In this document: positions 1-54,252 of the stretch, piece after piece | Layout of the letters: each line of letters begins with the position of its first letter | How positions within the stretch are numbered: position 1 is the stretch's first letter | NCBI GenBank assembly: GCA_016938735.1 | Contig: JAFGUB010000044.1 | Span: 1 to 54,252, forward strand | Direction of reading: 5' to 3' | Source of the DNA: Campylobacterales bacterium | GTDB lineage: Bacteria > Campylobacterota > Campylobacteria > Campylobacterales > Sulfurimonadaceae | Length of the DNA stretch: 54,252 nucleotides | Program-made: the position numbers and the translations under genes | Notes under the pieces: model-generated | Database searches by the model: none | The model's input: only the letters and a program-made list of their open reading frames with translations | Told to the model about the DNA's origin: nothing

Positions 1-360
1 GCCTCCGTAATAGGCCTCTTTGGAGCCGTCGATCACTTTGATGTTGAGTCCCAAGCGGGATCGCACGCGTTGGAGGAAGTCGTTTTTGTTGACCGCGTCT
101 CGCACCGCTGAGGTGGCGACGCAGAAGGTTTTACGGACTTTGTAAGATTTGGTGATATGGAGAAAGTCTTCAAGCGCCCCGACAGCACGCTGTATCGCTG
201 CCTCTTGAAGCATGGTGCCGTGGTCGTACATGCCTTGGCTGATACGCACCGAACTCTTCTCTTCACACAATAGATGAAAACCAAACCGACTGGTGCGTTC
301 AAAGATAACCATGCGTACCGAGTTGGAGCCTATGTCGATAACGGCGGTACGTTTGGCCAT
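1..360 (-). CDS. Ppx/GppA family phosphatase, N-terminal part (runs off the window)
   Basis: Reading leftward from the ATG at 360-358 gives 120 codons without a stop, cut by the window edge. The start MAKRTAVIDIGSNSVRMVIF carries the actin-like phosphate-1 motif (DIGSNS.R) of exopolyphosphatases and guanosine pentaphosphate phosphohydrolases, and CVATSAVRDAVNK further on matches the conserved ATSAxR.A segment of that family. These enzymes hydrolyse polyphosphate end groups or pppGpp in the cytoplasm. A polyphosphate kinase gene lies 33 kb away in this window, so the substrates are probably polyphosphate and/or pppGpp; the sequence does not separate Ppx from GppA. A ferredoxin gene lies 27 bp upstream in the same direction. 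Confidence 0.88.
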   Translation of the reverse strand, partial: MAKRTAVIDIGSNSVRMVIFERTSRFGFHLLCEEKSSVRISQGMYDHGTMLQEAAIQRAVGALEDFLHITKSYKVRKTFCVATSAVRDAVNKNDFLQRVRSRLGLNIKVIDGSKEAYYGG

Positions 361-387
361 GCTTTGCCGCTCCTTTAGATTGATTTT

Positions 388-645
388 TTAGCGTTCGTTC
401 TCTTCCATCAACTGCTGGTACTTAAATTCCAGCTCTTGCAAGGTTTCGCGGTTGTCCGGGTCCAGTACGATACAGTCTACGGGGCAGACGGCAATACATT
501 GCGGTTCATCATAATGCCCCACGCATTCGGTACAGCGATCAGGATCGATTACGTAGATCGGATCACCTTCTTCTATCGCTTCGGTGGGGCACTCTTCACG
601 GCAGGCATCACAAGCGATGCACTCTTCGAGGATCATCAGGGGCAT
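388..645 (-). CDS. YfhL-type 2[4Fe-4S] ferredoxin
   Basis: An 85-residue soluble electron carrier. The first cluster motif is C9-x2-C12-x2-C15-x3-CP19; the second is C38-x2-C41-x8-C50-x3-CP54, with the long eight-residue insertion typical of YfhL/Allochromatium-type ferredoxins and an extra C58. The acidic C-terminal helix (LQELEFKYQQLMEENER) also fits that group, whose clusters have very different redox potentials. It lies 27 bp upstream of the ppx/gppA gene and downstream of the two-component pair on the same strand; in my memory ferredoxin next to ppx/gppA is common in Campylobacterota. Its partner oxidoreductase cannot be read from this window. Confidence 0.93.
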   Translation of the reverse strand: MPLMILEECIACDACREECPTEAIEEGDPIYVIDPDRCTECVGHYDEPQCIAVCPVDCIVLDPDNRETLQELEFKYQQLMEENER

Positions 646-711
646 AAAAAAACCTTATCTCAAAAATCGGTGCCGAGTTATAGCGAAACAAACCTTGAAG
701 GAATTTTAACG

Positions 712-2013
712 CTATTTTCTTTTGATCGGGCAGCAGAGTTTAGACTGTAAAAGCAGCGATGCGACCGTTCCTTCAACCCCATCTGTGCGGTTTTTGACGC
801 TGATCTCTCCACCAATCGCCTCTGCGGCACTCTTCGCCAAAAAGAGCCCTAGGCCGACACCTGATTTGTTCCCTTGACGCTTGAAGGGGGCAAAGAGATC
901 GACACTATCGTCGATGCCGCACCCTTCATCGATCACTTCGATAAAAAGGCCGTCATCATGGAGGCTGCTGCACAACGTGACGCTTTTGCCCTTTGGGGTA
1001 AATTTGAGGGCGTTTTGCAGAAAGTTTTGGATGATTTGACTCAGCAAAGCGACCTGAAGGGTCGCCATAAAGAGATTGGGTTCAAAATGTGCATGTAAGG
1101 TTTTACCCTCACTTTGCGCCAATAGCGTGAAGTCTTGCGCCTTTTTGCGTAGCTCTTCAATGACGTCTACTTCCGTCGGTGTATCAAGTTGTGCTCCCTC
1201 TTGACGGCCGATATTGAGAATGTTGCTGACGATTTTGTCCATGTCGTTGATGGCGTTGTTACTCACTTTGATCGCTTCGATGTACTCTTCAATGGAGCGT
1301 TTTTTGATAAGGGTGACTTGGTTTTTAAGCTTCATAACGGCCAAAGGGGTTTTGAGCTCGTGCGCCGCGCCGATAAAGAGCTCTTTTTGGTACTTGACGA
1401 AGTTTTGGATGCGGCCCATAAGGCGGTTGATGGTGTCGCCTAGCGGTTCAAACTCTTCGGGAAGCTCTTCGACGCGGATGGGGCGTATGAGGTGCTCGTT
1501 CATGTTGGAGAGGCGCTGCGAAAGGGTATTGACCGGAGAGATGAGCATCTTCGAAAGACCGATGGCATAGAGGATCACCACCAAAAAGCCGACGGCGTTG
1601 ATGATAAAGATGGAGTTGATGATTTTGGCCAGCAGTTTTTTGGTGGAGGAGATATCGGTCGTGATGCGCAAAAAGCTCTTCTCTTCGGCGGCAAAAGGGT
1701 AGATTAGGCGCAAATAGGTACTGCTGCCTTTTTGGATCTCTTGGAGATAGGATTGCCCGCTGGGCATATTTTCAAAAGTTACCAACTCGATGTTGAGTCC
1801 CAGAGCATTGTCAGTACTGTTTTGCTGAGTGGTTTCGACGGATCGGAATGAGCAGATATTTTGGGCGACTTGAATAAGGGTTTGGCGTTTCTCTTCGTAG
1901 ATCGATTCAGAGATCATAAAGTAGAGCGCCGAGGAGAAGATCAAAATCAAGGATGCGGAAGCGAAGACGAGTTGGACAAGAAACTGTCGGCGGATGCTCT
2001 TTTTGGCGGCCAC
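712..2013 (-). CDS. Membrane sensor histidine kinase paired with the HsrA-like regulator
   Basis: 433 residues. Transmembrane helices lie at about 10-33 and 130-152, flanking a roughly 95-residue periplasmic sensor region. A HAMP linker runs to about 205. The phosphoacceptor His is H218 in AAHELKTPLA. The ATPase domain shows an N box (QNFLQNALKFTP), G1 box (DEGCGID) and G2 box (GVGLGLFLAK). All catalytic boxes are intact, so it should autophosphorylate and transfer to the response regulator encoded 51 bp upstream. The periplasmic region has no recognisable ligand domain, so the signal is unknown. It lies downstream of the regulator gene and was probably co-transcribed with it from the promoter near 2770. 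Confidence 0.95.
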   Translation of the reverse strand: MAAKKSIRRQFLVQLVFASASLILIFSSALYFMISESIYEEKRQTLIQVAQNICSFRSVETTQQNSTDNALGLNIELVTFENMPSGQSYLQEIQKGSSTYLRLIYPFAAEEKSFLRITTDISSTKKLLAKIINSIFIINAVGFLVVILYAIGLSKMLISPVNTLSQRLSNMNEHLIRPIRVEELPEEFEPLGDTINRLMGRIQNFVKYQKELFIGAAHELKTPLAVMKLKNQVTLIKKRSIEEYIEAIKVSNNAINDMDKIVSNILNIGRQEGAQLDTPTEVDVIEELRKKAQDFTLLAQSEGKTLHAHFEPNLFMATLQVALLSQIIQNFLQNALKFTPKGKSVTLCSSLHDDGLFIEVIDEGCGIDDSVDLFAPFKRQGNKSGVGLGLFLAKSAAEAIGGEISVKNRTDGVEGTVASLLLQSKLCCPIKRK

Positions 2014-2064
2014 TACTTTACTCCACGGTCGATAGATGGTTGGGGTAAATCCCGTAGAGGGGGA

Positions 2065-2736
2065 TTAGGCCTCTTTAGGGAAGCAGAAGCGGTAGCCGCG
2101 GCGGCGGACGGTTTCTATGGTGGTGATGCCTAGAGGCTTGTCCATCTTTTGGCGGATCTGGTTGATCGCCACCTCGATGACGTTGGGAGTGACGAGTTCG
2201 GGCTCTTCCCAGATGGCATCGAGCAGTTGCTCTTTGGAGACGATCTGGTCGCGGTGGCGGGCGAGGTGGGTGAGGACTTCAAAGGGTTTGCCCTTGAGTT
2301 CGATCTCTTTGTCGCGGTAGATGATCTTCTCCTCTTCGGGGTTGATGATCAGATCGTCGATTTCGATGATGTTGCTGCCGCCAAAACGCAGTCTGGCCTC
2401 AAGGCGGGCGACGAGGACGTCGAAATCGAAGGGCTTACGGATGTAGTCGTCTGCACCGGCGCGCAGCGCTTCGATCTCACTTTCGTTGTCATCACGAGCT
2501 GAGAGGACGACGATGACGGTTTTGGGTGTTTTGGTTTTGATATCGGGAATGATGTCTACGGCGTTGCCATCAGGGAGCATCCAGTCGGTCAAAACCAGAT
2601 CGTAGTTGCGGATATCGAGATAATATTCGCCGTCTTTGAGGGTTTCTACGACGTCGCTTTGATACCCAAACTCTTTGAGTCCTTCGGCAAGAGTTTTGTT
2701 TAACGTCACTTCATCTTCGATGATGAGAATACGCAT
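2065..2736 (-). CDS. hsrA: OmpR-family response regulator, HsrA (HP1043/Cj0355) type
   Basis: 223 residues: receiver domain 1-115, winged-helix DNA-binding domain 125-220. The acidic pocket (E7, D8, E9), phosphoacceptor D51 (LTDWMLPDG), a Ser/Ala switch region and K101 (RKPFDF) are all present. The effector half, including segments such as EVLTHLARHRDQIVSKEQ and VRRRGYRFCFPK, closely matches what I remember of Helicobacter pylori HP1043 (HsrA), an essential homeostatic regulator that lacks a normal phosphorylation site. Here the site is canonical and a kinase gene follows, so this is likely the phosphorylation-competent form of the family. The ATG at 2736 starts directly with the receiver beta-1 strand. 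Confidence 0.9.
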   Translation of the reverse strand: MRILIIEDEVTLNKTLAEGLKEFGYQSDVVETLKDGEYYLDIRNYDLVLTDWMLPDGNAVDIIPDIKTKTPKTVIVVLSARDDNESEIEALRAGADDYIRKPFDFDVLVARLEARLRFGGSNIIEIDDLIINPEEEKIIYRDKEIELKGKPFEVLTHLARHRDQIVSKEQLLDAIWEEPELVTPNVIEVAINQIRQKMDKPLGITTIETVRRRGYRFCFPKEA

Positions 2737-2766
2737 TGATTGTCCTCGGCTGATAAATTTGCGGGG

Positions 2767-2772
2767 ATTATA
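2767..2772 (-). promoter_or_regulatory. Putative -10 box of the hsrA-kinase operon
   Basis: ATTATA on the plus strand reads TATAAT on the minus strand, about 31 bp upstream of the hsrA ATG. The DNA upstream of it (2773-2830) is rich in T/A runs, as is usual for Campylobacterota housekeeping promoters, which often lack a -35 box. Inference from sequence only. Confidence 0.5.
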
Positions 2773-2841
2773 GCACAGTTTTAGGTTAATTTAATCTATT
2801 TTTCAAGTTTCTTTAAAAAAACATTCAATCTTGTTTAAGGT

Positions 2842-3168
2842 TTAGAAGGTGAATGTTTCGCTGAGACCGACGCGTACATTGGGGAGGATGTCGGGTTTGC
2901 AGAGGTGAAGATAGAGCTCTTCGATGGCGTCAAAACGCGCTTTAAATCTTTGCGCGACGACTTCGATAGCCGTTTCGAGCAGTTCGAAGCGTTCTTCTTC
3001 TAGGGTCTTACGGATCAGTGCAACGGCGATGGCGTAGTCGATGTACTCCCCATCGGTATAGCGGTAATCGATCGTACATGTAACAATAACGCGCTGCGGC
3101 GTCAGGCGCTCATGTTCGAGCAGACCGATGATACATGTAAGGCTCAGCGCGTCGATGTGGATGCGCAT
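2842..3168 (-). CDS. folB: Dihydroneopterin aldolase
   Basis: A 108-residue protein of the FolB size class. It makes 6-hydroxymethyl-dihydropterin for folate synthesis in the cytoplasm. The family motif around the catalytic Glu is visible as IIGLLEHER (residues 13-21), and the C-terminal HLCKPDILP carries the conserved Lys-Pro. The gene abuts plsY with no spacer (its ATG at 3168 directly follows the plsY stop), so it is likely co-transcribed. FolK, the next enzyme of the pathway, is encoded at 22.5 kb in this window. Two copies of the palindrome core ACATGTAA lie in the coding sequence (3074-3083, 3131-3140) and are read as TCT and TCI. Confidence 0.92.
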   Translation of the reverse strand: MRIHIDALSLTCIIGLLEHERLTPQRVIVTCTIDYRYTDGEYIDYAIAVALIRKTLEEERFELLETAIEVVAQRFKARFDAIEELYLHLCKPDILPNVRVGLSETFTF

Positions 3169-3783
3169 TTAAACGACGCGGCTCTCTTTGCCCTGAATCA
3201 GTCGCACGATATTCGGAATGTGTTTGTAGAGTAAAATCAGCGCGATCAGCACGATCGGCGCGTGGGCCATTTCGGGCTGAAGAAAAAAGCTGGCGATCAC
3301 GAGACCGGCAAGCCCAAGCAAAGAGGAGAGCGAAGAGATGCGGATGGTTTTGGCGGCGATAAACCAGACACCAAGGCCGATGAGGGTTTCAACCGGCATC
3401 AGATAGATCAGTACGCCCATGCCGGTAGCGACTCCTTTGCCCCCTTCAAACCATAAATAGGGGCTAAAACAGTGGCCGATCACGGCGAGTACTGCTACCC
3501 CCCAAAGCGCGCTGTCGCTGAGCCCCAAAAGATCGGCCGCGACCAACACCGCAAGCCCTTTGAGCGCATCAAGGGCTAAAGTCGCCGCACCCAGTTTTTT
3601 GGCCAGTTTGGGGTCTTTCTCTTTGACGACGCGCAAGACATTGGTGGCACCGATGCTTTTAGAACCCGCCTCTTTGATATTGACGTCTGCGAAGAGTTTG
3701 GCCAGAATCAGGCCAAAAGGGATACCCCCGACCAGATAGGCGATGAGGTAGAACTGGGCGTTGATATGAGACAGGAACTCCAT
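3169..3783 (-). CDS. plsY: Acyl-phosphate:glycerol-3-phosphate acyltransferase
   Basis: 204 residues, integral inner-membrane enzyme with five or more hydrophobic helices. It transfers an acyl group from acyl phosphate to glycerol 3-phosphate, the first step of phospholipid synthesis. Conserved PlsY motifs are visible: GGIPFGLILAK near residue 18-28, AGSKSIGATNVLR near 39-51, and FEGGKGVATGMG near 112-123. It is followed immediately by folB on the same strand, an arrangement I recall from other Campylobacterota. Confidence 0.96.
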   Translation of the reverse strand: MEFLSHINAQFYLIAYLVGGIPFGLILAKLFADVNIKEAGSKSIGATNVLRVVKEKDPKLAKKLGAATLALDALKGLAVLVAADLLGLSDSALWGVAVLAVIGHCFSPYLWFEGGKGVATGMGVLIYLMPVETLIGLGVWFIAAKTIRISSLSSLLGLAGLVIASFFLQPEMAHAPIVLIALILLYKHIPNIVRLIQGKESRVV

Positions 3784-3857
3784 TCGTAGGGCCTTAAAAT
3801 GAAAAATTGATACGGCAGTCTAGCGACGGACGGGTTATAAACCGCTAAAAGCGCACT

Positions 3858-4952
3858 TTAAAAACCGGCGCCTATCCCCAGCAGGAGTTGAAAGTCGCTC
3901 TTTTGTGGACGCACTCCGTCGGAGGCGGCGATCGGGTTGTGTAGATAGTTCCAAACCAGACTTAGGTCCAGATCCACATTGCCTACAAGACGGCGCGAAA
4001 ATTGATTCAGCAGGTAGTGTCGATAGCCACCCGAAGAGCCGTCCATCAACGTAAAGCGGTAATCGAAACGTGCCGCTACGTCATACTCCAATTGTTTAAA
4101 GACAAGAGAGTCGATCTGTAATGCCCAAGAGCGGCGATAGAGCGACTCATCTACCTCAACCGTGTGGTATCTTGTGCCGATGATGGCCGGACCCGTCGAA
4201 AGGTCCCACTCAAAGTCCGCTTCATCATAAAGGCCCACACCGATTCCCGAACCTAAACGCCATTGATAGTCAATATTTTGATAGCGATCCGCAAACAGCT
4301 CGGAGGTAAGCGGGGTGAGGTAGAGCGAGCGGGTCATGTAGAGGTCGAATTTCTGTTTAAGACGGTGGTTGTTGGCGGTCTCTTCGCTATTTTGGTGCGA
4401 GAGCATGCCGATGTAATCTAGGCGCAGTCGGGTGATGGCACTGCGTCTGGTGAGCCATGCGATGGCGTTGAACCCTGTGGTGTCGGTATTACCGTTGCGC
4501 AGATCAAGCCCTGCGGTGGCTTTAGCATTCCAATACTCTGTTTCACGCTGTTTGTAGGGAGTGATCGAGACGATCATTTTGCGCGCGACGCTTGAGCTTG
4601 TGCGCGGCGTCTTGATCCAAGCGGTTTGGTCTGTCAGATCGAGCGTGCCGTAATGGGCCCGAGTGTAGCCTGGAATGTGTTCATACCACATCTGCGCTTG
4701 CGTTTCAATACGTGCATTGAGGGTCACATTTTGGCGCGTGATCAGACGCCTTATTCGCGAGAGTGGTAGTGAGAGGTGACCGAGTGTGTAGCTGTCGAAC
4801 TCCACCTTTTCGAGATAAACAGCTTTAAGTGAGCCGCCGATCCACTCTTGTGATTCAAGCTTGATCCAGTCTCCAGAAGCGGGAATCTCAGGTATCTCTT
4901 GTGCGACAATCAGCAGCGAATAAAGAAGTACCATGAAGAGAAAACGGATCAT
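3858..4952 (-). CDS. DUF481-type outer-membrane beta-barrel protein
   Basis: I place the start at the ATG at 4952 (MIRFLFMVLLYSLLIVAQ), which gives a cleavable signal peptide; the frame stays open for a further 33 codons upstream, but that extension has no export signal. The mature protein (about 345 residues) begins with a small domain ending in ITRQNVTL and continues with alternating aromatic/hydrophobic strands (TAGLDLRNGNTDTTGFNA, RLRLDYIGMLSHQNS), ending in a terminal aromatic residue (GIGAGF), as in barrels inserted by BAM. The GNTDTTGFN segment is the hallmark of the DUF481/YdiY salt-induced outer-membrane family. Function is unknown. It is transcribed divergently from nadA. Confidence 0.8.
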   Translation of the reverse strand: MIRFLFMVLLYSLLIVAQEIPEIPASGDWIKLESQEWIGGSLKAVYLEKVEFDSYTLGHLSLPLSRIRRLITRQNVTLNARIETQAQMWYEHIPGYTRAHYGTLDLTDQTAWIKTPRTSSSVARKMIVSITPYKQRETEYWNAKATAGLDLRNGNTDTTGFNAIAWLTRRSAITRLRLDYIGMLSHQNSEETANNHRLKQKFDLYMTRSLYLTPLTSELFADRYQNIDYQWRLGSGIGVGLYDEADFEWDLSTGPAIIGTRYHTVEVDESLYRRSWALQIDSLVFKQLEYDVAARFDYRFTLMDGSSGGYRHYLLNQFSRRLVGNVDLDLSLVWNYLHNPIAASDGVRPQKSDFQLLLGIGAGF

Positions 4953-5058
4953 AACAAGTGCCTGAAGTATTGAATTCGATGCGTATAGTAACGAAGCAGC
5001 GCTAACAATTTGATGTGTGTGCCCAAGCTGATTTCGGCGTCTTGGAGACAAATCGCGC

Positions 5059-5064
5059 TATAAT
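5059..5064 (+). promoter_or_regulatory. Putative -10 box for nadA-nadC(-flhB)
   Basis: TATAAT preceded by GC, 33 bp upstream of the nadA start codon. No clear -35 box is visible. The transcript would begin near 5071 and include the palindrome variant and the AAGGAG ribosome-binding site. Confidence 0.55.
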
Positions 5065-5076
5065 CCTGCTTATTTG

Positions 5077-5086
5077 CTACATGTAA
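5077..5086. repeat. Palindrome variant CTACATGTAA in the nadA leader
   Basis: One mismatch to the window-wide palindrome TTACATGTAA. Its right half runs straight into GGAG, so the motif and the nadA ribosome-binding site are fused (ACATGTAAGGAG). Confidence 0.75.
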
Positions 5087-5096
5087 GGAGTGCTTT

Positions 5097-6095
5097 TTGA
5101 CATCCAGTACCAAAGAGCTTCAAGAGCGTATTCGCGCGCTCAAAAGCCGCCTCAGCGTCACCGTCGTTGCCCACTACTACCAGCGCGATGAAGTGTTTGA
5201 GATGGGCGACATCACCGGCGATTCGCTCGAACTGGCCAAGCGTACGCGCGACGACAGCGCGGAGTTTGTCGTCTTTTGCGGCGTCGGTTTTATGGGCGAG
5301 AGCGTGAAGGTGCTTAGTCCGCACAAACGGGTGTTGATGCCCAAGATCGCCTGCTGCGCGATGGCCAAGATGATCGACGGCGGCTATTATGAGCGATCGG
5401 TCTTGACGCTTGAGGCTGCAGGAATTGCCAAAGAGGCGATTTTGCCGATCACCTACATTAACTCCAGCGCCGAGGTCAAAGCGCGGGTAGGGCAGATGGG
5501 CGGCATGGTCTGCACCAGTGCGAACGCACGCATGATCATTGAGCGGGCGATGAAAGAGGGCAAGAAGATCCTCTTTGTGCCTGATCGCTGTTTGGGGCAA
5601 AATATCGCGCGGGAGATGGGTCTTGCAAGCTGCGTCATCGGGGACGGTAGTGATCCCAAGGCCGCCGATATTCTCTGCTACGATGGTTTTTGTTCGGTGC
5701 ATCAGCTCTTTAGTGTGGATGATGTGGCTTTTTACCGCAAAAAGTATCCGGGCATTGTGATCGCCGTGCATCCCGAGTGTGACCCGAGCGTCTGTGAAGC
5801 GGCCGATTTTGTGGGTTCCACGTCACAGCTCATTAAGTACATCGGCGCACTTGATCCTGAGCAAAAAGTGGCGGTGGGCACTGAGTACAATCTGGTGAAC
5901 CGCATGCGCCCTAAAAACACCTATGTGCTCTCATCAAGCAAGCCCGAATGCCCGACGATGAACGAAACGACGCTCGAAGATCTGTACGCGACGCTGCGCT
6001 CCATCGAAGAGGGTGCACCGATCAACGAAATTGTGCTGAGCGAAGAGACCGCCTACTGGGCACGTGTAGCGCTAGAGCGGATGATGGCGCTATGA
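5097..6095 (+). CDS. nadA: Quinolinate synthase
   Basis: 332 residues. Condenses iminoaspartate with dihydroxyacetone phosphate to quinolinate using an oxygen-sensitive [4Fe-4S] cluster. The three expected ligand cysteines are in ACCAMAKM (C87), VHPECDPSVC and KPECPTMNETTL. The substrate-binding VVAHYYQRDEV motif is near residue 24. The start is a TTG at 5097, chosen because AAGGAG lies 7 nt upstream and no ATG precedes the conserved N-terminus. Its stop overlaps the nadC ATG (ATGA), implying translational coupling of the two de novo NAD enzymes. Confidence 0.96.
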   Translation: MTSSTKELQERIRALKSRLSVTVVAHYYQRDEVFEMGDITGDSLELAKRTRDDSAEFVVFCGVGFMGESVKVLSPHKRVLMPKIACCAMAKMIDGGYYERSVLTLEAAGIAKEAILPITYINSSAEVKARVGQMGGMVCTSANARMIIERAMKEGKKILFVPDRCLGQNIAREMGLASCVIGDGSDPKAADILCYDGFCSVHQLFSVDDVAFYRKKYPGIVIAVHPECDPSVCEAADFVGSTSQLIKYIGALDPEQKVAVGTEYNLVNRMRPKNTYVLSSSKPECPTMNETTLEDLYATLRSIEEGAPINEIVLSEETAYWARVALERMMAL

Positions 6096-6907
6096 TCGAC
6101 GCATTTGTTCGCGCCGCGCTGCGTGAGGATCTAGGGCGGGGGGATCTCTTTGCGCGGGTGATGCCCACCTGCGCCGCGCATGCCCGCATCGTCGCCAAAA
6201 GCGACGGGGTACTCTGCGGCGTGCCCTACGGCGATGCGCTTGCCCGCATGGCCGCTTTTGGCATTTCATGGCACGTGCGTGAGGGTGAAGCGTTCGCGCG
6301 CGGCGCGGTTTTGGCACGCTTGGAGGGCGATGCGCACACCCTGCTGGCGTGTGAACGCACCCTGCTCAATATGATCTTGCACGCCAGCTCCATCGCCACG
6401 CTGACCCGCCGCTATGTAGAGAAGGTGGCGCCTTACGGCGTCAAGCTGCTCGACACCCGCAAAACCCGTCCGCTGCTGCGCGATTTTGAGAAGTACGCCA
6501 CCCGCATCGGCGGTGCGACCAACCACCGCATGGGGCTTGATGACGCGCTGATGATCAAAGACACCCACCTCAAAACCATTGATGATCTTGAAGGCTTTAT
6601 GCGCCAAGCCAGAGCGCAGATCCCCTTTACATGTAAGATCGAAATCGAGGCGGAACAGTTCGCTCAAGCGGTGCGGTTTATGGAGCTCGGTGCCGATATT
6701 GTGATGCTCGACAACATGACGCCTGAGCAGCTTGCGGAGGTAGTGGCCTACCGCAATACCCATCACCAAGGGGTCTTGCTTGAAGCCAGCGGCAATATTA
6801 CGCTCGAGAGTATCGAGCGCTACGCCCAAAGCGGGGTGGACGCCATTAGCACGGGTGCGCTGATCCATCAGGCCAATTGGATCGATCTGTCGATGAAGAT
6901 GGAGTAG
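6092..6907 (+). CDS. nadC: Nicotinate-nucleotide pyrophosphorylase (carboxylating)
   Basis: 271 residues from the ATG at 6092, which overlaps the nadA stop. Converts quinolinate plus PRPP to nicotinate mononucleotide. The PRPP/quinolinate site is visible in LLDTRKTRPLLRDFEKYA and GGATNHRMGLDDALMIKDTH, and the C-terminal barrel ends with ASGNITLESIERYAQSGVDA. An exact palindrome copy at 6627-6636 is translated as FTCKIE. A second copy lies between its stop and flhB. Confidence 0.97.
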   Translation: MIDAFVRAALREDLGRGDLFARVMPTCAAHARIVAKSDGVLCGVPYGDALARMAAFGISWHVREGEAFARGAVLARLEGDAHTLLACERTLLNMILHASSIATLTRRYVEKVAPYGVKLLDTRKTRPLLRDFEKYATRIGGATNHRMGLDDALMIKDTHLKTIDDLEGFMRQARAQIPFTCKIEIEAEQFAQAVRFMELGADIVMLDNMTPEQLAEVVAYRNTHHQGVLLEASGNITLESIERYAQSGVDAISTGALIHQANWIDLSMKME

Positions 6908-6916
6908 CTTTAGGCT

Positions 6917-6926
6917 TACATGTAAC
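6917..6926. repeat. Palindrome TTACATGTAA, nadC-flhB spacer
   Basis: Exact copy. It occupies half of the 21-bp spacer and ends 2 bp before the flhB ATG, leaving no room for a separate Shine-Dalgarno sequence. Confidence 0.9.
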
Positions 6927-6928
6927 AT

Positions 6929-7993
6929 ATGGCAGACGATCAGGAGAAGACCGAAGAACCTACGGGTAAGAAGATCCAAGATGCCAGGCTGGAGGGAAAT
7001 GTCCCCAACAGCCGCGACACTTCGGGCGTTTTTACCCTTTTTGTAGCGATTTTGGCGCTGTTGATGCTTTTGGGTTATATGAAAGAGCGGCTGTTCGATC
7101 TGACCTACTATCTCTTTGCCTTACAGACGCAAAGCGTTGATCGCGAGATGCTCTTTGATCTGACCGTAACGATCATGAAGGAGTTTTTGCTCATTGTGAT
7201 GCCGCTTACCCTTGCCGTGGCGATTGCAGGTGTCCTTGGGACGGTTGCGCAGTTCGGATTTAACTTTACCACCAAACCGCTCATACCCAATTTTTCAAAA
7301 CTAAACCCCATTAGCGGGCTTAAAAATCTCATCTCCCTGCAAAAAATCATTGAAGGGTTCAAAATCACCCTAAAGTCGATGACCGCAATGGGGATCGGTT
7401 TTTGGATCTTTTGGGAGTACATCAAAGAGCTGCCGACGGTAGCGATGTTTAGTATGAAGGATCAGCTTGATTGGGTGCATGAAAAAGAGCTGATTTTGGC
7501 ATTGGTGATGCTCTTTATCCTTTTTGTGTTTGCGATGATTGATTTCGTGATCGTACGCCGCCAATATACCGAGAAGCTTAAAATGAGCAAACAAGAGGTG
7601 AAAGACGAGATGAAAAACATGGAAGGAGATCCGCACGTCAAGGGTAAAATCCGTCAGATTCAGATGCGCGCCGCGCAAAAACGGATGATGTCCAACGTGC
7701 CTAGCGCCGACGTGGTCATTACCAATCCCACCCACTACGCCGTGGCCATCCAATACGACGAAACCAAACACCGTTCTCCGGTCGTTGTAGCCAAGGGTAA
7801 GGACAACATCGCCGTGCAGATCAAGCAGATTGCCAGAGAGCACGGTGTGCATATCGTTCAAAACCCGCCGCTTGCGCGTTCGCTTTATGCCGAGGTGGAT
7901 CTGGACAAACCGATACCCGAGCGTCTTTTTGCGGCTGTGGCGGAGGTGCTGGCGTATGTCTATCGGATCAATAAACGAACGCTAAATCGATAA
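6929..7993 (+). CDS. flhB: Flagellar type III secretion switch protein FlhB
   Basis: 354 residues. Basic N-terminus (MADDQEKTEEPTGKKIQDAR) is the family signature, followed by four membrane helices between about 33 and 210 and a cytoplasmic C-terminal domain. The self-cleavage motif NPTH is intact with N266, so the protein should autocleave and switch the export apparatus from rod/hook to filament substrates. It is away from the other flagellar genes of the window, downstream of nadC, with only 21 bp between them. No ordinary ribosome-binding site is visible because the spacer is filled by the TTACATGTAA palindrome, so it may depend on coupling to nadC. Confidence 0.97.
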   Translation: MADDQEKTEEPTGKKIQDARLEGNVPNSRDTSGVFTLFVAILALLMLLGYMKERLFDLTYYLFALQTQSVDREMLFDLTVTIMKEFLLIVMPLTLAVAIAGVLGTVAQFGFNFTTKPLIPNFSKLNPISGLKNLISLQKIIEGFKITLKSMTAMGIGFWIFWEYIKELPTVAMFSMKDQLDWVHEKELILALVMLFILFVFAMIDFVIVRRQYTEKLKMSKQEVKDEMKNMEGDPHVKGKIRQIQMRAAQKRMMSNVPSADVVITNPTHYAVAIQYDETKHRSPVVVAKGKDNIAVQIKQIAREHGVHIVQNPPLARSLYAEVDLDKPIPERLFAAVAEVLAYVYRINKRTLNR

Positions 7994-8036
7994 GCAAACG
8001 CCCTACCGAAGCCGCATTGTGTTAAGCGTGCTTGGT

Positions 8037-8042
8037 TATAAT
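8037..8042 (+). promoter_or_regulatory. Putative -10 box upstream of the DHH-like gene
   Basis: TATAAT preceded by TGGT, 27 bp upstream of the ATG at 8070. Likely drives the DHH-like and M23 genes. Confidence 0.5.
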
Positions 8043-8069
8043 GCGCCAAAAATAGCCAATAGCGAGATC

Positions 8070-8909
8070 ATGAACCTTTTAGATAGCTCCATCGAACAGG
8101 CCCGCCATATCGTTTTACATGTGTGCGCACCGTTAGATGCCGACGGGCTTGGAAGTGCGAGTGCACTGTACACCTATGTGCTCACCTTGCATAAAAAGGC
8201 GACATTGGTTTGCAATGCTGAGATACCGCCACGGCTTAGGTTTATTCCCTGGGTCGATCAGGTGCGTACGCATCTACCCCAAAGCGCTGATGTCTGTATC
8301 GATATCAGTCCGGATCAAGGCGTTTTGAAGGTCCTTGAGGTGTTTGATTTTTTGCGCGCGCGTGAAGTGAAGATCAATGTGAAGATGGCCACCGCGCTTT
8401 ATGGCGGTTTGCTTGAATCGCTTGAGGGGTTTAGGTCACCTCAAACCGATGCGCGCGCACTGCACGTTGCCGCTGAATTGCTTGAACGCGGTGCCGACGC
8501 GAAAGCGGCCGTGCGCTTTTTGTTTGAGATGTTGCCGCTGAGCCATTTGCGGCTCAAGGCACTGCTGCTTTTAGAGATGCAGCTCGCGTGCGATGCGCAG
8601 TTGGCGTTGCTGTGTGTGACGCGTGCGCATTTGCAGCGCAGCGGAGCGAGCGAAGGAGCCTGTGAGGCACCTTTACGCGAGGCGCTCTGCTTGCCGAGTG
8701 TAGCGTGTGCGGTGCTCTTGGTGGAGCGTGAGGATGGGGGTGTGGGTGCAGAGCTACGCACCAAATCACTTGATGCCCGAGTCATTGCCGAGGGTTTTGG
8801 AGGGGTCGCGCAGATGCACCGCGCCACATTTGAATTGACTACCATCGGGCTTGAAGCGGCGGTAGAGATGGTGATCTTACATGTAAAGGACAGGCTTGAG
8901 ACGAAGTAA
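8070..8909 (+). CDS. DHH-phosphoesterase-like protein lacking the DHH motif
   Basis: 279 residues from the ATG at 8070. The N-terminus HVCAPLDADGLGSASALYTY matches motif I of DHH/NrnA-type phosphoesterases (D23, D25), and INVKMATALYGGLL matches a later conserved segment. The protein differs from working members: the stretch after ADVCIDIS that should contain the second Asp and the DHH triad is missing (a gap of roughly 25-30 residues compared with the family as I remember it), and the usual Asp after the GLL segment is replaced (GLLESLEGF). It may be a pseudoenzyme retained for a structural role. The last 14 bases overlap the M23 gene, and an exact palindrome at 8877-8886 is read as LHV. Confidence 0.7.
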   Translation: MNLLDSSIEQARHIVLHVCAPLDADGLGSASALYTYVLTLHKKATLVCNAEIPPRLRFIPWVDQVRTHLPQSADVCIDISPDQGVLKVLEVFDFLRAREVKINVKMATALYGGLLESLEGFRSPQTDARALHVAAELLERGADAKAAVRFLFEMLPLSHLRLKALLLLEMQLACDAQLALLCVTRAHLQRSGASEGACEAPLREALCLPSVACAVLLVEREDGGVGAELRTKSLDARVIAEGFGGVAQMHRATFELTTIGLEAAVEMVILHVKDRLETK

Positions 8910-10263
8910 TAAATTAGGTTCCGTGATCGGAATGGGGATCGTAATTGGAGTGATCGGTGTGATACTTTTTGTTGTTTTTTCACCTTCGTTTGAGCGTGAC
9001 GTGCCGAGTGTGACAGTAGAGCACAACGGCTATTGGAATCTCAAATCTCCGCTGAAGGTACGCATTAACGATCAAAGCGGTATCGGCGGTTATCGCGTCG
9101 CTTTGGAGGCAAACGGTGAGTCGATCAGTCTGGCGCAGGCACAAAACGCTGTCGCTCTGCCCGAACTCCTTTTGAGTGTCGAAGCGCCCAAAAAAGTGGC
9201 GGCGTTTAAGCCCGAATCGGTGAAGCTGATCGTTGAGGCGCACGATACGAGCAGTTGGAACTTCTTTCGCGGCAATACCGCGCGCGTTGAGCTCTCTTTG
9301 ATCGTCGATACCAAAGCGCCGCAGGTCTCGACGGTGGCGCATTCGATGTATGTGCACAAAGGCGGATCGGGAATGGTGGTGTTTGCCGCGGAGGATCCCA
9401 ATCTCGATTCACTTTATATTGAGATCGAAGGGGGAAAACGCTTTGTGGCGCAGCCCTTTTATAAAGAGGGCTATTTCATCTCTTTGGTGGCGTGGCCTTT
9501 GACGAGCGACGGCTTTTCGGCTCGTCTGATCGCAACGGATAAGGCGGGCAATCTGCATAAGAGCACCGTTCCGTTTCGCGTCAGCGACCGTACGTACCAG
9601 CTCTCCAAACTCAAGCTCTCCGATGCTTTTCTTGAGGGCAAAATCGCGGAACTGGCAGAGCTTTTTGAGATCACTCATGAGAGCGACAAGCGCCTTGATC
9701 AGTTTCGCTTGATCAACGAGCGGGTGCGGGAGAAGAACGAAAAGCTGATTCACGAGCTGACATCGGTGGTTTCAAGCGAGCGTATCGACACTTTTGAGAT
9801 TACGCCGTTTTATCCGCTCAAAAACGGTCAGAAAGTGGCGAGTTTCGGTGATCATCGGCTCTACTTTTATAATGAGGAACAGGTGAGCGAGTCGTACCAT
9901 TTAGGCCTTGATCTGGCAAGCGTGCAGATGGGTGCGATCATGTCTCAAAATGCCGGAACGGTGGTCTTTAGCGATTTTAACGGCATCTACGGCACCATGC
10001 CCGTGATCGATCACGGCTTGGGGCTTTACACCCTCTATGGGCACTGCTCAAGCGCGGCAGTGCAAAAAGGCGATAAGATACACCCCGGCGACAAGATCGC
10101 CAATACCGGTATGAGCGGCTATGCGATGGGGGATCATCTTCATTTTGGGGTACTGGTGCAGGGGATAGAGGTGCGGCCTGAGGAGTGGATGGATGCGAAG
10201 TGGATCAAGCTCAATATCACCGATACGATCAGTGATGCCAAAAAAATCATCGACCGAAAATAG
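8896..10263 (+). CDS. Membrane-anchored M23 (LytM) metallopeptidase
   Basis: 455 residues starting at a TTG (8896) that overlaps the upstream gene; AAAGGA lies 7 nt before it. One membrane helix at about 8-30 anchors a long periplasmic region with beta-rich segments. The C-terminal LytM domain holds the zinc ligands H335-x3-D339 (HLGLD) and the H414-L-H416 pair (GDHLHFGV). It should cleave peptide crosslinks in peptidoglycan. In C. jejuni the equivalent gene stands upstream of lpxC (from memory), as here. Its role may be cell-shape control, by analogy with Csd/Pgp peptidases, but the N-terminal region does not identify which. Confidence 0.88.
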   Translation: MRRSNKLGSVIGMGIVIGVIGVILFVVFSPSFERDVPSVTVEHNGYWNLKSPLKVRINDQSGIGGYRVALEANGESISLAQAQNAVALPELLLSVEAPKKVAAFKPESVKLIVEAHDTSSWNFFRGNTARVELSLIVDTKAPQVSTVAHSMYVHKGGSGMVVFAAEDPNLDSLYIEIEGGKRFVAQPFYKEGYFISLVAWPLTSDGFSARLIATDKAGNLHKSTVPFRVSDRTYQLSKLKLSDAFLEGKIAELAELFEITHESDKRLDQFRLINERVREKNEKLIHELTSVVSSERIDTFEITPFYPLKNGQKVASFGDHRLYFYNEEQVSESYHLGLDLASVQMGAIMSQNAGTVVFSDFNGIYGTMPVIDHGLGLYTLYGHCSSAAVQKGDKIHPGDKIANTGMSGYAMGDHLHFGVLVQGIEVRPEEWMDAKWIKLNITDTISDAKKIIDRK

Positions 10264-10273
10264 CAAGTTGTAC

Positions 10274-10279
10274 TATAAT
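10274..10279 (+). promoter_or_regulatory. Putative -10 box for the lpxC-tsaB-thrB operon
   Basis: TATAAT 53 bp upstream of the lpxC start, followed by an AT-rich leader with AAAAGGGG before the start codons. No convincing -35 box. Confidence 0.55.
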
Positions 10280-10332
10280 TTCGGAATGTTTTTTGCTAAT
10301 CTCTAAACAATTTTCTTACTAAAAGGGGTTTG

Positions 10333-11220
10333 ATGATGATGCAGACCACCATTGCAAAGCCGGTTGAGCTTGTAGGCATCGGCCTGCATAAGGGCAATCC
10401 CGTACGTCTAAGGCTCGAACCGCTTGATGAAGGTAGCGGGATTATCTTTTTTCGCTCCGATGTCAATATGACCATCGCACTCAAACCCGAAAATGTGATC
10501 GATACCAAGATGGCGACCGTGATCGGCAAAGAGGGCCACTTTATCTCTACCATCGAGCATCTGCTCTCTGCCGTGTATGCGTACGGGATCGACAATCTGC
10601 GCATTATTGTCAATGCTGATGAGGTACCGGTGATGGACGGCTCATCAAGTAGCTTTTGTATGCTGCTCGATGAAGCGGGTCTGGTGCAGCAGCGTCAGCC
10701 CAAAAGGATCATGCGGATCAAAAAAGAGGTGAGCGTCAAAGAGGGGGATAAGTACGTCAAACTCTCTCCAAGCGATGATCTGAGCTACGATTTTACGATC
10801 AAATTCAATCACCCTGCCATTGAGCGCCAGCAGTTCACTTTCTACTTTTCCAAGGAGAACTACAAAAACCAGATCGCCAGAGCCCGCACCTTCGGCTTTT
10901 TGCATGAGGTGCAGTATCTGCGTTCCAAAGGACTCGCGCTCGGCGGCAGTCTTGAAAATGCCGTGGTGCTTGACGACAAAAAGGTACTCAACCCTGAGGG
11001 GCTACGATTTAAAGATGAGTTCGTGCGCCATAAAGTGCTCGATGCCATCGGCGATATGTCGCTGCTGGGGCTCAACTTTATCGGTCATTATGAAGCGTTT
11101 GCCGGTAGTCACGACCTGAACCACAAAGTGACGCTTGAGTTGTTGCGCTCTAAAGAGAACTATGAGATCGTGGAGATTGGCAGTGTCAAAGTGAAGGAGC
11201 TGGCCAAAGCGTATGCATGA
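10333..11220 (+). CDS. lpxC: UDP-3-O-acyl-N-acetylglucosamine deacetylase
   Basis: 295 residues. The committed, zinc-dependent step of lipid A synthesis. The zinc site is recognisable: STIEHLLSAVYAYGIDN (His in the EHLL motif) and RHKVLDAIGDMSLLG (His and Asp). Four successive in-frame start codons (TTG-ATG-ATG-ATG, 10330-10341) follow AAAAGGGG; I use the first ATG, but those at 10336 or 10339 have more typical spacing. The 3' end overlaps tsaB by 8 bp. Presence of lpxC and waaA shows a Gram-negative envelope with lipopolysaccharide. Confidence 0.97.
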   Translation: MMMQTTIAKPVELVGIGLHKGNPVRLRLEPLDEGSGIIFFRSDVNMTIALKPENVIDTKMATVIGKEGHFISTIEHLLSAVYAYGIDNLRIIVNADEVPVMDGSSSSFCMLLDEAGLVQQRQPKRIMRIKKEVSVKEGDKYVKLSPSDDLSYDFTIKFNHPAIERQQFTFYFSKENYKNQIARARTFGFLHEVQYLRSKGLALGGSLENAVVLDDKKVLNPEGLRFKDEFVRHKVLDAIGDMSLLGLNFIGHYEAFAGSHDLNHKVTLELLRSKENYEIVEIGSVKVKELAKAYA

Positions 11221-11665
11221 CGTCGTTGTCATTGCGCTTGCTACACCGCTGCGCGTCGGAGTGTATGAAAAGGGGCAGCTTGTTGAGTCGATAGTCTCCG
11301 AGCAGGGGGCGTCCGAGGCGCTACCGCAGATCTTTGAATCGTTGATGGCACGCTACAGATTAGGCACGCTTGCTTATGCCAAAGGGCCCGGCAGCTTTAT
11401 GGGTATAAAGGTCGCGTATCTGTTTTTAAAAACCCTGAGTATTGTCAAAGGGTATCGTTTTGTAGCAACAGATGCTTTTTTCTTTAATGAAAACCGCCCC
11501 ATCAAAGCGGTTGGAAAGCTCTATTTCGTTAAAAATGCGGATACAATCGAGACGAGAGCGTTTGATGAAGTGCCCCAAGGCGGCTTTAGCTTGCCAAGGC
11601 AGATCCGCATCGATGAATTTGATGTCGACACGCTCCCCTTTTATGGAATCGGGGCGGTCGGATAA
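11213..11665 (+). CDS. tsaB: tRNA threonylcarbamoyladenosine biosynthesis protein TsaB (short form)
   Basis: 150 residues, shorter than the roughly 230 of Escherichia coli TsaB, but of the size I recall in Campylobacterota. TsaB is a non-catalytic actin-fold partner of TsaD in t6A37 formation on ANN-decoding tRNAs. The diagnostic motif AYAKGPGSFMGIKVAYLF corresponds to GPGSFTGLR of the family, and the N-terminal IALATPLRVGVYEKGQ forms the first strands. It overlaps lpxC and ends 9 bp before thrB, so it is in the middle of an operon. Confidence 0.85.
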   Translation: MHDVVVIALATPLRVGVYEKGQLVESIVSEQGASEALPQIFESLMARYRLGTLAYAKGPGSFMGIKVAYLFLKTLSIVKGYRFVATDAFFFNENRPIKAVGKLYFVKNADTIETRAFDEVPQGGFSLPRQIRIDEFDVDTLPFYGIGAVG

Positions 11666-11674
11666 GGACCGTTT

Positions 11675-12556
11675 TTGACCGTTAGCGTACCAGCAACCAG
11701 CGCCAATCTGGGCCCCGGATTTGATACATTGGGTTTGGCTTTGGGCCTTCACAACAAAGTGGAATTTAAGCCTTCGCGTTTTTTTAGCGTAGCCATCAAA
11801 GGCGAAGGCGAAGACAACGCAAGGCTCAAAGGTAACAACCTCTTTGTAAGCATCTTCAACGACCATTACAAGCGTCTGACGCAGAAAAAGCAAAATTATA
11901 AGTTCACTTTTTATAATGAAATACCGATGTCGCGCGGGCTTGGAAGCTCCTCTGCGGTTATTGTCAGTGCGATTGCCACCGCGCATGAAGCGGCCGGTGT
12001 GCGGGTCTCCAAGCGCCGTATCCTCAACTACGCGCTGGCCTATGAGCCGCATCCGGACAACATCACACCGGCTGTGATGGGCGGATTTAATGTGTCAACG
12101 CTTGAGAAGAGTAAGGTCTTTTCCGAAAGCAAACATCTGCCTGATTATCTCAAAGCAGTGGTCGTTATTCCTGATAAACCTATTTCCACCGCCAAATCGC
12201 GCACGGCGTTGCCCCGCTCCTATTCTAAAGAGAACGCCATTTTCAATCTGTCGCATACCGCTTTGACCGTAGCGGCTTTCTACACTGAAAATTGGGAGCT
12301 TTTGCGCCTCTCTACGCAGGATCGCTTTCATCAGAAATTGCGTATGAAAATGCTTCCTGAGCTCTTCAACGTTCAAAAACTTGCCTACGAGCATGGTGCG
12401 TTGATGAGTACGCTCTCGGGCAGTGGTTCGACTTTTTTTAATATGACCTACGATCATGATGCCGAAAACCTTAAAGAGCAGCTATCAAGCGCGTTTCCGG
12501 AGTTTATTGTCAAAGTGCTCGACTTTGACAACACCGGCCTCGTTGTTGATAAGTAA
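11675..12556 (+). CDS. thrB: Homoserine kinase
   Basis: 293 residues, GHMP kinase family. Phosphorylates homoserine on the route to threonine. Substrate-site motif [15 protein letters not shown] at residues 6-20, ATP-binding loop [16 protein letters not shown] near 86-101, and the third GHMP motif [11 protein letters not shown] near 248-258. The start is a TTG preceded by TAAGGA. It sits between tsaB and the translation block, as in C. jejuni (from memory). Confidence 0.95.
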
Positions 12557-12595
12557 GTCGGGGCCCTCCCGCCACCAATTCAAGAAAGTTTAGGC

Positions 12596-12601
12596 TATAA
12601 T
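12596..12601 (+). promoter_or_regulatory. Putative -10 box overlapping the ylxR start codon
   Basis: TATAAT whose last two bases belong to the ATG at 12600. If active, transcription would begin near 12608, inside the ylxR reading frame as drawn, and translation could start at the internal Met codon 12630. Confidence 0.45.
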
Positions 12602-12854
12602 GGCACGAAAATTTCATAAGCCGCAGCGCATGTGTGTCGTCTGTCGTCAGCGGTCCGCGCAAGAGAGCCTGTTACGCCTACAGTGTCATGAGAGGCTCCT
12701 CACCCCTTATCAAAACCAAGGGCGAAGTTTTTATATCTGCTTTACATGTATCGACACAAAAGGCTGCGCTAAAGTTTTGGCAAAGCAGTGTAAAAGCGGA
12801 GAGATCGAGGCGCTTATGAAGCAATTAAAGGAGTTCACCGTTGATGACAGATAA
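12600..12854 (+). CDS. YlxR/DUF448 family RNA-binding protein (RnpM type)
   Basis: 84 residues with the family motif RMCVVCRQR near residues 10-18 and a second cysteine pair near [10 protein letters not shown]. In Bacillus the family member binds RNase P RNA and modulates its activity; the gene typically stands between nusA and infB. Here it directly precedes infB and overlaps it by 11 bp. Start uncertain: the ATG at 12600 overlaps a TATAAT box, and an alternative ATG at 12630 gives a 74-residue protein that still includes the motif. A palindrome variant at 12742-12751 is read as FTCID. Confidence 0.85.
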
Positions 12855-15417
12855 AGTTAGGGTCCATGAGATAGCTAAAGAGCTTGGAATCTCTTCCAAG
12901 GAGGTCGTGGACAAAGCAGTTCTGATCGGAGTATCGGCCAAAACGGCTTCAAGTACTGTTTCGATGGAAGAGGCTGAGCAGATCATGAACTTCATCATGA
13001 ACGGTGCAGCGGAGTCGGCTCCAAGCAAGCAGAGTGTCAAAAAAGTAGTGACCGAAGAGCATGTAGTCGTTCAAAAACCAATGTCGGCTCCCGTGGCGGC
13101 GCAACCTGTCAAACCAGAAGCGGTTCAAGCCCGTCAGCCGTTCCTTGAAGAGAAGGTCTCCGAAGAGGAACAAAACGTTCAAGAGATTGCCGAAGAAGAG
13201 GTTGCTGTACGTAAAACAGGTCTGAAGATCGTTAAGAAGAAGCGACCAAAAGAGGAGGAGGTGGCGACACAGCAGCGCCAGGCCGAACAGGAGAGTAAGA
13301 AACTCTCAAATTACGGCAAGCTCAGTGTCGAAGCACTCCGCGAGATTGAGGAGAAAAAAGCCCGCAAAAAAGCGCAAGCCGCAGCTCCGGTGCAAAAGAA
13401 AGATCAGGGGATGACCCTTGACATTTTTGGCGGCAGTCTGGCTGAAGTCTCGATGGATTATGAAGAGAATGAGGTCGTTTTGATGGATCTCAGTGAAATT
13501 GACCGCAAAATTCAAGACGAAGAGCCTGTCAAGCCAAAAGAGAAAAAACCGATCGGCAGAAACTCGGGCAAGAAGCAGGGCAGTGGGAAAAAGACACAGC
13601 AGGTGTCGCGCGGAAAACGTCAAAAGTACGCTAAAAATCGCCCTAGCGACGAAGTAGTTACCCACGTTGAGATTCCTGAGGATATTCGTGTTTATGAATT
13701 TGCCGAGAAGGTGAACAAACCTTTGGGCGAGGTGATCAAAATTCTCTTCAACCTCGGCATGATGGTGACCAAAAACGACTTTTTGGGCAAAGACGAGATC
13801 GAGATTTTGGCCGAAGAGTTCCAAGTAGAGGTGACTACGGTCGATCCAAAAGACGCCTTTAACTATGAAGAGAGCTACGAAGAAGATGCGCTTTTGGATG
13901 AGCATCTTGAAGAGCGTCCGCCGATTATCACCATCATGGGACACGTTGACCACGGTAAGACTTCGCTCCTTGATGCAATCCGCAATGCCAAAGTCGCTGC
14001 CGGCGAAGCGGGCGGGATCACACAACATATCGGGGCCTATACGATTGATCAAAACGGCAAAAAGATCACCTTCATCGACACCCCTGGGCACGCAGCATTT
14101 ACCCATATGCGGGCACGCGGTGCGCAGGTGACCGACCTTATTATCATCGTCGTTGCAGCGGATGACGGTGTGAAGCCGCAAACGCTTGAAGCCATTCGCC
14201 TCTCCAAAGAGGAGAAGGTGCCGGTGATCGTGGCCATCAATAAAATGGACAAAGAAGCGGCTAATCCCGATATGGTCAAGGGCCAAATGGCCGAGCATGG
14301 TCTAAGTCCCGTCGATTGGGGCGGCGATGTTGAATTTATTCCCATCTCTGCTAAAACCGGCAAAGGCTTAGACGAGCTACTTGAGAATATCCTGATTCAA
14401 TCAGAGTTGCTGGAGCTGCGTGCCAACCCCAATGCCGCCGCCAAAGCGGTGGTGGTTGAGAGCTCGCTCGAGAAGGGGCGTGGTCCTGTGGCGACGGTCA
14501 TTGTGCAAAACGGAACCCTTCGCGTCGGAGACAACGTGGTGTGCGGATCGGCTTATGGTCGTGTGCGTGCTTTGGTGGATAATCTCAAACGCCAGATTGA
14601 TCAGATAGGACCAAGTGAAGCGGCGGTCGTTGTAGGGCTCAATGAGGTGCCCGGATCGGGTGAGACGCTTATTGCGGTTGAGAGCGATAAAGAGGCGCGC
14701 GAATATGCGCAGAAGCGCTACGAGTACGAGCGGCTTAAAGAGCTCTCACACTCGACCAAAACTACCCTTGACGAACTGGGTGCGCTCATTGCCGAGGGGA
14801 ACCTCAAGGCGCTTAAAGTGGTGCTAAAAACCGACGTACACGGCTCGCTCGAAGCGATTCGTTCGTCGCTCTCAAGTCTGCGTAACGATGAAGTCAAAGT
14901 GGAGATCATCTCTTCAGGCGTGGGCGGTATCACAGAAAATGACGTCCAACTGGTCAATAACTCCGAAAATTGTATGCTGCTGGGCTTCAACGTGCGTCCG
15001 ACGGGTACCGTCAAGGCGCTCGCCAAGCAGACGGGGGTTGAGATTCGCACCTATACGATCATCTATCAGCTCATCGATGACGTGACGGCGATGCTCACGG
15101 GCATGATGGCGCCGAAATACACCGAACAGCACAGTGGTCAGGCCGATGTGCGCGAAGTCTTCAAGATCCCCAAAGGGGTCGTTGCCGGATCAGTGGTGGT
15201 TGACGGTAAGCTGGTGCGCGGCGGTTTGGTGCGGGTCATCCGCAGCGGCGTCGTCATTCACGAAGGGCGTCTTGATTCGCTCAAGCGCTTCAAAGACGAC
15301 GTCAAAGAGGTCGGCAGCGGTTATGAGTGCGGCGTCGTCATCAACGGTTATGAAGACGTTCGTCCCGGCGACGTTATCGAAACCTTCGTTAAAGTCGAGC
15401 AAAAAGTCTCCCTGTGA
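12844..15417 (+). CDS. infB: Translation initiation factor IF-2
   Basis: 857 residues. N-terminal IF2_N segment ([21 protein letters not shown]), a long charged Ala/Glu/Lys linker to about residue 280, a second IF2_N-like segment, then the GTPase domain from about 355 with G1 [13 protein letters not shown]3 DTPGHAAF and G4 NKMD, and the domains that bind initiator tRNA. AAAGGAG precedes a TTG-ATG pair; I use the ATG at 12844. The gene contains no copy of the palindrome in 2.6 kb. It overlaps ylxR upstream and rbfA downstream, forming a translation-initiation/ribosome-maturation operon. Confidence 0.98.
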
Positions 15418-15782
15418 CGCCCGAACAGATCAAAGTCAAACGCACCGAGTCGCTGCTTAAAGAGCTGATTCCCGAAGCGATCAGCACCCTCTCCGATGCA
15501 CGTTTGCATGAGCTGGATATCACCGACGTGAAGTGCGCGCGCGGACGCATTGATGCGAAGGTCTATCTTGACCCGCATTATTTTAATGAAGAGGAGCGCC
15601 GCTTTTTTCTGAAGCAGCTCGCTAAAGCGCGACCGGTGATTGAAGAGTACTGCTTGCAAGAACAGGGGTGGTTTCGCTGCCCAAAGCTCGCTTTTGAGTT
15701 TGACGATCAGCTTGAGAAGAGCCAGAAAATCGAAGCACTTTTTGCGCAGATCGCTAAAGAACGCCCCAAAGAGGAGGAGTGA
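15414..15782 (+). CDS. rbfA: Ribosome-binding factor A
   Basis: 122 residues, KH-like fold ([30 protein letters not shown]). Needed for late 30S maturation and 16S 5' processing. GTG start overlapping the infB stop (GTGA), so translation is coupled. The divergent C-terminal half is normal for the family in Campylobacterota; assignment rests mainly on position and the N-terminal half. Confidence 0.88.
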
Positions 15783-16219
15783 TGTCACTCGAACACGATA
15801 TTGAGACGATGCTTGGCTCCATCGGCTTATCGCTCTATGATACGTCGCTGCACAGCGAGTTTGGCGAGACGATCTACCGCATCAGCGTTACATGTAAAGA
15901 GGGCGCGGGGGTGAGTATGGACAAGGTTGTCGAAGCGACCAAGCTCATCTCTCCGATGTTAGACGTCACGCCGCCCCTCTCAGGCGAGTACCGTCTTGAG
16001 GTGAGTTCGCCGGGCATCGAGCGTAAGTTAACGACCCTTTCGCATTTTGCCAAGTCGATCGGCGAGAAGGTGCAGGTGAGCCTCAAAGACAAAACCAAAC
16101 TTCAGGGGCTGCTGATCTCAGTCGAGGGCGAGCGGATAAGCATCGAGGATGAAGCCGCCGGTGTCCTTACCATCGACTTTGACCAAATCAGCAAGGCCAA
16201 AACCTACTTCGAGTGGTAA
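15782..16219 (+). CDS. rimP: Ribosome maturation factor RimP
   Basis: 145 residues from the ATG at 15782, which overlaps the rbfA stop (TGATG) and follows GAGGAGG. Family features: alpha-beta N-terminal domain with the core SGEYRLEVSSPGIERKL near 75-91, followed by a small Sm-like C-terminal barrel. Promotes 30S assembly. An exact palindrome at 15888-15897 is read as VTCKEG. Its 3' end overlaps ribD by 7 bp. Confidence 0.93.
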   Translation: MSLEHDIETMLGSIGLSLYDTSLHSEFGETIYRISVTCKEGAGVSMDKVVEATKLISPMLDVTPPLSGEYRLEVSSPGIERKLTTLSHFAKSIGEKVQVSLKDKTKLQGLLISVEGERISIEDEAAGVLTIDFDQISKAKTYFEW

Positions 16220-17211
16220 ACGCCGATACGCTTTGGATGCGTCTCGCCATCGAAGAGGCGTGGAAGGCTCAAGGTTCTACTCTGCCCAATCCCGCCGTGG
16301 GCGCGGTGCTTGTGAGCAGCAGTGGCGAGCTTTTGGGTCTGGGCGCACATCAAAGAGCGGGTGGTGCCCATGCCGAACTCCTTGCGCTGCGAAATGCTGG
16401 GGCAAAGCTCAGCGCTGATCCCTCTTGGCTTACATGGTATGATCCTTTTGAGCTTCACCGACGTTTGCGTCACCATCCCAACCTCTTTACCGATACCACG
16501 CTTTATGTCACGCTGGAGCCCTGCGCTCATGAGGGCCGCACCCCTTCGTGCGCGGCGCTCCTTGCAGATCTTATGATCCCGCGCGTGGTGATCGCCCATA
16601 GCGATAACCACCCGCAGGCCCGCGGCGGCGCGGCGCTGCTACGCCAAAGCGGCATAGAGGTAATCGAAGGGGTGTGCGAAGATGAAGCGCACAGGTTGCT
16701 GCTCCCCTTTTTACATGTAAGCCAAAAACCGCTGCGGCTCTTTAAATGGGCGCAGCGGCTTGACGGCACGATTGACGGCGGAGTGATTAGTTCCGAAGCG
16801 TCGCGCCGCTATGTCCACAGCTTGCGCGACGCCTGCGATCTGCTGGTGATCGGCGGCAATACGGTGCGCACGGATCGCCCGACGCTCGATGCGAGACTCT
16901 GTGGCGGACGTGCGCCCGATCTGCTGATCTATTCGCGCGAAAAGGCGTTTGACCTCAGCATACCGCTCTTTGGCGTGCCCGATCGAAAGGTCTTTATTGA
17001 GTCGGATTTAAAGCGGCTTAGCGACTACCGCTTTGTGCTGATCGAAGGGGGCGCGGGGATGTTTGCGGCGTGCAAGGCCGATTTCGATCTCGCCTTTGTG
17101 GCTCCTTCAAGCGGCGGCGGTGCGCTGTCGATGAACCCCCAAGCGCGCTATGATCTCTTACATGTAGGCCGCTGCGACAAGGATGCGGTACTTTGGATGA
17201 AAAGGCTCTAA
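16213..17211 (+). CDS. ribD: Bifunctional riboflavin biosynthesis deaminase/reductase
   Basis: 332 residues. N-terminal cytidine-deaminase-like domain with zinc site GGAHAELLA (His, Glu) and LEPCAHEGRTPSC (two Cys); C-terminal reductase domain from about 170 (LFKWAQRLDGTIDG). Carries out steps two and three of riboflavin synthesis. The start is a GTG overlapping rimP. Two palindrome copies (16711-16720 exact, 17158-17167 with one mismatch) are both read as LHV in non-catalytic linkers. Confidence 0.95.
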   Translation: MVNADTLWMRLAIEEAWKAQGSTLPNPAVGAVLVSSSGELLGLGAHQRAGGAHAELLALRNAGAKLSADPSWLTWYDPFELHRRLRHHPNLFTDTTLYVTLEPCAHEGRTPSCAALLADLMIPRVVIAHSDNHPQARGGAALLRQSGIEVIEGVCEDEAHRLLLPFLHVSQKPLRLFKWAQRLDGTIDGGVISSEASRRYVHSLRDACDLLVIGGNTVRTDRPTLDARLCGGRAPDLLIYSREKAFDLSIPLFGVPDRKVFIESDLKRLSDYRFVLIEGGAGMFAACKADFDLAFVAPSSGGGALSMNPQARYDLLHVGRCDKDAVLWMKRL

Positions 17212-17212
17212 A

Positions 17213-17923
17213 ATGGAAAAACAGGAAAAAATCGTCTCAATGTTTGATGCCATCGCCCCGACCTATGATCGGGCCAACCGCGTGATGAGCATGGGGGTGG
17301 ATCGTAGCTGGCGTAAAAAAGGGTGTGACAAGGCATTTGCATTTTATGGGCATGAGCGTATCGAGCGCATTGCGGATGTGGCGTGCGGCACCGGTGATAT
17401 GATGGGGTATTGGAGCGCTCAGGCCAAGGCAAACGGCATCAGCATCGGCGAAATCGTGGGGATCGACCCCTCTGAAGGGATGGTGGGCGTGGGGCGGCAG
17501 AAGTTTCCCCATTTTGCTTATCACATTGCCAAAGCGACCGAGTTGCCGCTGGAAAACCAAAGTTGCGACATCCTCTCGATTACCTACGGGATTCGTAACG
17601 TCATCGAGCGTGAAGCGGCGCTAAAAGAGTTTCACCGCGTGCTCAAAAGCGGCGGCATGGTGGTGATTTTGGAGTTTATGAAAAACGAGCACCCCTCGCT
17701 TTTGGGGCGCGTGCGCGACTTTTACATGCACCGCATCCTGCCGCGTATCGGCGGTTTTATCTCCAAAAACCGCGAAGCGTATGAGTATCTACCCAACTCC
17801 ATCGAGGGCTTTTTAAGCGTCGAAAAAATGCAAGAGGAGCTTAGAACCGCAGGCTTTGAGATCCGCTTTACCCAGAGTTTTTCGATGGATATCTCCACAC
17901 TGATTATCGCCCAAAAGTTATGA
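17213..17923 (+). CDS. ubiE: Demethylmenaquinone (ubiquinone) C-methyltransferase
   Basis: 236 residues, class I SAM-dependent methyltransferase. VDRSWRKKG and VACGTGDMMGYW (SAM motif I) near the N-terminus, SITYGIRNVIEREAAL in the middle. The UbiE/MenG signature fits. In an organism with a futalosine-type deaminase (see 20657-21862) its substrate is most likely demethylmenaquinone. One base separates it from ribD, and it overlaps xseA by 4 bp (ATGA). Confidence 0.93.
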   Translation: MEKQEKIVSMFDAIAPTYDRANRVMSMGVDRSWRKKGCDKAFAFYGHERIERIADVACGTGDMMGYWSAQAKANGISIGEIVGIDPSEGMVGVGRQKFPHFAYHIAKATELPLENQSCDILSITYGIRNVIEREAALKEFHRVLKSGGMVVILEFMKNEHPSLLGRVRDFYMHRILPRIGGFISKNREAYEYLPNSIEGFLSVEKMQEELRTAGFEIRFTQSFSMDISTLIIAQKL

Positions 17924-19170
17924 GCCTCACCGTCGGCGCACTGACCGAGCAGATCAAAAATCTGCTGGAGACTACCTTCTTACATGTCAGCGTCGAAGGG
18001 GAGCTTTCGCGCATCACCCGCCACAACAGCGGCCATATCTACTTCACCCTCAAAGATGCCGATGCGACCATCAGCGCGGTGATGTTTCGTGCCAATGCCG
18101 CAGGGCTGAAGTTCCGCCTTGAAGAGGGGCTCAAAGTGGTGGTGAGCGGCTCAATCACGGTCTATAAACCCAGCGGCAACTACCAGATCCGCGCCCTCTC
18201 CATCGCGCCTGCAGGGCAGGGGGCTTTGGCGCTGGCGTATGAGCAGCTCAAAAAGGAGCTTTCCGAACTGGGCTATTTTGACGCCGCGCGCAAAAAGAGT
18301 CTGCCGCGCTATCCCCGCCGCATCGCGCTGATTACCTCCGCCACCGGCGCGGCGCTGCAGGATATGCTGCGCGTGGCATCGGGGCGCTGGAGGGCCTTAC
18401 ATGTAAGCGTTTTTGATGTTTTGGTGCAAGGCGAGAGCGCGGCTTTGCAGATCGCGCAGGCGATAGGGCGCGCCGATACGATGGGCTTTGATATGATCGT
18501 GATCGGTCGCGGTGGCGGCAGCGTGGAGGATCTGTGGGCTTTTAATGAGCGCGTGGTAGCCGATGCGCTCTTTGCGGCCCAAACCCCCACGGTTTCAGCG
18601 GTCGGCCATGAGATCGACTGGGTCATCAGCGATTTTGTCGCCGATCTGCGCGCCCCCACGCCTAGTGCGGCGATGCAGCTCATTTTGCCCGATCAGCACG
18701 AGTTGCTCCAAGGCATCGATGTGATGATGACGCGGCTGGAGCGGGAGGTGTTGCGGCAGTTGGCCAAAAAAAGCGAAGCACTGAGCTATATGCAAGAGAG
18801 CCTTAAGCGTCACTCTATCGAGCGCAAAATCGAAGCGCACGCGCAGAGCATCGTGCAGCTTAGAGTGCAGATGAATCAGCAGATGGGCCAAAAGCTTGCC
18901 CATCACGCCCAAAGCCTCTCGCCGCTACGCGAAGCCTTTGATCGTGCCGTGCGCCAGAAGCTCTCAATCGCCGCGCAGCAGCTATCACAGCTATGCGCCG
19001 CAGTTCAAAGCAGCGATCCCAAGCTGCGCGTTGCACGCGGCTTTGCTCAGGTGAGCCAAGAGGGCAAAGTGGTGACGCTTGAGGCCTTACATGTAGACGA
19101 AATCGTCGATTTGGCGGATGAAAAGGTGACGGTGCGCGCCAGAGTGGTTGAGAAGCGCGCGCTCAGATAG
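17920..19170 (+). CDS. xseA: Exodeoxyribonuclease VII large subunit
   Basis: 416 residues. N-terminal OB-fold (FLHVSVEGELSRITRHNSGHIYFTLKD), catalytic region with GRGGGSVEDLWAFN and SAVGHEIDWVISDFVADLRAPTPSAA, then a coiled-coil. Degrades single-stranded DNA. Three palindrome copies (17980 and 19087 with one mismatch, 18397 exact) are read as LHV, the highest number in any conserved gene here; one replaces part of the OB-fold strand. The stop abuts the stop of the convergent gene at 19171 with no spacer. Confidence 0.96.
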   Translation: MSLTVGALTEQIKNLLETTFLHVSVEGELSRITRHNSGHIYFTLKDADATISAVMFRANAAGLKFRLEEGLKVVVSGSITVYKPSGNYQIRALSIAPAGQGALALAYEQLKKELSELGYFDAARKKSLPRYPRRIALITSATGAALQDMLRVASGRWRALHVSVFDVLVQGESAALQIAQAIGRADTMGFDMIVIGRGGGSVEDLWAFNERVVADALFAAQTPTVSAVGHEIDWVISDFVADLRAPTPSAAMQLILPDQHELLQGIDVMMTRLEREVLRQLAKKSEALSYMQESLKRHSIERKIEAHAQSIVQLRVQMNQQMGQKLAHHAQSLSPLREAFDRAVRQKLSIAAQQLSQLCAAVQSSDPKLRVARGFAQVSQEGKVVTLEALHVDEIVDLADEKVTVRARVVEKRALR

Positions 19171-19776
19171 CTACTGCGCCAGCCGTTCGGCGCAACCGCG
19201 CAGACTACGGCCGTTGATGTTGACGCTCGCGGTCAGTGCAAGCCGTTCGCCTTTGATATTGGTGCAGGGGCGTTCTTGCAGGTCGATGATGAGGCGTGCA
19301 TTGTTTTGACGTATGATGTAATTGGTAAAGTCGCCGCTTTTGCGCTCGGTGGGGGTGATGAAGCTGAGCCGCTCAAGCCCTTTGTTGTAGCTTAGCAGCC
19401 CCTCTTTTGGGGTGAGATCTAGCGTCCAGTCGTATCCTGCAGCGCGAACGCTGTGGCGTACACGTGCGGTTGGGGGTGTGATGGTGGGCGTTTTGGGTGC
19501 TGCGCTAGAGCTTAGGCGGCACTCGATGGCGCCGAGGGCATCGAGCCAGAGCAGCGCCGTGTTGTCGCTGAGTACCAATTTCATTTTGCCGTCTGTGTAA
19601 GTATTGCCATCTGGCGAAGGAGTTTTGCTTAAGGTGACGTTGCCTCGTGGTAGGTGGAGTTTAGCGGCGTCCTTTTGGATGGTGGTACTCAGTTCGTAGC
19701 CGTCCATGCACTCATAGTGGTAAGTTGTGGCTTGTAGGCTGAGCGTGCAGAGTAAAACAGCAATGGTGTGTTTCAT
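19171..19776 (-). CDS. Secreted MliC-like (lysozyme inhibitor) protein with COG3650-like C-terminal domain
   Basis: 201 residues from the ATG at 19776 (MKHTIAVLLCTLSLQAT), giving a signal peptide of about 16 residues. Residues 20-90 (YHYECMDGYELSTTIQ and on to a Cys in AIECRL) match the MliC barrel, which inhibits c-type lysozyme. The second half (YDWTLDLTPKEGLLSYN, ending NINGRSLRGCAERL) resembles the COG3650 domain often joined to MliC, with its conserved cysteine pair. Probably periplasmic. Not seen here: a lipobox. Ten bases separate it from sppA upstream. The function as a lysozyme inhibitor is inferred from the domain only. Confidence 0.72.
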   Translation of the reverse strand: MKHTIAVLLCTLSLQATTYHYECMDGYELSTTIQKDAAKLHLPRGNVTLSKTPSPDGNTYTDGKMKLVLSDNTALLWLDALGAIECRLSSSAAPKTPTITPPTARVRHSVRAAGYDWTLDLTPKEGLLSYNKGLERLSFITPTERKSGDFTNYIIRQNNARLIIDLQERPCTNIKGERLALTASVNINGRSLRGCAERLAQ

Positions 19777-19786
19777 CAAATCCTCT

Positions 19787-20656
19787 TTAACGTAGGGTGA
19801 GCGCGGGCGCATAGGTATGGATGAGGCTGATCCCCTCTGCGGCAAACTGTTTCATCCACTTATCAAAGCGATCCTCTTGCATCCATCTTGGATCATCCAC
19901 GCCGCTGAGTGCTTCGAGTGCCTTCATGGCGTCATGACGCACTCCGACTTGATCGATCAGCCCCACCTCTTTGGCTTGCGCGGCGGTGAAGATGTGGGCA
20001 TCGGCGTAGCGTTCATGCTCTGCTGGGTCAAGCTTGCGCGCGCTTGCTACGTCGGCGACGAACATCTCGTAGTTGGCTTGAATCACCTTCTCAAGCTCCG
20101 CCTTCTCCTCTGCGCTCCACTCACGATCACTGGTGCCGATTTGCTTGTAGCGTCCGGCTTTGATCACCTGTGATTTAATCCCGATCTTCTCCATTACCTC
20201 AGAAAAGTCCGCACCCTGAATGATGACGCCGATGGAGCCGACCATGGTGCCGGGGTTGGCAAAAATCTCATCGCTCCAGATCGAGGCGTAGTAGCTGCCG
20301 CTGGCGAGTACCCCTCCGGCATAGACCACGACGGGCTTTTCCGCCTGAAGGCGCTTAATGGCATAAGCAAGCTCTATAGAGGGGGCGATGGCCCCGCCGG
20401 GGGAGTTGACCTCAAGCAAGACGCCTCTGATGGCGTCGTCCTTTTGGGCGTTTTCCAACTGCTCAAGCAGAGTGCTCACTTCAAAGATCGGCCCTTCGAC
20501 GGCGATGCTTTGAAGGTTGGGCGTGTGTTGCGGATCTTCGACAGTGGGGGCGAAGATCAAAAAGAGCAGGAGCAAAAAGAGCATCGCTTTAAAGTGGTCG
20601 TTGATAAATTTAAGCGTTGCCGTCAGCGGAGAGAAAAGTTTTTTGAGCGTTTCCAT
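19787..20656 (-). CDS. sppA: Signal peptide peptidase SppA (67K-type short form)
   Basis: 289 residues. One membrane helix at about 25-37 then a periplasmic crotonase-fold domain. The Ser/Lys dyad is visible: S121 in LASGSYYAS and K171 in GRYKQIGTSD, with the GSIGV turn at 140-144. It degrades remnant signal peptides in the membrane. Short form as in Gram-positive and Campylobacterota proteins. Its start directly follows the stop of the amidohydrolase gene. Confidence 0.95.
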   Translation of the reverse strand: METLKKLFSPLTATLKFINDHFKAMLFLLLLFLIFAPTVEDPQHTPNLQSIAVEGPIFEVSTLLEQLENAQKDDAIRGVLLEVNSPGGAIAPSIELAYAIKRLQAEKPVVVYAGGVLASGSYYASIWSDEIFANPGTMVGSIGVIIQGADFSEVMEKIGIKSQVIKAGRYKQIGTSDREWSAEEKAELEKVIQANYEMFVADVASARKLDPAEHERYADAHIFTAAQAKEVGLIDQVGVRHDAMKALEALSGVDDPRWMQEDRFDKWMKQFAAEGISLIHTYAPALTLR

Positions 20657-21862
20657 TTAGCGTACCTTGTTGCCGTTGATAAAGGCGGATTGTAGCGTGC
20701 GCGGCTGCAAAATCAGATGAATCGGCAGTTGCGGCGTGATCGGATAATCCAGTTTCAAAAGCAGGAAGTCAGCCGCTTTGCCCGTTTCGATGCTGCCGGT
20801 GTTGAGCCCCAGCGCATCGGCGGCCTTACATGTAACGCTTTGCAGCAGTTGCCGTGCGAGCGCTTCAAGCGGCGCGCCGTGGTGCATAAAAAGGGCGATT
20901 TTAAGCTCTTCAAAGAGATCAAGCGTGTAGTTGGAGCTTAGCCCGTCGGTGGCGCAGATCCACGCGACGTTCGCCGCATCAAGCGCGGCAAGATCCAAAG
21001 CGCCGTTGCCCAGCATCCGGTTGGAGATCGGGCAGTGCACCAGCGTGTGCCCCTCTTGGGCGATGCGCTCCAGCAGCGCTTTGGGGGTATGCACGCCGTG
21101 GGTGAGCAGGGCTTTGCTATGGCGAAGCTGGGAGAGGAAGGCTTCGGGGTCGAAGTGGGGGGCATGCTGCTTTAGCAGTTCGGCGAAAAAAGGCGCAAAG
21201 TCGCCGCTGCCCGATTCAAGCCACTCCAGCTCCGCGCGCGATTCGAGAAAGTGCGCGCTTACATGTAAGCCCTCCGCCTTAGCCAGCGCCAACGCACGCT
21301 GCATCAAAGAGGGATGCACCGCGTAAGGCGAGTGGATGGCGATAGCGCTATAGAATCCTTCGCGCGTCACCCTTCTGGAAGCTTCTAGGCGCTGGAGAAA
21401 ATCGCCATAAAGCGCGTCGGCCATCGCGGCTTGCGAGCCGATGAGTTCATTGAAAAAAACGACTTTTTGCTTCGCTTGCGCACACGCCTCCAGATCAAGT
21501 CCACGCGAGCTAATCGCGCCGAAGGTCGTGACGCCGGAGTCTAGCATCGCGTCGCAGACGGCTTTGAGATCGCTGGCTTGCATTAGCGCGTCGCGGTGCG
21601 CCATGACGCTGTAAAGCCAGGGCAAAAAGCCGCCGTAGGTGAGGGTGGAGCGGTTGGCGCTGAATTCGAGATGGAGGTGGGTGTTGATGAGTCCGGGCAT
21701 CAGCAGCGAACCTTCGCCGCCTTCGATCAGCTGGGCGTGCGGGTAACGTGCGCGGAGGGCATCGGCATCACCTACTGCGACGATCTCGCGCTCAAAAGCG
21801 ACGGCGACCCCACGGTGGAGCTCATGGGGTGTGAGCAGGGCGTCAGGGGCGATAATGGTCAT
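20657..21862 (-). CDS. mqnX: Amidohydrolase, probable 6-aminodeoxyfutalosine deaminase
   Basis: 401 residues from the ATG at 21862. Metal-dependent amidohydrolase barrel: HLHLEF (first two metal His), HFLESRAE (His), THGVHTP (His), ATDGLSSN (Asp). A related enzyme from Nitratiruptor was shown, to my knowledge, to deaminate 6-aminodeoxyfutalosine in the alternative menaquinone pathway, and the same neighbourhood (sppA, aroQ, folK) occurs in C. jejuni. I infer the same reaction; a guanine or S-adenosylhomocysteine deaminase remains possible. Two exact palindromes (20826-20835 read VTCKA; 21259-21268 read LHVSA) lie inside; the second is close to the metal site. Confidence 0.72.
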   Translation of the reverse strand: MTIIAPDALLTPHELHRGVAVAFEREIVAVGDADALRARYPHAQLIEGGEGSLLMPGLINTHLHLEFSANRSTLTYGGFLPWLYSVMAHRDALMQASDLKAVCDAMLDSGVTTFGAISSRGLDLEACAQAKQKVVFFNELIGSQAAMADALYGDFLQRLEASRRVTREGFYSAIAIHSPYAVHPSLMQRALALAKAEGLHVSAHFLESRAELEWLESGSGDFAPFFAELLKQHAPHFDPEAFLSQLRHSKALLTHGVHTPKALLERIAQEGHTLVHCPISNRMLGNGALDLAALDAANVAWICATDGLSSNYTLDLFEELKIALFMHHGAPLEALARQLLQSVTCKAADALGLNTGSIETGKAADFLLLKLDYPITPQLPIHLILQPRTLQSAFINGNKVR

Positions 21863-21892
21863 GCGGCATGCCTTGGCTGTAATGTGGGCGTG

Positions 21893-21898
21893 ATTATA
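21893..21898 (-). promoter_or_regulatory. Putative -10 box for the amidohydrolase-sppA-MliC operon
   Basis: ATTATA on the plus strand is TATAAT on the minus strand, 31 bp upstream of the ATG at 21862. Divergent to the aroQ promoter. Confidence 0.5.
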
Positions 21899-21934
21899 AC
21901 GCAGTGCTTTAGCTCTTTCCAATCGGATTTCACT

Positions 21935-21940
21935 TATAAT
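21935..21940 (+). promoter_or_regulatory. Putative -10 box for the aroQ-folK-flagellar operon
   Basis: TATAAT; transcription would begin near 21947, with a 25-nt leader containing the exact palindrome at 21954-21963 fused to AAGGA. Confidence 0.55.
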
Positions 21941-21953
21941 GCAGACTCAATTT

Positions 21954-21963
21954 TTACATGTAA
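21954..21963. repeat. Palindrome TTACATGTAA in the aroQ leader
   Basis: Exact copy directly joined to the ribosome-binding site (TAAGGA), 9 bp before the aroQ ATG. Confidence 0.9.
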
Positions 21964-21971
21964 GGAACACT

Positions 21972-22454
21972 ATGAAAATCAAAGTCATTCAGGGCCCCAA
22001 CCTCAATATGCTGGGCATCCGCGAGCAGAACATCTACGGTCCGATGAAACTCGAGCAGATCCACGCCCAGATGAAAAACTTCGCCGACGAAAACCAATTC
22101 GAGATCGAATTTTTTCAAAGCAACCTTGAGGGGGAACTGGTAGACACGATTCAAGAGTGTTACGGCGACGCGGACGGCATCATCATTAACCCCGCCGCCT
22201 ACACCCACACCTCCATTGCCATCCGCGACGCCATTGCGGCGGTGGGTCTACCCACCATCGAAGTGCATATCTCCAACATCTACCGCCGCGAAGAGTTTCG
22301 CCAAAAGAGCATGATCGCTCCGGTGTGCGCCTCTTCCATCGTCGGATTCGGCCCCTTTGGCTACCACTTGGCGATGATCGGTATGACACAGATCCTCAAC
22401 GAAATCCGTGCCCTGCGTGCTCAGCAGGCTGCCGCGCAAAAGAGCGCCGAGTAA
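21972..22454 (+). CDS. aroQ: Type II 3-dehydroquinate dehydratase
   Basis: 160 residues. Third step of the shikimate pathway. Type II signature [18 protein letters not shown] at the N-terminus, with the catalytic Tyr in [19 protein letters not shown] (Asn, His) and [14 protein letters not shown]. The ATG at 21972 is chosen because TAAGGA precedes it and the family begins here; the frame is open upstream through the palindrome. First gene of a run reaching fliY and mnmA. Confidence 0.96.
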
Positions 22455-22460
22455 TCATCG

Positions 22461-22955
22461 ATGCGGCGCGCCAAACGCCTCGGTAAGGGACGCACGCTCT
22501 ACCACAGTGCGCTCTATCCCGCCCGTTTTGCGCCGCAAACAGGGCGTTATGAGGCGCTTGTGGGGCTTGGCGGCAATGTCGGCGACGTGATGCGCCGGTT
22601 TGAACGGCTGCTCTTTGCGCTGCGGCGCATACGGGGTGTCGGGGTGCTTCAGACCGGAGCCATTCTTAAAAATCCACCCTTTGGCTATCTGAGTCAAGAT
22701 GATTTTTACAACAGCGTGATGCGCGTGACAACCCGTCTACAGCCTCTGGCGCTGCTGGGGCTACTGCTGCGGTTGGAGCAGCGTTTTGGACGTCGGCGCA
22801 GTTTCCCCAATGCTCCGCGTACACTCGATCTGGATCTGATTTTTTTTGAAGGACGCCGCATGAACCATCCGCGCCTGAGCTTGCCGCATCCGCACTGGCA
22901 TGAGCGCGAAAGCGTGCTGATGCCGCTGCAAAGCTTACATGTAAGGGGTCTTTGA
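22461..22955 (+). CDS. folK: 6-hydroxymethyl-7,8-dihydropterin pyrophosphokinase
   Basis: 164 residues. ALVGLGGNVGD near residue 32 and PRTLDLDLIFF near 119 are the HPPK signatures (two Asp bind Mg). The first 30 residues are a basic extension not found in E. coli FolK. Makes the pyrophosphate ester used for dihydropteroate. The last codons contain an exact palindrome (22935-22944, read SLHVRGL), and flhF begins right after its stop. Confidence 0.92.
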   Translation: MRRAKRLGKGRTLYHSALYPARFAPQTGRYEALVGLGGNVGDVMRRFERLLFALRRIRGVGVLQTGAILKNPPFGYLSQDDFYNSVMRVTTRLQPLALLGLLLRLEQRFGRRRSFPNAPRTLDLDLIFFEGRRMNHPRLSLPHPHWHERESVLMPLQSLHVRGL

Positions 22956-24215
22956 GTGAAGATTCTCACCTTTAGCGGCGCTACTCCGGCTGAAGCCCTC
23001 AAAAAAGCGCAAGAGGCCGTAGGCAGCGAAGCGGTGCTGATCGAGACGAAACAGTTGCAAAAAAAGTCCTTAGGACAGAGTGCGCTTTATGAGATTCTCG
23101 TCGGCGTGGATGAGTCGCAGATCAAGCCAGCACCCAAAAAACCCACCAAACCGCTGGAGAAGCAGCGTCCCCTCACCCAAGAGAGCGCGGATGTACTCTA
23201 CAATATTTCTGAAGCAGCCAAGCAGATCTCCAAAATCTCCGAAGTGACGCAGCCGCCCGCGCCTGCACAGCCGCAGCAAGAGACGCAGGAGCTGCGGCAG
23301 ATCAAAGAAGAGATCAGCAAGCTCGGCGACAAGGTGAAGGTGATCCAAAACATGTTTTGGGAGGAGCGCCGCCCCAACCTCGAGTCGGTGATTCCGCCGG
23401 AGTTTTCGGAGATCTACCGTCTGGCGCACCAAAGCGGCATGGACCGTGTCCACCTTGACGCCATTATGTCGCTCACCTTAGAGCACATGCCGCTGGGGAT
23501 GCGTCAAAACTCCGAAACGGTCAAGCGCTACTTTCAGACCCTGCTGCGCAAAATGATTCCGGTGCGGATCGAACAGCGGCTCAAAAGTGGTCAAAAGAAG
23601 GTGATCATGCTGGTCGGCCCCACGGGCGTGGGCAAAACCACCTCGATTGCCAAACTCGCGGCGCGTTACTCCTACCTGATGGAGAAGAAGTACAAAGTGG
23701 GTCTGGTGGTGCTCGATACCTACCGCATCGGCGCGGTCGAGCAGCTCATGCAGTATGCGCGGATGATGAAGCTGGGGATCGAGACGGTAGTCGATCCGCC
23801 CGAATTTGCCTCTGCGCTGCACTCGTTGCACTACTGCGACTATATTCTCATTGACACGATGGGCAGTTCCCCGTACGACAAGGCCAAGATCGAGACGATC
23901 TATGAGTGTCTGCAAGGCAGCGATAAGGCTTTTGATATTGATGTGGTACTGGTGATGCCCAGCTCCATTAAGTATGAGGATCTTAAAGCTACCTATGAGA
24001 ACTTCGCGACGTTGGAGATTGATACGATGATGTTTACCAAGCTCGACGAGACACGCGGTTTTGGCAATATCTTTTCTCTCGCATTTGAGACGAAGGTGCC
24101 TATTAGCTACTTCTCGATTGGTCAAGAGGTGCCTGAAGATCTGGTGGTGGCGAGCAGCGATTTTCTCATTGATTGCCTTTTGAACGGATTTACGAAGAAG
24201 GAGCGGGGTACATGA
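22956..24215 (+). CDS. flhF: Flagellar SRP-like GTPase FlhF
   Basis: 419 residues. N-terminal B domain, proline-rich linker (about 60-130), N-domain helices, and an SRP-type GTPase domain with G1 GPTGVGKTTSIAKLA near 224-238 and DTYRIGAVEQL. Positions the polar flagellum and, in Campylobacter, supports RpoN-dependent flagellar transcription. GTG start; overlaps flhG by 4 bp. Confidence 0.96.
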   Translation: MKILTFSGATPAEALKKAQEAVGSEAVLIETKQLQKKSLGQSALYEILVGVDESQIKPAPKKPTKPLEKQRPLTQESADVLYNISEAAKQISKISEVTQPPAPAQPQQETQELRQIKEEISKLGDKVKVIQNMFWEERRPNLESVIPPEFSEIYRLAHQSGMDRVHLDAIMSLTLEHMPLGMRQNSETVKRYFQTLLRKMIPVRIEQRLKSGQKKVIMLVGPTGVGKTTSIAKLAARYSYLMEKKYKVGLVVLDTYRIGAVEQLMQYARMMKLGIETVVDPPEFASALHSLHYCDYILIDTMGSSPYDKAKIETIYECLQGSDKAFDIDVVLVMPSSIKYEDLKATYENFATLEIDTMMFTKLDETRGFGNIFSLAFETKVPISYFSIGQEVPEDLVVASSDFLIDCLLNGFTKKERGT

Positions 24216-25084
24216 ACCATCAAGCATCCAAGCTCGAAGCGCTGGTGAAATCAAACAGCGCCCCACGCTTGAAAAAGACCCGCTTTATTGCTGTCACCAG
24301 CGGTAAAGGAGGCGTGGGCAAGAGTACGATCAGCGCCAATTTAGGCTATCTGCTGGCGCGTGGCGGACTGAAGGTAGCCGTCTTTGATGCCGACATCGGA
24401 CTGGCCAATCTGGATGTGATGTTCAATGTCAAGATGAAGAAGAACATCTTACATGTACTCAAAGGCGAAGCGCAGGTTTCCGAGATCTTGATCCCGATAG
24501 AGCCCAATTTGGTGCTGATTCCCGGCGAGAGTGGTGAGGAGATCTTCAAGTATGCCAGTTCCGGACTCTTTGAGCGTTTTTTGGAAGAGGCGCATGTGCT
24601 CGATGAGATCGAGGTGATGATCATCGATACGGGGGCGGGCATCGGCGAACACACTCAGCTCTTTTTAAAAGCAGCAGACGATGTGGTGGTGGTGACGGTG
24701 CCCGATCCGGCAGCCATTACGGATGCCTATGCGACCATCAAAGTGACCTCTAGGTTGCGCGGCGAGATCGATGTGATTATGAATCAGGTTCACGGTGCCA
24801 AAGAGGCCATTGCCGTTTTTGAAAAGATCAAGGCGGTTGCCAAGGCCAATATCGGCGAGACGCTACAGCTACGGCTGCTGGGTAAAATCTCGCTCGACCC
24901 CAAGGTGGCGCTGAGTGTCAAAAAGCGCACCCTCTTTTGCCGGGAGTTTCCGGCGGCGCTGCCTACAAGAGAGATGCAGGAGATTGCAGCCAACGTTGCC
25001 AAGAAGTTGGAACACAACGTGCTTGTTACAGCTTCAGATAGCGGTCTTAGCGGCTTGTTTAAGCGCTTGATGGAGCATTTTTAG
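24212..25084 (+). CDS. flhG: Flagellar number regulator FlhG (MinD-like ATPase)
   Basis: 290 residues from the ATG at 24212, which overlaps the flhF stop. Deviant Walker A TSGKGGVGKSTISANL near residues 30-45, and AVFDADIGLANLDVMF. Partner of FlhF, limiting flagella to one per pole. A palindrome variant at 24449-24458 is read as ILHVLKG in the alpha-helix following switch I. Confidence 0.95.
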   Translation: MNHQASKLEALVKSNSAPRLKKTRFIAVTSGKGGVGKSTISANLGYLLARGGLKVAVFDADIGLANLDVMFNVKMKKNILHVLKGEAQVSEILIPIEPNLVLIPGESGEEIFKYASSGLFERFLEEAHVLDEIEVMIIDTGAGIGEHTQLFLKAADDVVVVTVPDPAAITDAYATIKVTSRLRGEIDVIMNQVHGAKEAIAVFEKIKAVAKANIGETLQLRLLGKISLDPKVALSVKKRTLFCREFPAALPTREMQEIAANVAKKLEHNVLVTASDSGLSGLFKRLMEHF

Positions 25085-25087
25085 TCG

Positions 25088-25097
25088 TTACATGTAA
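25088..25097. repeat. Palindrome TTACATGTAA between flhG and the membrane protein gene
   Basis: Exact copy, 3 bp after the flhG stop. Its 3' side continues into GGAG, forming the ribosome-binding site of the next gene. Confidence 0.9.
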
Positions 25098-25110
25098 GGA
25101 GCTAATCAGC

Positions 25111-25413
25111 GTGCGCGGTGCCAATTTTGTCTCCTTTTTCACGGTCGGCGGTTTTTTCATCGGCCTCTTTTTTGCTTTGCTTAAAGCGCACGGAGCTTTT
25201 GAGCTGCTGAGTTTCATTTTTACGATTACGCTCTTTTTTTACCTCTTTTCTCATCTGTTTGTTGGTCTGTTTGTGAACACGCTCACCCCCAGACCCAGCT
25301 ATTTTTCGAAGAAGGGGCACGAGAAAGATCTCGATCACTTCATCCGTGAGATCAATAAGCGTGAAGTGGTGATCGATGCGGAATACGATTCATTCAAAGG
25401 CTTTAAAGTATGA
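25111..25413 (+). CDS. Small two-helix membrane protein of the flagellar operon
   Basis: 100 residues from a GTG. Hydrophobic stretches at about 7-27 and 32-57, then a charged cytoplasmic tail (KKGHEKDLDHFIREINKREV). I recall a small uncharacterised membrane protein in this exact place (Cj0062c) between flhG and fliA in C. jejuni. No domain is recognised. The conserved position suggests a role linked to flagellar placement or sigma-28 control, but nothing in the sequence proves it. Overlaps fliA by 4 bp. Confidence 0.75.
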   Translation: MRGANFVSFFTVGGFFIGLFFALLKAHGAFELLSFIFTITLFFYLFSHLFVGLFVNTLTPRPSYFSKKGHEKDLDHFIREINKREVVIDAEYDSFKGFKV

Positions 25414-26105
25414 GTATTGATCGCTACACTTCGACACTCAGACACCAGCAAGACCAGCTCGCCTTGCAGTATCTTCCGGCGGTGAAGGCGATGTCGTTTC
25501 GGCTTAAAGAGCGCCTGCCCAGCTCGGTCGATTATATGGACCTTGCCGCCATCGGCACCGAAGAGCTGGTCAAACTCGCACGCCGCTACGATGAGACCCA
25601 AAACGACTCTTTTTGGGGTTATGCCAAAACAAGGGTGTACGGGGCAATGCTCGATTATCTCAGATCGCTTGATATCGTTAGCCGCTCTAACCGCAAACTC
25701 ATCAAAAGCATCAACAAGGCCATTGATCTCTATTTAGGCGAGCATGACGATGAACCCTCTGATGAGGAGCTGGCGCTGATGTTGGGCGAAGAGGTCGAGA
25801 AGATTCGTCAGGCACGCATCGCTTCGGATATTCATAATGTCATTCCGCTGGATGATCAGCTCGGTGCGGGTGATGAGGGCGAAACGCTGGCAAGGGTGGA
25901 GCGCGACGAGCTTGTGGGGGTGATCAAAGAGGTGCTTGGCACCTTCAATGAACGCGAACAGATGATCATTCAGCTCTACTACTTCGAGGAGCTCACACTC
26001 AAAGAGATCAGTGATATTCTCGACATCACGGAGTCGCGCATTTCACAGATTCACAAAGCGGTCTTGCGCAAGATCCGCATTGCGATAGGAGAAGATCATG
26101 GCTGA
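25410..26105 (+). CDS. fliA: RNA polymerase sigma factor for flagellar operons (sigma-28)
   Basis: 231 residues. Region 2 (DYMDLAAIGTEELVKLARRYD, FWGYAKTRVYGAMLDYLRS), region 3 and region 4 (LTLKEISDILDITESRISQIHKAVLRKIR) in order. Directs transcription of late flagellar genes. An anti-sigma factor gene (flgM) is not in this window. Overlaps the preceding gene by 4 bp and fliM by 8 bp. Confidence 0.96.
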   Translation: MSIDRYTSTLRHQQDQLALQYLPAVKAMSFRLKERLPSSVDYMDLAAIGTEELVKLARRYDETQNDSFWGYAKTRVYGAMLDYLRSLDIVSRSNRKLIKSINKAIDLYLGEHDDEPSDEELALMLGEEVEKIRQARIASDIHNVIPLDDQLGAGDEGETLARVERDELVGVIKEVLGTFNEREQMIIQLYYFEELTLKEISDILDITESRISQIHKAVLRKIRIAIGEDHG

Positions 26106-27213
26106 TATTCTCTCACAAGAGGAGATTGACGCCCTACTCGACGTCGTCGATGATGAAGGTGAAGACGCCTTAGGAATCGACGACGACGATGGCGGGACGC
26201 TCTTTTCGCAGCGCCAGATCACGCTTTATGACTTTAAGCGCCCCAACCGTGTCTCCAAAGAGCAGTTGCGCGCTTTTCGGGGGATTCACGACAAGATGGC
26301 GCGCTCGCTCAGTTCGCAGATCTCCTCGATTATGCGCTCCATCGTCGAGATACAGCTCCACTCCGTCGATCAGATGACCTATGGCGAATTTTTGATGTCA
26401 CTGCCCAACCCCACCAGCTTCAACGTCTTTTCGATGAAGCCGCTGGAGGGCAGCGGGGTATTGGAGATCAACCCCTCCATCGCCTTTCCGATGCTCGATC
26501 GCTTGCTGGGTGGCAAAGGCGATCCTTTTGAGACCAACCGCGAGTTTTCCGATATCGAATTGAGCCTCTTTGAGACCATCTTGCGGGTCATGATGGGCAC
26601 GCTCAAAGAGGCGTGGGGGCCGGTGACGGATATCTATCCGACCGTAGAGAACAAAGAGTCCAGCCCCAACGTTGTCCAAATCGTCGCACAAAACGAGATC
26701 GTCGTGATGGTGGTCATGGAGATCATCATCGGGCATAGTTCGGGGATGATGAATATCTGTTATCCGGTTATCGCGCTTGAACCCGTGCTGCCCAAGCTCG
26801 CCAGCCGCGATTTGATGCTCAATGAAACCAGCTCTAAAAAAAGCCGCAATCAGGAGCTTCAAGTGCTGCTTGGAGGTGCTCAGGTGGTTGTGGAGGCCAA
26901 TCTGGGTGAGGCGGAGCTGAATTTGCGTGAAGTTCTGGAACTCTCTATGGGTGACATCATTCGGCTCAAAAATCCTGTCGATGACACCGTGACGCTGAGC
27001 ATTGATGGCAAAGAGCGTTTTCGCGGAGCGATCGGTTTGCGGCGTTTTCGTAAGTCGGTGCAGGTGAGTGAAGTGATCGATACCGAGAAAGATGCGGTCA
27101 AGCGTGCGCTCAAAGACTTTGAGGCGAAGCGCAAGCAGAAAATCAGCAGTGCGAAGGAGATCATCGACGTTAAGACAGATGACGATTTCTTTGACGAGGA
27201 GGATGAGGCGTGA
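26098..27213 (+). CDS. fliM: Flagellar motor switch protein FliM
   Basis: 371 residues. N-terminal CheY-P-binding peptide (DILSQEEIDALLDVV), middle domain with GG-like motif and LGGKGDPFE, and C-terminal SPOA domain (LNLREVLELSMGDIIRL). Part of the C-ring that sets rotation direction. Confidence 0.96.
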   Translation: MADILSQEEIDALLDVVDDEGEDALGIDDDDGGTLFSQRQITLYDFKRPNRVSKEQLRAFRGIHDKMARSLSSQISSIMRSIVEIQLHSVDQMTYGEFLMSLPNPTSFNVFSMKPLEGSGVLEINPSIAFPMLDRLLGGKGDPFETNREFSDIELSLFETILRVMMGTLKEAWGPVTDIYPTVENKESSPNVVQIVAQNEIVVMVVMEIIIGHSSGMMNICYPVIALEPVLPKLASRDLMLNETSSKKSRNQELQVLLGGAQVVVEANLGEAELNLREVLELSMGDIIRLKNPVDDTVTLSIDGKERFRGAIGLRRFRKSVQVSEVIDTEKDAVKRALKDFEAKRKQKISSAKEIIDVKTDDDFFDEEDEA

Positions 27214-28082
27214 TAGAAGATTTTTTAAAAATATTTGAAGGCGAGACGGTCGCAACCATCGAGGGGCTGACCGGCCAAGCGCCGAAGCTGAAGCTCAAAG
27301 AGCAAGAGGAGGTGACGGTTGTCTCTAACATCATCGCCCCGACCTCCCTTATCCGGGCTGTGGTGAGCGGAGCGACGAGTGGCCGTTTGATGGTCGTGAT
27401 GCCGCCGATGCTGGCGACCGCGTTGGGCGATATGATGCTCGGCGGCGAGGGCGAGGGCAAAGAGCGTATGGATGATGAGGATCTCGATGCGCTCAAAGAG
27501 ATTGTCTCCAATATTTTAGGGGCCCTCTCGACGACGCTGGGAGCACAGACGGTGCTACCAAAATTGAGTTTTAAGGTCGAAGATGCGCGCTTTATCCCTG
27601 ACGATAAAGAGGTAGAACTTGACGGTTTTGAGAAAATCGTCGTCTATAATTTTTCACTCGGATCCATCAATTCCTTGATGATGCTGGTACTCGATCATGA
27701 GATGATCGCGGCTTTGAGTCATGTGCCAAGCAAGCCCTCAAACAGCAGCCAAGCACCCAAACGAGAACCTAAAAATGAGGAGTCATTTGTGCCGCAAACC
27801 CACCTCGATGAAGGCGAGATGAAAAATATCGGCCTGATCATGGACGTGAAGTTGCCGGTGCGGGTGCGCATCGGCCAAAAAAAGATGCTGCTCAAAGATG
27901 TGCTGAGTATGGATATCGGCTCGGTGATCGAACTCAACCAGCTCGCCAACGATCCGCTTGATATTTTGGTTGACGATCACGTCATCGCGCAGGGCGAAGT
28001 GGTGATTGTGGATGGTAACTTTGGCGTGCAGATCACCTCCATCGGCACCAAGCGCGACCGACTCAACAAACTGAAATCGTAA
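27210..28082 (+). CDS. fliY: Flagellar motor switch protein FliY
   Basis: 290 residues from a GTG overlapping fliM. N-terminal CheC/CheX-like region (about 30-165) and C-terminal FliN-type SPOA domain (IGLIMDVKLPVRVRIGQKKMLLKDVLSMDIGS). The Campylobacterota-type FliY replaces or supplements FliN in the C-ring and may dephosphorylate CheY. The first domain keeps an E-xxx-N helix (DALKEIVSNILGA), so phosphatase activity is possible but not shown. Confidence 0.92.
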   Translation: MIEDFLKIFEGETVATIEGLTGQAPKLKLKEQEEVTVVSNIIAPTSLIRAVVSGATSGRLMVVMPPMLATALGDMMLGGEGEGKERMDDEDLDALKEIVSNILGALSTTLGAQTVLPKLSFKVEDARFIPDDKEVELDGFEKIVVYNFSLGSINSLMMLVLDHEMIAALSHVPSKPSNSSQAPKREPKNEESFVPQTHLDEGEMKNIGLIMDVKLPVRVRIGQKKMLLKDVLSMDIGSVIELNQLANDPLDILVDDHVIAQGEVVIVDGNFGVQITSIGTKRDRLNKLKS

Positions 28083-28088
28083 AGGAAA

Positions 28089-28877
28089 ATGATGGAGCGG
28101 CGCAAAGCGGTACGCAAAGCCAACGCTAAACGGTATGTACAGGACATCAAATCTGGCGACGTCTGGAGCGTATTTAAGATCATTGCCGATTTTGTGCAGG
28201 GTTTTGACGAGTTAGGAGAACTGGGCCCTTCAGTGACCATCTTTGGAAGTGCGCGCGCCAAAGAGGATGATCCCTACTACAAAAAAGCAGTGGAGCTCAG
28301 CAGCAAGTTGGCGTCGCGTGGCTTTAACATCATTACAGGCGGCGGCCCGGGGATCATGGAGGCGGCCAATAGGGGCGCGATCCGCTACAAAAGCGAAGTG
28401 GACTCTATCGGTCTGAACATCGAGTTGCCCGAAGAGCAGGTGGCCAACCCATTTACCACCAAATCGCTGCGTTTTGACTACTTCTTTTCGCGCAAGGTGA
28501 TGCTGGTGAAATACGCCATGGCGTATGTGATCTTCCCGGGGGGATTTGGGACGCTTGATGAGCTGTTTGAGTCACTTACCCTGACCCAGACGGGCAAGAT
28601 GATGGGCGGACGTATCTTCATCGTCGGAGAGGAGTTTTACCGGCCTCTAATGACCTTTTTGCGTGAGTCGCTGCTCTCTCACGGTATGATCTCCGAATCG
28701 GATATGCAGATGCTCTGCCTTACCGACGATCTGGATTATATCGTCGAGCAGATCGAGCGCTCCTTGGTGGAGCAGATGAACGAGCTCGAAGATGAAGGGT
28801 TGGATCAGACGAAGTACTACCAAACCCTCTCTACCTATTTTTCAAACCGCAACATCGACGAAGGCAGAGACTCTTGA
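28089..28877 (+). CDS. LOG/TIGR00730 family Rossmann-fold nucleotide hydrolase
   Basis: 262 residues. Motifs GGGPGIMEAANRG near 80-92 and FPGGFGTLDELFE near 151-163 define the LOG (formerly lysine-decarboxylase-like) family, which hydrolyses nucleoside 5'-monophosphates to base and ribose 5-phosphate. Bacterial members without plant hosts act probably in nucleotide salvage or stress. Two in-frame ATGs (28089, 28092) follow AAAGGA. Overlaps mnmA by 4 bp, so probably the same transcript as fliY. Confidence 0.88.
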   Translation: MMERRKAVRKANAKRYVQDIKSGDVWSVFKIIADFVQGFDELGELGPSVTIFGSARAKEDDPYYKKAVELSSKLASRGFNIITGGGPGIMEAANRGAIRYKSEVDSIGLNIELPEEQVANPFTTKSLRFDYFFSRKVMLVKYAMAYVIFPGGFGTLDELFESLTLTQTGKMMGGRIFIVGEEFYRPLMTFLRESLLSHGMISESDMQMLCLTDDLDYIVEQIERSLVEQMNELEDEGLDQTKYYQTLSTYFSNRNIDEGRDS

Positions 28878-29899
28878 AGCGGGTGCTGATCGGCATGAGC
28901 GGTGGGGTCGATTCGACCGTTTCGGCGCTCACCCTCAAAGAGCAGAGTTATGAGGTCGAGGGGGTTTACATGAAGCTGCACGCCAAGCCGGGCTATCATG
29001 AGATCCACCTGGCACGGGCGCAGAGGGCGGCTGATTTTGTGGGAATACGCTTACATGTACTCGATTTGCAGCATGCGTTTGAAGAGAAGGTCTTTTTGCC
29101 CTTCATCGACACCTACAAAGAGGGGCACACCCCCAACCCCTGTGCACTGTGCAACCGCAATATCAAGTTTGGTGCTATGGTGCGTTTTGCCGATACGCTG
29201 GGCATCGAGTACGTGGCGACGGGGCATTACATCCAAAGCGACGGCACCTACCTCTATCAAGCCGAGGATGACACCAAAGATCAAAGCTACTTTCTCTTTT
29301 ACATCGATCCCAAAATCGTGCCGCGCCTTATCTTTCCGCTGGGGGGGCGTCATAAAAGCGACGTGAAGGCGCAGGCGGCTTCCATAGAAGGTCTTGAGAG
29401 CTTTGCGCAGCAGGGCGAATCGAGCGAAATCTGCTTTGTGGAGACCACCTACACCGACGTGCTCAAAGAGTATACGGATGTCGATTGCGAGGGCGAGGTG
29501 CTCAACCTCGAGGGCAAAGTGGTCGGCACGCATCGCGGCTACATGCACTACACCATCGGCAAGCGCAAGGGCTTTAGCGTGCATGGGGCGCACGATCCGC
29601 ACTTCGTCGTCGAGATCCGTCCGCAAACCAACCAGATCGTCGTGGGCACGCGCGAAGCGCTTGAGTGCCGCCGTGTAGAGATCAAAGAGATCAACCTCTT
29701 TGACATGCGTCAGGCCTTTACATGTAAGGTCAAACTACGCTACCGCAACCCCGGTGTGGAGGCGGATGTACGCATCGAGGGAGACCATGGCTACATCGAG
29801 CTGCACGAGAGCGTCTTTGGCGTCGCCGTAGGACAGGCCGCCGTCTTTTACGAAGGTACCAAAATGATCGGCGGCGGGTGGATCAGCGCGGCGCAGTAG
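28874..29899 (+). CDS. mnmA: tRNA-uridine 2-sulfurtransferase
   Basis: 341 residues. PP-loop GMSGGVDSTVSALTL, first catalytic Cys in NPCALCNRNIKF, second in SSEICFVE. Inserts sulfur at U34 of tRNA Glu/Gln/Lys. TTG start overlapping the upstream gene. Palindromes at 29051 (one mismatch, LHV) and 29718 (exact, FTCKV) are inside. Confidence 0.96.
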   Translation: MKRVLIGMSGGVDSTVSALTLKEQSYEVEGVYMKLHAKPGYHEIHLARAQRAADFVGIRLHVLDLQHAFEEKVFLPFIDTYKEGHTPNPCALCNRNIKFGAMVRFADTLGIEYVATGHYIQSDGTYLYQAEDDTKDQSYFLFYIDPKIVPRLIFPLGGRHKSDVKAQAASIEGLESFAQQGESSEICFVETTYTDVLKEYTDVDCEGEVLNLEGKVVGTHRGYMHYTIGKRKGFSVHGAHDPHFVVEIRPQTNQIVVGTREALECRRVEIKEINLFDMRQAFTCKVKLRYRNPGVEADVRIEGDHGYIELHESVFGVAVGQAAVFYEGTKMIGGGWISAAQ

Positions 29900-29915
29900 C
29901 CCTTACATGTAAGGG
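29900..29915. repeat. 16-bp perfect palindrome CCCTTACATGTAAGGG between convergent genes
   Basis: The longest extension of the window-wide motif. It fills almost the whole 19-bp spacer between the stops of mnmA (plus) and the c-di-GMP gene (minus). There is no loop and no T-run, so a terminator hairpin is unlikely. Confidence 0.9.
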
Positions 29916-29918
29916 GTG

Positions 29919-31814
29919 CTACTCCAGCGGCTCTTTGGTCGCTTGACCGAAGTAGTAGCCCTGCGCGTAGTCGATTCCCATCTGCCGCACCGCCTCAAAT
30001 ACGCTACGCGAATAGACATATTCGGCGATGGTTTTGGCACCGATGCGTTTGGCGAACTCGACGATGGTTTGGGTGATCATGCGGGCTTTGGGGTCGTTCG
30101 TGATATTTTTGATCATGCTGCCATCGATCTTGATGTAGTCGATTTTGAGCTGCAAAAGATACTCGAAGTTGGAGTATCCCGTGCCGAAATCGTCGATGGC
30201 GATCTTGACGCCACGCGCTTTCGCGGTCTCGATAAAGGCGATCACCTCTTTTTGGTTTTCGATCCCTTCTGATTCGACGATTTCGATCACCATTCTTGAG
30301 CCGAAGCCGTAGCGATCAAGGGCATCGAAGATAAACGCCTTGACCTCCTCAGAGAGGATATCTTCTACCGAAAGATTGACGGAGAAGCCGTGTGTGTTTT
30401 GGCTGAAGGTCTCAAAAGCGCTACGCAGCACCGAGAGGGTGAGCTGGTGATAGAGCCGGTTGCGTTTGGCCAGTGCGAGAAAGTGTATGGGCGAGATGTA
30501 GTCGCCGTTGTCCTCTCGAAGACGCATCAGACACTCGTATTTGACGATCTCTCCGCTTTCACAATGGGCGATGGGCTGATAAAAGGCGACGATGCGTTCC
30601 TCTTCGATAGCGCGGCTAAGGCGTTTGCCCCAGTTGATGTTTTGTTCATAGCGCAGCTTCTCCTGCATCGACTCATCGTAGATCAGACACCCTTTTTTCT
30701 CTTTTTTGGCGATGGAAAGCGCGATGTCAGCATGGGGCAGCAGCAGATCGACGCCATAAGAGATGCCGATGGTGATGCTGATGCGCACGTCGCTTTGTGT
30801 ATCCAGCGCGATGGGGCGCTCTGTGACGCTGGTGAGCAAAAAGAGCGCCAGGGTCTCAAACTCTTTCAGATCCATCGATCCGATATCCAAAAAGGCGAAC
30901 TCGTCCGCATGCAGCCGGTAGATCGCGGCCTCTTGGGGCAGCAGCTCGATGAGCATCTGCGTCAGCGCTTTGAGGATCATATCGCCTGAGGCGTTGCCGT
31001 AGAGGTTGTTGAATTCGCCGAAGCGGTCAATGTCGATGAGCATCAGCAGGGATTGCGGGTGACGATCAAGCTCCTCAAGCAGGGCGTGGCGGTTGCGTAG
31101 CCCCGTGAGGTCATCGAAATAAAATTGCGTCTCGATGGAGTCGAGCATGTCGTTAAAGAGGGTCTGCATAGAGCGGATCTCCTCGATGCGCTCTTCGACG
31201 CGGACGCGCTGTTTGATATCTTTGCTTTGACGGATGGTGTCGAGCATCAAGATGAAGTTGCGCATGGGCTTGAGCATATAGCGGCGGAAATTGAACAAGA
31301 GCAGCACAAAGACGCTCAGCGAAAAGAGGAGCATAAAGAGCAGAAAAAAGTTGATCATCTGCTGCAGCGATATCTTCAGCTCCGCAACCGGATAGTCGAT
31401 GCGGATCGCCCCCAGCGTGTCGCCGATGCTTGCACCCGTGTGGCAGCGTAAACAGCTCTGCTGCGTCGGAAGCGGAAGGTAGTAGCTGATATATTCGTCG
31501 TGATGGATGTGAACTTGCTGTTCGCCTTGAAACGCACGCTGCAGCAGTGTATCGGATGTGTTGGCCTCTTTGGGATAGACATAAAGGTGTAGATCGGGAT
31601 CAATGTGGGCGATGCGTGCGATAATCGCATCAAGATCCGCTTGGGTGCCGCCTTGCGACATAGCGCTGTAGAGGTGTTCAAAGAGCAGCAGTGCCGTTTT
31701 GCGACCGTCAACCTTGGCGACGTGCTCTATGGAGCGGTGCTTGACGTATTGGCTGTAGAGCATTGAAAAGAGCAGCGCGCCAAGCAGCATCCAGAGGATG
31801 ATCTTGAAGAGCAA
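29919..31814 (-). CDS. c-type haem-binding GGDEF/EAL signalling protein
   Basis: 631 residues as drawn. Helix 1 at about 3-20, periplasmic sensor region to about 152 with a single CxxCH haem motif (C121, C124, H125), helix 2 at 153-175, HAMP linker, GGDEF domain about 233-390 and EAL domain about 395-630. The GGDEF signature is degenerate (HADEF), so cyclase activity is unlikely. The EAL motif reads ECLMR (ExLxR kept) with DDFGTGYSN and EIVESEG intact, so it should hydrolyse c-di-GMP. Probably a redox or gas sensor (haem exposed to the periplasm). The start is uncertain: TTG at 31814, or an ATT at 31841 with ideal GGGAG 6 nt upstream, adding nine residues. It is transcribed from TATGAT near 31870. 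Confidence 0.9.
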   Translation of the reverse strand: MLFKIILWMLLGALLFSMLYSQYVKHRSIEHVAKVDGRKTALLLFEHLYSAMSQGGTQADLDAIIARIAHIDPDLHLYVYPKEANTSDTLLQRAFQGEQQVHIHHDEYISYYLPLPTQQSCLRCHTGASIGDTLGAIRIDYPVAELKISLQQMINFFLLFMLLFSLSVFVLLLFNFRRYMLKPMRNFILMLDTIRQSKDIKQRVRVEERIEEIRSMQTLFNDMLDSIETQFYFDDLTGLRNRHALLEELDRHPQSLLMLIDIDRFGEFNNLYGNASGDMILKALTQMLIELLPQEAAIYRLHADEFAFLDIGSMDLKEFETLALFLLTSVTERPIALDTQSDVRISITIGISYGVDLLLPHADIALSIAKKEKKGCLIYDESMQEKLRYEQNINWGKRLSRAIEEERIVAFYQPIAHCESGEIVKYECLMRLREDNGDYISPIHFLALAKRNRLYHQLTLSVLRSAFETFSQNTHGFSVNLSVEDILSEEVKAFIFDALDRYGFGSRMVIEIVESEGIENQKEVIAFIETAKARGVKIAIDDFGTGYSNFEYLLQLKIDYIKIDGSMIKNITNDPKARMITQTIVEFAKRIGAKTIAEYVYSRSVFEAVRQMGIDYAQGYYFGQATKEPLE

Positions 31815-31867
31815 AAGGGTGTAGGTTGTGGTGTGTTTAATCGGAGGCTCCCGTGTGAACTAGCGTT

Positions 31868-31873
31868 ATCATA
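31868..31873 (-). promoter_or_regulatory. Putative -10 box of the haem/EAL gene
   Basis: TATGAT on the minus strand, about 27 bp upstream of the possible ATT start. Followed by GGGAG before the start codon. Confidence 0.45.
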
Positions 31874-31892
31874 TCCTAAAAATGGATGCAGA

Positions 31893-32507
31893 CTAAGCTT
31901 TTGGCGTGGGCAGGTGCCAACCGCGTTTAAACGCGACGATGCGCAGCGCCGTGGCGAAGAGCGCGACGCCCAGCAAGGATGCGTTGGTGATACCGATGCT
32001 TACATGTAAGCCATAAAGCAGAAGTGCGACAATGAGCGCAATGGAGCCGTAGAAGTCGCTGATGAGTACGGAAGGCATCTGGTTGATCATGGTGTCACGC
32101 AGGACGCTGCCGCCTACGGCGGTGATGAACCCCAGTGCCATCACCCCAAAAAAGTTGAACCCAGCGCCGATACCCAGCAGTGCTCCGGCGATGCTAAAGG
32201 CGACCAGCCCGATGGTGTCGCTGACTACAAATATCCACCCGCGCTCGATACGGTCGCGGCGGTAGAGCTTCAAGAGCAGCGATGCGCCCAGCGCGCCCAG
32301 TAGCGTCAGTACGGGGTAGTAGTGGCTAAAGGCGTAAGGGGTGCGATCCAGCAGCAAGTCGCGCACGATGCCGCCGCCCAGCGCTGTGAGCGTCGCTGCG
32401 ATGGCGATGCCCAGCAGATCGAGTCGATGGCGCAACCCCACCAAAAAACCGCTGATACTAAAGGCGAGGATGCCGATGATATCGGCAATCAAAAAGAGAT
32501 CGGCCAT
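31893..32507 (-). CDS. TRIC-family cation channel (UPF0126, YadS type)
   Basis: 204 residues with seven hydrophobic helices. Duplicated fold: two glycine-rich repeats, TALGGGIVRDLLLD near 40-53 and TAVGGSVLRDTMIN near 126-139. The family forms trimeric channels, shown to conduct K+ in some bacteria and archaea. A palindrome at 32000-32009 is read as LHVSIG in the sixth helix. The gene start overlaps another copy, and no ribosome-binding site is visible, so it probably relies on coupling to the upstream carbonic anhydrase gene 12 bp away. Confidence 0.88.
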   Translation of the reverse strand: MADLFLIADIIGILAFSISGFLVGLRHRLDLLGIAIAATLTALGGGIVRDLLLDRTPYAFSHYYPVLTLLGALGASLLLKLYRRDRIERGWIFVVSDTIGLVAFSIAGALLGIGAGFNFFGVMALGFITAVGGSVLRDTMINQMPSVLISDFYGSIALIVALLLYGLHVSIGITNASLLGVALFATALRIVAFKRGWHLPTPKA

Positions 32508-32516
32508 TACATGTAA
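32507..32516. repeat. Palindrome TTACATGTAA overlapping the TRIC start
   Basis: Exact copy. Its first base belongs to the start codon (CAT on the plus strand at 32505-32507); it fills most of the spacer to the carbonic anhydrase stop. Confidence 0.9.
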
Positions 32517-32519
32517 GGC

Positions 32520-33044
32520 TTAGAGGTATTCGTTTTTAAACGCGACGTAGCGCGTGGCGGAGTGGTAGAGTTCGGCAACTTCGGCGTCGGTGAGGCTGCG
32601 TACTGCTTGAGCCGGAGAACCCATGATGAGCGATCTGGGCGGGAAGACCTTGTTTTTGGTCACCAGCGCGCCTGCGCCCACAATCGACTCTTTGCCGATC
32701 ACGGCGCCGTCAAGGATGGTGGCGCTCATCCCGATCAGACACGCATCTTCGATGGTGCAGCCGTGCAGCATGACGCGGTGGCCTACGGTGACGTCGTTGC
32801 CGATGATGGTGGGGTGGCCGTCACTCATATCCTCTTTTTTGTAGTGGGTGACATGCACCATCGAGAGGTCTTGAATGTTGCTGCGATCCCCGATCACGAT
32901 GCGGTGAACATCACCGCGTACGACACAGCCGAACCAGATGGAGACATCCTTGCCCATGCTCACGTTGCCGATCACGTCGGCGCTTGGGGCGATCCAAGTG
33001 TTCTCTCCCGTGACGGGTTGCCATTTTTTAAAAGGGTAGATCAT
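32520..33044 (-). CDS. Gamma-class carbonic anhydrase-like hexapeptide-repeat protein
   Basis: 174 residues, left-handed beta-helix. Zinc ligands expected in HVTHYKKED and TVGHRVMLHGCT (three His). Usually called YrdA/PaaY. Carbonic anhydrase activity has been shown for some members only. Directly precedes TRIC; follows ppk on the same strand with no spacer. Confidence 0.9.
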   Translation of the reverse strand: MIYPFKKWQPVTGENTWIAPSADVIGNVSMGKDVSIWFGCVVRGDVHRIVIGDRSNIQDLSMVHVTHYKKEDMSDGHPTIIGNDVTVGHRVMLHGCTIEDACLIGMSATILDGAVIGKESIVGAGALVTKNKVFPPRSLIMGSPAQAVRSLTDAEVAELYHSATRYVAFKNEYL

Positions 33045-35144
33045 TTAGCTGTCCTTGAAGAGGCGGTTGGTGAGCTGTTGGATCTTGGAATTATTCTCTT
33101 TTTTGACCGCTTTCTCTAGCTTGCTGATGTACTCTTCGATCATCATATGGTTGTTGATCGGATGTTCCGCATCAGTTTTGACACGGTGGTAGTTGCCATC
33201 GCTTTGCAGCTCGTGAGCGAGCACGTTATCGGAGCACTGTAGACGCAAAATCCGCAGCAGCCGTTCGGCTACATCGGGGTTTTCGATCCCCACCAGCAGC
33301 TCGATACGGCGCGAAAGGTTGCGCGTCATCCAGTCGGCACTGGAGAGATAGAGCTGTACGGGCGCGTTTTTGAAGTAGAGAATGCGGGCGTGCTCCAGAT
33401 ATTTTCCAATAATGGAGATGACGCGGATGTTTTCGCTGACTCCTGCAATACCCGGTCTCAGGCAGCAGACGCCGCGCACGATCAGATCGATCTTGACGCC
33501 TGCTTGTGAGGCCTGATAGAGGGCGCGGATCACCTCTTCATCTACCAGCGCGTTGACCTTGACGATGATCTCTCCTTCGCTACCGTGCGCCGCTTCGCTC
33601 GCAATCAGTTCGAGCAATTTGGGTTTGATCTGGGTGGGCGACATGTAGAGGGTGTTGAGCGTTCCGCGTTTGCTAAAACCGGTGAGAAAGTGAAAAAAGC
33701 GCGTCAGATCGTTGGTGATCTTGTCATTGGAGGTCATGTAGCTCATGTCGGTGTAGATTTTGGCTGTAGAGGGGTTGTAGTTGCCTGTGCCGATATGGCT
33801 GTATTGACGTAGCGTGTCACCAACGCGGCGTGTCACCAACGCGGCTTTGGCGTGGACTTTAAGCCCCGTGATACCATAGATAACGTGTGCTCCCGCATTT
33901 TCGAGCGCTTTGGCCCAGTGCAGGTTGTTCTCTTCATCAAAGCGTGCTTTGAGCTCTACCATTGCCGTCACCTGTTTGCCCGATTCGGCGGCGGCGATGA
34001 GGGATTGAACGATGGGGGAGTTGGTGCCGGCGCGGTAGAGCGTCATACGGATGGAGACGACATCGGGATCTTTGGCGGCCGTTTGGATGAGCCGTACTAC
34101 CGGATCGAAGCTTTCATAGGGGTGAAAGAGCAGCAGGTCTTGTTTGTCCAAAATGGCATAAAGGCTTTCGTTGTCGGTGAGCGGCGGCAGGGTGCAGGGC
34201 TTGAATGAAGGGAGCAGCAGATGCGCGAAATCTTTGCTGCCGATGATCTGCCAAAGACTGCCGAGGTTTAAGAAGGTGTAGAAGCGGTAGATGTCATCTT
34301 TAAAGACGTTGACGTGACGGTTGAAGAAGCTGATCAGATCGTCGTTGGCGCCGCGTCCAAGTTCAAGACGTACCATCTCCCCTTTTTTGCGTAGTTTCAG
34401 CCCCTCTTCGAGCATCTCCATAAAGTCGTCGGCTTCATCCTCTTCAATGGCGATGTCGGCGTTGCGCGTGACGCGAAAGGAGGAGTCAGAGATCAACTCA
34501 TAGCCCGGAAACAGATCGCCGATATGCTCAGAGACGATACTTTCAATCAGTACAAAAGTACCGCTGTCCACTTCCAAAAAGCGCGGCAGCACGCGCGGAA
34601 TACGCACGATGCCGTAGCGCTCGTTGCTGCGATCTTCGGTATCGACCAGTTTCATCAGCAGACCGAAGCTGAGGTTGTTAAGGTGTGGGAAAGGGTGGGT
34701 GGCATCGATGGCGATGGGGACGATAACGTGGTAGATCTGCTGATAAAAGTATTCGTGCAGCTTCTTTTGCTGGGCGGGGGTAACCTCTTTGAAACGCTTG
34801 AGGAAGATTCCCTTGTGCTCTAGCGCACTAAAGATGCTCATCATGGTGTGTTCCACCACCTGCAGCTCCTGATGCAGATAGTCGCGGATTTCGCGCAGTT
34901 GCTGCAGCGGGGTGAGACGGTCGGCGCCCGATACGATCACGCCGGCGCTAAAAAGACGCTTGAGTCCGGCGACGCGGATCATGTAAAACTCATCGAGGTT
35001 GGTGCCGTAGATCGCCAGAAATTTGAGGCGCTCAAGCAGCGGTAAGCTCTCATCCATAGCCTGTTTGAGCACGCGGGTATTGAACTGCAGCCATGCGAGT
35101 TCACGGTTGTTATAGTAGATCGGGTCTTTCAGATTGATGTCCAT
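33045..35144 (-). CDS. ppk: Polyphosphate kinase 1
   Basis: 699 residues from the ATG at 35144 with GGAG upstream; a longer frame runs to 35264 but includes the promoter. N-terminal NRELAWLQFNTRVL, the phospho-acceptor His in LKVHAKAALVTRR, a second conserved region SADWMTRNLSRRIELLVG. Reversibly polymerises ATP phosphate into polyphosphate. A 16-bp tandem repeat lies in the His region (33814-33845) without changing length relative to the family. Carbonic anhydrase and TRIC genes follow. Confidence 0.97.
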   Translation of the reverse strand: MDINLKDPIYYNNRELAWLQFNTRVLKQAMDESLPLLERLKFLAIYGTNLDEFYMIRVAGLKRLFSAGVIVSGADRLTPLQQLREIRDYLHQELQVVEHTMMSIFSALEHKGIFLKRFKEVTPAQQKKLHEYFYQQIYHVIVPIAIDATHPFPHLNNLSFGLLMKLVDTEDRSNERYGIVRIPRVLPRFLEVDSGTFVLIESIVSEHIGDLFPGYELISDSSFRVTRNADIAIEEDEADDFMEMLEEGLKLRKKGEMVRLELGRGANDDLISFFNRHVNVFKDDIYRFYTFLNLGSLWQIIGSKDFAHLLLPSFKPCTLPPLTDNESLYAILDKQDLLLFHPYESFDPVVRLIQTAAKDPDVVSIRMTLYRAGTNSPIVQSLIAAAESGKQVTAMVELKARFDEENNLHWAKALENAGAHVIYGITGLKVHAKAALVTRRVGDTLRQYSHIGTGNYNPSTAKIYTDMSYMTSNDKITNDLTRFFHFLTGFSKRGTLNTLYMSPTQIKPKLLELIASEAAHGSEGEIIVKVNALVDEEVIRALYQASQAGVKIDLIVRGVCCLRPGIAGVSENIRVISIIGKYLEHARILYFKNAPVQLYLSSADWMTRNLSRRIELLVGIENPDVAERLLRILRLQCSDNVLAHELQSDGNYHRVKTDAEHPINNHMMIEEYISKLEKAVKKENNSKIQQLTNRLFKDS
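33814..33845. repeat. Two tandem copies of a 16-bp unit inside ppk
   Basis: GTGTCACCAACGCGGC repeated exactly head to tail. The period is not a multiple of three, so the two copies are read in different frames (LVTRR and VGDTL) without disrupting the protein. Confidence 0.85.
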
Positions 35145-35177
35145 AAAAAGGCTCCGCGTGCAGTATGAAATGGCGCG

Positions 35178-35183
35178 ATTATA
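35178..35183 (-). promoter_or_regulatory. Putative -10 box of ppk
   Basis: TATAAT on the minus strand, 34 bp upstream of the ppk ATG; flanked by GCGC on both sides. Confidence 0.5.
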
Positions 35184-35197
35184 GCGCGGTAAGGTTA

Positions 35198-35215
35198 ATG
35201 TTGCGATCGCAACAT
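35198..35215. promoter_or_regulatory. 18-bp perfect palindrome between divergent promoters (candidate operator)
   Basis: ATGTTGCGATCGCAACAT is its own reverse complement over all 18 bases. It lies 15 bp upstream of the ppk -10 box and 35 bp upstream of the -10 box of the receiver gene, where a regulator of either or both would bind. Two bases further is an exact TTACATGTAA. Confidence 0.7.
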
Positions 35216-35217
35216 CA

Positions 35218-35227
35218 TTACATGTAA
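35218..35227. repeat. Palindrome TTACATGTAA in the ppk/receiver intergenic region
   Basis: Exact copy, 2 bp from the 18-bp palindrome and 24 bp upstream of the plus-strand -10 box. Confidence 0.9.
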
Positions 35228-35250
35228 CCGACGCTAAAGAAGCTTTGGAG

Positions 35251-35256
35251 TATACT
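35251..35256 (+). promoter_or_regulatory. Putative -10 box of the receiver-CheC-cyclase operon
   Basis: TATACT, 36 bp upstream of the ATG at 35293. Confidence 0.45.
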
Positions 35257-35292
35257 CTGCGCACTTTTTTGCCAATAATTTAAGGAATAGCC

Positions 35293-35658
35293 ATGACGGT
35301 ACTTGTGACTGACGACTCTTTGCTGGCGCGCAAATCGCTCATCAAAGTGCTGCGCGAGCTTGAGCCCGATGCAGAGATCATAGAGGCGCAAAACGGACTT
35401 GAAGCGTATGAGTACTACTGCAAGCGTTCACGCGATATCTCACTTGTCTTTTTGGATCTGACCATGCCTGTGATGGACGGCTTTGAGGCGCTAGAGAAGA
35501 TTATGGCCTTTGATTCGCAGGCCAAGGTGGTGATCGTCTCTGCGGATATTCAGCCTAAATCGCAAGAGCGGGTTATGGGCGCCGGTGCCAAGACTGTCAT
35601 CCCCAAGCCCATCAGCAGCGATAAGATGCGCACACTCTTTTTAAGCGGGTTGGTCTGA
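35293..35658 (+). CDS. Stand-alone CheY-like receiver protein
   Basis: 121 residues, receiver domain only. Acidic pair D7/D8, phosphoacceptor D55 (FLDLTMPVMDG), switch Ser (VSAD) and Lys in IPKPI. AAGGAA lies before the ATG. Its stop overlaps the start of the CheC-like gene (TGATG). Probably the phosphorylated substrate of that phosphatase; the kinase is not encoded here. Confidence 0.92.
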   Translation: MTVLVTDDSLLARKSLIKVLRELEPDAEIIEAQNGLEAYEYYCKRSRDISLVFLDLTMPVMDGFEALEKIMAFDSQAKVVIVSADIQPKSQERVMGAGAKTVIPKPISSDKMRTLFLSGLV

Positions 35659-36263
35659 TGCTCACCCCTTTACAGAAGGAGATCTTGCAAGAGCTGGTCA
35701 ATATCGCCTTTGGTTCGGCTACGGCCAGTATGGCCGAGTTGATGGACGCCTTTGCCACTCTTTCGGTACCGAGTATTCACTTTTTGCCCATCGAGCAGTT
35801 TAATGAGCATCTGCGCACGGTAGTGTGCGATGATCAGCCGCTCTATCTATCACAACAAGTTTTTACCGGTTCAATGAAAGGTGAGACGATCTTCATTCTG
35901 GAGCAGACCTCTGTGGACAATCTCGTCCGCCACCTTTATACGGACGAGGAGCAGATTACGCAGGCGCACATTAATGACGCGGTGCTGGAGGTGAATAACA
36001 TTCTCTCCGTCACCACCATCGGCAAGCTCGCCGAGATCATGAAGATGCAGACCAACTTCATGGTGCCGACGCTGCGTATCTTTGCCGATCGCGAGTTTGC
36101 CGATTTAAGCGAATTGGCCGAATACGACGCGGTTATTATTATTGAAACGCTGATGCGCTTCGAGCAGGAGCAGATATGTGGTCATCTGCTCATCCTGACC
36201 GCCAGTGCGATGATGCAGGAGCTGCAACACGCGCTTGATCAGATTGCCGGCGAGATGATGTGA
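35658..36263 (+). CDS. CheC-like CheY-P phosphatase
   Basis: 201 residues. Two pseudo-repeats each with the phosphatase helix: ELVNIAFGSATASMAELM (E-x2-N) and DAVLEVNNILSVTTIGKLAE (D-x3-E-x2-N), each followed by a Pro 23 residues later, as in CheC. Both helices look usable. Likely dephosphorylates the preceding receiver. Overlaps the cyclase gene by 4 bp. Confidence 0.85.
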   Translation: MLTPLQKEILQELVNIAFGSATASMAELMDAFATLSVPSIHFLPIEQFNEHLRTVVCDDQPLYLSQQVFTGSMKGETIFILEQTSVDNLVRHLYTDEEQITQAHINDAVLEVNNILSVTTIGKLAEIMKMQTNFMVPTLRIFADREFADLSELAEYDAVIIIETLMRFEQEQICGHLLILTASAMMQELQHALDQIAGEMM

Positions 36264-37558
36264 GCATGGCGATGGAACGATCGATCCTCGATCAGCTCGA
36301 AGTGGGTGTGATCATCACGGATGCGAATCTTGTGATTTATGAGTGGAACCGCTTTTTACAGATGCATACGCAACTGCCGCGTGAAGCAGTCATCGGCAAG
36401 CGGCTTGACGCGCTTTTTGAGCAGGTCGAAAGCGCGGTACTAAAGCGCAAAATCCGCACCACCTTACGTCTGCGCGAGAGCACGTTTTATCGTCCGATTG
36501 CGGCACCATACTGCGTACCCGTGCCGATCAAGCGTTTTATTCAGCACGATTTGAACTACATGGTGCAAAGGGTGAGCATCTCCCCCTACGATGAGGAGAA
36601 GGGGCTAGTACTGCTGAGCATCTACGATGAAACCGACAGTCGCATCGCACAGATTGAACTTGAAAAAGAGATGCAAAAGACGCAGCAGCTCAACGCCAGA
36701 CTCACTCAAGATCAAGAGATCATCGATACCAATCTGATGATGCTCAAAACCGATCTTCAAGGTCGTATCGTTGAGGCGAGCAGCGCACTTTGCTCCTTTT
36801 ACGGCTATGATCGAGATACGCTTTTGGGGCGCAACCCTTCGATTTTTGGGCATAAGTCGATGCCTTCGATGGTCTTTCACGATCTGTGGGAAAAGCTGGC
36901 CAAAGGCGAAACATGGCGCGGCGAAGTGCAAAACCTGCTATCAAACGGCAAAGACCACTGGGCGGATGTCTTGATTCTGCCGTTTTACGATGAGCAAGGG
37001 GTCATGACCCATTATGTGGGTATCTATCATGACATCTCTGATCGCAAACGTCTTGAGTCGCTGTATGTGACCGATCCGCTCACCAAGCTCTTTAACCGCT
37101 ACTTCTTTGATCAGCAGATGAAAGGGATCTTTATGGGCAAGCGCCGCGCCAAGTCCCTAAGCATGATGCTCATAGATATCGACCATTTCAAACAGGTCAA
37201 TGATATTTATGGTCATCGCAGTGGCGATCTGGTACTGCAGGAGTTTGCCCAAACGATGCGAGCGACCTTACGCAACAGTGATGTCTGTATTCGCATGGGG
37301 GGCGAAGAGTTCGCCGTCTTGCTGCCCGGATGTGATTTGATTGAGGCGTGTAGCGCGGCGGAGCATTTGAGGCAAGAGATCGAAAAATACGTATTTACAA
37401 ATGTAGGCAGGCTGACATGTAGCATTGGTGTGGCACAGCGACTTGAAGATGACGATGCAGACAGTTTTTATGAGCGCACAGACATGTTGCTCTATGCTGC
37501 CAAAACACAGGGGCGCAACCGCATCGCACACGATGCTATGGCGCTCACACTCGCTTAA
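36260..37558 (+). CDS. PAS-PAS diguanylate cyclase
   Basis: 432 residues, no membrane helix. First PAS-like domain 5-125, second PAS with PAC 145-260 (LLGRNPSIFGHKSMP, GVMTHYVGIYHDISDRKRLE), GGDEF domain 265-430. Active-site GGEEF is intact (RMGGEEFAVLLPGC), and an RxxD inhibitory site precedes it (RNSD, five residues upstream). Should make c-di-GMP and be feedback inhibited. GTG start overlapping the CheC-like gene; an ATG two codons on (36266) is an alternative. Which cofactor the PAS domains bind is unknown. Confidence 0.93.
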   Translation: MSMAMERSILDQLEVGVIITDANLVIYEWNRFLQMHTQLPREAVIGKRLDALFEQVESAVLKRKIRTTLRLRESTFYRPIAAPYCVPVPIKRFIQHDLNYMVQRVSISPYDEEKGLVLLSIYDETDSRIAQIELEKEMQKTQQLNARLTQDQEIIDTNLMMLKTDLQGRIVEASSALCSFYGYDRDTLLGRNPSIFGHKSMPSMVFHDLWEKLAKGETWRGEVQNLLSNGKDHWADVLILPFYDEQGVMTHYVGIYHDISDRKRLESLYVTDPLTKLFNRYFFDQQMKGIFMGKRRAKSLSMMLIDIDHFKQVNDIYGHRSGDLVLQEFAQTMRATLRNSDVCIRMGGEEFAVLLPGCDLIEACSAAEHLRQEIEKYVFTNVGRLTCSIGVAQRLEDDDADSFYERTDMLLYAAKTQGRNRIAHDAMALTLA

Positions 37559-37570
37559 GAAGGAACAATC

Positions 37571-38143
37571 ATGAGCCTATTTCAAATCCTGATGGCGGCT
37601 GTAGCCGCCTTTTTTGCCTATCAGCTCTACTTACATGTAAGAAACCTGCAAGAGCCGGTGAAGCCTTCAGGTGCAGGGAAAAGACCCTCTCCAATTGACC
37701 CCGAAGCGCTGGTAGAGCGCGCCGATGCAGCGTTTGGTGCGCGCAATTACGAGCGGGCGATTAATTTGCTGCGCGAGGCTGAGGGCAAAGCGCCTAAAGA
37801 TGCCGAGATTAAGGCGAAGTTGGGCTATATTTTAACGCAAACGCAAGCGTTTGAAGAGGCAGAACAAGCTTATGTGCAGGCGCTTGAGCTGGATGAAGCC
37901 GATGAGCGGCTGCATAATGCCCTGGCGTCGCTCTACCGCGCGCAAAAGCGCTTTGATGAGGCCAAAAAACACTATGAACGCTCCATTGAGATTGCGCCTG
38001 AGTTTGCACAAACACGCTTCAACTTTGCTAACTTGCTGCTGGATATGGGCGATACGCAGGGGGCGAAGGCGCTTTATGAAAAGGCGATTGAGCTTGATCC
38101 GGGCTTCACACAGGCTAAATTTGAACTTGAAAAGCTCAAATGA
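37571..38143 (+). CDS. Membrane-anchored TPR protein
   Basis: 190 residues. One helix at 2-21 anchors a run of three to four tetratricopeptide repeats from about residue 46 (PEALVERADAAFGARNYERA, LGYILTQTQAFEEAEQAY, ALASLYRAQKRFDEAKKHY, FANLLLDMGDTQGAKALY). Probably a scaffold for protein contacts on the periplasmic or cytoplasmic side. An exact palindrome at 37631-37640 is read as YLHVRN right after the helix. Overlaps nif3 by 4 bp. Confidence 0.85.
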   Translation: MSLFQILMAAVAAFFAYQLYLHVRNLQEPVKPSGAGKRPSPIDPEALVERADAAFGARNYERAINLLREAEGKAPKDAEIKAKLGYILTQTQAFEEAEQAYVQALELDEADERLHNALASLYRAQKRFDEAKKHYERSIEIAPEFAQTRFNFANLLLDMGDTQGAKALYEKAIELDPGFTQAKFELEKLK

Positions 38144-38862
38144 AGCTCTCCGAGATCTACGCCGCGCTCGATGCGCTCTCACCGTTTGCATTGCAGGAGT
38201 CGTGGGATAATTCGGGGCTGATTGTGGGCGATCTGCATCAGGAGATCACCCAAGCGGTGCTTTCGGTGGATGTGGACGAGGCGCTGATCGAGACACTGCC
38301 TGAGAACGCGCTGCTCATTACCCACCATCCGCTCATCTTCGGCGGACTCAAGCAGTTGCAGTTCAACCGCTATCCCGCCGTGCTGCTGCGCGCACTGATT
38401 CGCAAAAACATTGCCAACATCGCCATGCACACCAACTTCGATCAGACCCACCTCAACGACTATGTGGCGCAGGAGATTTTGGGTTATCCCATTACATGTA
38501 AAGAGGGGTTTGTGGCCTATTTGCAGGTTGATCAGCCCTTTGAGACCTTTGCGCAGCAGGTGCGCGACGCATTGGGGTTAAACTGCGTGCGCGCCGTGCG
38601 CTGCCACGACCATATCACTACGGCGGCGCTGACGACGGGTTCGGGCGGCTCATTGCTGCGCCAGATCCATGCGGAGTGTTTTTTGACCGGAGACATCAAG
38701 TATCATGACGCCATGGAGGCGATGAGCGTGGGGCTGAGCATGATCGACATCGGTCACTTCGAGAGCGAGCGCTATTTTGGGGCGCTGTTAGGGCGTCATT
38801 TGAAAAATTTGGATTTAGAAGTTATAATGGCGCAATTGAAAAACCCGTTCACCTATCTTTAA
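38140..38862 (+). CDS. Nif3-like dinuclear metal protein
   Basis: 240 residues of the YbgI/YqfO family. Metal ligands in LITHHPLIFGG (His-His), MHTNFDQ (His, Asp) and GHFESERYF (His, Glu). Forms toroidal hexamers. Annotated sometimes as GTP cyclohydrolase I type 2, but the in vivo reaction is not settled. Same order (nif3, flgZ, waaA, rluA) as HP0959-HP0956, from memory. The palindrome at 38492-38501 is read as ITCKEG. Confidence 0.92.
   Translation: MKLSEIYAALDALSPFALQESWDNSGLIVGDLHQEITQAVLSVDVDEALIETLPENALLITHHPLIFGGLKQLQFNRYPAVLLRALIRKNIANIAMHTNFDQTHLNDYVAQEILGYPITCKEGFVAYLQVDQPFETFAQQVRDALGLNCVRAVRCHDHITTAALTTGSGGSLLRQIHAECFLTGDIKYHDAMEAMSVGLSMIDIGHFESERYFGALLGRHLKNLDLEVIMAQLKNPFTYL
38823..38828 (+). 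promoter_or_regulatory. Putative -10 box inside the end of the nif3 gene
   Basis: TATAAT in the last 40 bp of the nif3 gene, 94 bp upstream of the flgZ ATG; a likely own promoter for flgZ and following genes. Confidence 0.4.
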
Positions 38863-38922
38863 CCGTGCACGCACCCCTGCGTCACCGTCTTGAGCGATGA
38901 AATCCCCAGCCTAAGGAAACCG

Positions 38923-39645
38923 ATGAACAAACACTTGGAACACTTGATCCAACTCTCCGCGATCGATAAAGAGATCGACGCATTTGAACCGCAGATCGAA
39001 GAGGCGAAGCACAAACTAGAAGCTATTTTGGCGACCCAAAGCGGCATCAGCGCCCAGATCGAGCAGCTTCAAAACGAAACCCGCGACGAGCAGATCAAAA
39101 AGCAAAAAAACGAGCTGCACCTCGCCGAACTCTCCCAAAAACTTGAAGAGAACAGCCGCAAAAGCTCCGAAGTGCGTAACGAGCGCGAGATGAAATCGTT
39201 GCAGCTTGAAGAGGAGATCGCCAAAGAGCAGGTCAGCTTCGCCAATGAAGAGATTGAGCGACTCGAACGCGTTATTGCCAACAAAAAAAGCAAAATTGAT
39301 GATCTCGAAGCACAACGCGCCAAAATCGACACCAACCTTGCCTCCATTCGCGCCGAGGTGGACGAGAAACTCTCAAAAATCGAGGCCGAGCGCCAAGTGG
39401 TTTTTGGGAAAAAAGAGCAACTGGTCTCCCAGATGAACCAAAAAGGGCTTGCGTTTTATCAAAAAATCCGCCGCTGGGCCAAAAACTCTACCGCCGTACC
39501 GGTGCGCCGTCAAGCCTGCATGGGCTGTTATATGGCCATCAACGACAAGACCTACGCAGAGGTGATCAAAGGCGAAGAGATCACTACCTGCCCACACTGC
39601 GGTCGTCTGCTCTATCTTGAAGAGTCCGGCGAGGCGAGCGCCTAA
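38923..39645 (+). CDS. flgZ: FlgZ-type zinc-ribbon coiled-coil protein (HP0958/Cj0706 family)
   Basis: 240 residues from the ATG at 38923 (TAAGGAAACCG upstream). Long antiparallel coiled coil to about residue 180, then a four-Cys zinc ribbon (ACMGCYMA and TCPHCGRL). Helicobacter HP0958 stabilises RpoN and flagellar transcription through such a protein. Same family as CT398. I use the gene symbol from Helicobacter; the function here is inferred. Confidence 0.85.
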   Translation: MNKHLEHLIQLSAIDKEIDAFEPQIEEAKHKLEAILATQSGISAQIEQLQNETRDEQIKKQKNELHLAELSQKLEENSRKSSEVRNEREMKSLQLEEEIAKEQVSFANEEIERLERVIANKKSKIDDLEAQRAKIDTNLASIRAEVDEKLSKIEAERQVVFGKKEQLVSQMNQKGLAFYQKIRRWAKNSTAVPVRRQACMGCYMAINDKTYAEVIKGEEITTCPHCGRLLYLEESGEASA

Positions 39646-39657
39646 AAAGCGGTCTGC

Positions 39658-40833
39658 TTGCGCCCCTTTACGCTGCTTTATGCTCTGGCGCTGCTGCTGC
39701 TTTACGTCGCGGCGTTGCCGCTGCTGCTTGCCTTTTCGTTCAAAGCCAAATACCGCCGCTCTCTTCCCGCACGTTTTTTTCTTTGGAACAATCCGCCGAT
39801 GCGTTGCGACCTGTGGTTTCATGTCTGCTCACTGGGCGAAGCACGCGCTATAGTACCGCTGCTGGATGCCTTTAAAGGGGTGAGCGTCGGCGTGACGACC
39901 ATCACCCAGACGGGCTTTGAGCAGGCGCGACGCTATGAGGCGCAGGTGCGCTATCTCCCTTTTGAGCTATTCTTGCCCTTTTGGGTGCGTGCGCCCAAGG
40001 TGCTGGTGGTACTCGAAGCGGAGCTGTGGTATCTGCTCTTTGCGCTGGCGCGGGCGCGCGGAGCGAAGATCGTGCTGCTGAGTGCTCGTATCAGCGAACG
40101 CAGCTTTCCGAAATACCTCAAGCTGGCGTGGTTTTATCGGCGGATTTTTGATCGTTGTGACGCCATTTACGTGCAGAGCGAAGCGGACAAAAACCGTTTT
40201 GTGGCGCTTGGGGCCTTACATGTAGAGGTGCTGGGCAACATCAAATTGGCGCAGAAGATCGAGGCGAGCAAGGTGTACGACAAGCCCACTCAAGAGGTGA
40301 TCGTTGCCGCGAGTACGCATGAGGGCGAAGAGGAGATGATCCTTGAGGCTTTTGTGCGCTACCGCCGCGATCATGACGCGACGCTGCTGGTGGTGCCGCG
40401 CCATCCTGAGCGTTTTGATCGGGTTTGGGAGCGTATCGGCCTTACATGTAACGCTGCGTCACTGGGGTGTTTGCGCTGGAGTGAAGGGGGGCGGTTGAAT
40501 ACGGATGTCTTGTTGGTCGATACGATGGGAGAGCTGAGCAACCTCTACGCCATCAGCGACATTGCGGTGCTTGGCGGTGCCTTTCGGGATGACGTAGGCG
40601 GACACAATCCGCTTGAACCGGCCCATTTTGGCTGTAAGATCATCACCGGTACGCACTTTTTTCATCAACAAGAGCTCTTTCGCTATGTGCACCATGTGCA
40701 GTACGTTGCCCCTGAGGGTATTGAGAATGCGCTTAGAGAGGCCGCGCTTTTGCCCCCTTCGTGCGTTGATGAGCGCATCGACACCGTGGCGATGCTGGAG
40801 CGTCTCAAAGCGATGCTGCGCCAAAGCGCTTAA
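39658..40833 (+). CDS. waaA: Kdo transferase (lipid A-Kdo)
   Basis: 391 residues. N-terminal membrane anchor (LLYALALLLLYVAALPLLLAF), GT-B glycosyltransferase: WFHVCSLGEARAIVPLL (catalytic Glu), VVLEAELWYLLF, and the C-terminal VLGGAFRDDVGGHNPLEPA. Adds Kdo to lipid IVA. TTG start with weak ribosome-binding sequence; the position is uncertain by a few codons. Two palindrome copies (40216 one mismatch, LHV; 40442 exact, LTCN). Confidence 0.93.
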   Translation: MRPFTLLYALALLLLYVAALPLLLAFSFKAKYRRSLPARFFLWNNPPMRCDLWFHVCSLGEARAIVPLLDAFKGVSVGVTTITQTGFEQARRYEAQVRYLPFELFLPFWVRAPKVLVVLEAELWYLLFALARARGAKIVLLSARISERSFPKYLKLAWFYRRIFDRCDAIYVQSEADKNRFVALGALHVEVLGNIKLAQKIEASKVYDKPTQEVIVAASTHEGEEEMILEAFVRYRRDHDATLLVVPRHPERFDRVWERIGLTCNAASLGCLRWSEGGRLNTDVLLVDTMGELSNLYAISDIAVLGGAFRDDVGGHNPLEPAHFGCKIITGTHFFHQQELFRYVHHVQYVAPEGIENALREAALLPPSCVDERIDTVAMLERLKAMLRQSA

Positions 40834-40856
40834 CCCAAGACGCCAAGGCGTCTTCA

Positions 40857-40866
40857 TTACATGTAA
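40857..40866. repeat. Palindrome TTACATGTAA in the waaA-rluA spacer
   Basis: Exact copy, running into AAGAG before the next ATG at 40877. Confidence 0.9.
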
Positions 40867-40876
40867 AGAGTTCAAG

Positions 40877-41614
40877 ATGAATCAAGATAAAGCCTACAAA
40901 CTACTCGCCCTACAAGAGGGTATCTCCAACAATGAAGCCAAAGCGCTGATTGATCGCGGTCTGGTGAGCGTGGAGGGCAAAAAAGTGCTGATTGCGCGCG
41001 GCGAGATCGATGCCGATACCCGCTTTACGGTCGAGAAGATCGAGAAGATTCGGCCTGTTTTTGAAAACGACGATCTGATCGTCATTGACAAACCGGCCTT
41101 TATGAACGCCGAGGAGATTGAGCGGCAGTTTCCCCAAGCGGTGCTGCTGCACCGGCTGGATCGTGAAACCAGCGGCGTGCTGCTGCTGGTGAAAAACGAG
41201 GAGTTTAGAGAAAAAGCGATCAAAGCGTTTAAGCGCGACGAGGTCTACAAAGAGTACAGCGCGTGGGTGGAGGGGCATGTGACCGAAGAGACGGTGATCG
41301 ACAAACCGATCATCACCGAAAAGCGCGGTGGAAAAGCCTTTTCAAAAATCTCCAAAGCAGGCAAGCCGGCGATCACCGAGGTCTATCCCGAGCTCATTAG
41401 CGGCAAAAAAAGTAAGCTGAAGTTGGTGATTCACCACGGACGCACGCATCAGATTCGCTGTCATTTGCGTTCGATCAATTTCCCCATCATCGGGGATGAG
41501 CAGTACGGCGGACGCCCCTCCAAGCGGGTGATGCTGCATGCACGGGTGATTGAGCTGCTGGGGATGCGTTTTGAGGTGAAAGAGCCCAAGGTGTTTGACC
41601 ACTTCGCTTCGTAG
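40877..41614 (+). CDS. RluA-family pseudouridine synthase
   Basis: 245 residues from the ATG at 40877. N-terminal S4-like domain (ALQEGISNNEAKALIDRGLVSV), catalytic motif LLHRLDRETSGVLLL near residues 91-105, and later HHGRTHQIRCHLR. Isomerises uridine in rRNA or tRNA. Which site is not clear; RluD/RluC-type or tRNA-specific members look alike. Same place as HP0956. Confidence 0.9.
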   Translation: MNQDKAYKLLALQEGISNNEAKALIDRGLVSVEGKKVLIARGEIDADTRFTVEKIEKIRPVFENDDLIVIDKPAFMNAEEIERQFPQAVLLHRLDRETSGVLLLVKNEEFREKAIKAFKRDEVYKEYSAWVEGHVTEETVIDKPIITEKRGGKAFSKISKAGKPAITEVYPELISGKKSKLKLVIHHGRTHQIRCHLRSINFPIIGDEQYGGRPSKRVMLHARVIELLGMRFEVKEPKVFDHFAS

Positions 41615-41666
41615 TACAAAGCTTAAAAGCGCATTATTTTAAAGAAAATTTAAAGTTGTGCTCTGC

Positions 41667-41672
41667 TATAAT
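41667..41672 (+). promoter_or_regulatory. Putative -10 box of the ffh-rplS operon
   Basis: TATAAT preceded by an A/T-rich stretch (41634-41660), 30 bp upstream of the ffh start. Typical Campylobacterota housekeeping promoter without -35 box. Confidence 0.6.
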
Positions 41673-41701
41673 TCGCACCTATTTTTCGATCAGGAGTGCT
41701 A

Positions 41702-43054
41702 GTGTTTGAAACGTTGACCGAGTCTTTTACGAGCGCATTGCGCAAGATTCGTTTTCATGACGATGAAAAAGCGCTCACCAAAGCGCTCGGCGAACTCAAA
41801 AAAGCGCTGCTCAAAGCCGACGTCAACCACAAAGTCGTCAAGACCCTGATCGAAGAGGTCGAAGAGAAAACCAAAGCCTCAGGCATCGGCAAAGATCAGT
41901 TTATGGATGCGATGCGTTCATGCCTTTATGATCTGCTCAAAACCAAAGGCAATCAAGGGTTTATCTACGCTTCGCGTCCGCCGACCGTGATTTTGATGAC
42001 GGGTCTGCAGGGATCGGGCAAAACCACCACGACGGGTAAGCTGGCGCTCTATCTGAAAAACCGCAAAAAAAAGGTGATGGTGGTCGCCGCCGACTTGCAG
42101 CGCCTTGCGGCGGTCGAGCAACTGCGCCAAATCTGCGCCAAGATCGAGGTGGAGCTTTTCGCTGATGACGTGAGCAAAAATCCCGTCGAAGTGGTGCGCG
42201 CTGCAATGGCCAAAGCGCAAGACGGCCTCTATGATGTCGTACTCATCGATACCGCCGGACGTCTGGCCATCGATGAGGCGCTGATGGAGCAGCTAGAGCA
42301 GGTGCGTGAAGCCGCCAAACCGCATGAGATCTTTTATGTCGCCGATTCACTTACGGGGCAAGATTCGGTGCGAACCGCGCAGAGCTTTCAAGAGCGCATC
42401 GGTATCGACGGCGTGATTTTGAGCAAATACGACGGCGACTCCAAAGGGGGCGTGGCTTTAGGCATCGCTTCGCTGGTGCAGGTGCCGCTGCGCTTTATCG
42501 GAAGCGGCGAAAAGATGGAAGATCTTGAGCCCTTTTTACCCGAGCGGATCGTCAACCGCCTGATGGGCCTTGGCGACATCGAAGGGCTGGCGGAGAAGAC
42601 CGCTTCGGTCATCGATGCGCAAACGGCCAAAAAGATGACCCAAAAGATCAAAAAAGGGCAGTTCAACTTCAACGACTTCGTCGAGCAGATGGAGCAGATG
42701 AAGAAGCTGGGTTCGATGAAGTCGCTTTTGGGAATGATTCCGGGCATGGGTAACATGGCCGGAGCGCTCAAAGACGTGGATCTGGAAAACTCCAGAGAGA
42801 TGAAGGTAATCAAAGCGATGGTCACCTCCATGACACCCAAAGAGCGCGAAGACCCCGATCTGCTCAACAACTCGCGTAAAGAGCGGATAGCCAAAGGGTG
42901 TGGATTGTCACAAGTGGAAGTGAACCGTATGCTCAAGCAGTTCAAAAACGCGTCTAAAATGGCCAAGCGTTTTTCGGGCAAAAAAGGGATGCAGGATCTG
43001 CAAGCCATGATGGGGCAGATGCAAGGCGGTGGCATGGCGGGACTGCGCCGCTAA
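41702..43054 (+). CDS. ffh: Signal recognition particle protein Ffh
   Basis: 450 residues. N domain, GTPase G1 GLQGSGKTTTTGKLA near 105, DTAGRLAIDEALM, and the Met-rich M domain (MKSLLGMIPGMGNMAG, ending MMGQMQGGGMAGLRR). Start chosen as GTG at 41702 since AGGAG lies 5 nt upstream; a GTG two codons earlier overlaps the ribosome-binding site. First gene of the ffh-rpsP-khpA-rimM-trmD-rplS operon. Confidence 0.97.
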   Translation: MFETLTESFTSALRKIRFHDDEKALTKALGELKKALLKADVNHKVVKTLIEEVEEKTKASGIGKDQFMDAMRSCLYDLLKTKGNQGFIYASRPPTVILMTGLQGSGKTTTTGKLALYLKNRKKKVMVVAADLQRLAAVEQLRQICAKIEVELFADDVSKNPVEVVRAAMAKAQDGLYDVVLIDTAGRLAIDEALMEQLEQVREAAKPHEIFYVADSLTGQDSVRTAQSFQERIGIDGVILSKYDGDSKGGVALGIASLVQVPLRFIGSGEKMEDLEPFLPERIVNRLMGLGDIEGLAEKTASVIDAQTAKKMTQKIKKGQFNFNDFVEQMEQMKKLGSMKSLLGMIPGMGNMAGALKDVDLENSREMKVIKAMVTSMTPKEREDPDLLNNSRKERIAKGCGLSQVEVNRMLKQFKNASKMAKRFSGKKGMQDLQAMMGQMQGGGMAGLRR

Positions 43055-43057
43055 GCC

Positions 43058-43067
43058 TTACATGTAA
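43058..43067. repeat. Palindrome TTACATGTAA after ffh
   Basis: Exact copy, 3 bp after the ffh stop, at the start of the 118-bp ffh-rpsP spacer. Confidence 0.9.
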
Positions 43068-43081
43068 GGAATGCAGACGCC

Positions 43082-43154
43082 TTGGCTTTTTGGAGCCAAT
43101 GCGTTTGCATTTAATGCAAATTTAACATATTCAGTACGTTGCAATAAGACGTAC
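43082..43154 (+). promoter_or_regulatory. Three successive hairpins in the rpsP leader (candidate RNA element)
   Basis: Inverted repeats TTGGCT/AGCCAA (43082-43099), TTTGCAT-TTA-ATGCAAA (43104-43120) and GTACGT/ACGTAC (43134-43154) follow one another in the ffh-rpsP spacer; the last ends about 18 bp before the rpsP ATG, near the AAGGA site. Could control expression of the ribosomal genes, or be a processing site. Confidence 0.5.
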
Positions 43155-43172
43155 GCAGAGAAGGACAATACT

Positions 43173-43403
43173 ATGGCAACTGTTATCCGCTTGACCCGCA
43201 TGGGCCGCAAAAAGCAACCTTTTTACCGCATCGCGGTCACTGACTCACGCAAACGCCGCGACGGTGGTTGGATCGAATTGATCGGTCACTACAATCCGAT
43301 GAACGAAGAGAAGACACTCAGCGTTGACAGTGAGCGTCTGGATTATTGGCTCAGCGTCGGCGCTAAAATGTCTGACCGCGTCAAAAAAATCACAGGCCGT
43401 TAA
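43173..43403 (+). CDS. rpsP: 30S ribosomal protein S16
   Basis: 76 residues. Typical [20 protein letters not shown] start and GHYNPM. The frame stays open upstream but that extension contains the hairpin leader. GAAGGA lies 8 nt before the ATG. Confidence 0.98.
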
Positions 43404-43406
43404 TCC

Positions 43407-43643
43407 ATGGTCGCCGATTTCGTCGCCGCTTTTGCGAAGCTGATCGTTGCTCATCCTGAGCAAGTATCGGTGCAGACGCAGGAGGTTGACGGAGTGGTGG
43501 AGATTGTCTTGTACGCTAACCAGAGCGATTTGGGCAAACTCATCGGAAAAGAGGGGAAAATGATCGGAGCGATCAAAACCCTCATCTCCGGATGCAAAGC
43601 CAAAGACGGCAAAGGGTACCGTATTAATGTCGAGCCTGTCTGA
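43407..43643 (+). CDS. khpA: KH-domain RNA-binding protein KhpA
   Basis: 78 residues, single KH domain with GxxG loop (LIGKEGKMIGAIKTLI). Binds RNA, often paired with KhpB; located between rpsP and rimM as in many bacteria. Three bases separate it from rpsP, and its end overlaps rimM by 17 bp. Confidence 0.92.
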   Translation: MVADFVAAFAKLIVAHPEQVSVQTQEVDGVVEIVLYANQSDLGKLIGKEGKMIGAIKTLISGCKAKDGKGYRINVEPV

Positions 43644-44166
43644 TACACTCATCAGCGTTGCGACGCTGGGCAAAACGGTCGGTCTCAAAGGCGATATGCG
43701 TTTACATGTAGAGAGCGATTTTCCTGAACAGTTCCGCAAGGGTGCGGAGTTTTTGAGTAAAGATCGCAAGCCTATCGTGCTTGAATCGGTCAATGAAGAG
43801 CGCGGCACCGTGAAGCTTCAAGGGGTGGACTCCCCCGAAGCCGCGCAGCGCTATGTGAATCAGCAACTCTTTACTACCTTTGAATCGACCCGCCAAAATG
43901 TCACGCTGGCTGAGGGGGAGTACTTTTGGTTCGATATCGTCGGCTGTATGGTCTATGAGGGCATGCTCTGTCTGGGCGAAGTCGAAGAGATCGAGCGCAT
44001 CGGCGCGGTGGATTATCTGCGCATCAAAACCGATATCGGTCTGGTACTGCAAGGCGAGATCAAGCAGTTTCTGATCCCCTATCAGAGTCCGTTCGTGGGG
44101 CAAGCCGATATTGCGGCAAAACGTATCGACGTGCAAGGCGGACTTGATCTTCTTCAGGCCTCTTGA
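43627..44166 (+). CDS. rimM: Ribosome maturation factor RimM
   Basis: 179 residues. Starts TLGKTVGLKGDMRLHV (RimM N-terminal domain) and ends with the PRC-barrel (EYFWFDIVGCMVYEG). Assists 30S head maturation by binding S19. The palindrome variant at 43702-43711 lies in the conserved N-terminal strand (RLHVESD). Confidence 0.92.
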   Translation: MSSLSDTLISVATLGKTVGLKGDMRLHVESDFPEQFRKGAEFLSKDRKPIVLESVNEERGTVKLQGVDSPEAAQRYVNQQLFTTFESTRQNVTLAEGEYFWFDIVGCMVYEGMLCLGEVEEIERIGAVDYLRIKTDIGLVLQGEIKQFLIPYQSPFVGQADIAAKRIDVQGGLDLLQAS

Positions 44167-44858
44167 TGCGCTTTACCTATGTGACGCTTTTTCCCCAGCT
44201 CATCGAGGGGTACTTTCAAGACTCCATTATGAAGCGGGCGTTGCAAGCTGGTCTTTTTAGCTTCGATTTTTGTGACCCCCGCGACTATGCGGCCAACAAG
44301 CACGCCAAGGTAGACGATACCGCTGCAGGCGGCGGTGCCGGAATGGTGATGATGTCCCAGCCGCTTTTTGATGTACTCGCGCAGTTTGAAGACACCACCG
44401 TCATTTTTCCCACCCCTGTTGGCAAGCCCTTTACCCAAAACGACGCGAAGCGTTTGGCGCGCAAAAAGCACATCGTTTTCGTCAGCGGGCGCTACGAGGG
44501 GATCGATGAGCGGGTAATCGAGCACTTTGCCGACGAACTTTTTAGCATCGGTGATTACGTGCTCACGGGCGGCGAACTGCCTTCGCTGGTGATGAGCGAC
44601 GCCATTGCGCGAAACATCGACGGGGTACTGGGCAATCGCGAGTCGCTCGTCACGGAGAGCTTCGAGACGTACCTTTTGGAAGCACCTTCGTTTACAAAGC
44701 CGGCTGTTTATGAGGGAATGGGTACGCCATCAGAATTTTTAAAGGGAAACCATAGTAAAATCACGGCACTCAAATTTGCCCTCTCAACCGCCAAGACGCA
44801 ATACTTCAGGCCGGGGCAGCTGATTCAGCATAACAAAAGGACCACTTATGAAAAATAA
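44166..44858 (+). CDS. trmD: tRNA (guanine37-N1) methyltransferase
   Basis: 230 residues. SPOUT-family knot: [34 protein letters not shown], and [11 protein letters not shown] at 44166 overlaps the rimM stop by one base. Makes m1G37, preventing +1 frameshifts. Confidence 0.97.
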
Positions 44859-45204
44859 GTACATTGAAAATTTTGAAAAAGCACAAATGGCGGGGAAAAA
44901 CATCCCTGAATTTCGTGCAGGTGATACGCTTCGTCTTGCCGTAAGCATCACGGAAGGTGACAAAACGCGTATTCAGAACTATGAAGGTATCTGTATCTCT
45001 CTTCGCGGTGAAGGTACCGGTAAAACAGTCAATGTACGCAAAATCGGTGCAAACGGTATCGGTATCGAGCGCGTATTCCCGCTCTACAGTGAAAGCCTTC
45101 AAGAGATTACAGTAGTACGCCGCGGTCGTGTTCGCCGTGCAAAACTCTTCTATCTGCGCAATCTCGCAGGTAAAGCGGCACGTATCAAAGAGCTGCGCAA
45201 CTAA
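44848..45204 (+). CDS. rplS: 50S ribosomal protein L19
   Basis: 118 residues. [26 protein letters not shown] and [19 protein letters not shown]-like segments. Overlaps trmD by 11 bp. Last gene of the operon; followed by a terminator-like hairpin at 45215. Confidence 0.98.
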
Positions 45205-45214
45205 TCTCCCCATT

Positions 45215-45230
45215 TCCGCCGTTTGGCGGA
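45215..45230 (+). terminator. Hairpin terminator after rplS
   Basis: TCCGCC-GTTT-GGCGGA, a 6-bp G+C-rich stem with a 4-base loop, followed by a pyrimidine-rich tract (TCTCTTCCCCTCTCTTTT). Typical place for an operon end. Confidence 0.65.
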
Positions 45231-45246
45231 TCTCTTCCCCTCTCTT

Positions 45247-45256
45247 TTACATGTAA
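45247..45256. repeat. Palindrome TTACATGTAA upstream of the amidoligase operon
   Basis: Exact copy between the rplS terminator and the next gene, 96 bp before its ATG. Confidence 0.9.
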
Positions 45257-45351
45257 CTCTGATTAAAAATAAGGCGTATGCTTGGACGTTTTAAGCCTGA
45301 GTTGTGCTATTCTTTTTACCTTTCAATACGGCTTTACACAAAGGATACAGC

Positions 45352-48300
45352 ATGGCGATGAAGATCGCACTTTCACACAAAACCCACTACCACTACGACC
45401 GTTCTATTTCGCTCTCTCCTCATGTGATTCGTCTGCGTCCGGCACCCCACTCGCGCACCCCCATCGAAGCCTACTCGCTCAAGATTAAACCTGAAAATCA
45501 CTTCATTAACTATCAACAAGACCCTTTTGGTAACTACCTAGCGCGCATCGTCTTTCCCGAAAAGACGCGCGAACTCTTTATCGACGTAGAGGTGATCGCC
45601 GAGATGATCACCATCAACCCCTTTGATTTTTTTGTCGAGGAGTATGCAGACAAGTACCCTTTTGCATACAAAGAGGGGCTGAAAAAAGAGCTGGCCCCCT
45701 ATCTGGAACTTGAAGCGGCGGGCGCAAAGCTCAAAGCCTTTTTGGCCACAATTGACCGTACACCCCGTTCGATCATCGACTTTTTGGTTGAGATGAATCA
45801 AAAGATCAACAGCTTTCTCAACTACACGATCCGCATGGAGCCCGGAGTGCAGAGCTGCGAAGTGACGCTGGCGGGTAAACTCGGTTCATGCCGCGATTTC
45901 GCTTGGCTCTTTGTGCAGGTGTTGCGGCACTTGGGGCTGGCGGCGCGTTTTGTTTCGGGCTATCTGGTACAGCTGGCCGCCGATGTCAAATCGCTTGACG
46001 GCCCTAGTGGCCCCGAAGCGGATTTTACCGACTTGCACGCGTGGACGGAGGTCTATGTCCCCGGTGCGGGGTGGATCGGGCTTGATGCCACGAGCGGACT
46101 CTTTGCAGGTGAGGGACATATTCCGCTCGCGTGTACGCCACATTTCGAGAGTGCGGCGGCGGTAGAGGGCTTTAGCGACAAGTGTGAGACAGAGTTTTGG
46201 TATGAGAACAAAGTGACGCGCATTTTTGAATCCCCGCGCGTGACCAAACCCTACCGTGACGAGCAGTGGGAGGCGATTTATAATCTGGGCTTTAAGGTGG
46301 ATGAGGAGCTTACATGTAACGATGTGCGCCTCACAATGGGGGGCGAACCCACCTTCGTCTCCATCGATGATATGGAATCGCCGCAGTGGAATACCGAAGC
46401 CGACGGCCCGCACAAACGCGAGCGTGCGACGGTGCTCTCCAGACGCCTACTCAATCAATTCGGCAAAGGGGGCGTACTGCACCATGCGCAGGGTAAGTGG
46501 TATCCGGGCGAGCCGTTGCCACGGTGGATGCAGAGCATTTTCTGGCGCAAAGACGGTAAGGCGATCTGGCGCGATCCTGAGCTGCTGTGCGGGATGGATC
46601 AGCACTTTGAGTGGAGCCTTGAAGATGCCAAACGCTTTATTGACACTTTGGCGCTGAGTCTGGGCATTAGCGATCAAAATATCCTCCCTGCGCTTGAAGA
46701 TCCCCTGCCGCTGCTGTTGCGCGAAGCCTCTTTGCCTGAGGATCTTGATCCGCTCAAAGTCGATCTGGACGATCCACTCGAGCGTGCGCATTTGGCACAA
46801 ACGCTCAGTCGCGGCATGAAAACGCCACGCGGTTTTGTACTGCCGCTGGGGTGGGGGATGACCAAGTGGATCACCTCGCGCTGGAGTTTTCGGCGTGGGG
46901 CGCTCTTTTTGATCGAAGGCAACTCGCCGCTGGGGCTGCGCCTGCCGCTGGATTCGCTGCTGCACAGCCCGCATGTGGAACTGGAGCAGAGCTTTGAGCC
47001 TGACCTTTTTGCCGCCTATCCCGCTTTGGGAGAGTATCACGGTGCCGCAGAGGTGCGCGCCGCATCGGTCAAGGCGAGAACAACACCTTATCAAAGTTAC
47101 GAAGCCTTTGTGCGCACCGCGCTCTCGGTTGAGATCCGTGAGGGCAAGCTCTTTATCTTTTTGCCGCCGCTGCAGCACGCGGAGGCCTTTATGGATCTGA
47201 TGGCCTCGATCGAAGTGACGGCAAAGAAACTCAATATGCCTGTGATGCTTGAGGGCTACGAGCCACCACATGACCCACGCATCGAAAAACTGCGCGTTAC
47301 CCCAGATCCCGGGGTGATTGAGGTGAACATCCATCCCGCCCATTCGTGGGGCGAGCTTAGCGAGACGATTTTGCAGCTTTATGAAGAGGCGCGGCTCTCA
47401 CGGCTGGGGACAGAGAAGTTTATGGTGGACGGCAAGCACACGGGTACCGGCGGGGGCAACCATGTCACCATCGGCGGCGCAACGCCTAGCGACAGCCCGC
47501 TGCTGCGCAATCCCAGACTACTGCGCAGCCTCATTACCTTCTGGCAGCACCATCCTGGGCTAAGCTATCTCTTCTCCGGTGCTTTTATCGGTCCCACCTC
47601 CCAAGCGCCGCGTGTGGATGAAGGGCGAGTCGAGAATCTGTATGAGCTGGAGATCGCTTTTTCACAGATTCCCCAAAACGAGAGCGTCCCCTTTTGGCTC
47701 ACCGATCGGCTCTTTCGCCATATGCTTACCGACATCACGGGCAACACGCACCGCAGTGAATTTTGTATCGACAAGCTCTACTCTCCCGACTCCTCTAGCG
47801 GAAGGCTGGGGCTGCTGGAGCTGCGCGCCTTTGATATGCCCCCGCATGCACGCATGAGTCTGATGCAGATGTTACTGGTGCGTACCCTTGTGGCGCTCTT
47901 TTGGCGCAAACCCTACGAGCACAAGCTGGTGCGCTGGGGCACGCAACTGCACGATAAGTTTTTGCTAGAGCACTACGTCAAACAAGACATTGCCGATGTG
48001 GTCGATTTTCTGCGCGCCGAGGGCTACCCATTTGAGCTCGATTGGTTTGACCCCTTCTTTGAGTTTCGCTTTCCGCTTTATGGGATGAGCCGCGTATCGG
48101 ATATGGAGTTTGAGCTGCGCGCGGCCATCGAGCCGTGGCATGTTTTGGGTGAAGAGTCCACGTCGCAAGGTACGGCGCGCTACGTCGATTCATCACTGGA
48201 GCGGGTGCAGGTGAAGGTGAAGGATTTTGTGAGTGAGCGCTATGTGCTTACATGTAACGGCGTGCGGGTACCGCTGGTAGAGAGCGGCGTCGAGGGTGAA

Positions 48301-48720
48301 TACGTTGCGGGGGTGCGCTACCGCGCGTGGCAGCCCTATTCGGCGCTGCATCCGACCATCGGGGTGGATACGCCGCTGGTGTTTGACGTGGTCGATAGCT
48401 GGAACCGCCGCAGCATGGGCGGTTTTACCTACTTCGTGTCACATCCGGGCGGGCGCAGTTACGATACCTTCCCCATCAACGGCTACGAAGCGGAGTCGCG
48501 CCGTATCAGTCGCTACTGGAGCTTTGGCCACTCTCAAGGGGAGATCGAGGAGCTGCTCGCCCCGATCCGCGAACAGCACGCGGTTGTGCCTGAGGGCGAT
48601 ATGAAGGCGCACAAAGTGGTTAAAAACGACGGGGCGCACCACTTCTTTTACCAAGAGCTGCCCCAAAGCCGCGAATACCCTCATACGCTCGATCTGAGAC
48701 GCAAGGTGGCTTCACGCTGA
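45352..48720 (+). CDS. Transglutaminase-like/DUF2126 putative amidoligase
   Basis: 1122 residues from the ATG at 45352 (AAGGATA upstream). N-terminal transglutaminase N-domain (about 1-100), then a cysteine-protease-like core with C180 (GSCRDFAW), H229 (DLHAWTEV) and D245 (LDATSG), complete. From about residue 320 it is DUF2126 (RLTMGGEPTFVSIDD, TGTGGGNHVTIGG, SGAFIGPTSQAPRVDE, DITGNTHRSEFCIDKL), annotated in Pfam as a putative amidoligase. No signal peptide. First of three overlapping genes; likely makes or attaches an unknown amide-linked peptide. Palindromes at 46310 and 48248 are read LTCN. Confidence 0.85.
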   Translation: MAMKIALSHKTHYHYDRSISLSPHVIRLRPAPHSRTPIEAYSLKIKPENHFINYQQDPFGNYLARIVFPEKTRELFIDVEVIAEMITINPFDFFVEEYADKYPFAYKEGLKKELAPYLELEAAGAKLKAFLATIDRTPRSIIDFLVEMNQKINSFLNYTIRMEPGVQSCEVTLAGKLGSCRDFAWLFVQVLRHLGLAARFVSGYLVQLAADVKSLDGPSGPEADFTDLHAWTEVYVPGAGWIGLDATSGLFAGEGHIPLACTPHFESAAAVEGFSDKCETEFWYENKVTRIFESPRVTKPYRDEQWEAIYNLGFKVDEELTCNDVRLTMGGEPTFVSIDDMESPQWNTEADGPHKRERATVLSRRLLNQFGKGGVLHHAQGKWYPGEPLPRWMQSIFWRKDGKAIWRDPELLCGMDQHFEWSLEDAKRFIDTLALSLGISDQNILPALEDPLPLLLREASLPEDLDPLKVDLDDPLERAHLAQTLSRGMKTPRGFVLPLGWGMTKWITSRWSFRRGALFLIEGNSPLGLRLPLDSLLHSPHVELEQSFEPDLFAAYPALGEYHGAAEVRAASVKARTTPYQSYEAFVRTALSVEIREGKLFIFLPPLQHAEAFMDLMASIEVTAKKLNMPVMLEGYEPPHDPRIEKLRVTPDPGVIEVNIHPAHSWGELSETILQLYEEARLSRLGTEKFMVDGKHTGTGGGNHVTIGGATPSDSPLLRNPRLLRSLITFWQHHPGLSYLFSGAFIGPTSQAPRVDEGRVENLYELEIAFSQIPQNESVPFWLTDRLFRHMLTDITGNTHRSEFCIDKLYSPDSSSGRLGLLELRAFDMPPHARMSLMQMLLVRTLVALFWRKPYEHKLVRWGTQLHDKFLLEHYVKQDIADVVDFLRAEGYPFELDWFDPFFEFRFPLYGMSRVSDMEFELRAAIEPWHVLGEESTSQGTARYVDSSLERVQVKVKDFVSERYVLTCNGVRVPLVESGVEGEYVAGVRYRAWQPYSALHPTIGVDTPLVFDVVDSWNRRSMGGFTYFVSHPGGRSYDTFPINGYEAESRRISRYWSFGHSQGEIEELLAPIREQHAVVPEGDMKAHKVVKNDGAHHFFYQELPQSREYPHTLDLRRKVASR

Positions 48721-51197
48721 TGGCATCGCTGTTTGAGGGCTACGAGGCACTCTCGCGCTATGACGAGATGTTTGATGCGGCGCATCAGGTGCGTTCCCAT
48801 TGGCAGGGGGTACACCGTCTGCTGGATTCACTAGGTTCTGAAGCACTGCGCGCGCGCCAAAGCGATATCGACTGGCGGCTCGAAGAGAACGGCGTTACCT
48901 ATAATGTTTACAACGATCCCGAAGGGCTCAATCGTCCTTGGCGTCTCGATCCGATCCCCTTTATCATCGACGCCGATGAGTGGCGGGGAATCGAAGCGGG
49001 GCTGAAGCAGCGGGCACTGCTGCTTGATCTGCTGCTTAAAGACCTCTACGGAGCGCAGCGTGTGCTTAAAGAGGGAGTAGTGCCGCCAGAGGTGATTTTC
49101 GGTCATTCGGGTTTTATCCGCAGTGCTTTTGGGCATATTGATTCGTCTGTGGCCGCACTGCGTATCTACGCCGCCGATATGGCGCGCGGTCCCGATGGCA
49201 AGATGTGGATCATCAACGACCGTACGCAGGCCCCTTCGGGGCTTGGATATGCGATTGAAAACCGTCTGGCCATGAATGGGGCGATGGCTGAGCTGCTTGG
49301 AGAGGTGCATATCCACCGTATCTCAGGTTTTTTAAACGCGTTTGGCACCATGCTGCGCGATCTTGCCCCCAGCCGCAGCGACAATCCTTTACATGTACTG
49401 CTTAGCCCCGGCCCCTACAACGAAACCTATTTTGAACACGCCTATCTCAGCTCCTTTTTGGGGCTTACTCTGGTGCAAGGACAAGATCTGCTGGGCAAAG
49501 ATGGCAAGATCTATCTGCGCTCACTCGGCGGGCTGCGCCGCGTTGATACGATGCTGCGTCGGGTGGATGACTCTTTTTGTGATCCGCTTGAGCTGCGCAG
49601 CGATTCGCGGCTGGGGGTGGCGGGACTGATGCACGCTGTGCGCGAGCGCAGTATCGCTATGGCCAACCCTATCGGCAGCGGATTGCTTGAAAATGCCGGA
49701 CTGAACCCCTTTATGGGCGCTACGGCAAAGTTTTTTCTAGGCGAAGAGCTGCTGTTGCCGCAGATTGCGACGTGGTGGTGCGGACAGCGAAAGGAGCGCG
49801 ATTTCGTACTTGAAAATCTCTCGACGCTGATCATCAAGCGGATTGATCGGGGGGAGGGGAAGCACACCTTTATCGGAGCGCAACTGAGCCAAGCAGAGCG
49901 CTTGCAGCTGCGTGCGATGATTTTAGAACATCCTTATCGCTACACCGGGCAGGAGCAGGTCACGTTTTCGACGACGCCGGCGCTCGGCGAAGGGGGCATC
50001 GTACCGCGCAAGGCGATTATCCGCTCTTTTGGCGTGCGCGCTGAGGAAGGGTATGCCATCATGCCGGGAGGGTTAGTGCGCGTCGGGTCACAGACCGATT
50101 CGCTCATCGTCTCCGGACAAAGCGGTGGCGGCAGTAAGGATCTTTGGATCGCGGGCACGAGCGAAAGTACACAAGAACACTATATCCCGCCGATTGTTTC
50201 AACTGCGGACCATCTGGAGCATATTCCGAGTCTCAGGGCCGAGAACCTCTTTTGGCTGGGGCGTTATCTTACCCGTTCGATCATCACCGCACGGATGATC
50301 CGCACCGCACTCAAACTCAGTGCCAACCTGTACCGCAGCGAGCAGCGCTTTAGCGAAAATGCGCAGAGTGCGATCAACCGGGCTCTGACCCATTTGACGA
50401 TGACCTACCCCGGCTTTCTCGATCCGCTCACACAGCGCCAGAGTTTGGGTGAGATCCGTTCCGTTGCCACCGACGCGCGGCGTTTGGGCTCCTTGGCGCA
50501 TACGCTGACGATGCTCTCAAATGCCAACGCCGGAGTCAAAAACCTCCTGACGCTCGAGGGGTGGCGGATCTTTGATCGGCTGGAGCGAGATTTCGGTCTC
50601 TTTAGCCGTGCTAAAAACAGTTCGTCACGCTCGCTGGCCAACGGTCTTGAGCAGCTCGTGACGCAGCTTATGGCCTATCGGCAGCTCATTGAGGAGAGCC
50701 TTTTTGAGGGGCTTCTGCTGTATCGTATCGGCGAGCGGATCGAACGGGGGCTACTGGTGGTCTCGAAGGCGCGCGCCTTGTTGTGCAGTGCTTTGGAATC
50801 TCAGGTGCAAAACGAGGTGCTGGAGAACATGCTGCTCTCGTGTGAAAGCCTCAACGCCTACCGTGCGCATTATAAAACAGTGCTGCGTCTTGAGAACGTT
50901 ATCGAGTTGATGTTGCTCGATATTCGTTTCCCAAAATCGCTTATCTATGAGCTCTCCGAGCTGCAAGCACTGTTGCAGCGACTGCCCAAATCCCGCGATG
51001 CACGCTATTTGAGTCGCTATGAGGAGAGCGTGTTTGCGGCTTTTTCCAAGTTGCGCCTCTACCACGGCACAAAAACACTCGAGGCAGTAGGGGATGTTCG
51101 TATGGAGTTTGATGCGCTGCTTGGGGAGATCGGGGCTCTGTTGGCGGCATGTTCCAATGAACTCGGTAAGACCTATTTTGCCCATTACGACGAGTAA
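48720..51197 (+). CDS. Circularly permuted ATP-grasp ligase fused to alpha-E domain
   Basis: 825 residues; ATG overlaps the preceding stop by one base. N-terminal half (about 1-480) matches the DUF404/DUF407 circularly permuted ATP-grasp family (RTQAPSGLGYAIENRLAMNG, LSPGPYNETYFEHAYL, NPIGSGLLENAGLNPFM). The rest (about 500-810) is the helical alpha-E domain (DUF403): NLFWLGRYLTRSIITARMIR, GWRIFDRLERDFGLF. These two are usually separate genes; here they form one protein. Expected to activate a carboxylate with ATP and join it to an amine. Confidence 0.88.
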   Translation: MASLFEGYEALSRYDEMFDAAHQVRSHWQGVHRLLDSLGSEALRARQSDIDWRLEENGVTYNVYNDPEGLNRPWRLDPIPFIIDADEWRGIEAGLKQRALLLDLLLKDLYGAQRVLKEGVVPPEVIFGHSGFIRSAFGHIDSSVAALRIYAADMARGPDGKMWIINDRTQAPSGLGYAIENRLAMNGAMAELLGEVHIHRISGFLNAFGTMLRDLAPSRSDNPLHVLLSPGPYNETYFEHAYLSSFLGLTLVQGQDLLGKDGKIYLRSLGGLRRVDTMLRRVDDSFCDPLELRSDSRLGVAGLMHAVRERSIAMANPIGSGLLENAGLNPFMGATAKFFLGEELLLPQIATWWCGQRKERDFVLENLSTLIIKRIDRGEGKHTFIGAQLSQAERLQLRAMILEHPYRYTGQEQVTFSTTPALGEGGIVPRKAIIRSFGVRAEEGYAIMPGGLVRVGSQTDSLIVSGQSGGGSKDLWIAGTSESTQEHYIPPIVSTADHLEHIPSLRAENLFWLGRYLTRSIITARMIRTALKLSANLYRSEQRFSENAQSAINRALTHLTMTYPGFLDPLTQRQSLGEIRSVATDARRLGSLAHTLTMLSNANAGVKNLLTLEGWRIFDRLERDFGLFSRAKNSSSRSLANGLEQLVTQLMAYRQLIEESLFEGLLLYRIGERIERGLLVVSKARALLCSALESQVQNEVLENMLLSCESLNAYRAHYKTVLRLENVIELMLLDIRFPKSLIYELSELQALLQRLPKSRDARYLSRYEESVFAAFSKLRLYHGTKTLEAVGDVRMEFDALLGEIGALLAACSNELGKTYFAHYDE

Positions 51198-51199
51198 CC

Positions 51200-52090
51200 A
51201 TGACCTATCAGATTTATCACAAAAGCACGTTTTACTATCAGCAACTGGTGACCTTTAGCCACAACCTTGCGCGTCTCAAACCTAGAGAGACGCCGTTTCA
51301 GAAGCTTGCATCCTGGAGGCTGGAGGTCGCTCCCGAAGCGGCGATGCGGGAGTGCTTTGATGATTATTTCGGTAACGCCATCACCCATTTGCTGGTGCGC
51401 GAAGCGCACACCGCGCTGGAGGTGACGGCACATTCGCAGGTAACGATCGACAGCAGTGCACTGCAAGCGTACTATGACACGGCGCGTGCGCATCCTCTGA
51501 GCGTTGCTGAGGCACTGACGCGGCTTGGGGTGAATGACCCCGCTTTGATCGACATCAAGCAGTATCTTTTCCCTTCCGTAATGGTGCCTGGCGCCGGTGA
51601 AGCGATACGGCTTTTTGCACTAGAATCCTTTATAAGCCAGCGGCCGCTTTTTGAGGCTGCTATGGAGCTGATGGAGCGCATCTTTGAAGAGTTTACCTTC
51701 GAGAGTGGTTTTAGCGACATCTCTACTCCTGTCGAAGAGGTGTTTGAAGCCAGAAAAGGGGTCTGTCAGGACTTTGCCCATCTGGCCATTGCCGCGCTGC
51801 GCGCTTTGGGTTTTGCCGCGCGCTATGTGAGCGGCTATATCGAAACGACGCCACCCGAGGGCGAAGAGAAGCTCTTTGGTGCGGATGCCTCTCATGCGTG
51901 GTTTTCGCTTTATATCCCCGATGTGGGTTGGGTCGATTTCGATCCGACCAATAACTTGCTCCCTTTAGAGAAGCATATTGTTTTGGGATGGGGACGCGAC
52001 TACGCCGACGTGGCACCGCTGCAAGGGGTAGTGCGCAGCAGTGGAGAGAGCAGCGTCGGGGTGATGGTGGATGTGCGATCGCTGGAGTAG
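51200..52090 (+). CDS. Transglutaminase-like cysteine peptidase
   Basis: 296 residues. N-terminal beta-barrel domain, then core with C189 (KGVCQDFAH), H232 (DASHAWFS) and D248 (FDPTNN), so catalytically complete. Two bases after the ATP-grasp gene. The family often accompanies the DUF2126 and alpha-E genes. May trim or crosslink the product made by the two ligases. Last gene of the operon. Confidence 0.88.
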   Translation: MTYQIYHKSTFYYQQLVTFSHNLARLKPRETPFQKLASWRLEVAPEAAMRECFDDYFGNAITHLLVREAHTALEVTAHSQVTIDSSALQAYYDTARAHPLSVAEALTRLGVNDPALIDIKQYLFPSVMVPGAGEAIRLFALESFISQRPLFEAAMELMERIFEEFTFESGFSDISTPVEEVFEARKGVCQDFAHLAIAALRALGFAARYVSGYIETTPPEGEEKLFGADASHAWFSLYIPDVGWVDFDPTNNLLPLEKHIVLGWGRDYADVAPLQGVVRSSGESSVGVMVDVRSLE

Positions 52091-52120
52091 GATTGACTCA
52101 TGACATCACCGCAACCAATA

Positions 52121-52149
52121 TTGACATGAAACACCAATTACAGTAGCAT
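52121..52149 (+). promoter_or_regulatory. Putative sigma-70-like promoter of the lipoprotein gene
   Basis: TTGACA (52121-52126), 17-bp spacer, TAGCAT (52144-52149), 27 bp before the ATG at 52176. Unlike the other promoters in the window it has a good -35 box. Confidence 0.5.
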
Positions 52150-52175
52150 TGAGCCAAACGCAAAAAGGCACACAT

Positions 52176-53870
52176 ATGAACCGTATCCGATTGCTGATGG
52201 GCGCTTTGCTCTCTGTACTTCCTCTTTTGGCCTCATGTACCCCTTTTCAAGACGCCTTGCAAACCAGAGCTGCGGCGTATGACGTTACATGTAAAGAGAG
52301 CCAAAGCGGTGAAAGTGTTACATGTAAGCCCTCAGGGAATCTAGGCGCAAGCATGACCATCCCCGTGCTTCGCACGCCGACACTGCCGACACTCGGCAAC
52401 GAGACGACGACTTCATTTGATACGGCTTTAAAAGCCTTACATGTAAGCACCATGAGTGTGGGCATGAAGAACCGCTTTGAAGCGGCGGCTACGGATGCGA
52501 TTCATATCGGCACGCTCACTATGGGCGTAGAGAGCAGCCTTAGCCTCAAAGCCCCGACACTCTCTATCGCTACGCTCAACGAAAGCGCGTCATCAAGTCC
52601 CAACACCATCACGCTCATCGCCGATACGCTTGAGATCGGGGCTTTAAACCTTGCCGATAACACCCGTCTCTCTATCGCCCCTTTTAGCGCTGCGTCTGTT
52701 ACGGTGGTGATCGGTACGATGCGCAGCGGGTCTAAAGCGCACATCGCCCTTGCTTCAGGCGAGTACCATATTGGCACATGGACGACAAGCGGCGGGGGAT
52801 TACAAACATCCATAACCCCCACAGGCAAGGTCATTCTCGTTCACGGCAGCAACCTCACCGTTGGCGCCGCCAACCTGCTCAATGCCGATGCCAGCGGCGA
52901 CATCTGCTCCGATACCCACAATGCCGATGATCTGACCCTACTGGTACACGGTGATGTGACGCTTAAGGCCAACAACAGAGCAAGCGCCATACTCTATGCT
53001 ACAGGAGATGTCACACTAGAGAGCGGCGTGGCGTTTAAAGGAGCGATCAGCGCCCAAAGCGCCATCAACCTGCATCAGGGGGTGAAGGTGTGTTATGCGG
53101 GGTGTGCGGGTTCTGTTCCTACCCAACCGCAAGCAACTCTTACGTCGCTGGGTATTGAGCTTGATCGCAATGAGCTTGCCGAGGGCAATGCAACAACCTT
53201 ACATGTAAGGGCTTTTTATGATGACAACAGCATAAAAATATTAAGCGGTGACTTTAATCTAAGTATTGGAGACAGTAGCATTGTAAGCTTTGACGGTAAC
53301 ACAACGCTGATGGCACTTAAAGAAGGGGAAACCGCGTTACTGGCCAGATATCATGGCATTACTTCCAATGCCCTGATACTAAGTGTGTACAAAGCGGTTA
53401 ATGGCCACCGCCTGCCGCCACAACCTGATGAAGCGCAAAACAACTCCACCTTGCTTGGGATTGACAGTAACAATAACGGAGTAAGGGATGATGTGGAGCG
53501 GTGGATATTTAGTGAATATGATCACCCGGTTGTACAAGCTGCTGCAATGCAAAACGCAAAAGTATTTCAAATTATTTTAGTTGATCCTTCTAAAGCAAGA
53601 CAGACAAAAAAAGTTATGGAGAATGCACACGATTGTATTGTCTATTATCAACTATATGCAGATAACTTAAACGAAGAACTACTAATTCCTGAAAATATTG
53701 AAATTTATGAAGAGTCTCTACCAATTATTTTGAATACAAAAGAACGTTCACGAGCTTATTATAAATATAATCAGGTGCTAAGTGGTGGCATCTATCCATT
53801 ACGTAACATTGAAACATTAAAGAGTAAATGTGATTTCAATGCTACGAAAGTAATGAGAGGTGAGTGGTGA
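52176..53870 (+). CDS. Composite lipoprotein with Ig-like domain
   Basis: 564 residues from the ATG at 52176. Signal peptide with lipobox LASC (Cys21). Residues 50-310 are repetitive, Ala/Ser/Thr-rich with beta-roll-like strands and a series of hydrophobic repeats (VTLKANNRASAILYATGDV) like polymer-forming cell-surface proteins. About 320-410 is a BIG2-like Ig domain (SLGIELDRNELAEGNATTLHVRA). A Ca-binding-like segment DSNNNGVRDDVERW at about 436 precedes a C-terminal region of unknown type. The last 600 bp are more AT-rich than the rest of the window. Four exact palindromes lie inside (52285, 52318, 52437, 53199), the highest density of any gene. Confidence 0.75.
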   Translation: MNRIRLLMGALLSVLPLLASCTPFQDALQTRAAAYDVTCKESQSGESVTCKPSGNLGASMTIPVLRTPTLPTLGNETTTSFDTALKALHVSTMSVGMKNRFEAAATDAIHIGTLTMGVESSLSLKAPTLSIATLNESASSSPNTITLIADTLEIGALNLADNTRLSIAPFSAASVTVVIGTMRSGSKAHIALASGEYHIGTWTTSGGGLQTSITPTGKVILVHGSNLTVGAANLLNADASGDICSDTHNADDLTLLVHGDVTLKANNRASAILYATGDVTLESGVAFKGAISAQSAINLHQGVKVCYAGCAGSVPTQPQATLTSLGIELDRNELAEGNATTLHVRAFYDDNSIKILSGDFNLSIGDSSIVSFDGNTTLMALKEGETALLARYHGITSNALILSVYKAVNGHRLPPQPDEAQNNSTLLGIDSNNNGVRDDVERWIFSEYDHPVVQAAAMQNAKVFQIILVDPSKARQTKKVMENAHDCIVYYQLYADNLNEELLIPENIEIYEESLPIILNTKERSRAYYKYNQVLSGGIYPLRNIETLKSKCDFNATKVMRGEW

Positions 53871-54202
53871 AAATAATTGCAACGTTTTTACTTTATGCTA
53901 TATTTTTTTGTTTCTCACCGCTCTACGCTAAGGCAGATATTTATTTAGCTACTGGTGTTTTGACAACGAAAAAAACGGGGACAGGAAGAATAACAATATT
54001 ACATGTAATCCAAAGGATTTCTCATTTCAGCTCTGCTAGATTATGAAAAACTTGCTTTACATGCGCCCAAAGGAAGTACCCTTGGGTTGTAACGCGAGAG
54101 AGTGAAAATGATGGACTCTTTTTTGCGGTTGACAAAGAACCCTCACAGCATTTAAACTATTTTCCCTTACTCCACGACAAAATAGGAACCCAAATTGCTT
54201 AA
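53867..54202 (+). pseudogene. Broken gene for a small exported protein
   Basis: Starts at a GTG overlapping the lipoprotein stop: VKIIATFLLYAIFFCFSPLYAKADIYLATG, a signal peptide. After TTKKTG coding sense moves between frames: in one, NNNITCNPKDFSFQ; in another, ALLDYEKLALHAPKGSTLG; in a third, KYPWVVTRESENDGLFFAVDK and on to a stop at 54200. At least three small indels are needed for one continuous protein. No family is recognised. AT-rich like the preceding gene's end; probably decayed horizontally acquired DNA. Exact palindrome at 53999-54008. Confidence 0.55.
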
Positions 54203-54252
54203 GCTGATCCAAAAAGCATTTGAGGGTACAAACAGATGGAATATGTCGAGAA
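54203..54252. other. End of window, no feature seen
   Basis: Fifty AT-rich bases after the broken gene's stop. No start codon with a ribosome-binding site and no hairpin are visible. Confidence 0.4.

Follow-up and report, generated by a model that had tools for sequence, protein, structure and literature searches.

Near the end of the window, the whole 54,252-nucleotide stretch of Campylobacterales DNA that we analyzed, three genes of the forward strand form a tight operon that we refer to as arm A. The first gene (45352-48720) encodes P1, a protein of 1122 aa in which an N-terminal transglutaminase (TG)-like cysteine domain (about 45367-46089; Pfam Bact_transglu_N, 2.4e-25, and Transglut_core, 7.7e-17) precedes a DUF2126 domain (46177-48699; 1275 bits) that is annotated in Pfam as a putative amidoligase and, judging from a structural model and Foldseek searches, may resemble glutamine synthetase (GS). 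The second gene (48720-51197), which overlaps the first by one base, encodes P2 (825 aa), namely, a circularly permuted ATP-grasp domain (48957-50084; CP_ATPgrasp_2, 3.3e-135) with an alpha-E domain (50226-51179; Alpha-E, 3.6e-43) fused to its C-terminus, and the third (51200-52090) encodes P3, a second transglutaminase-like protein of 296 aa (Bact_transglu_N, 1.5e-22; Transglut_core, 3.4e-22; PDB relative 3isr). An NCBIfam search gave no match. A preliminary description, made from the sequence alone, had placed a three-gene operon with these domains at 45352-52090; the coordinates are exact, the open reading frames and Pfam bear out the domains, and the Cys-His-Asp triads that it reported (C180/H229/D245 in P1, C189/H232/D248 in P3) are complete and invariant among aligned homologues, as befits transglutaminase-like cysteine enzymes. 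The setting is likewise as described, with ribosomal-type genes (ffh, rpsP, rimM, trmD, rplS, from a reading of the open reading frames) upstream of the operon and an AT-richer contig end. The attribution to a small-genome lineage, however, does not hold: the assembly amounts to 2.85 Mb in 62 contigs, and the listed relatives span 1.3-3.2 Mb. Since no apparent N-terminal signal peptide is seen in the sequences of P1, P2 or P3, a cytoplasmic location of the system is probable.

Iyer, Aravind and colleagues (2009) reportedly predicted a role in peptide synthesis or modification for neighbourhoods of DUF2126, circularly permuted ATP-grasp, alpha-E and transglutaminase genes, and, as far as that work is represented in the papers that cite it, arm A brings together the same families, side by side, in a tight operon of that kind. 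Such loci are widespread. Of 298 Campylobacterota genomes sampled, 21, from many genera, have a DUF2126 score above the family cut-off, and when about 85,000 species genomes were scanned, 445 loci were confirmed. Among the best 80 of these, which include Bacteroidota and one Francisella, the closest match to P1 (93% identity) comes from a metagenome assembly named Sulfuricurvum, and the order TG-DUF2126, ATP-grasp-alpha-E, TG recurs in nearly all loci with enough sequence. The median intergenic gaps in arm A loci are 0 to 3 bases. The recurrence of this gene order in other genera and phyla excludes chance, and the fusion of ATP-grasp to alpha-E, previously singled out as notable, turns out to be the rule in homologous loci. 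The search for co-occurring short peptide genes, also suggested earlier, ended negatively: no short precursor open reading frame is conserved across genera at the cluster, so we set aside a ribosomal-peptide (RiPP) cluster with its own precursor gene, although a precursor may be encoded at a distance, and the same result supports a small metabolite as the product.

The three genes are real, but they are only part of the system, because a second arm adjoins them across a contig break. Arm B opens contig C5 of this genome (locus L046), where the reverse strand encodes a standalone ATP-grasp protein (2743-4113), a standalone alpha-E protein (2087-2851), a predicted M14 aspartoacylase-like deacylase of the AstE/AspA type with intact HxxE..H zinc ligands (1103-2056), and a dead M14 paralogue without them (175-1116); the two M14 proteins match PF24827 and are missed by PF04952. 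The end of the window contig and the start of C5 both fall inside the ends of an insertion sequence. In the window, its left end, with a 17-bp terminal repeat (54166..54252), follows a 9-bp target-site duplication, CTATTTTCC (54157..54165), that also occurs on C5 next to arm B, and the inverted terminal repeats on the two contigs, alike in 16 of 17 positions, both abut this 9-bp sequence. These repeats and the duplication were spotted by eye and then checked; exact common words of at least 15 bases were not found between the two contig ends. Copies of the left end occur at four places in the assembly, which explains the break, and the common target duplication makes the window contig and C5 neighbours, indicating that the insertion sequence is all that lies between the two contigs. 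The nearest relative (L061) has uninterrupted, convergent arms, whose TG and M14 genes overlap by 9 bp; compared with it, the window genome has acquired two elements between the arms, an accessory gene of 573 aa and the insertion sequence. Arm A (three genes) and arm B (four genes) make up one conserved seven-gene enzyme set.

The two arms travel together. A standalone alpha-E protein is present in 20 of the 21 Campylobacterota genomes with DUF2126 as opposed to 6 of the 277 others (p 7e-25, uncorrected for kinship), the single exception being a 240-contig assembly, and arm B accompanies DUF2126 in 13 of 13 other genomes, that is, 12 of 12 Flavobacteria and Francisella. In many relatives, arm B lies next to arm A and consists of a standalone ATP-grasp protein of about 455 aa, a standalone alpha-E protein and two tandem AstE/AspA-type M14 proteins, sometimes with a third TG. 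In Enterobacter, a plasmid carries the two arms as a single five-gene operon that lacks M14 and the proteasome homologue Anbu. Each of 39 loci with an M14 pair combines one intact and one dead copy, and in all 41 dead copies, where the zinc ligands are lost, the second His is replaced by Glu, which implies that the dead copies are under selection, too. The co-occurrence of the arms, the Enterobacter operon and the 39 M14 pairs all support a two-arm system.

The fused ATP-grasp domain presents a different facet of the story. By sequence, model and Foldseek comparison, the fold of P2 resembles the glutathione synthetases, the bifunctional glutathionylspermidine synthetase/amidase GspSA and, above all, 3n6x (putative glutathionylspermidine synthase Mfla_0391), the closest solved relative of both ATP-grasp types, and its model also matches Cp1B (PDB 9cjn), the ligase of E-64 synthesis, which has a GSS-like ATP-grasp fold. 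The fold is therefore that of a circularly permuted ATP-grasp, but 3n6x retains the EDN motif and the glycine loop, and P2 has lost both. In E. coli GspS, R316, D318, E330 and N332 lie within the stretch RMDF...EYN, and in our alignment the same D...EDN pattern appears in 3n6x and in the standalone homologues; the E..N pair of GspS and 3n6x corresponds to N166 and R168 of P2. Not one of 90 fused homologues, drawn from Campylobacterota, Bacteroidota and two classes of Proteobacteria, keeps the E or the N at this pair, whereas both are kept in all 56 standalone homologues alignable at that site. P2 also lacks the glycine loop (EAGGYG in the arm B protein), with R377 in the place of the loop Glu, and of the residues expected in an active ligase (the E..N pair, the glycine loop and a conserved Lys) it retains only Lys373. 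We take the E..N pair and the loop Glu to be the Mg2+ binders in the GspS and glutathione synthetase structures. Comparison by hhalign with E. coli GspS and GlnA was uninformative, the profiles being too shallow, so for the residue equivalence we rely on the close alignment to 3n6x, on the fold matches and on the motif in GspS. The fused proteins group in a single clade (support 0.98), implying an ancient loss, after which the protein was retained. Loss of the ATP-grasp catalytic residues had been named in advance as a refutation of the amidoligase proposal, and this is what N166, R168, R377 and the missing glycine loop amount to: membership in the predicted amidoligase/transglutaminase/alpha-E neighbourhoods stands, and the ligase role of P2 probably does not, this protein being a likely pseudo-ligase. 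In the literature we found no mention of such a loss in the fused ATP-grasp, the 2009 paper being covered here through its citations.

Where, then, would the ligases be? The standalone ATP-grasp protein of arm B carries E144, N146, the EAGGYG loop and K348, and thus, as read from its sequence, the full set of active ATP-grasp residues. In the window itself, the likely ligase is the DUF2126 domain of P1. The model of P1 is of middling quality (pLDDT 66); beyond the TG domain, its Foldseek matches are mainly to glutamine synthetases and gamma-glutamylmethylamide synthetase, weakly (E 0.02 and above; for 4s17, E 0.023 and probability 0.95 from this same model); hhalign, again with shallow profiles, did not confirm the GS similarity of DUF2126. 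The residues E657, N659, H704, E823 and R825, which resemble GS motifs, are invariant among homologues. With the loss in P2, the putative GS-like character of DUF2126 and the complete residue set in arm B, two candidate ligases of different folds remain, both probably intact. The arrangement may parallel glutathione synthesis, in which a GS-like ligase is followed by a glutathione synthetase-like ATP-grasp. The preliminary description had missed both of these points, that DUF2126 is itself amidoligase-like and that the second arm contains an intact ATP-grasp.

The explanation that we favor, with a probability of roughly 0.45, is that arm A belongs to a conserved two-arm system, probably located in the cytoplasm, for the formation and remodelling of amide bonds, most likely those of a small non-ribosomal amide metabolite. 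Under this scheme, the DUF2126 domain of P1 and the arm B ATP-grasp would form successive amide bonds, P2 would hold the substrate or act as a scaffold without catalysis of its own, the TG-like cysteine domains would transfer or hydrolyze the amide, and the M14 enzyme would remove an acyl group. The contrast between residue loss in P2 and retention in arm B (0/90 versus 56/56, the fused proteins being a single clade) supports this scheme, and Francisella, which has P1 and arm B without the fused P2, is as expected if P2 is not an essential ligase. The weak fold match of DUF2126 to GS and the matches of P2 to glutathione synthetases, GspSA and Cp1B count in the same direction. P1 would be a ligase and a cysteine enzyme in one chain, as in GspSA (E. 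coli gss), where a Cys-amidase and an ATP-grasp synthetase, the latter of the same fold as P2, make up one polypeptide; in P1, the ligase-like domain would be GS-like instead, and the cysteine domain is transglutaminase-like. A precedent for two-ligase amide synthesis is the fungal E-64 pathway, in which an ATP-grasp ligase acts together with a second amide ligase (PMC12568646). There, Cp1B and its partner build a small amide compound without an NRPS, but the pathway is fungal, and the partner of Cp1B, rather than being GS-like, belongs to the adenylating amide bond synthetases. The RloABC and RimK-RimB systems of Pseudomonas follow the same logic of ATP-grasp, transglutaminase-like protein and peptidase. 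Identity with RloABC was set aside, given that the Rlo TG is inactive and membrane-bound and the peptidases are aspartic, whereas here the TGs have full triads and no membrane part is seen. In agreement with what was stated earlier, we found no paper that names a product for this system.

A bolder version, which we put forward tentatively, casts the whole set as catalytic/pseudo-catalytic pairs, ATP-grasp with pseudo-ATP-grasp-alpha-E and M14 with pseudo-M14, in which the dead partners would be obligate subunits for scaffolding or specificity, and a so far undescribed amide metabolite, common to Campylobacterota, Flavobacteria and some Proteobacteria, would be the product.

The small amide metabolite is our first choice, and its main rival, which we consider less likely, is protein tagging and de-tagging, whereby the ligases and transglutaminases would attach an amide-linked tag to proteins and M14 would remove it. 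The Anbu operon (ATP-grasp, alpha-E, TG and Anbu) has already been read in this way, with Anbu as the cleaving enzyme (PMC6376114), and arm B is this operon in content and order, only without Anbu; the cassette carries Anbu in Maribacter arenosus, alone among 12 Flavobacteria, and the M14 pair in Campylobacterota. The Anbu literature favors tagging as much as a metabolite. However, although cassettes of this type usually include Anbu, the only proteasome-family gene in the window genome is HslV, beside HslU, and no extra proteasome homologue was found in 26 related genomes, so the locus is not an Anbu operon proper, differing by the missing Anbu, the intact and dead M14 copies in arm B and the added DUF2126 arm. 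Furthermore, neither peptidase activity nor a stable complex with the other operon products was seen for Yersinia Anbu (PMC6376114), and the M14 relatives of the AstE/AspA type work on small N-acyl amino acids. The ATP-grasp of the Yersinia Anbu operon liberates phosphate from ATP, and neither Glu nor Gln stimulates this.

It is unlikely, although less so than a link to nitrogen economy, that P2 is a still-active third ligase with a different chemistry, in which E235 and D376 would replace the lost metal ligands. P2 may still be active, since besides Lys373 and the framework residues D153, R281, D283, D288, R435, R454, K473 and D474 it has gained these two conserved acids (E235 in 88 and D376 in 86 of the 90 fused homologues, with other residues in the standalone ones), and the domain stays conserved, at a mean identity of 54%. 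Nevertheless, the losses of the E..N pair, of the loop Glu and of the glycine loop go together, and Francisella dispenses with P2 entirely. Finally, storage or salvage of amide-form nitrogen for use under ammonium shortage is improbable: on nitrate versus ammonium, PP_2685 (Anbu) and PP_2688 (ATP-grasp) of Pseudomonas putida rise by 4.44 and 3.99 log2 units alongside urea uptake genes (PMC8050072), and the same domains correlate with urea metabolism in marine metagenomes (PMC3597751), but these data bear on the cassette of the Anbu type or on bulk domains rather than on the DUF2126 arm, and when upstream regions were scanned for a simple sigma-54-like pattern, only 1 of 101 for DUF2126 genes and 0 of 57 for ATP-grasp genes contained it.

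Taken together, these observations describe a real, conserved system of an already known kind. The present analysis adds to it the adjoining second arm, the finding that the fused ATP-grasp has lost ligase residues, and the pairing of active and dead proteins. An assay of amino-acid-dependent ATP hydrolysis by P2 alone, as proposed in the preliminary description, could mislead by a negative result, and the two arms are best supplied together in experiments. The DUF2126/ATP-grasp/alpha-E/transglutaminase set is present in hundreds of genomes, and the distinction between the probably intact ligases, the DUF2126 domain of P1 and the arm B ATP-grasp, and the probable pseudo-ligase P2 can guide the choice of proteins for purification.

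Between the window operon (arm A) and its partner set of genes at the start of contig C5 (arm B) lies a plus-strand gene for a putative lipoprotein of 573 aa (window 52149-53870), with an LLASC lipobox recognized by eye and zero matches to Pfam and NCBIfam profiles. Because the closest relative (locus L061) has no counterpart of it between its two arms, this gene is an accessory insertion. An insertion sequence has its ends at window 54157-54252 and at G000:C5:1-93 (L046, the arm B locus). Its terminal repeats are 17 bp long and the duplicated target site measures 9 bp; the element is multi-copy, its left end occurring at four places in this assembly.

The third, short transglutaminase of arm B (256-257 aa) has lost the catalytic Cys in eight homologous loci (L028, L029, L031, L032, L033, L037, L056 and L084), where it is a further dead paralogue within the set. 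A separate plus-strand protein with M14-like motifs (GIQGDE and NLHDGSG) is encoded 5 kb from arm B (L046:9144-10424), and presumably resembles cell-shape carboxypeptidases.

In Francisella philomiragia ATCC 25015, the transglutaminase-DUF2126 protein (L085:10001-13375) shows 71% identity to P1, the first protein of the window operon, and its gene is not adjoined by the fused ATP-grasp, a combination that suggests horizontal transfer.
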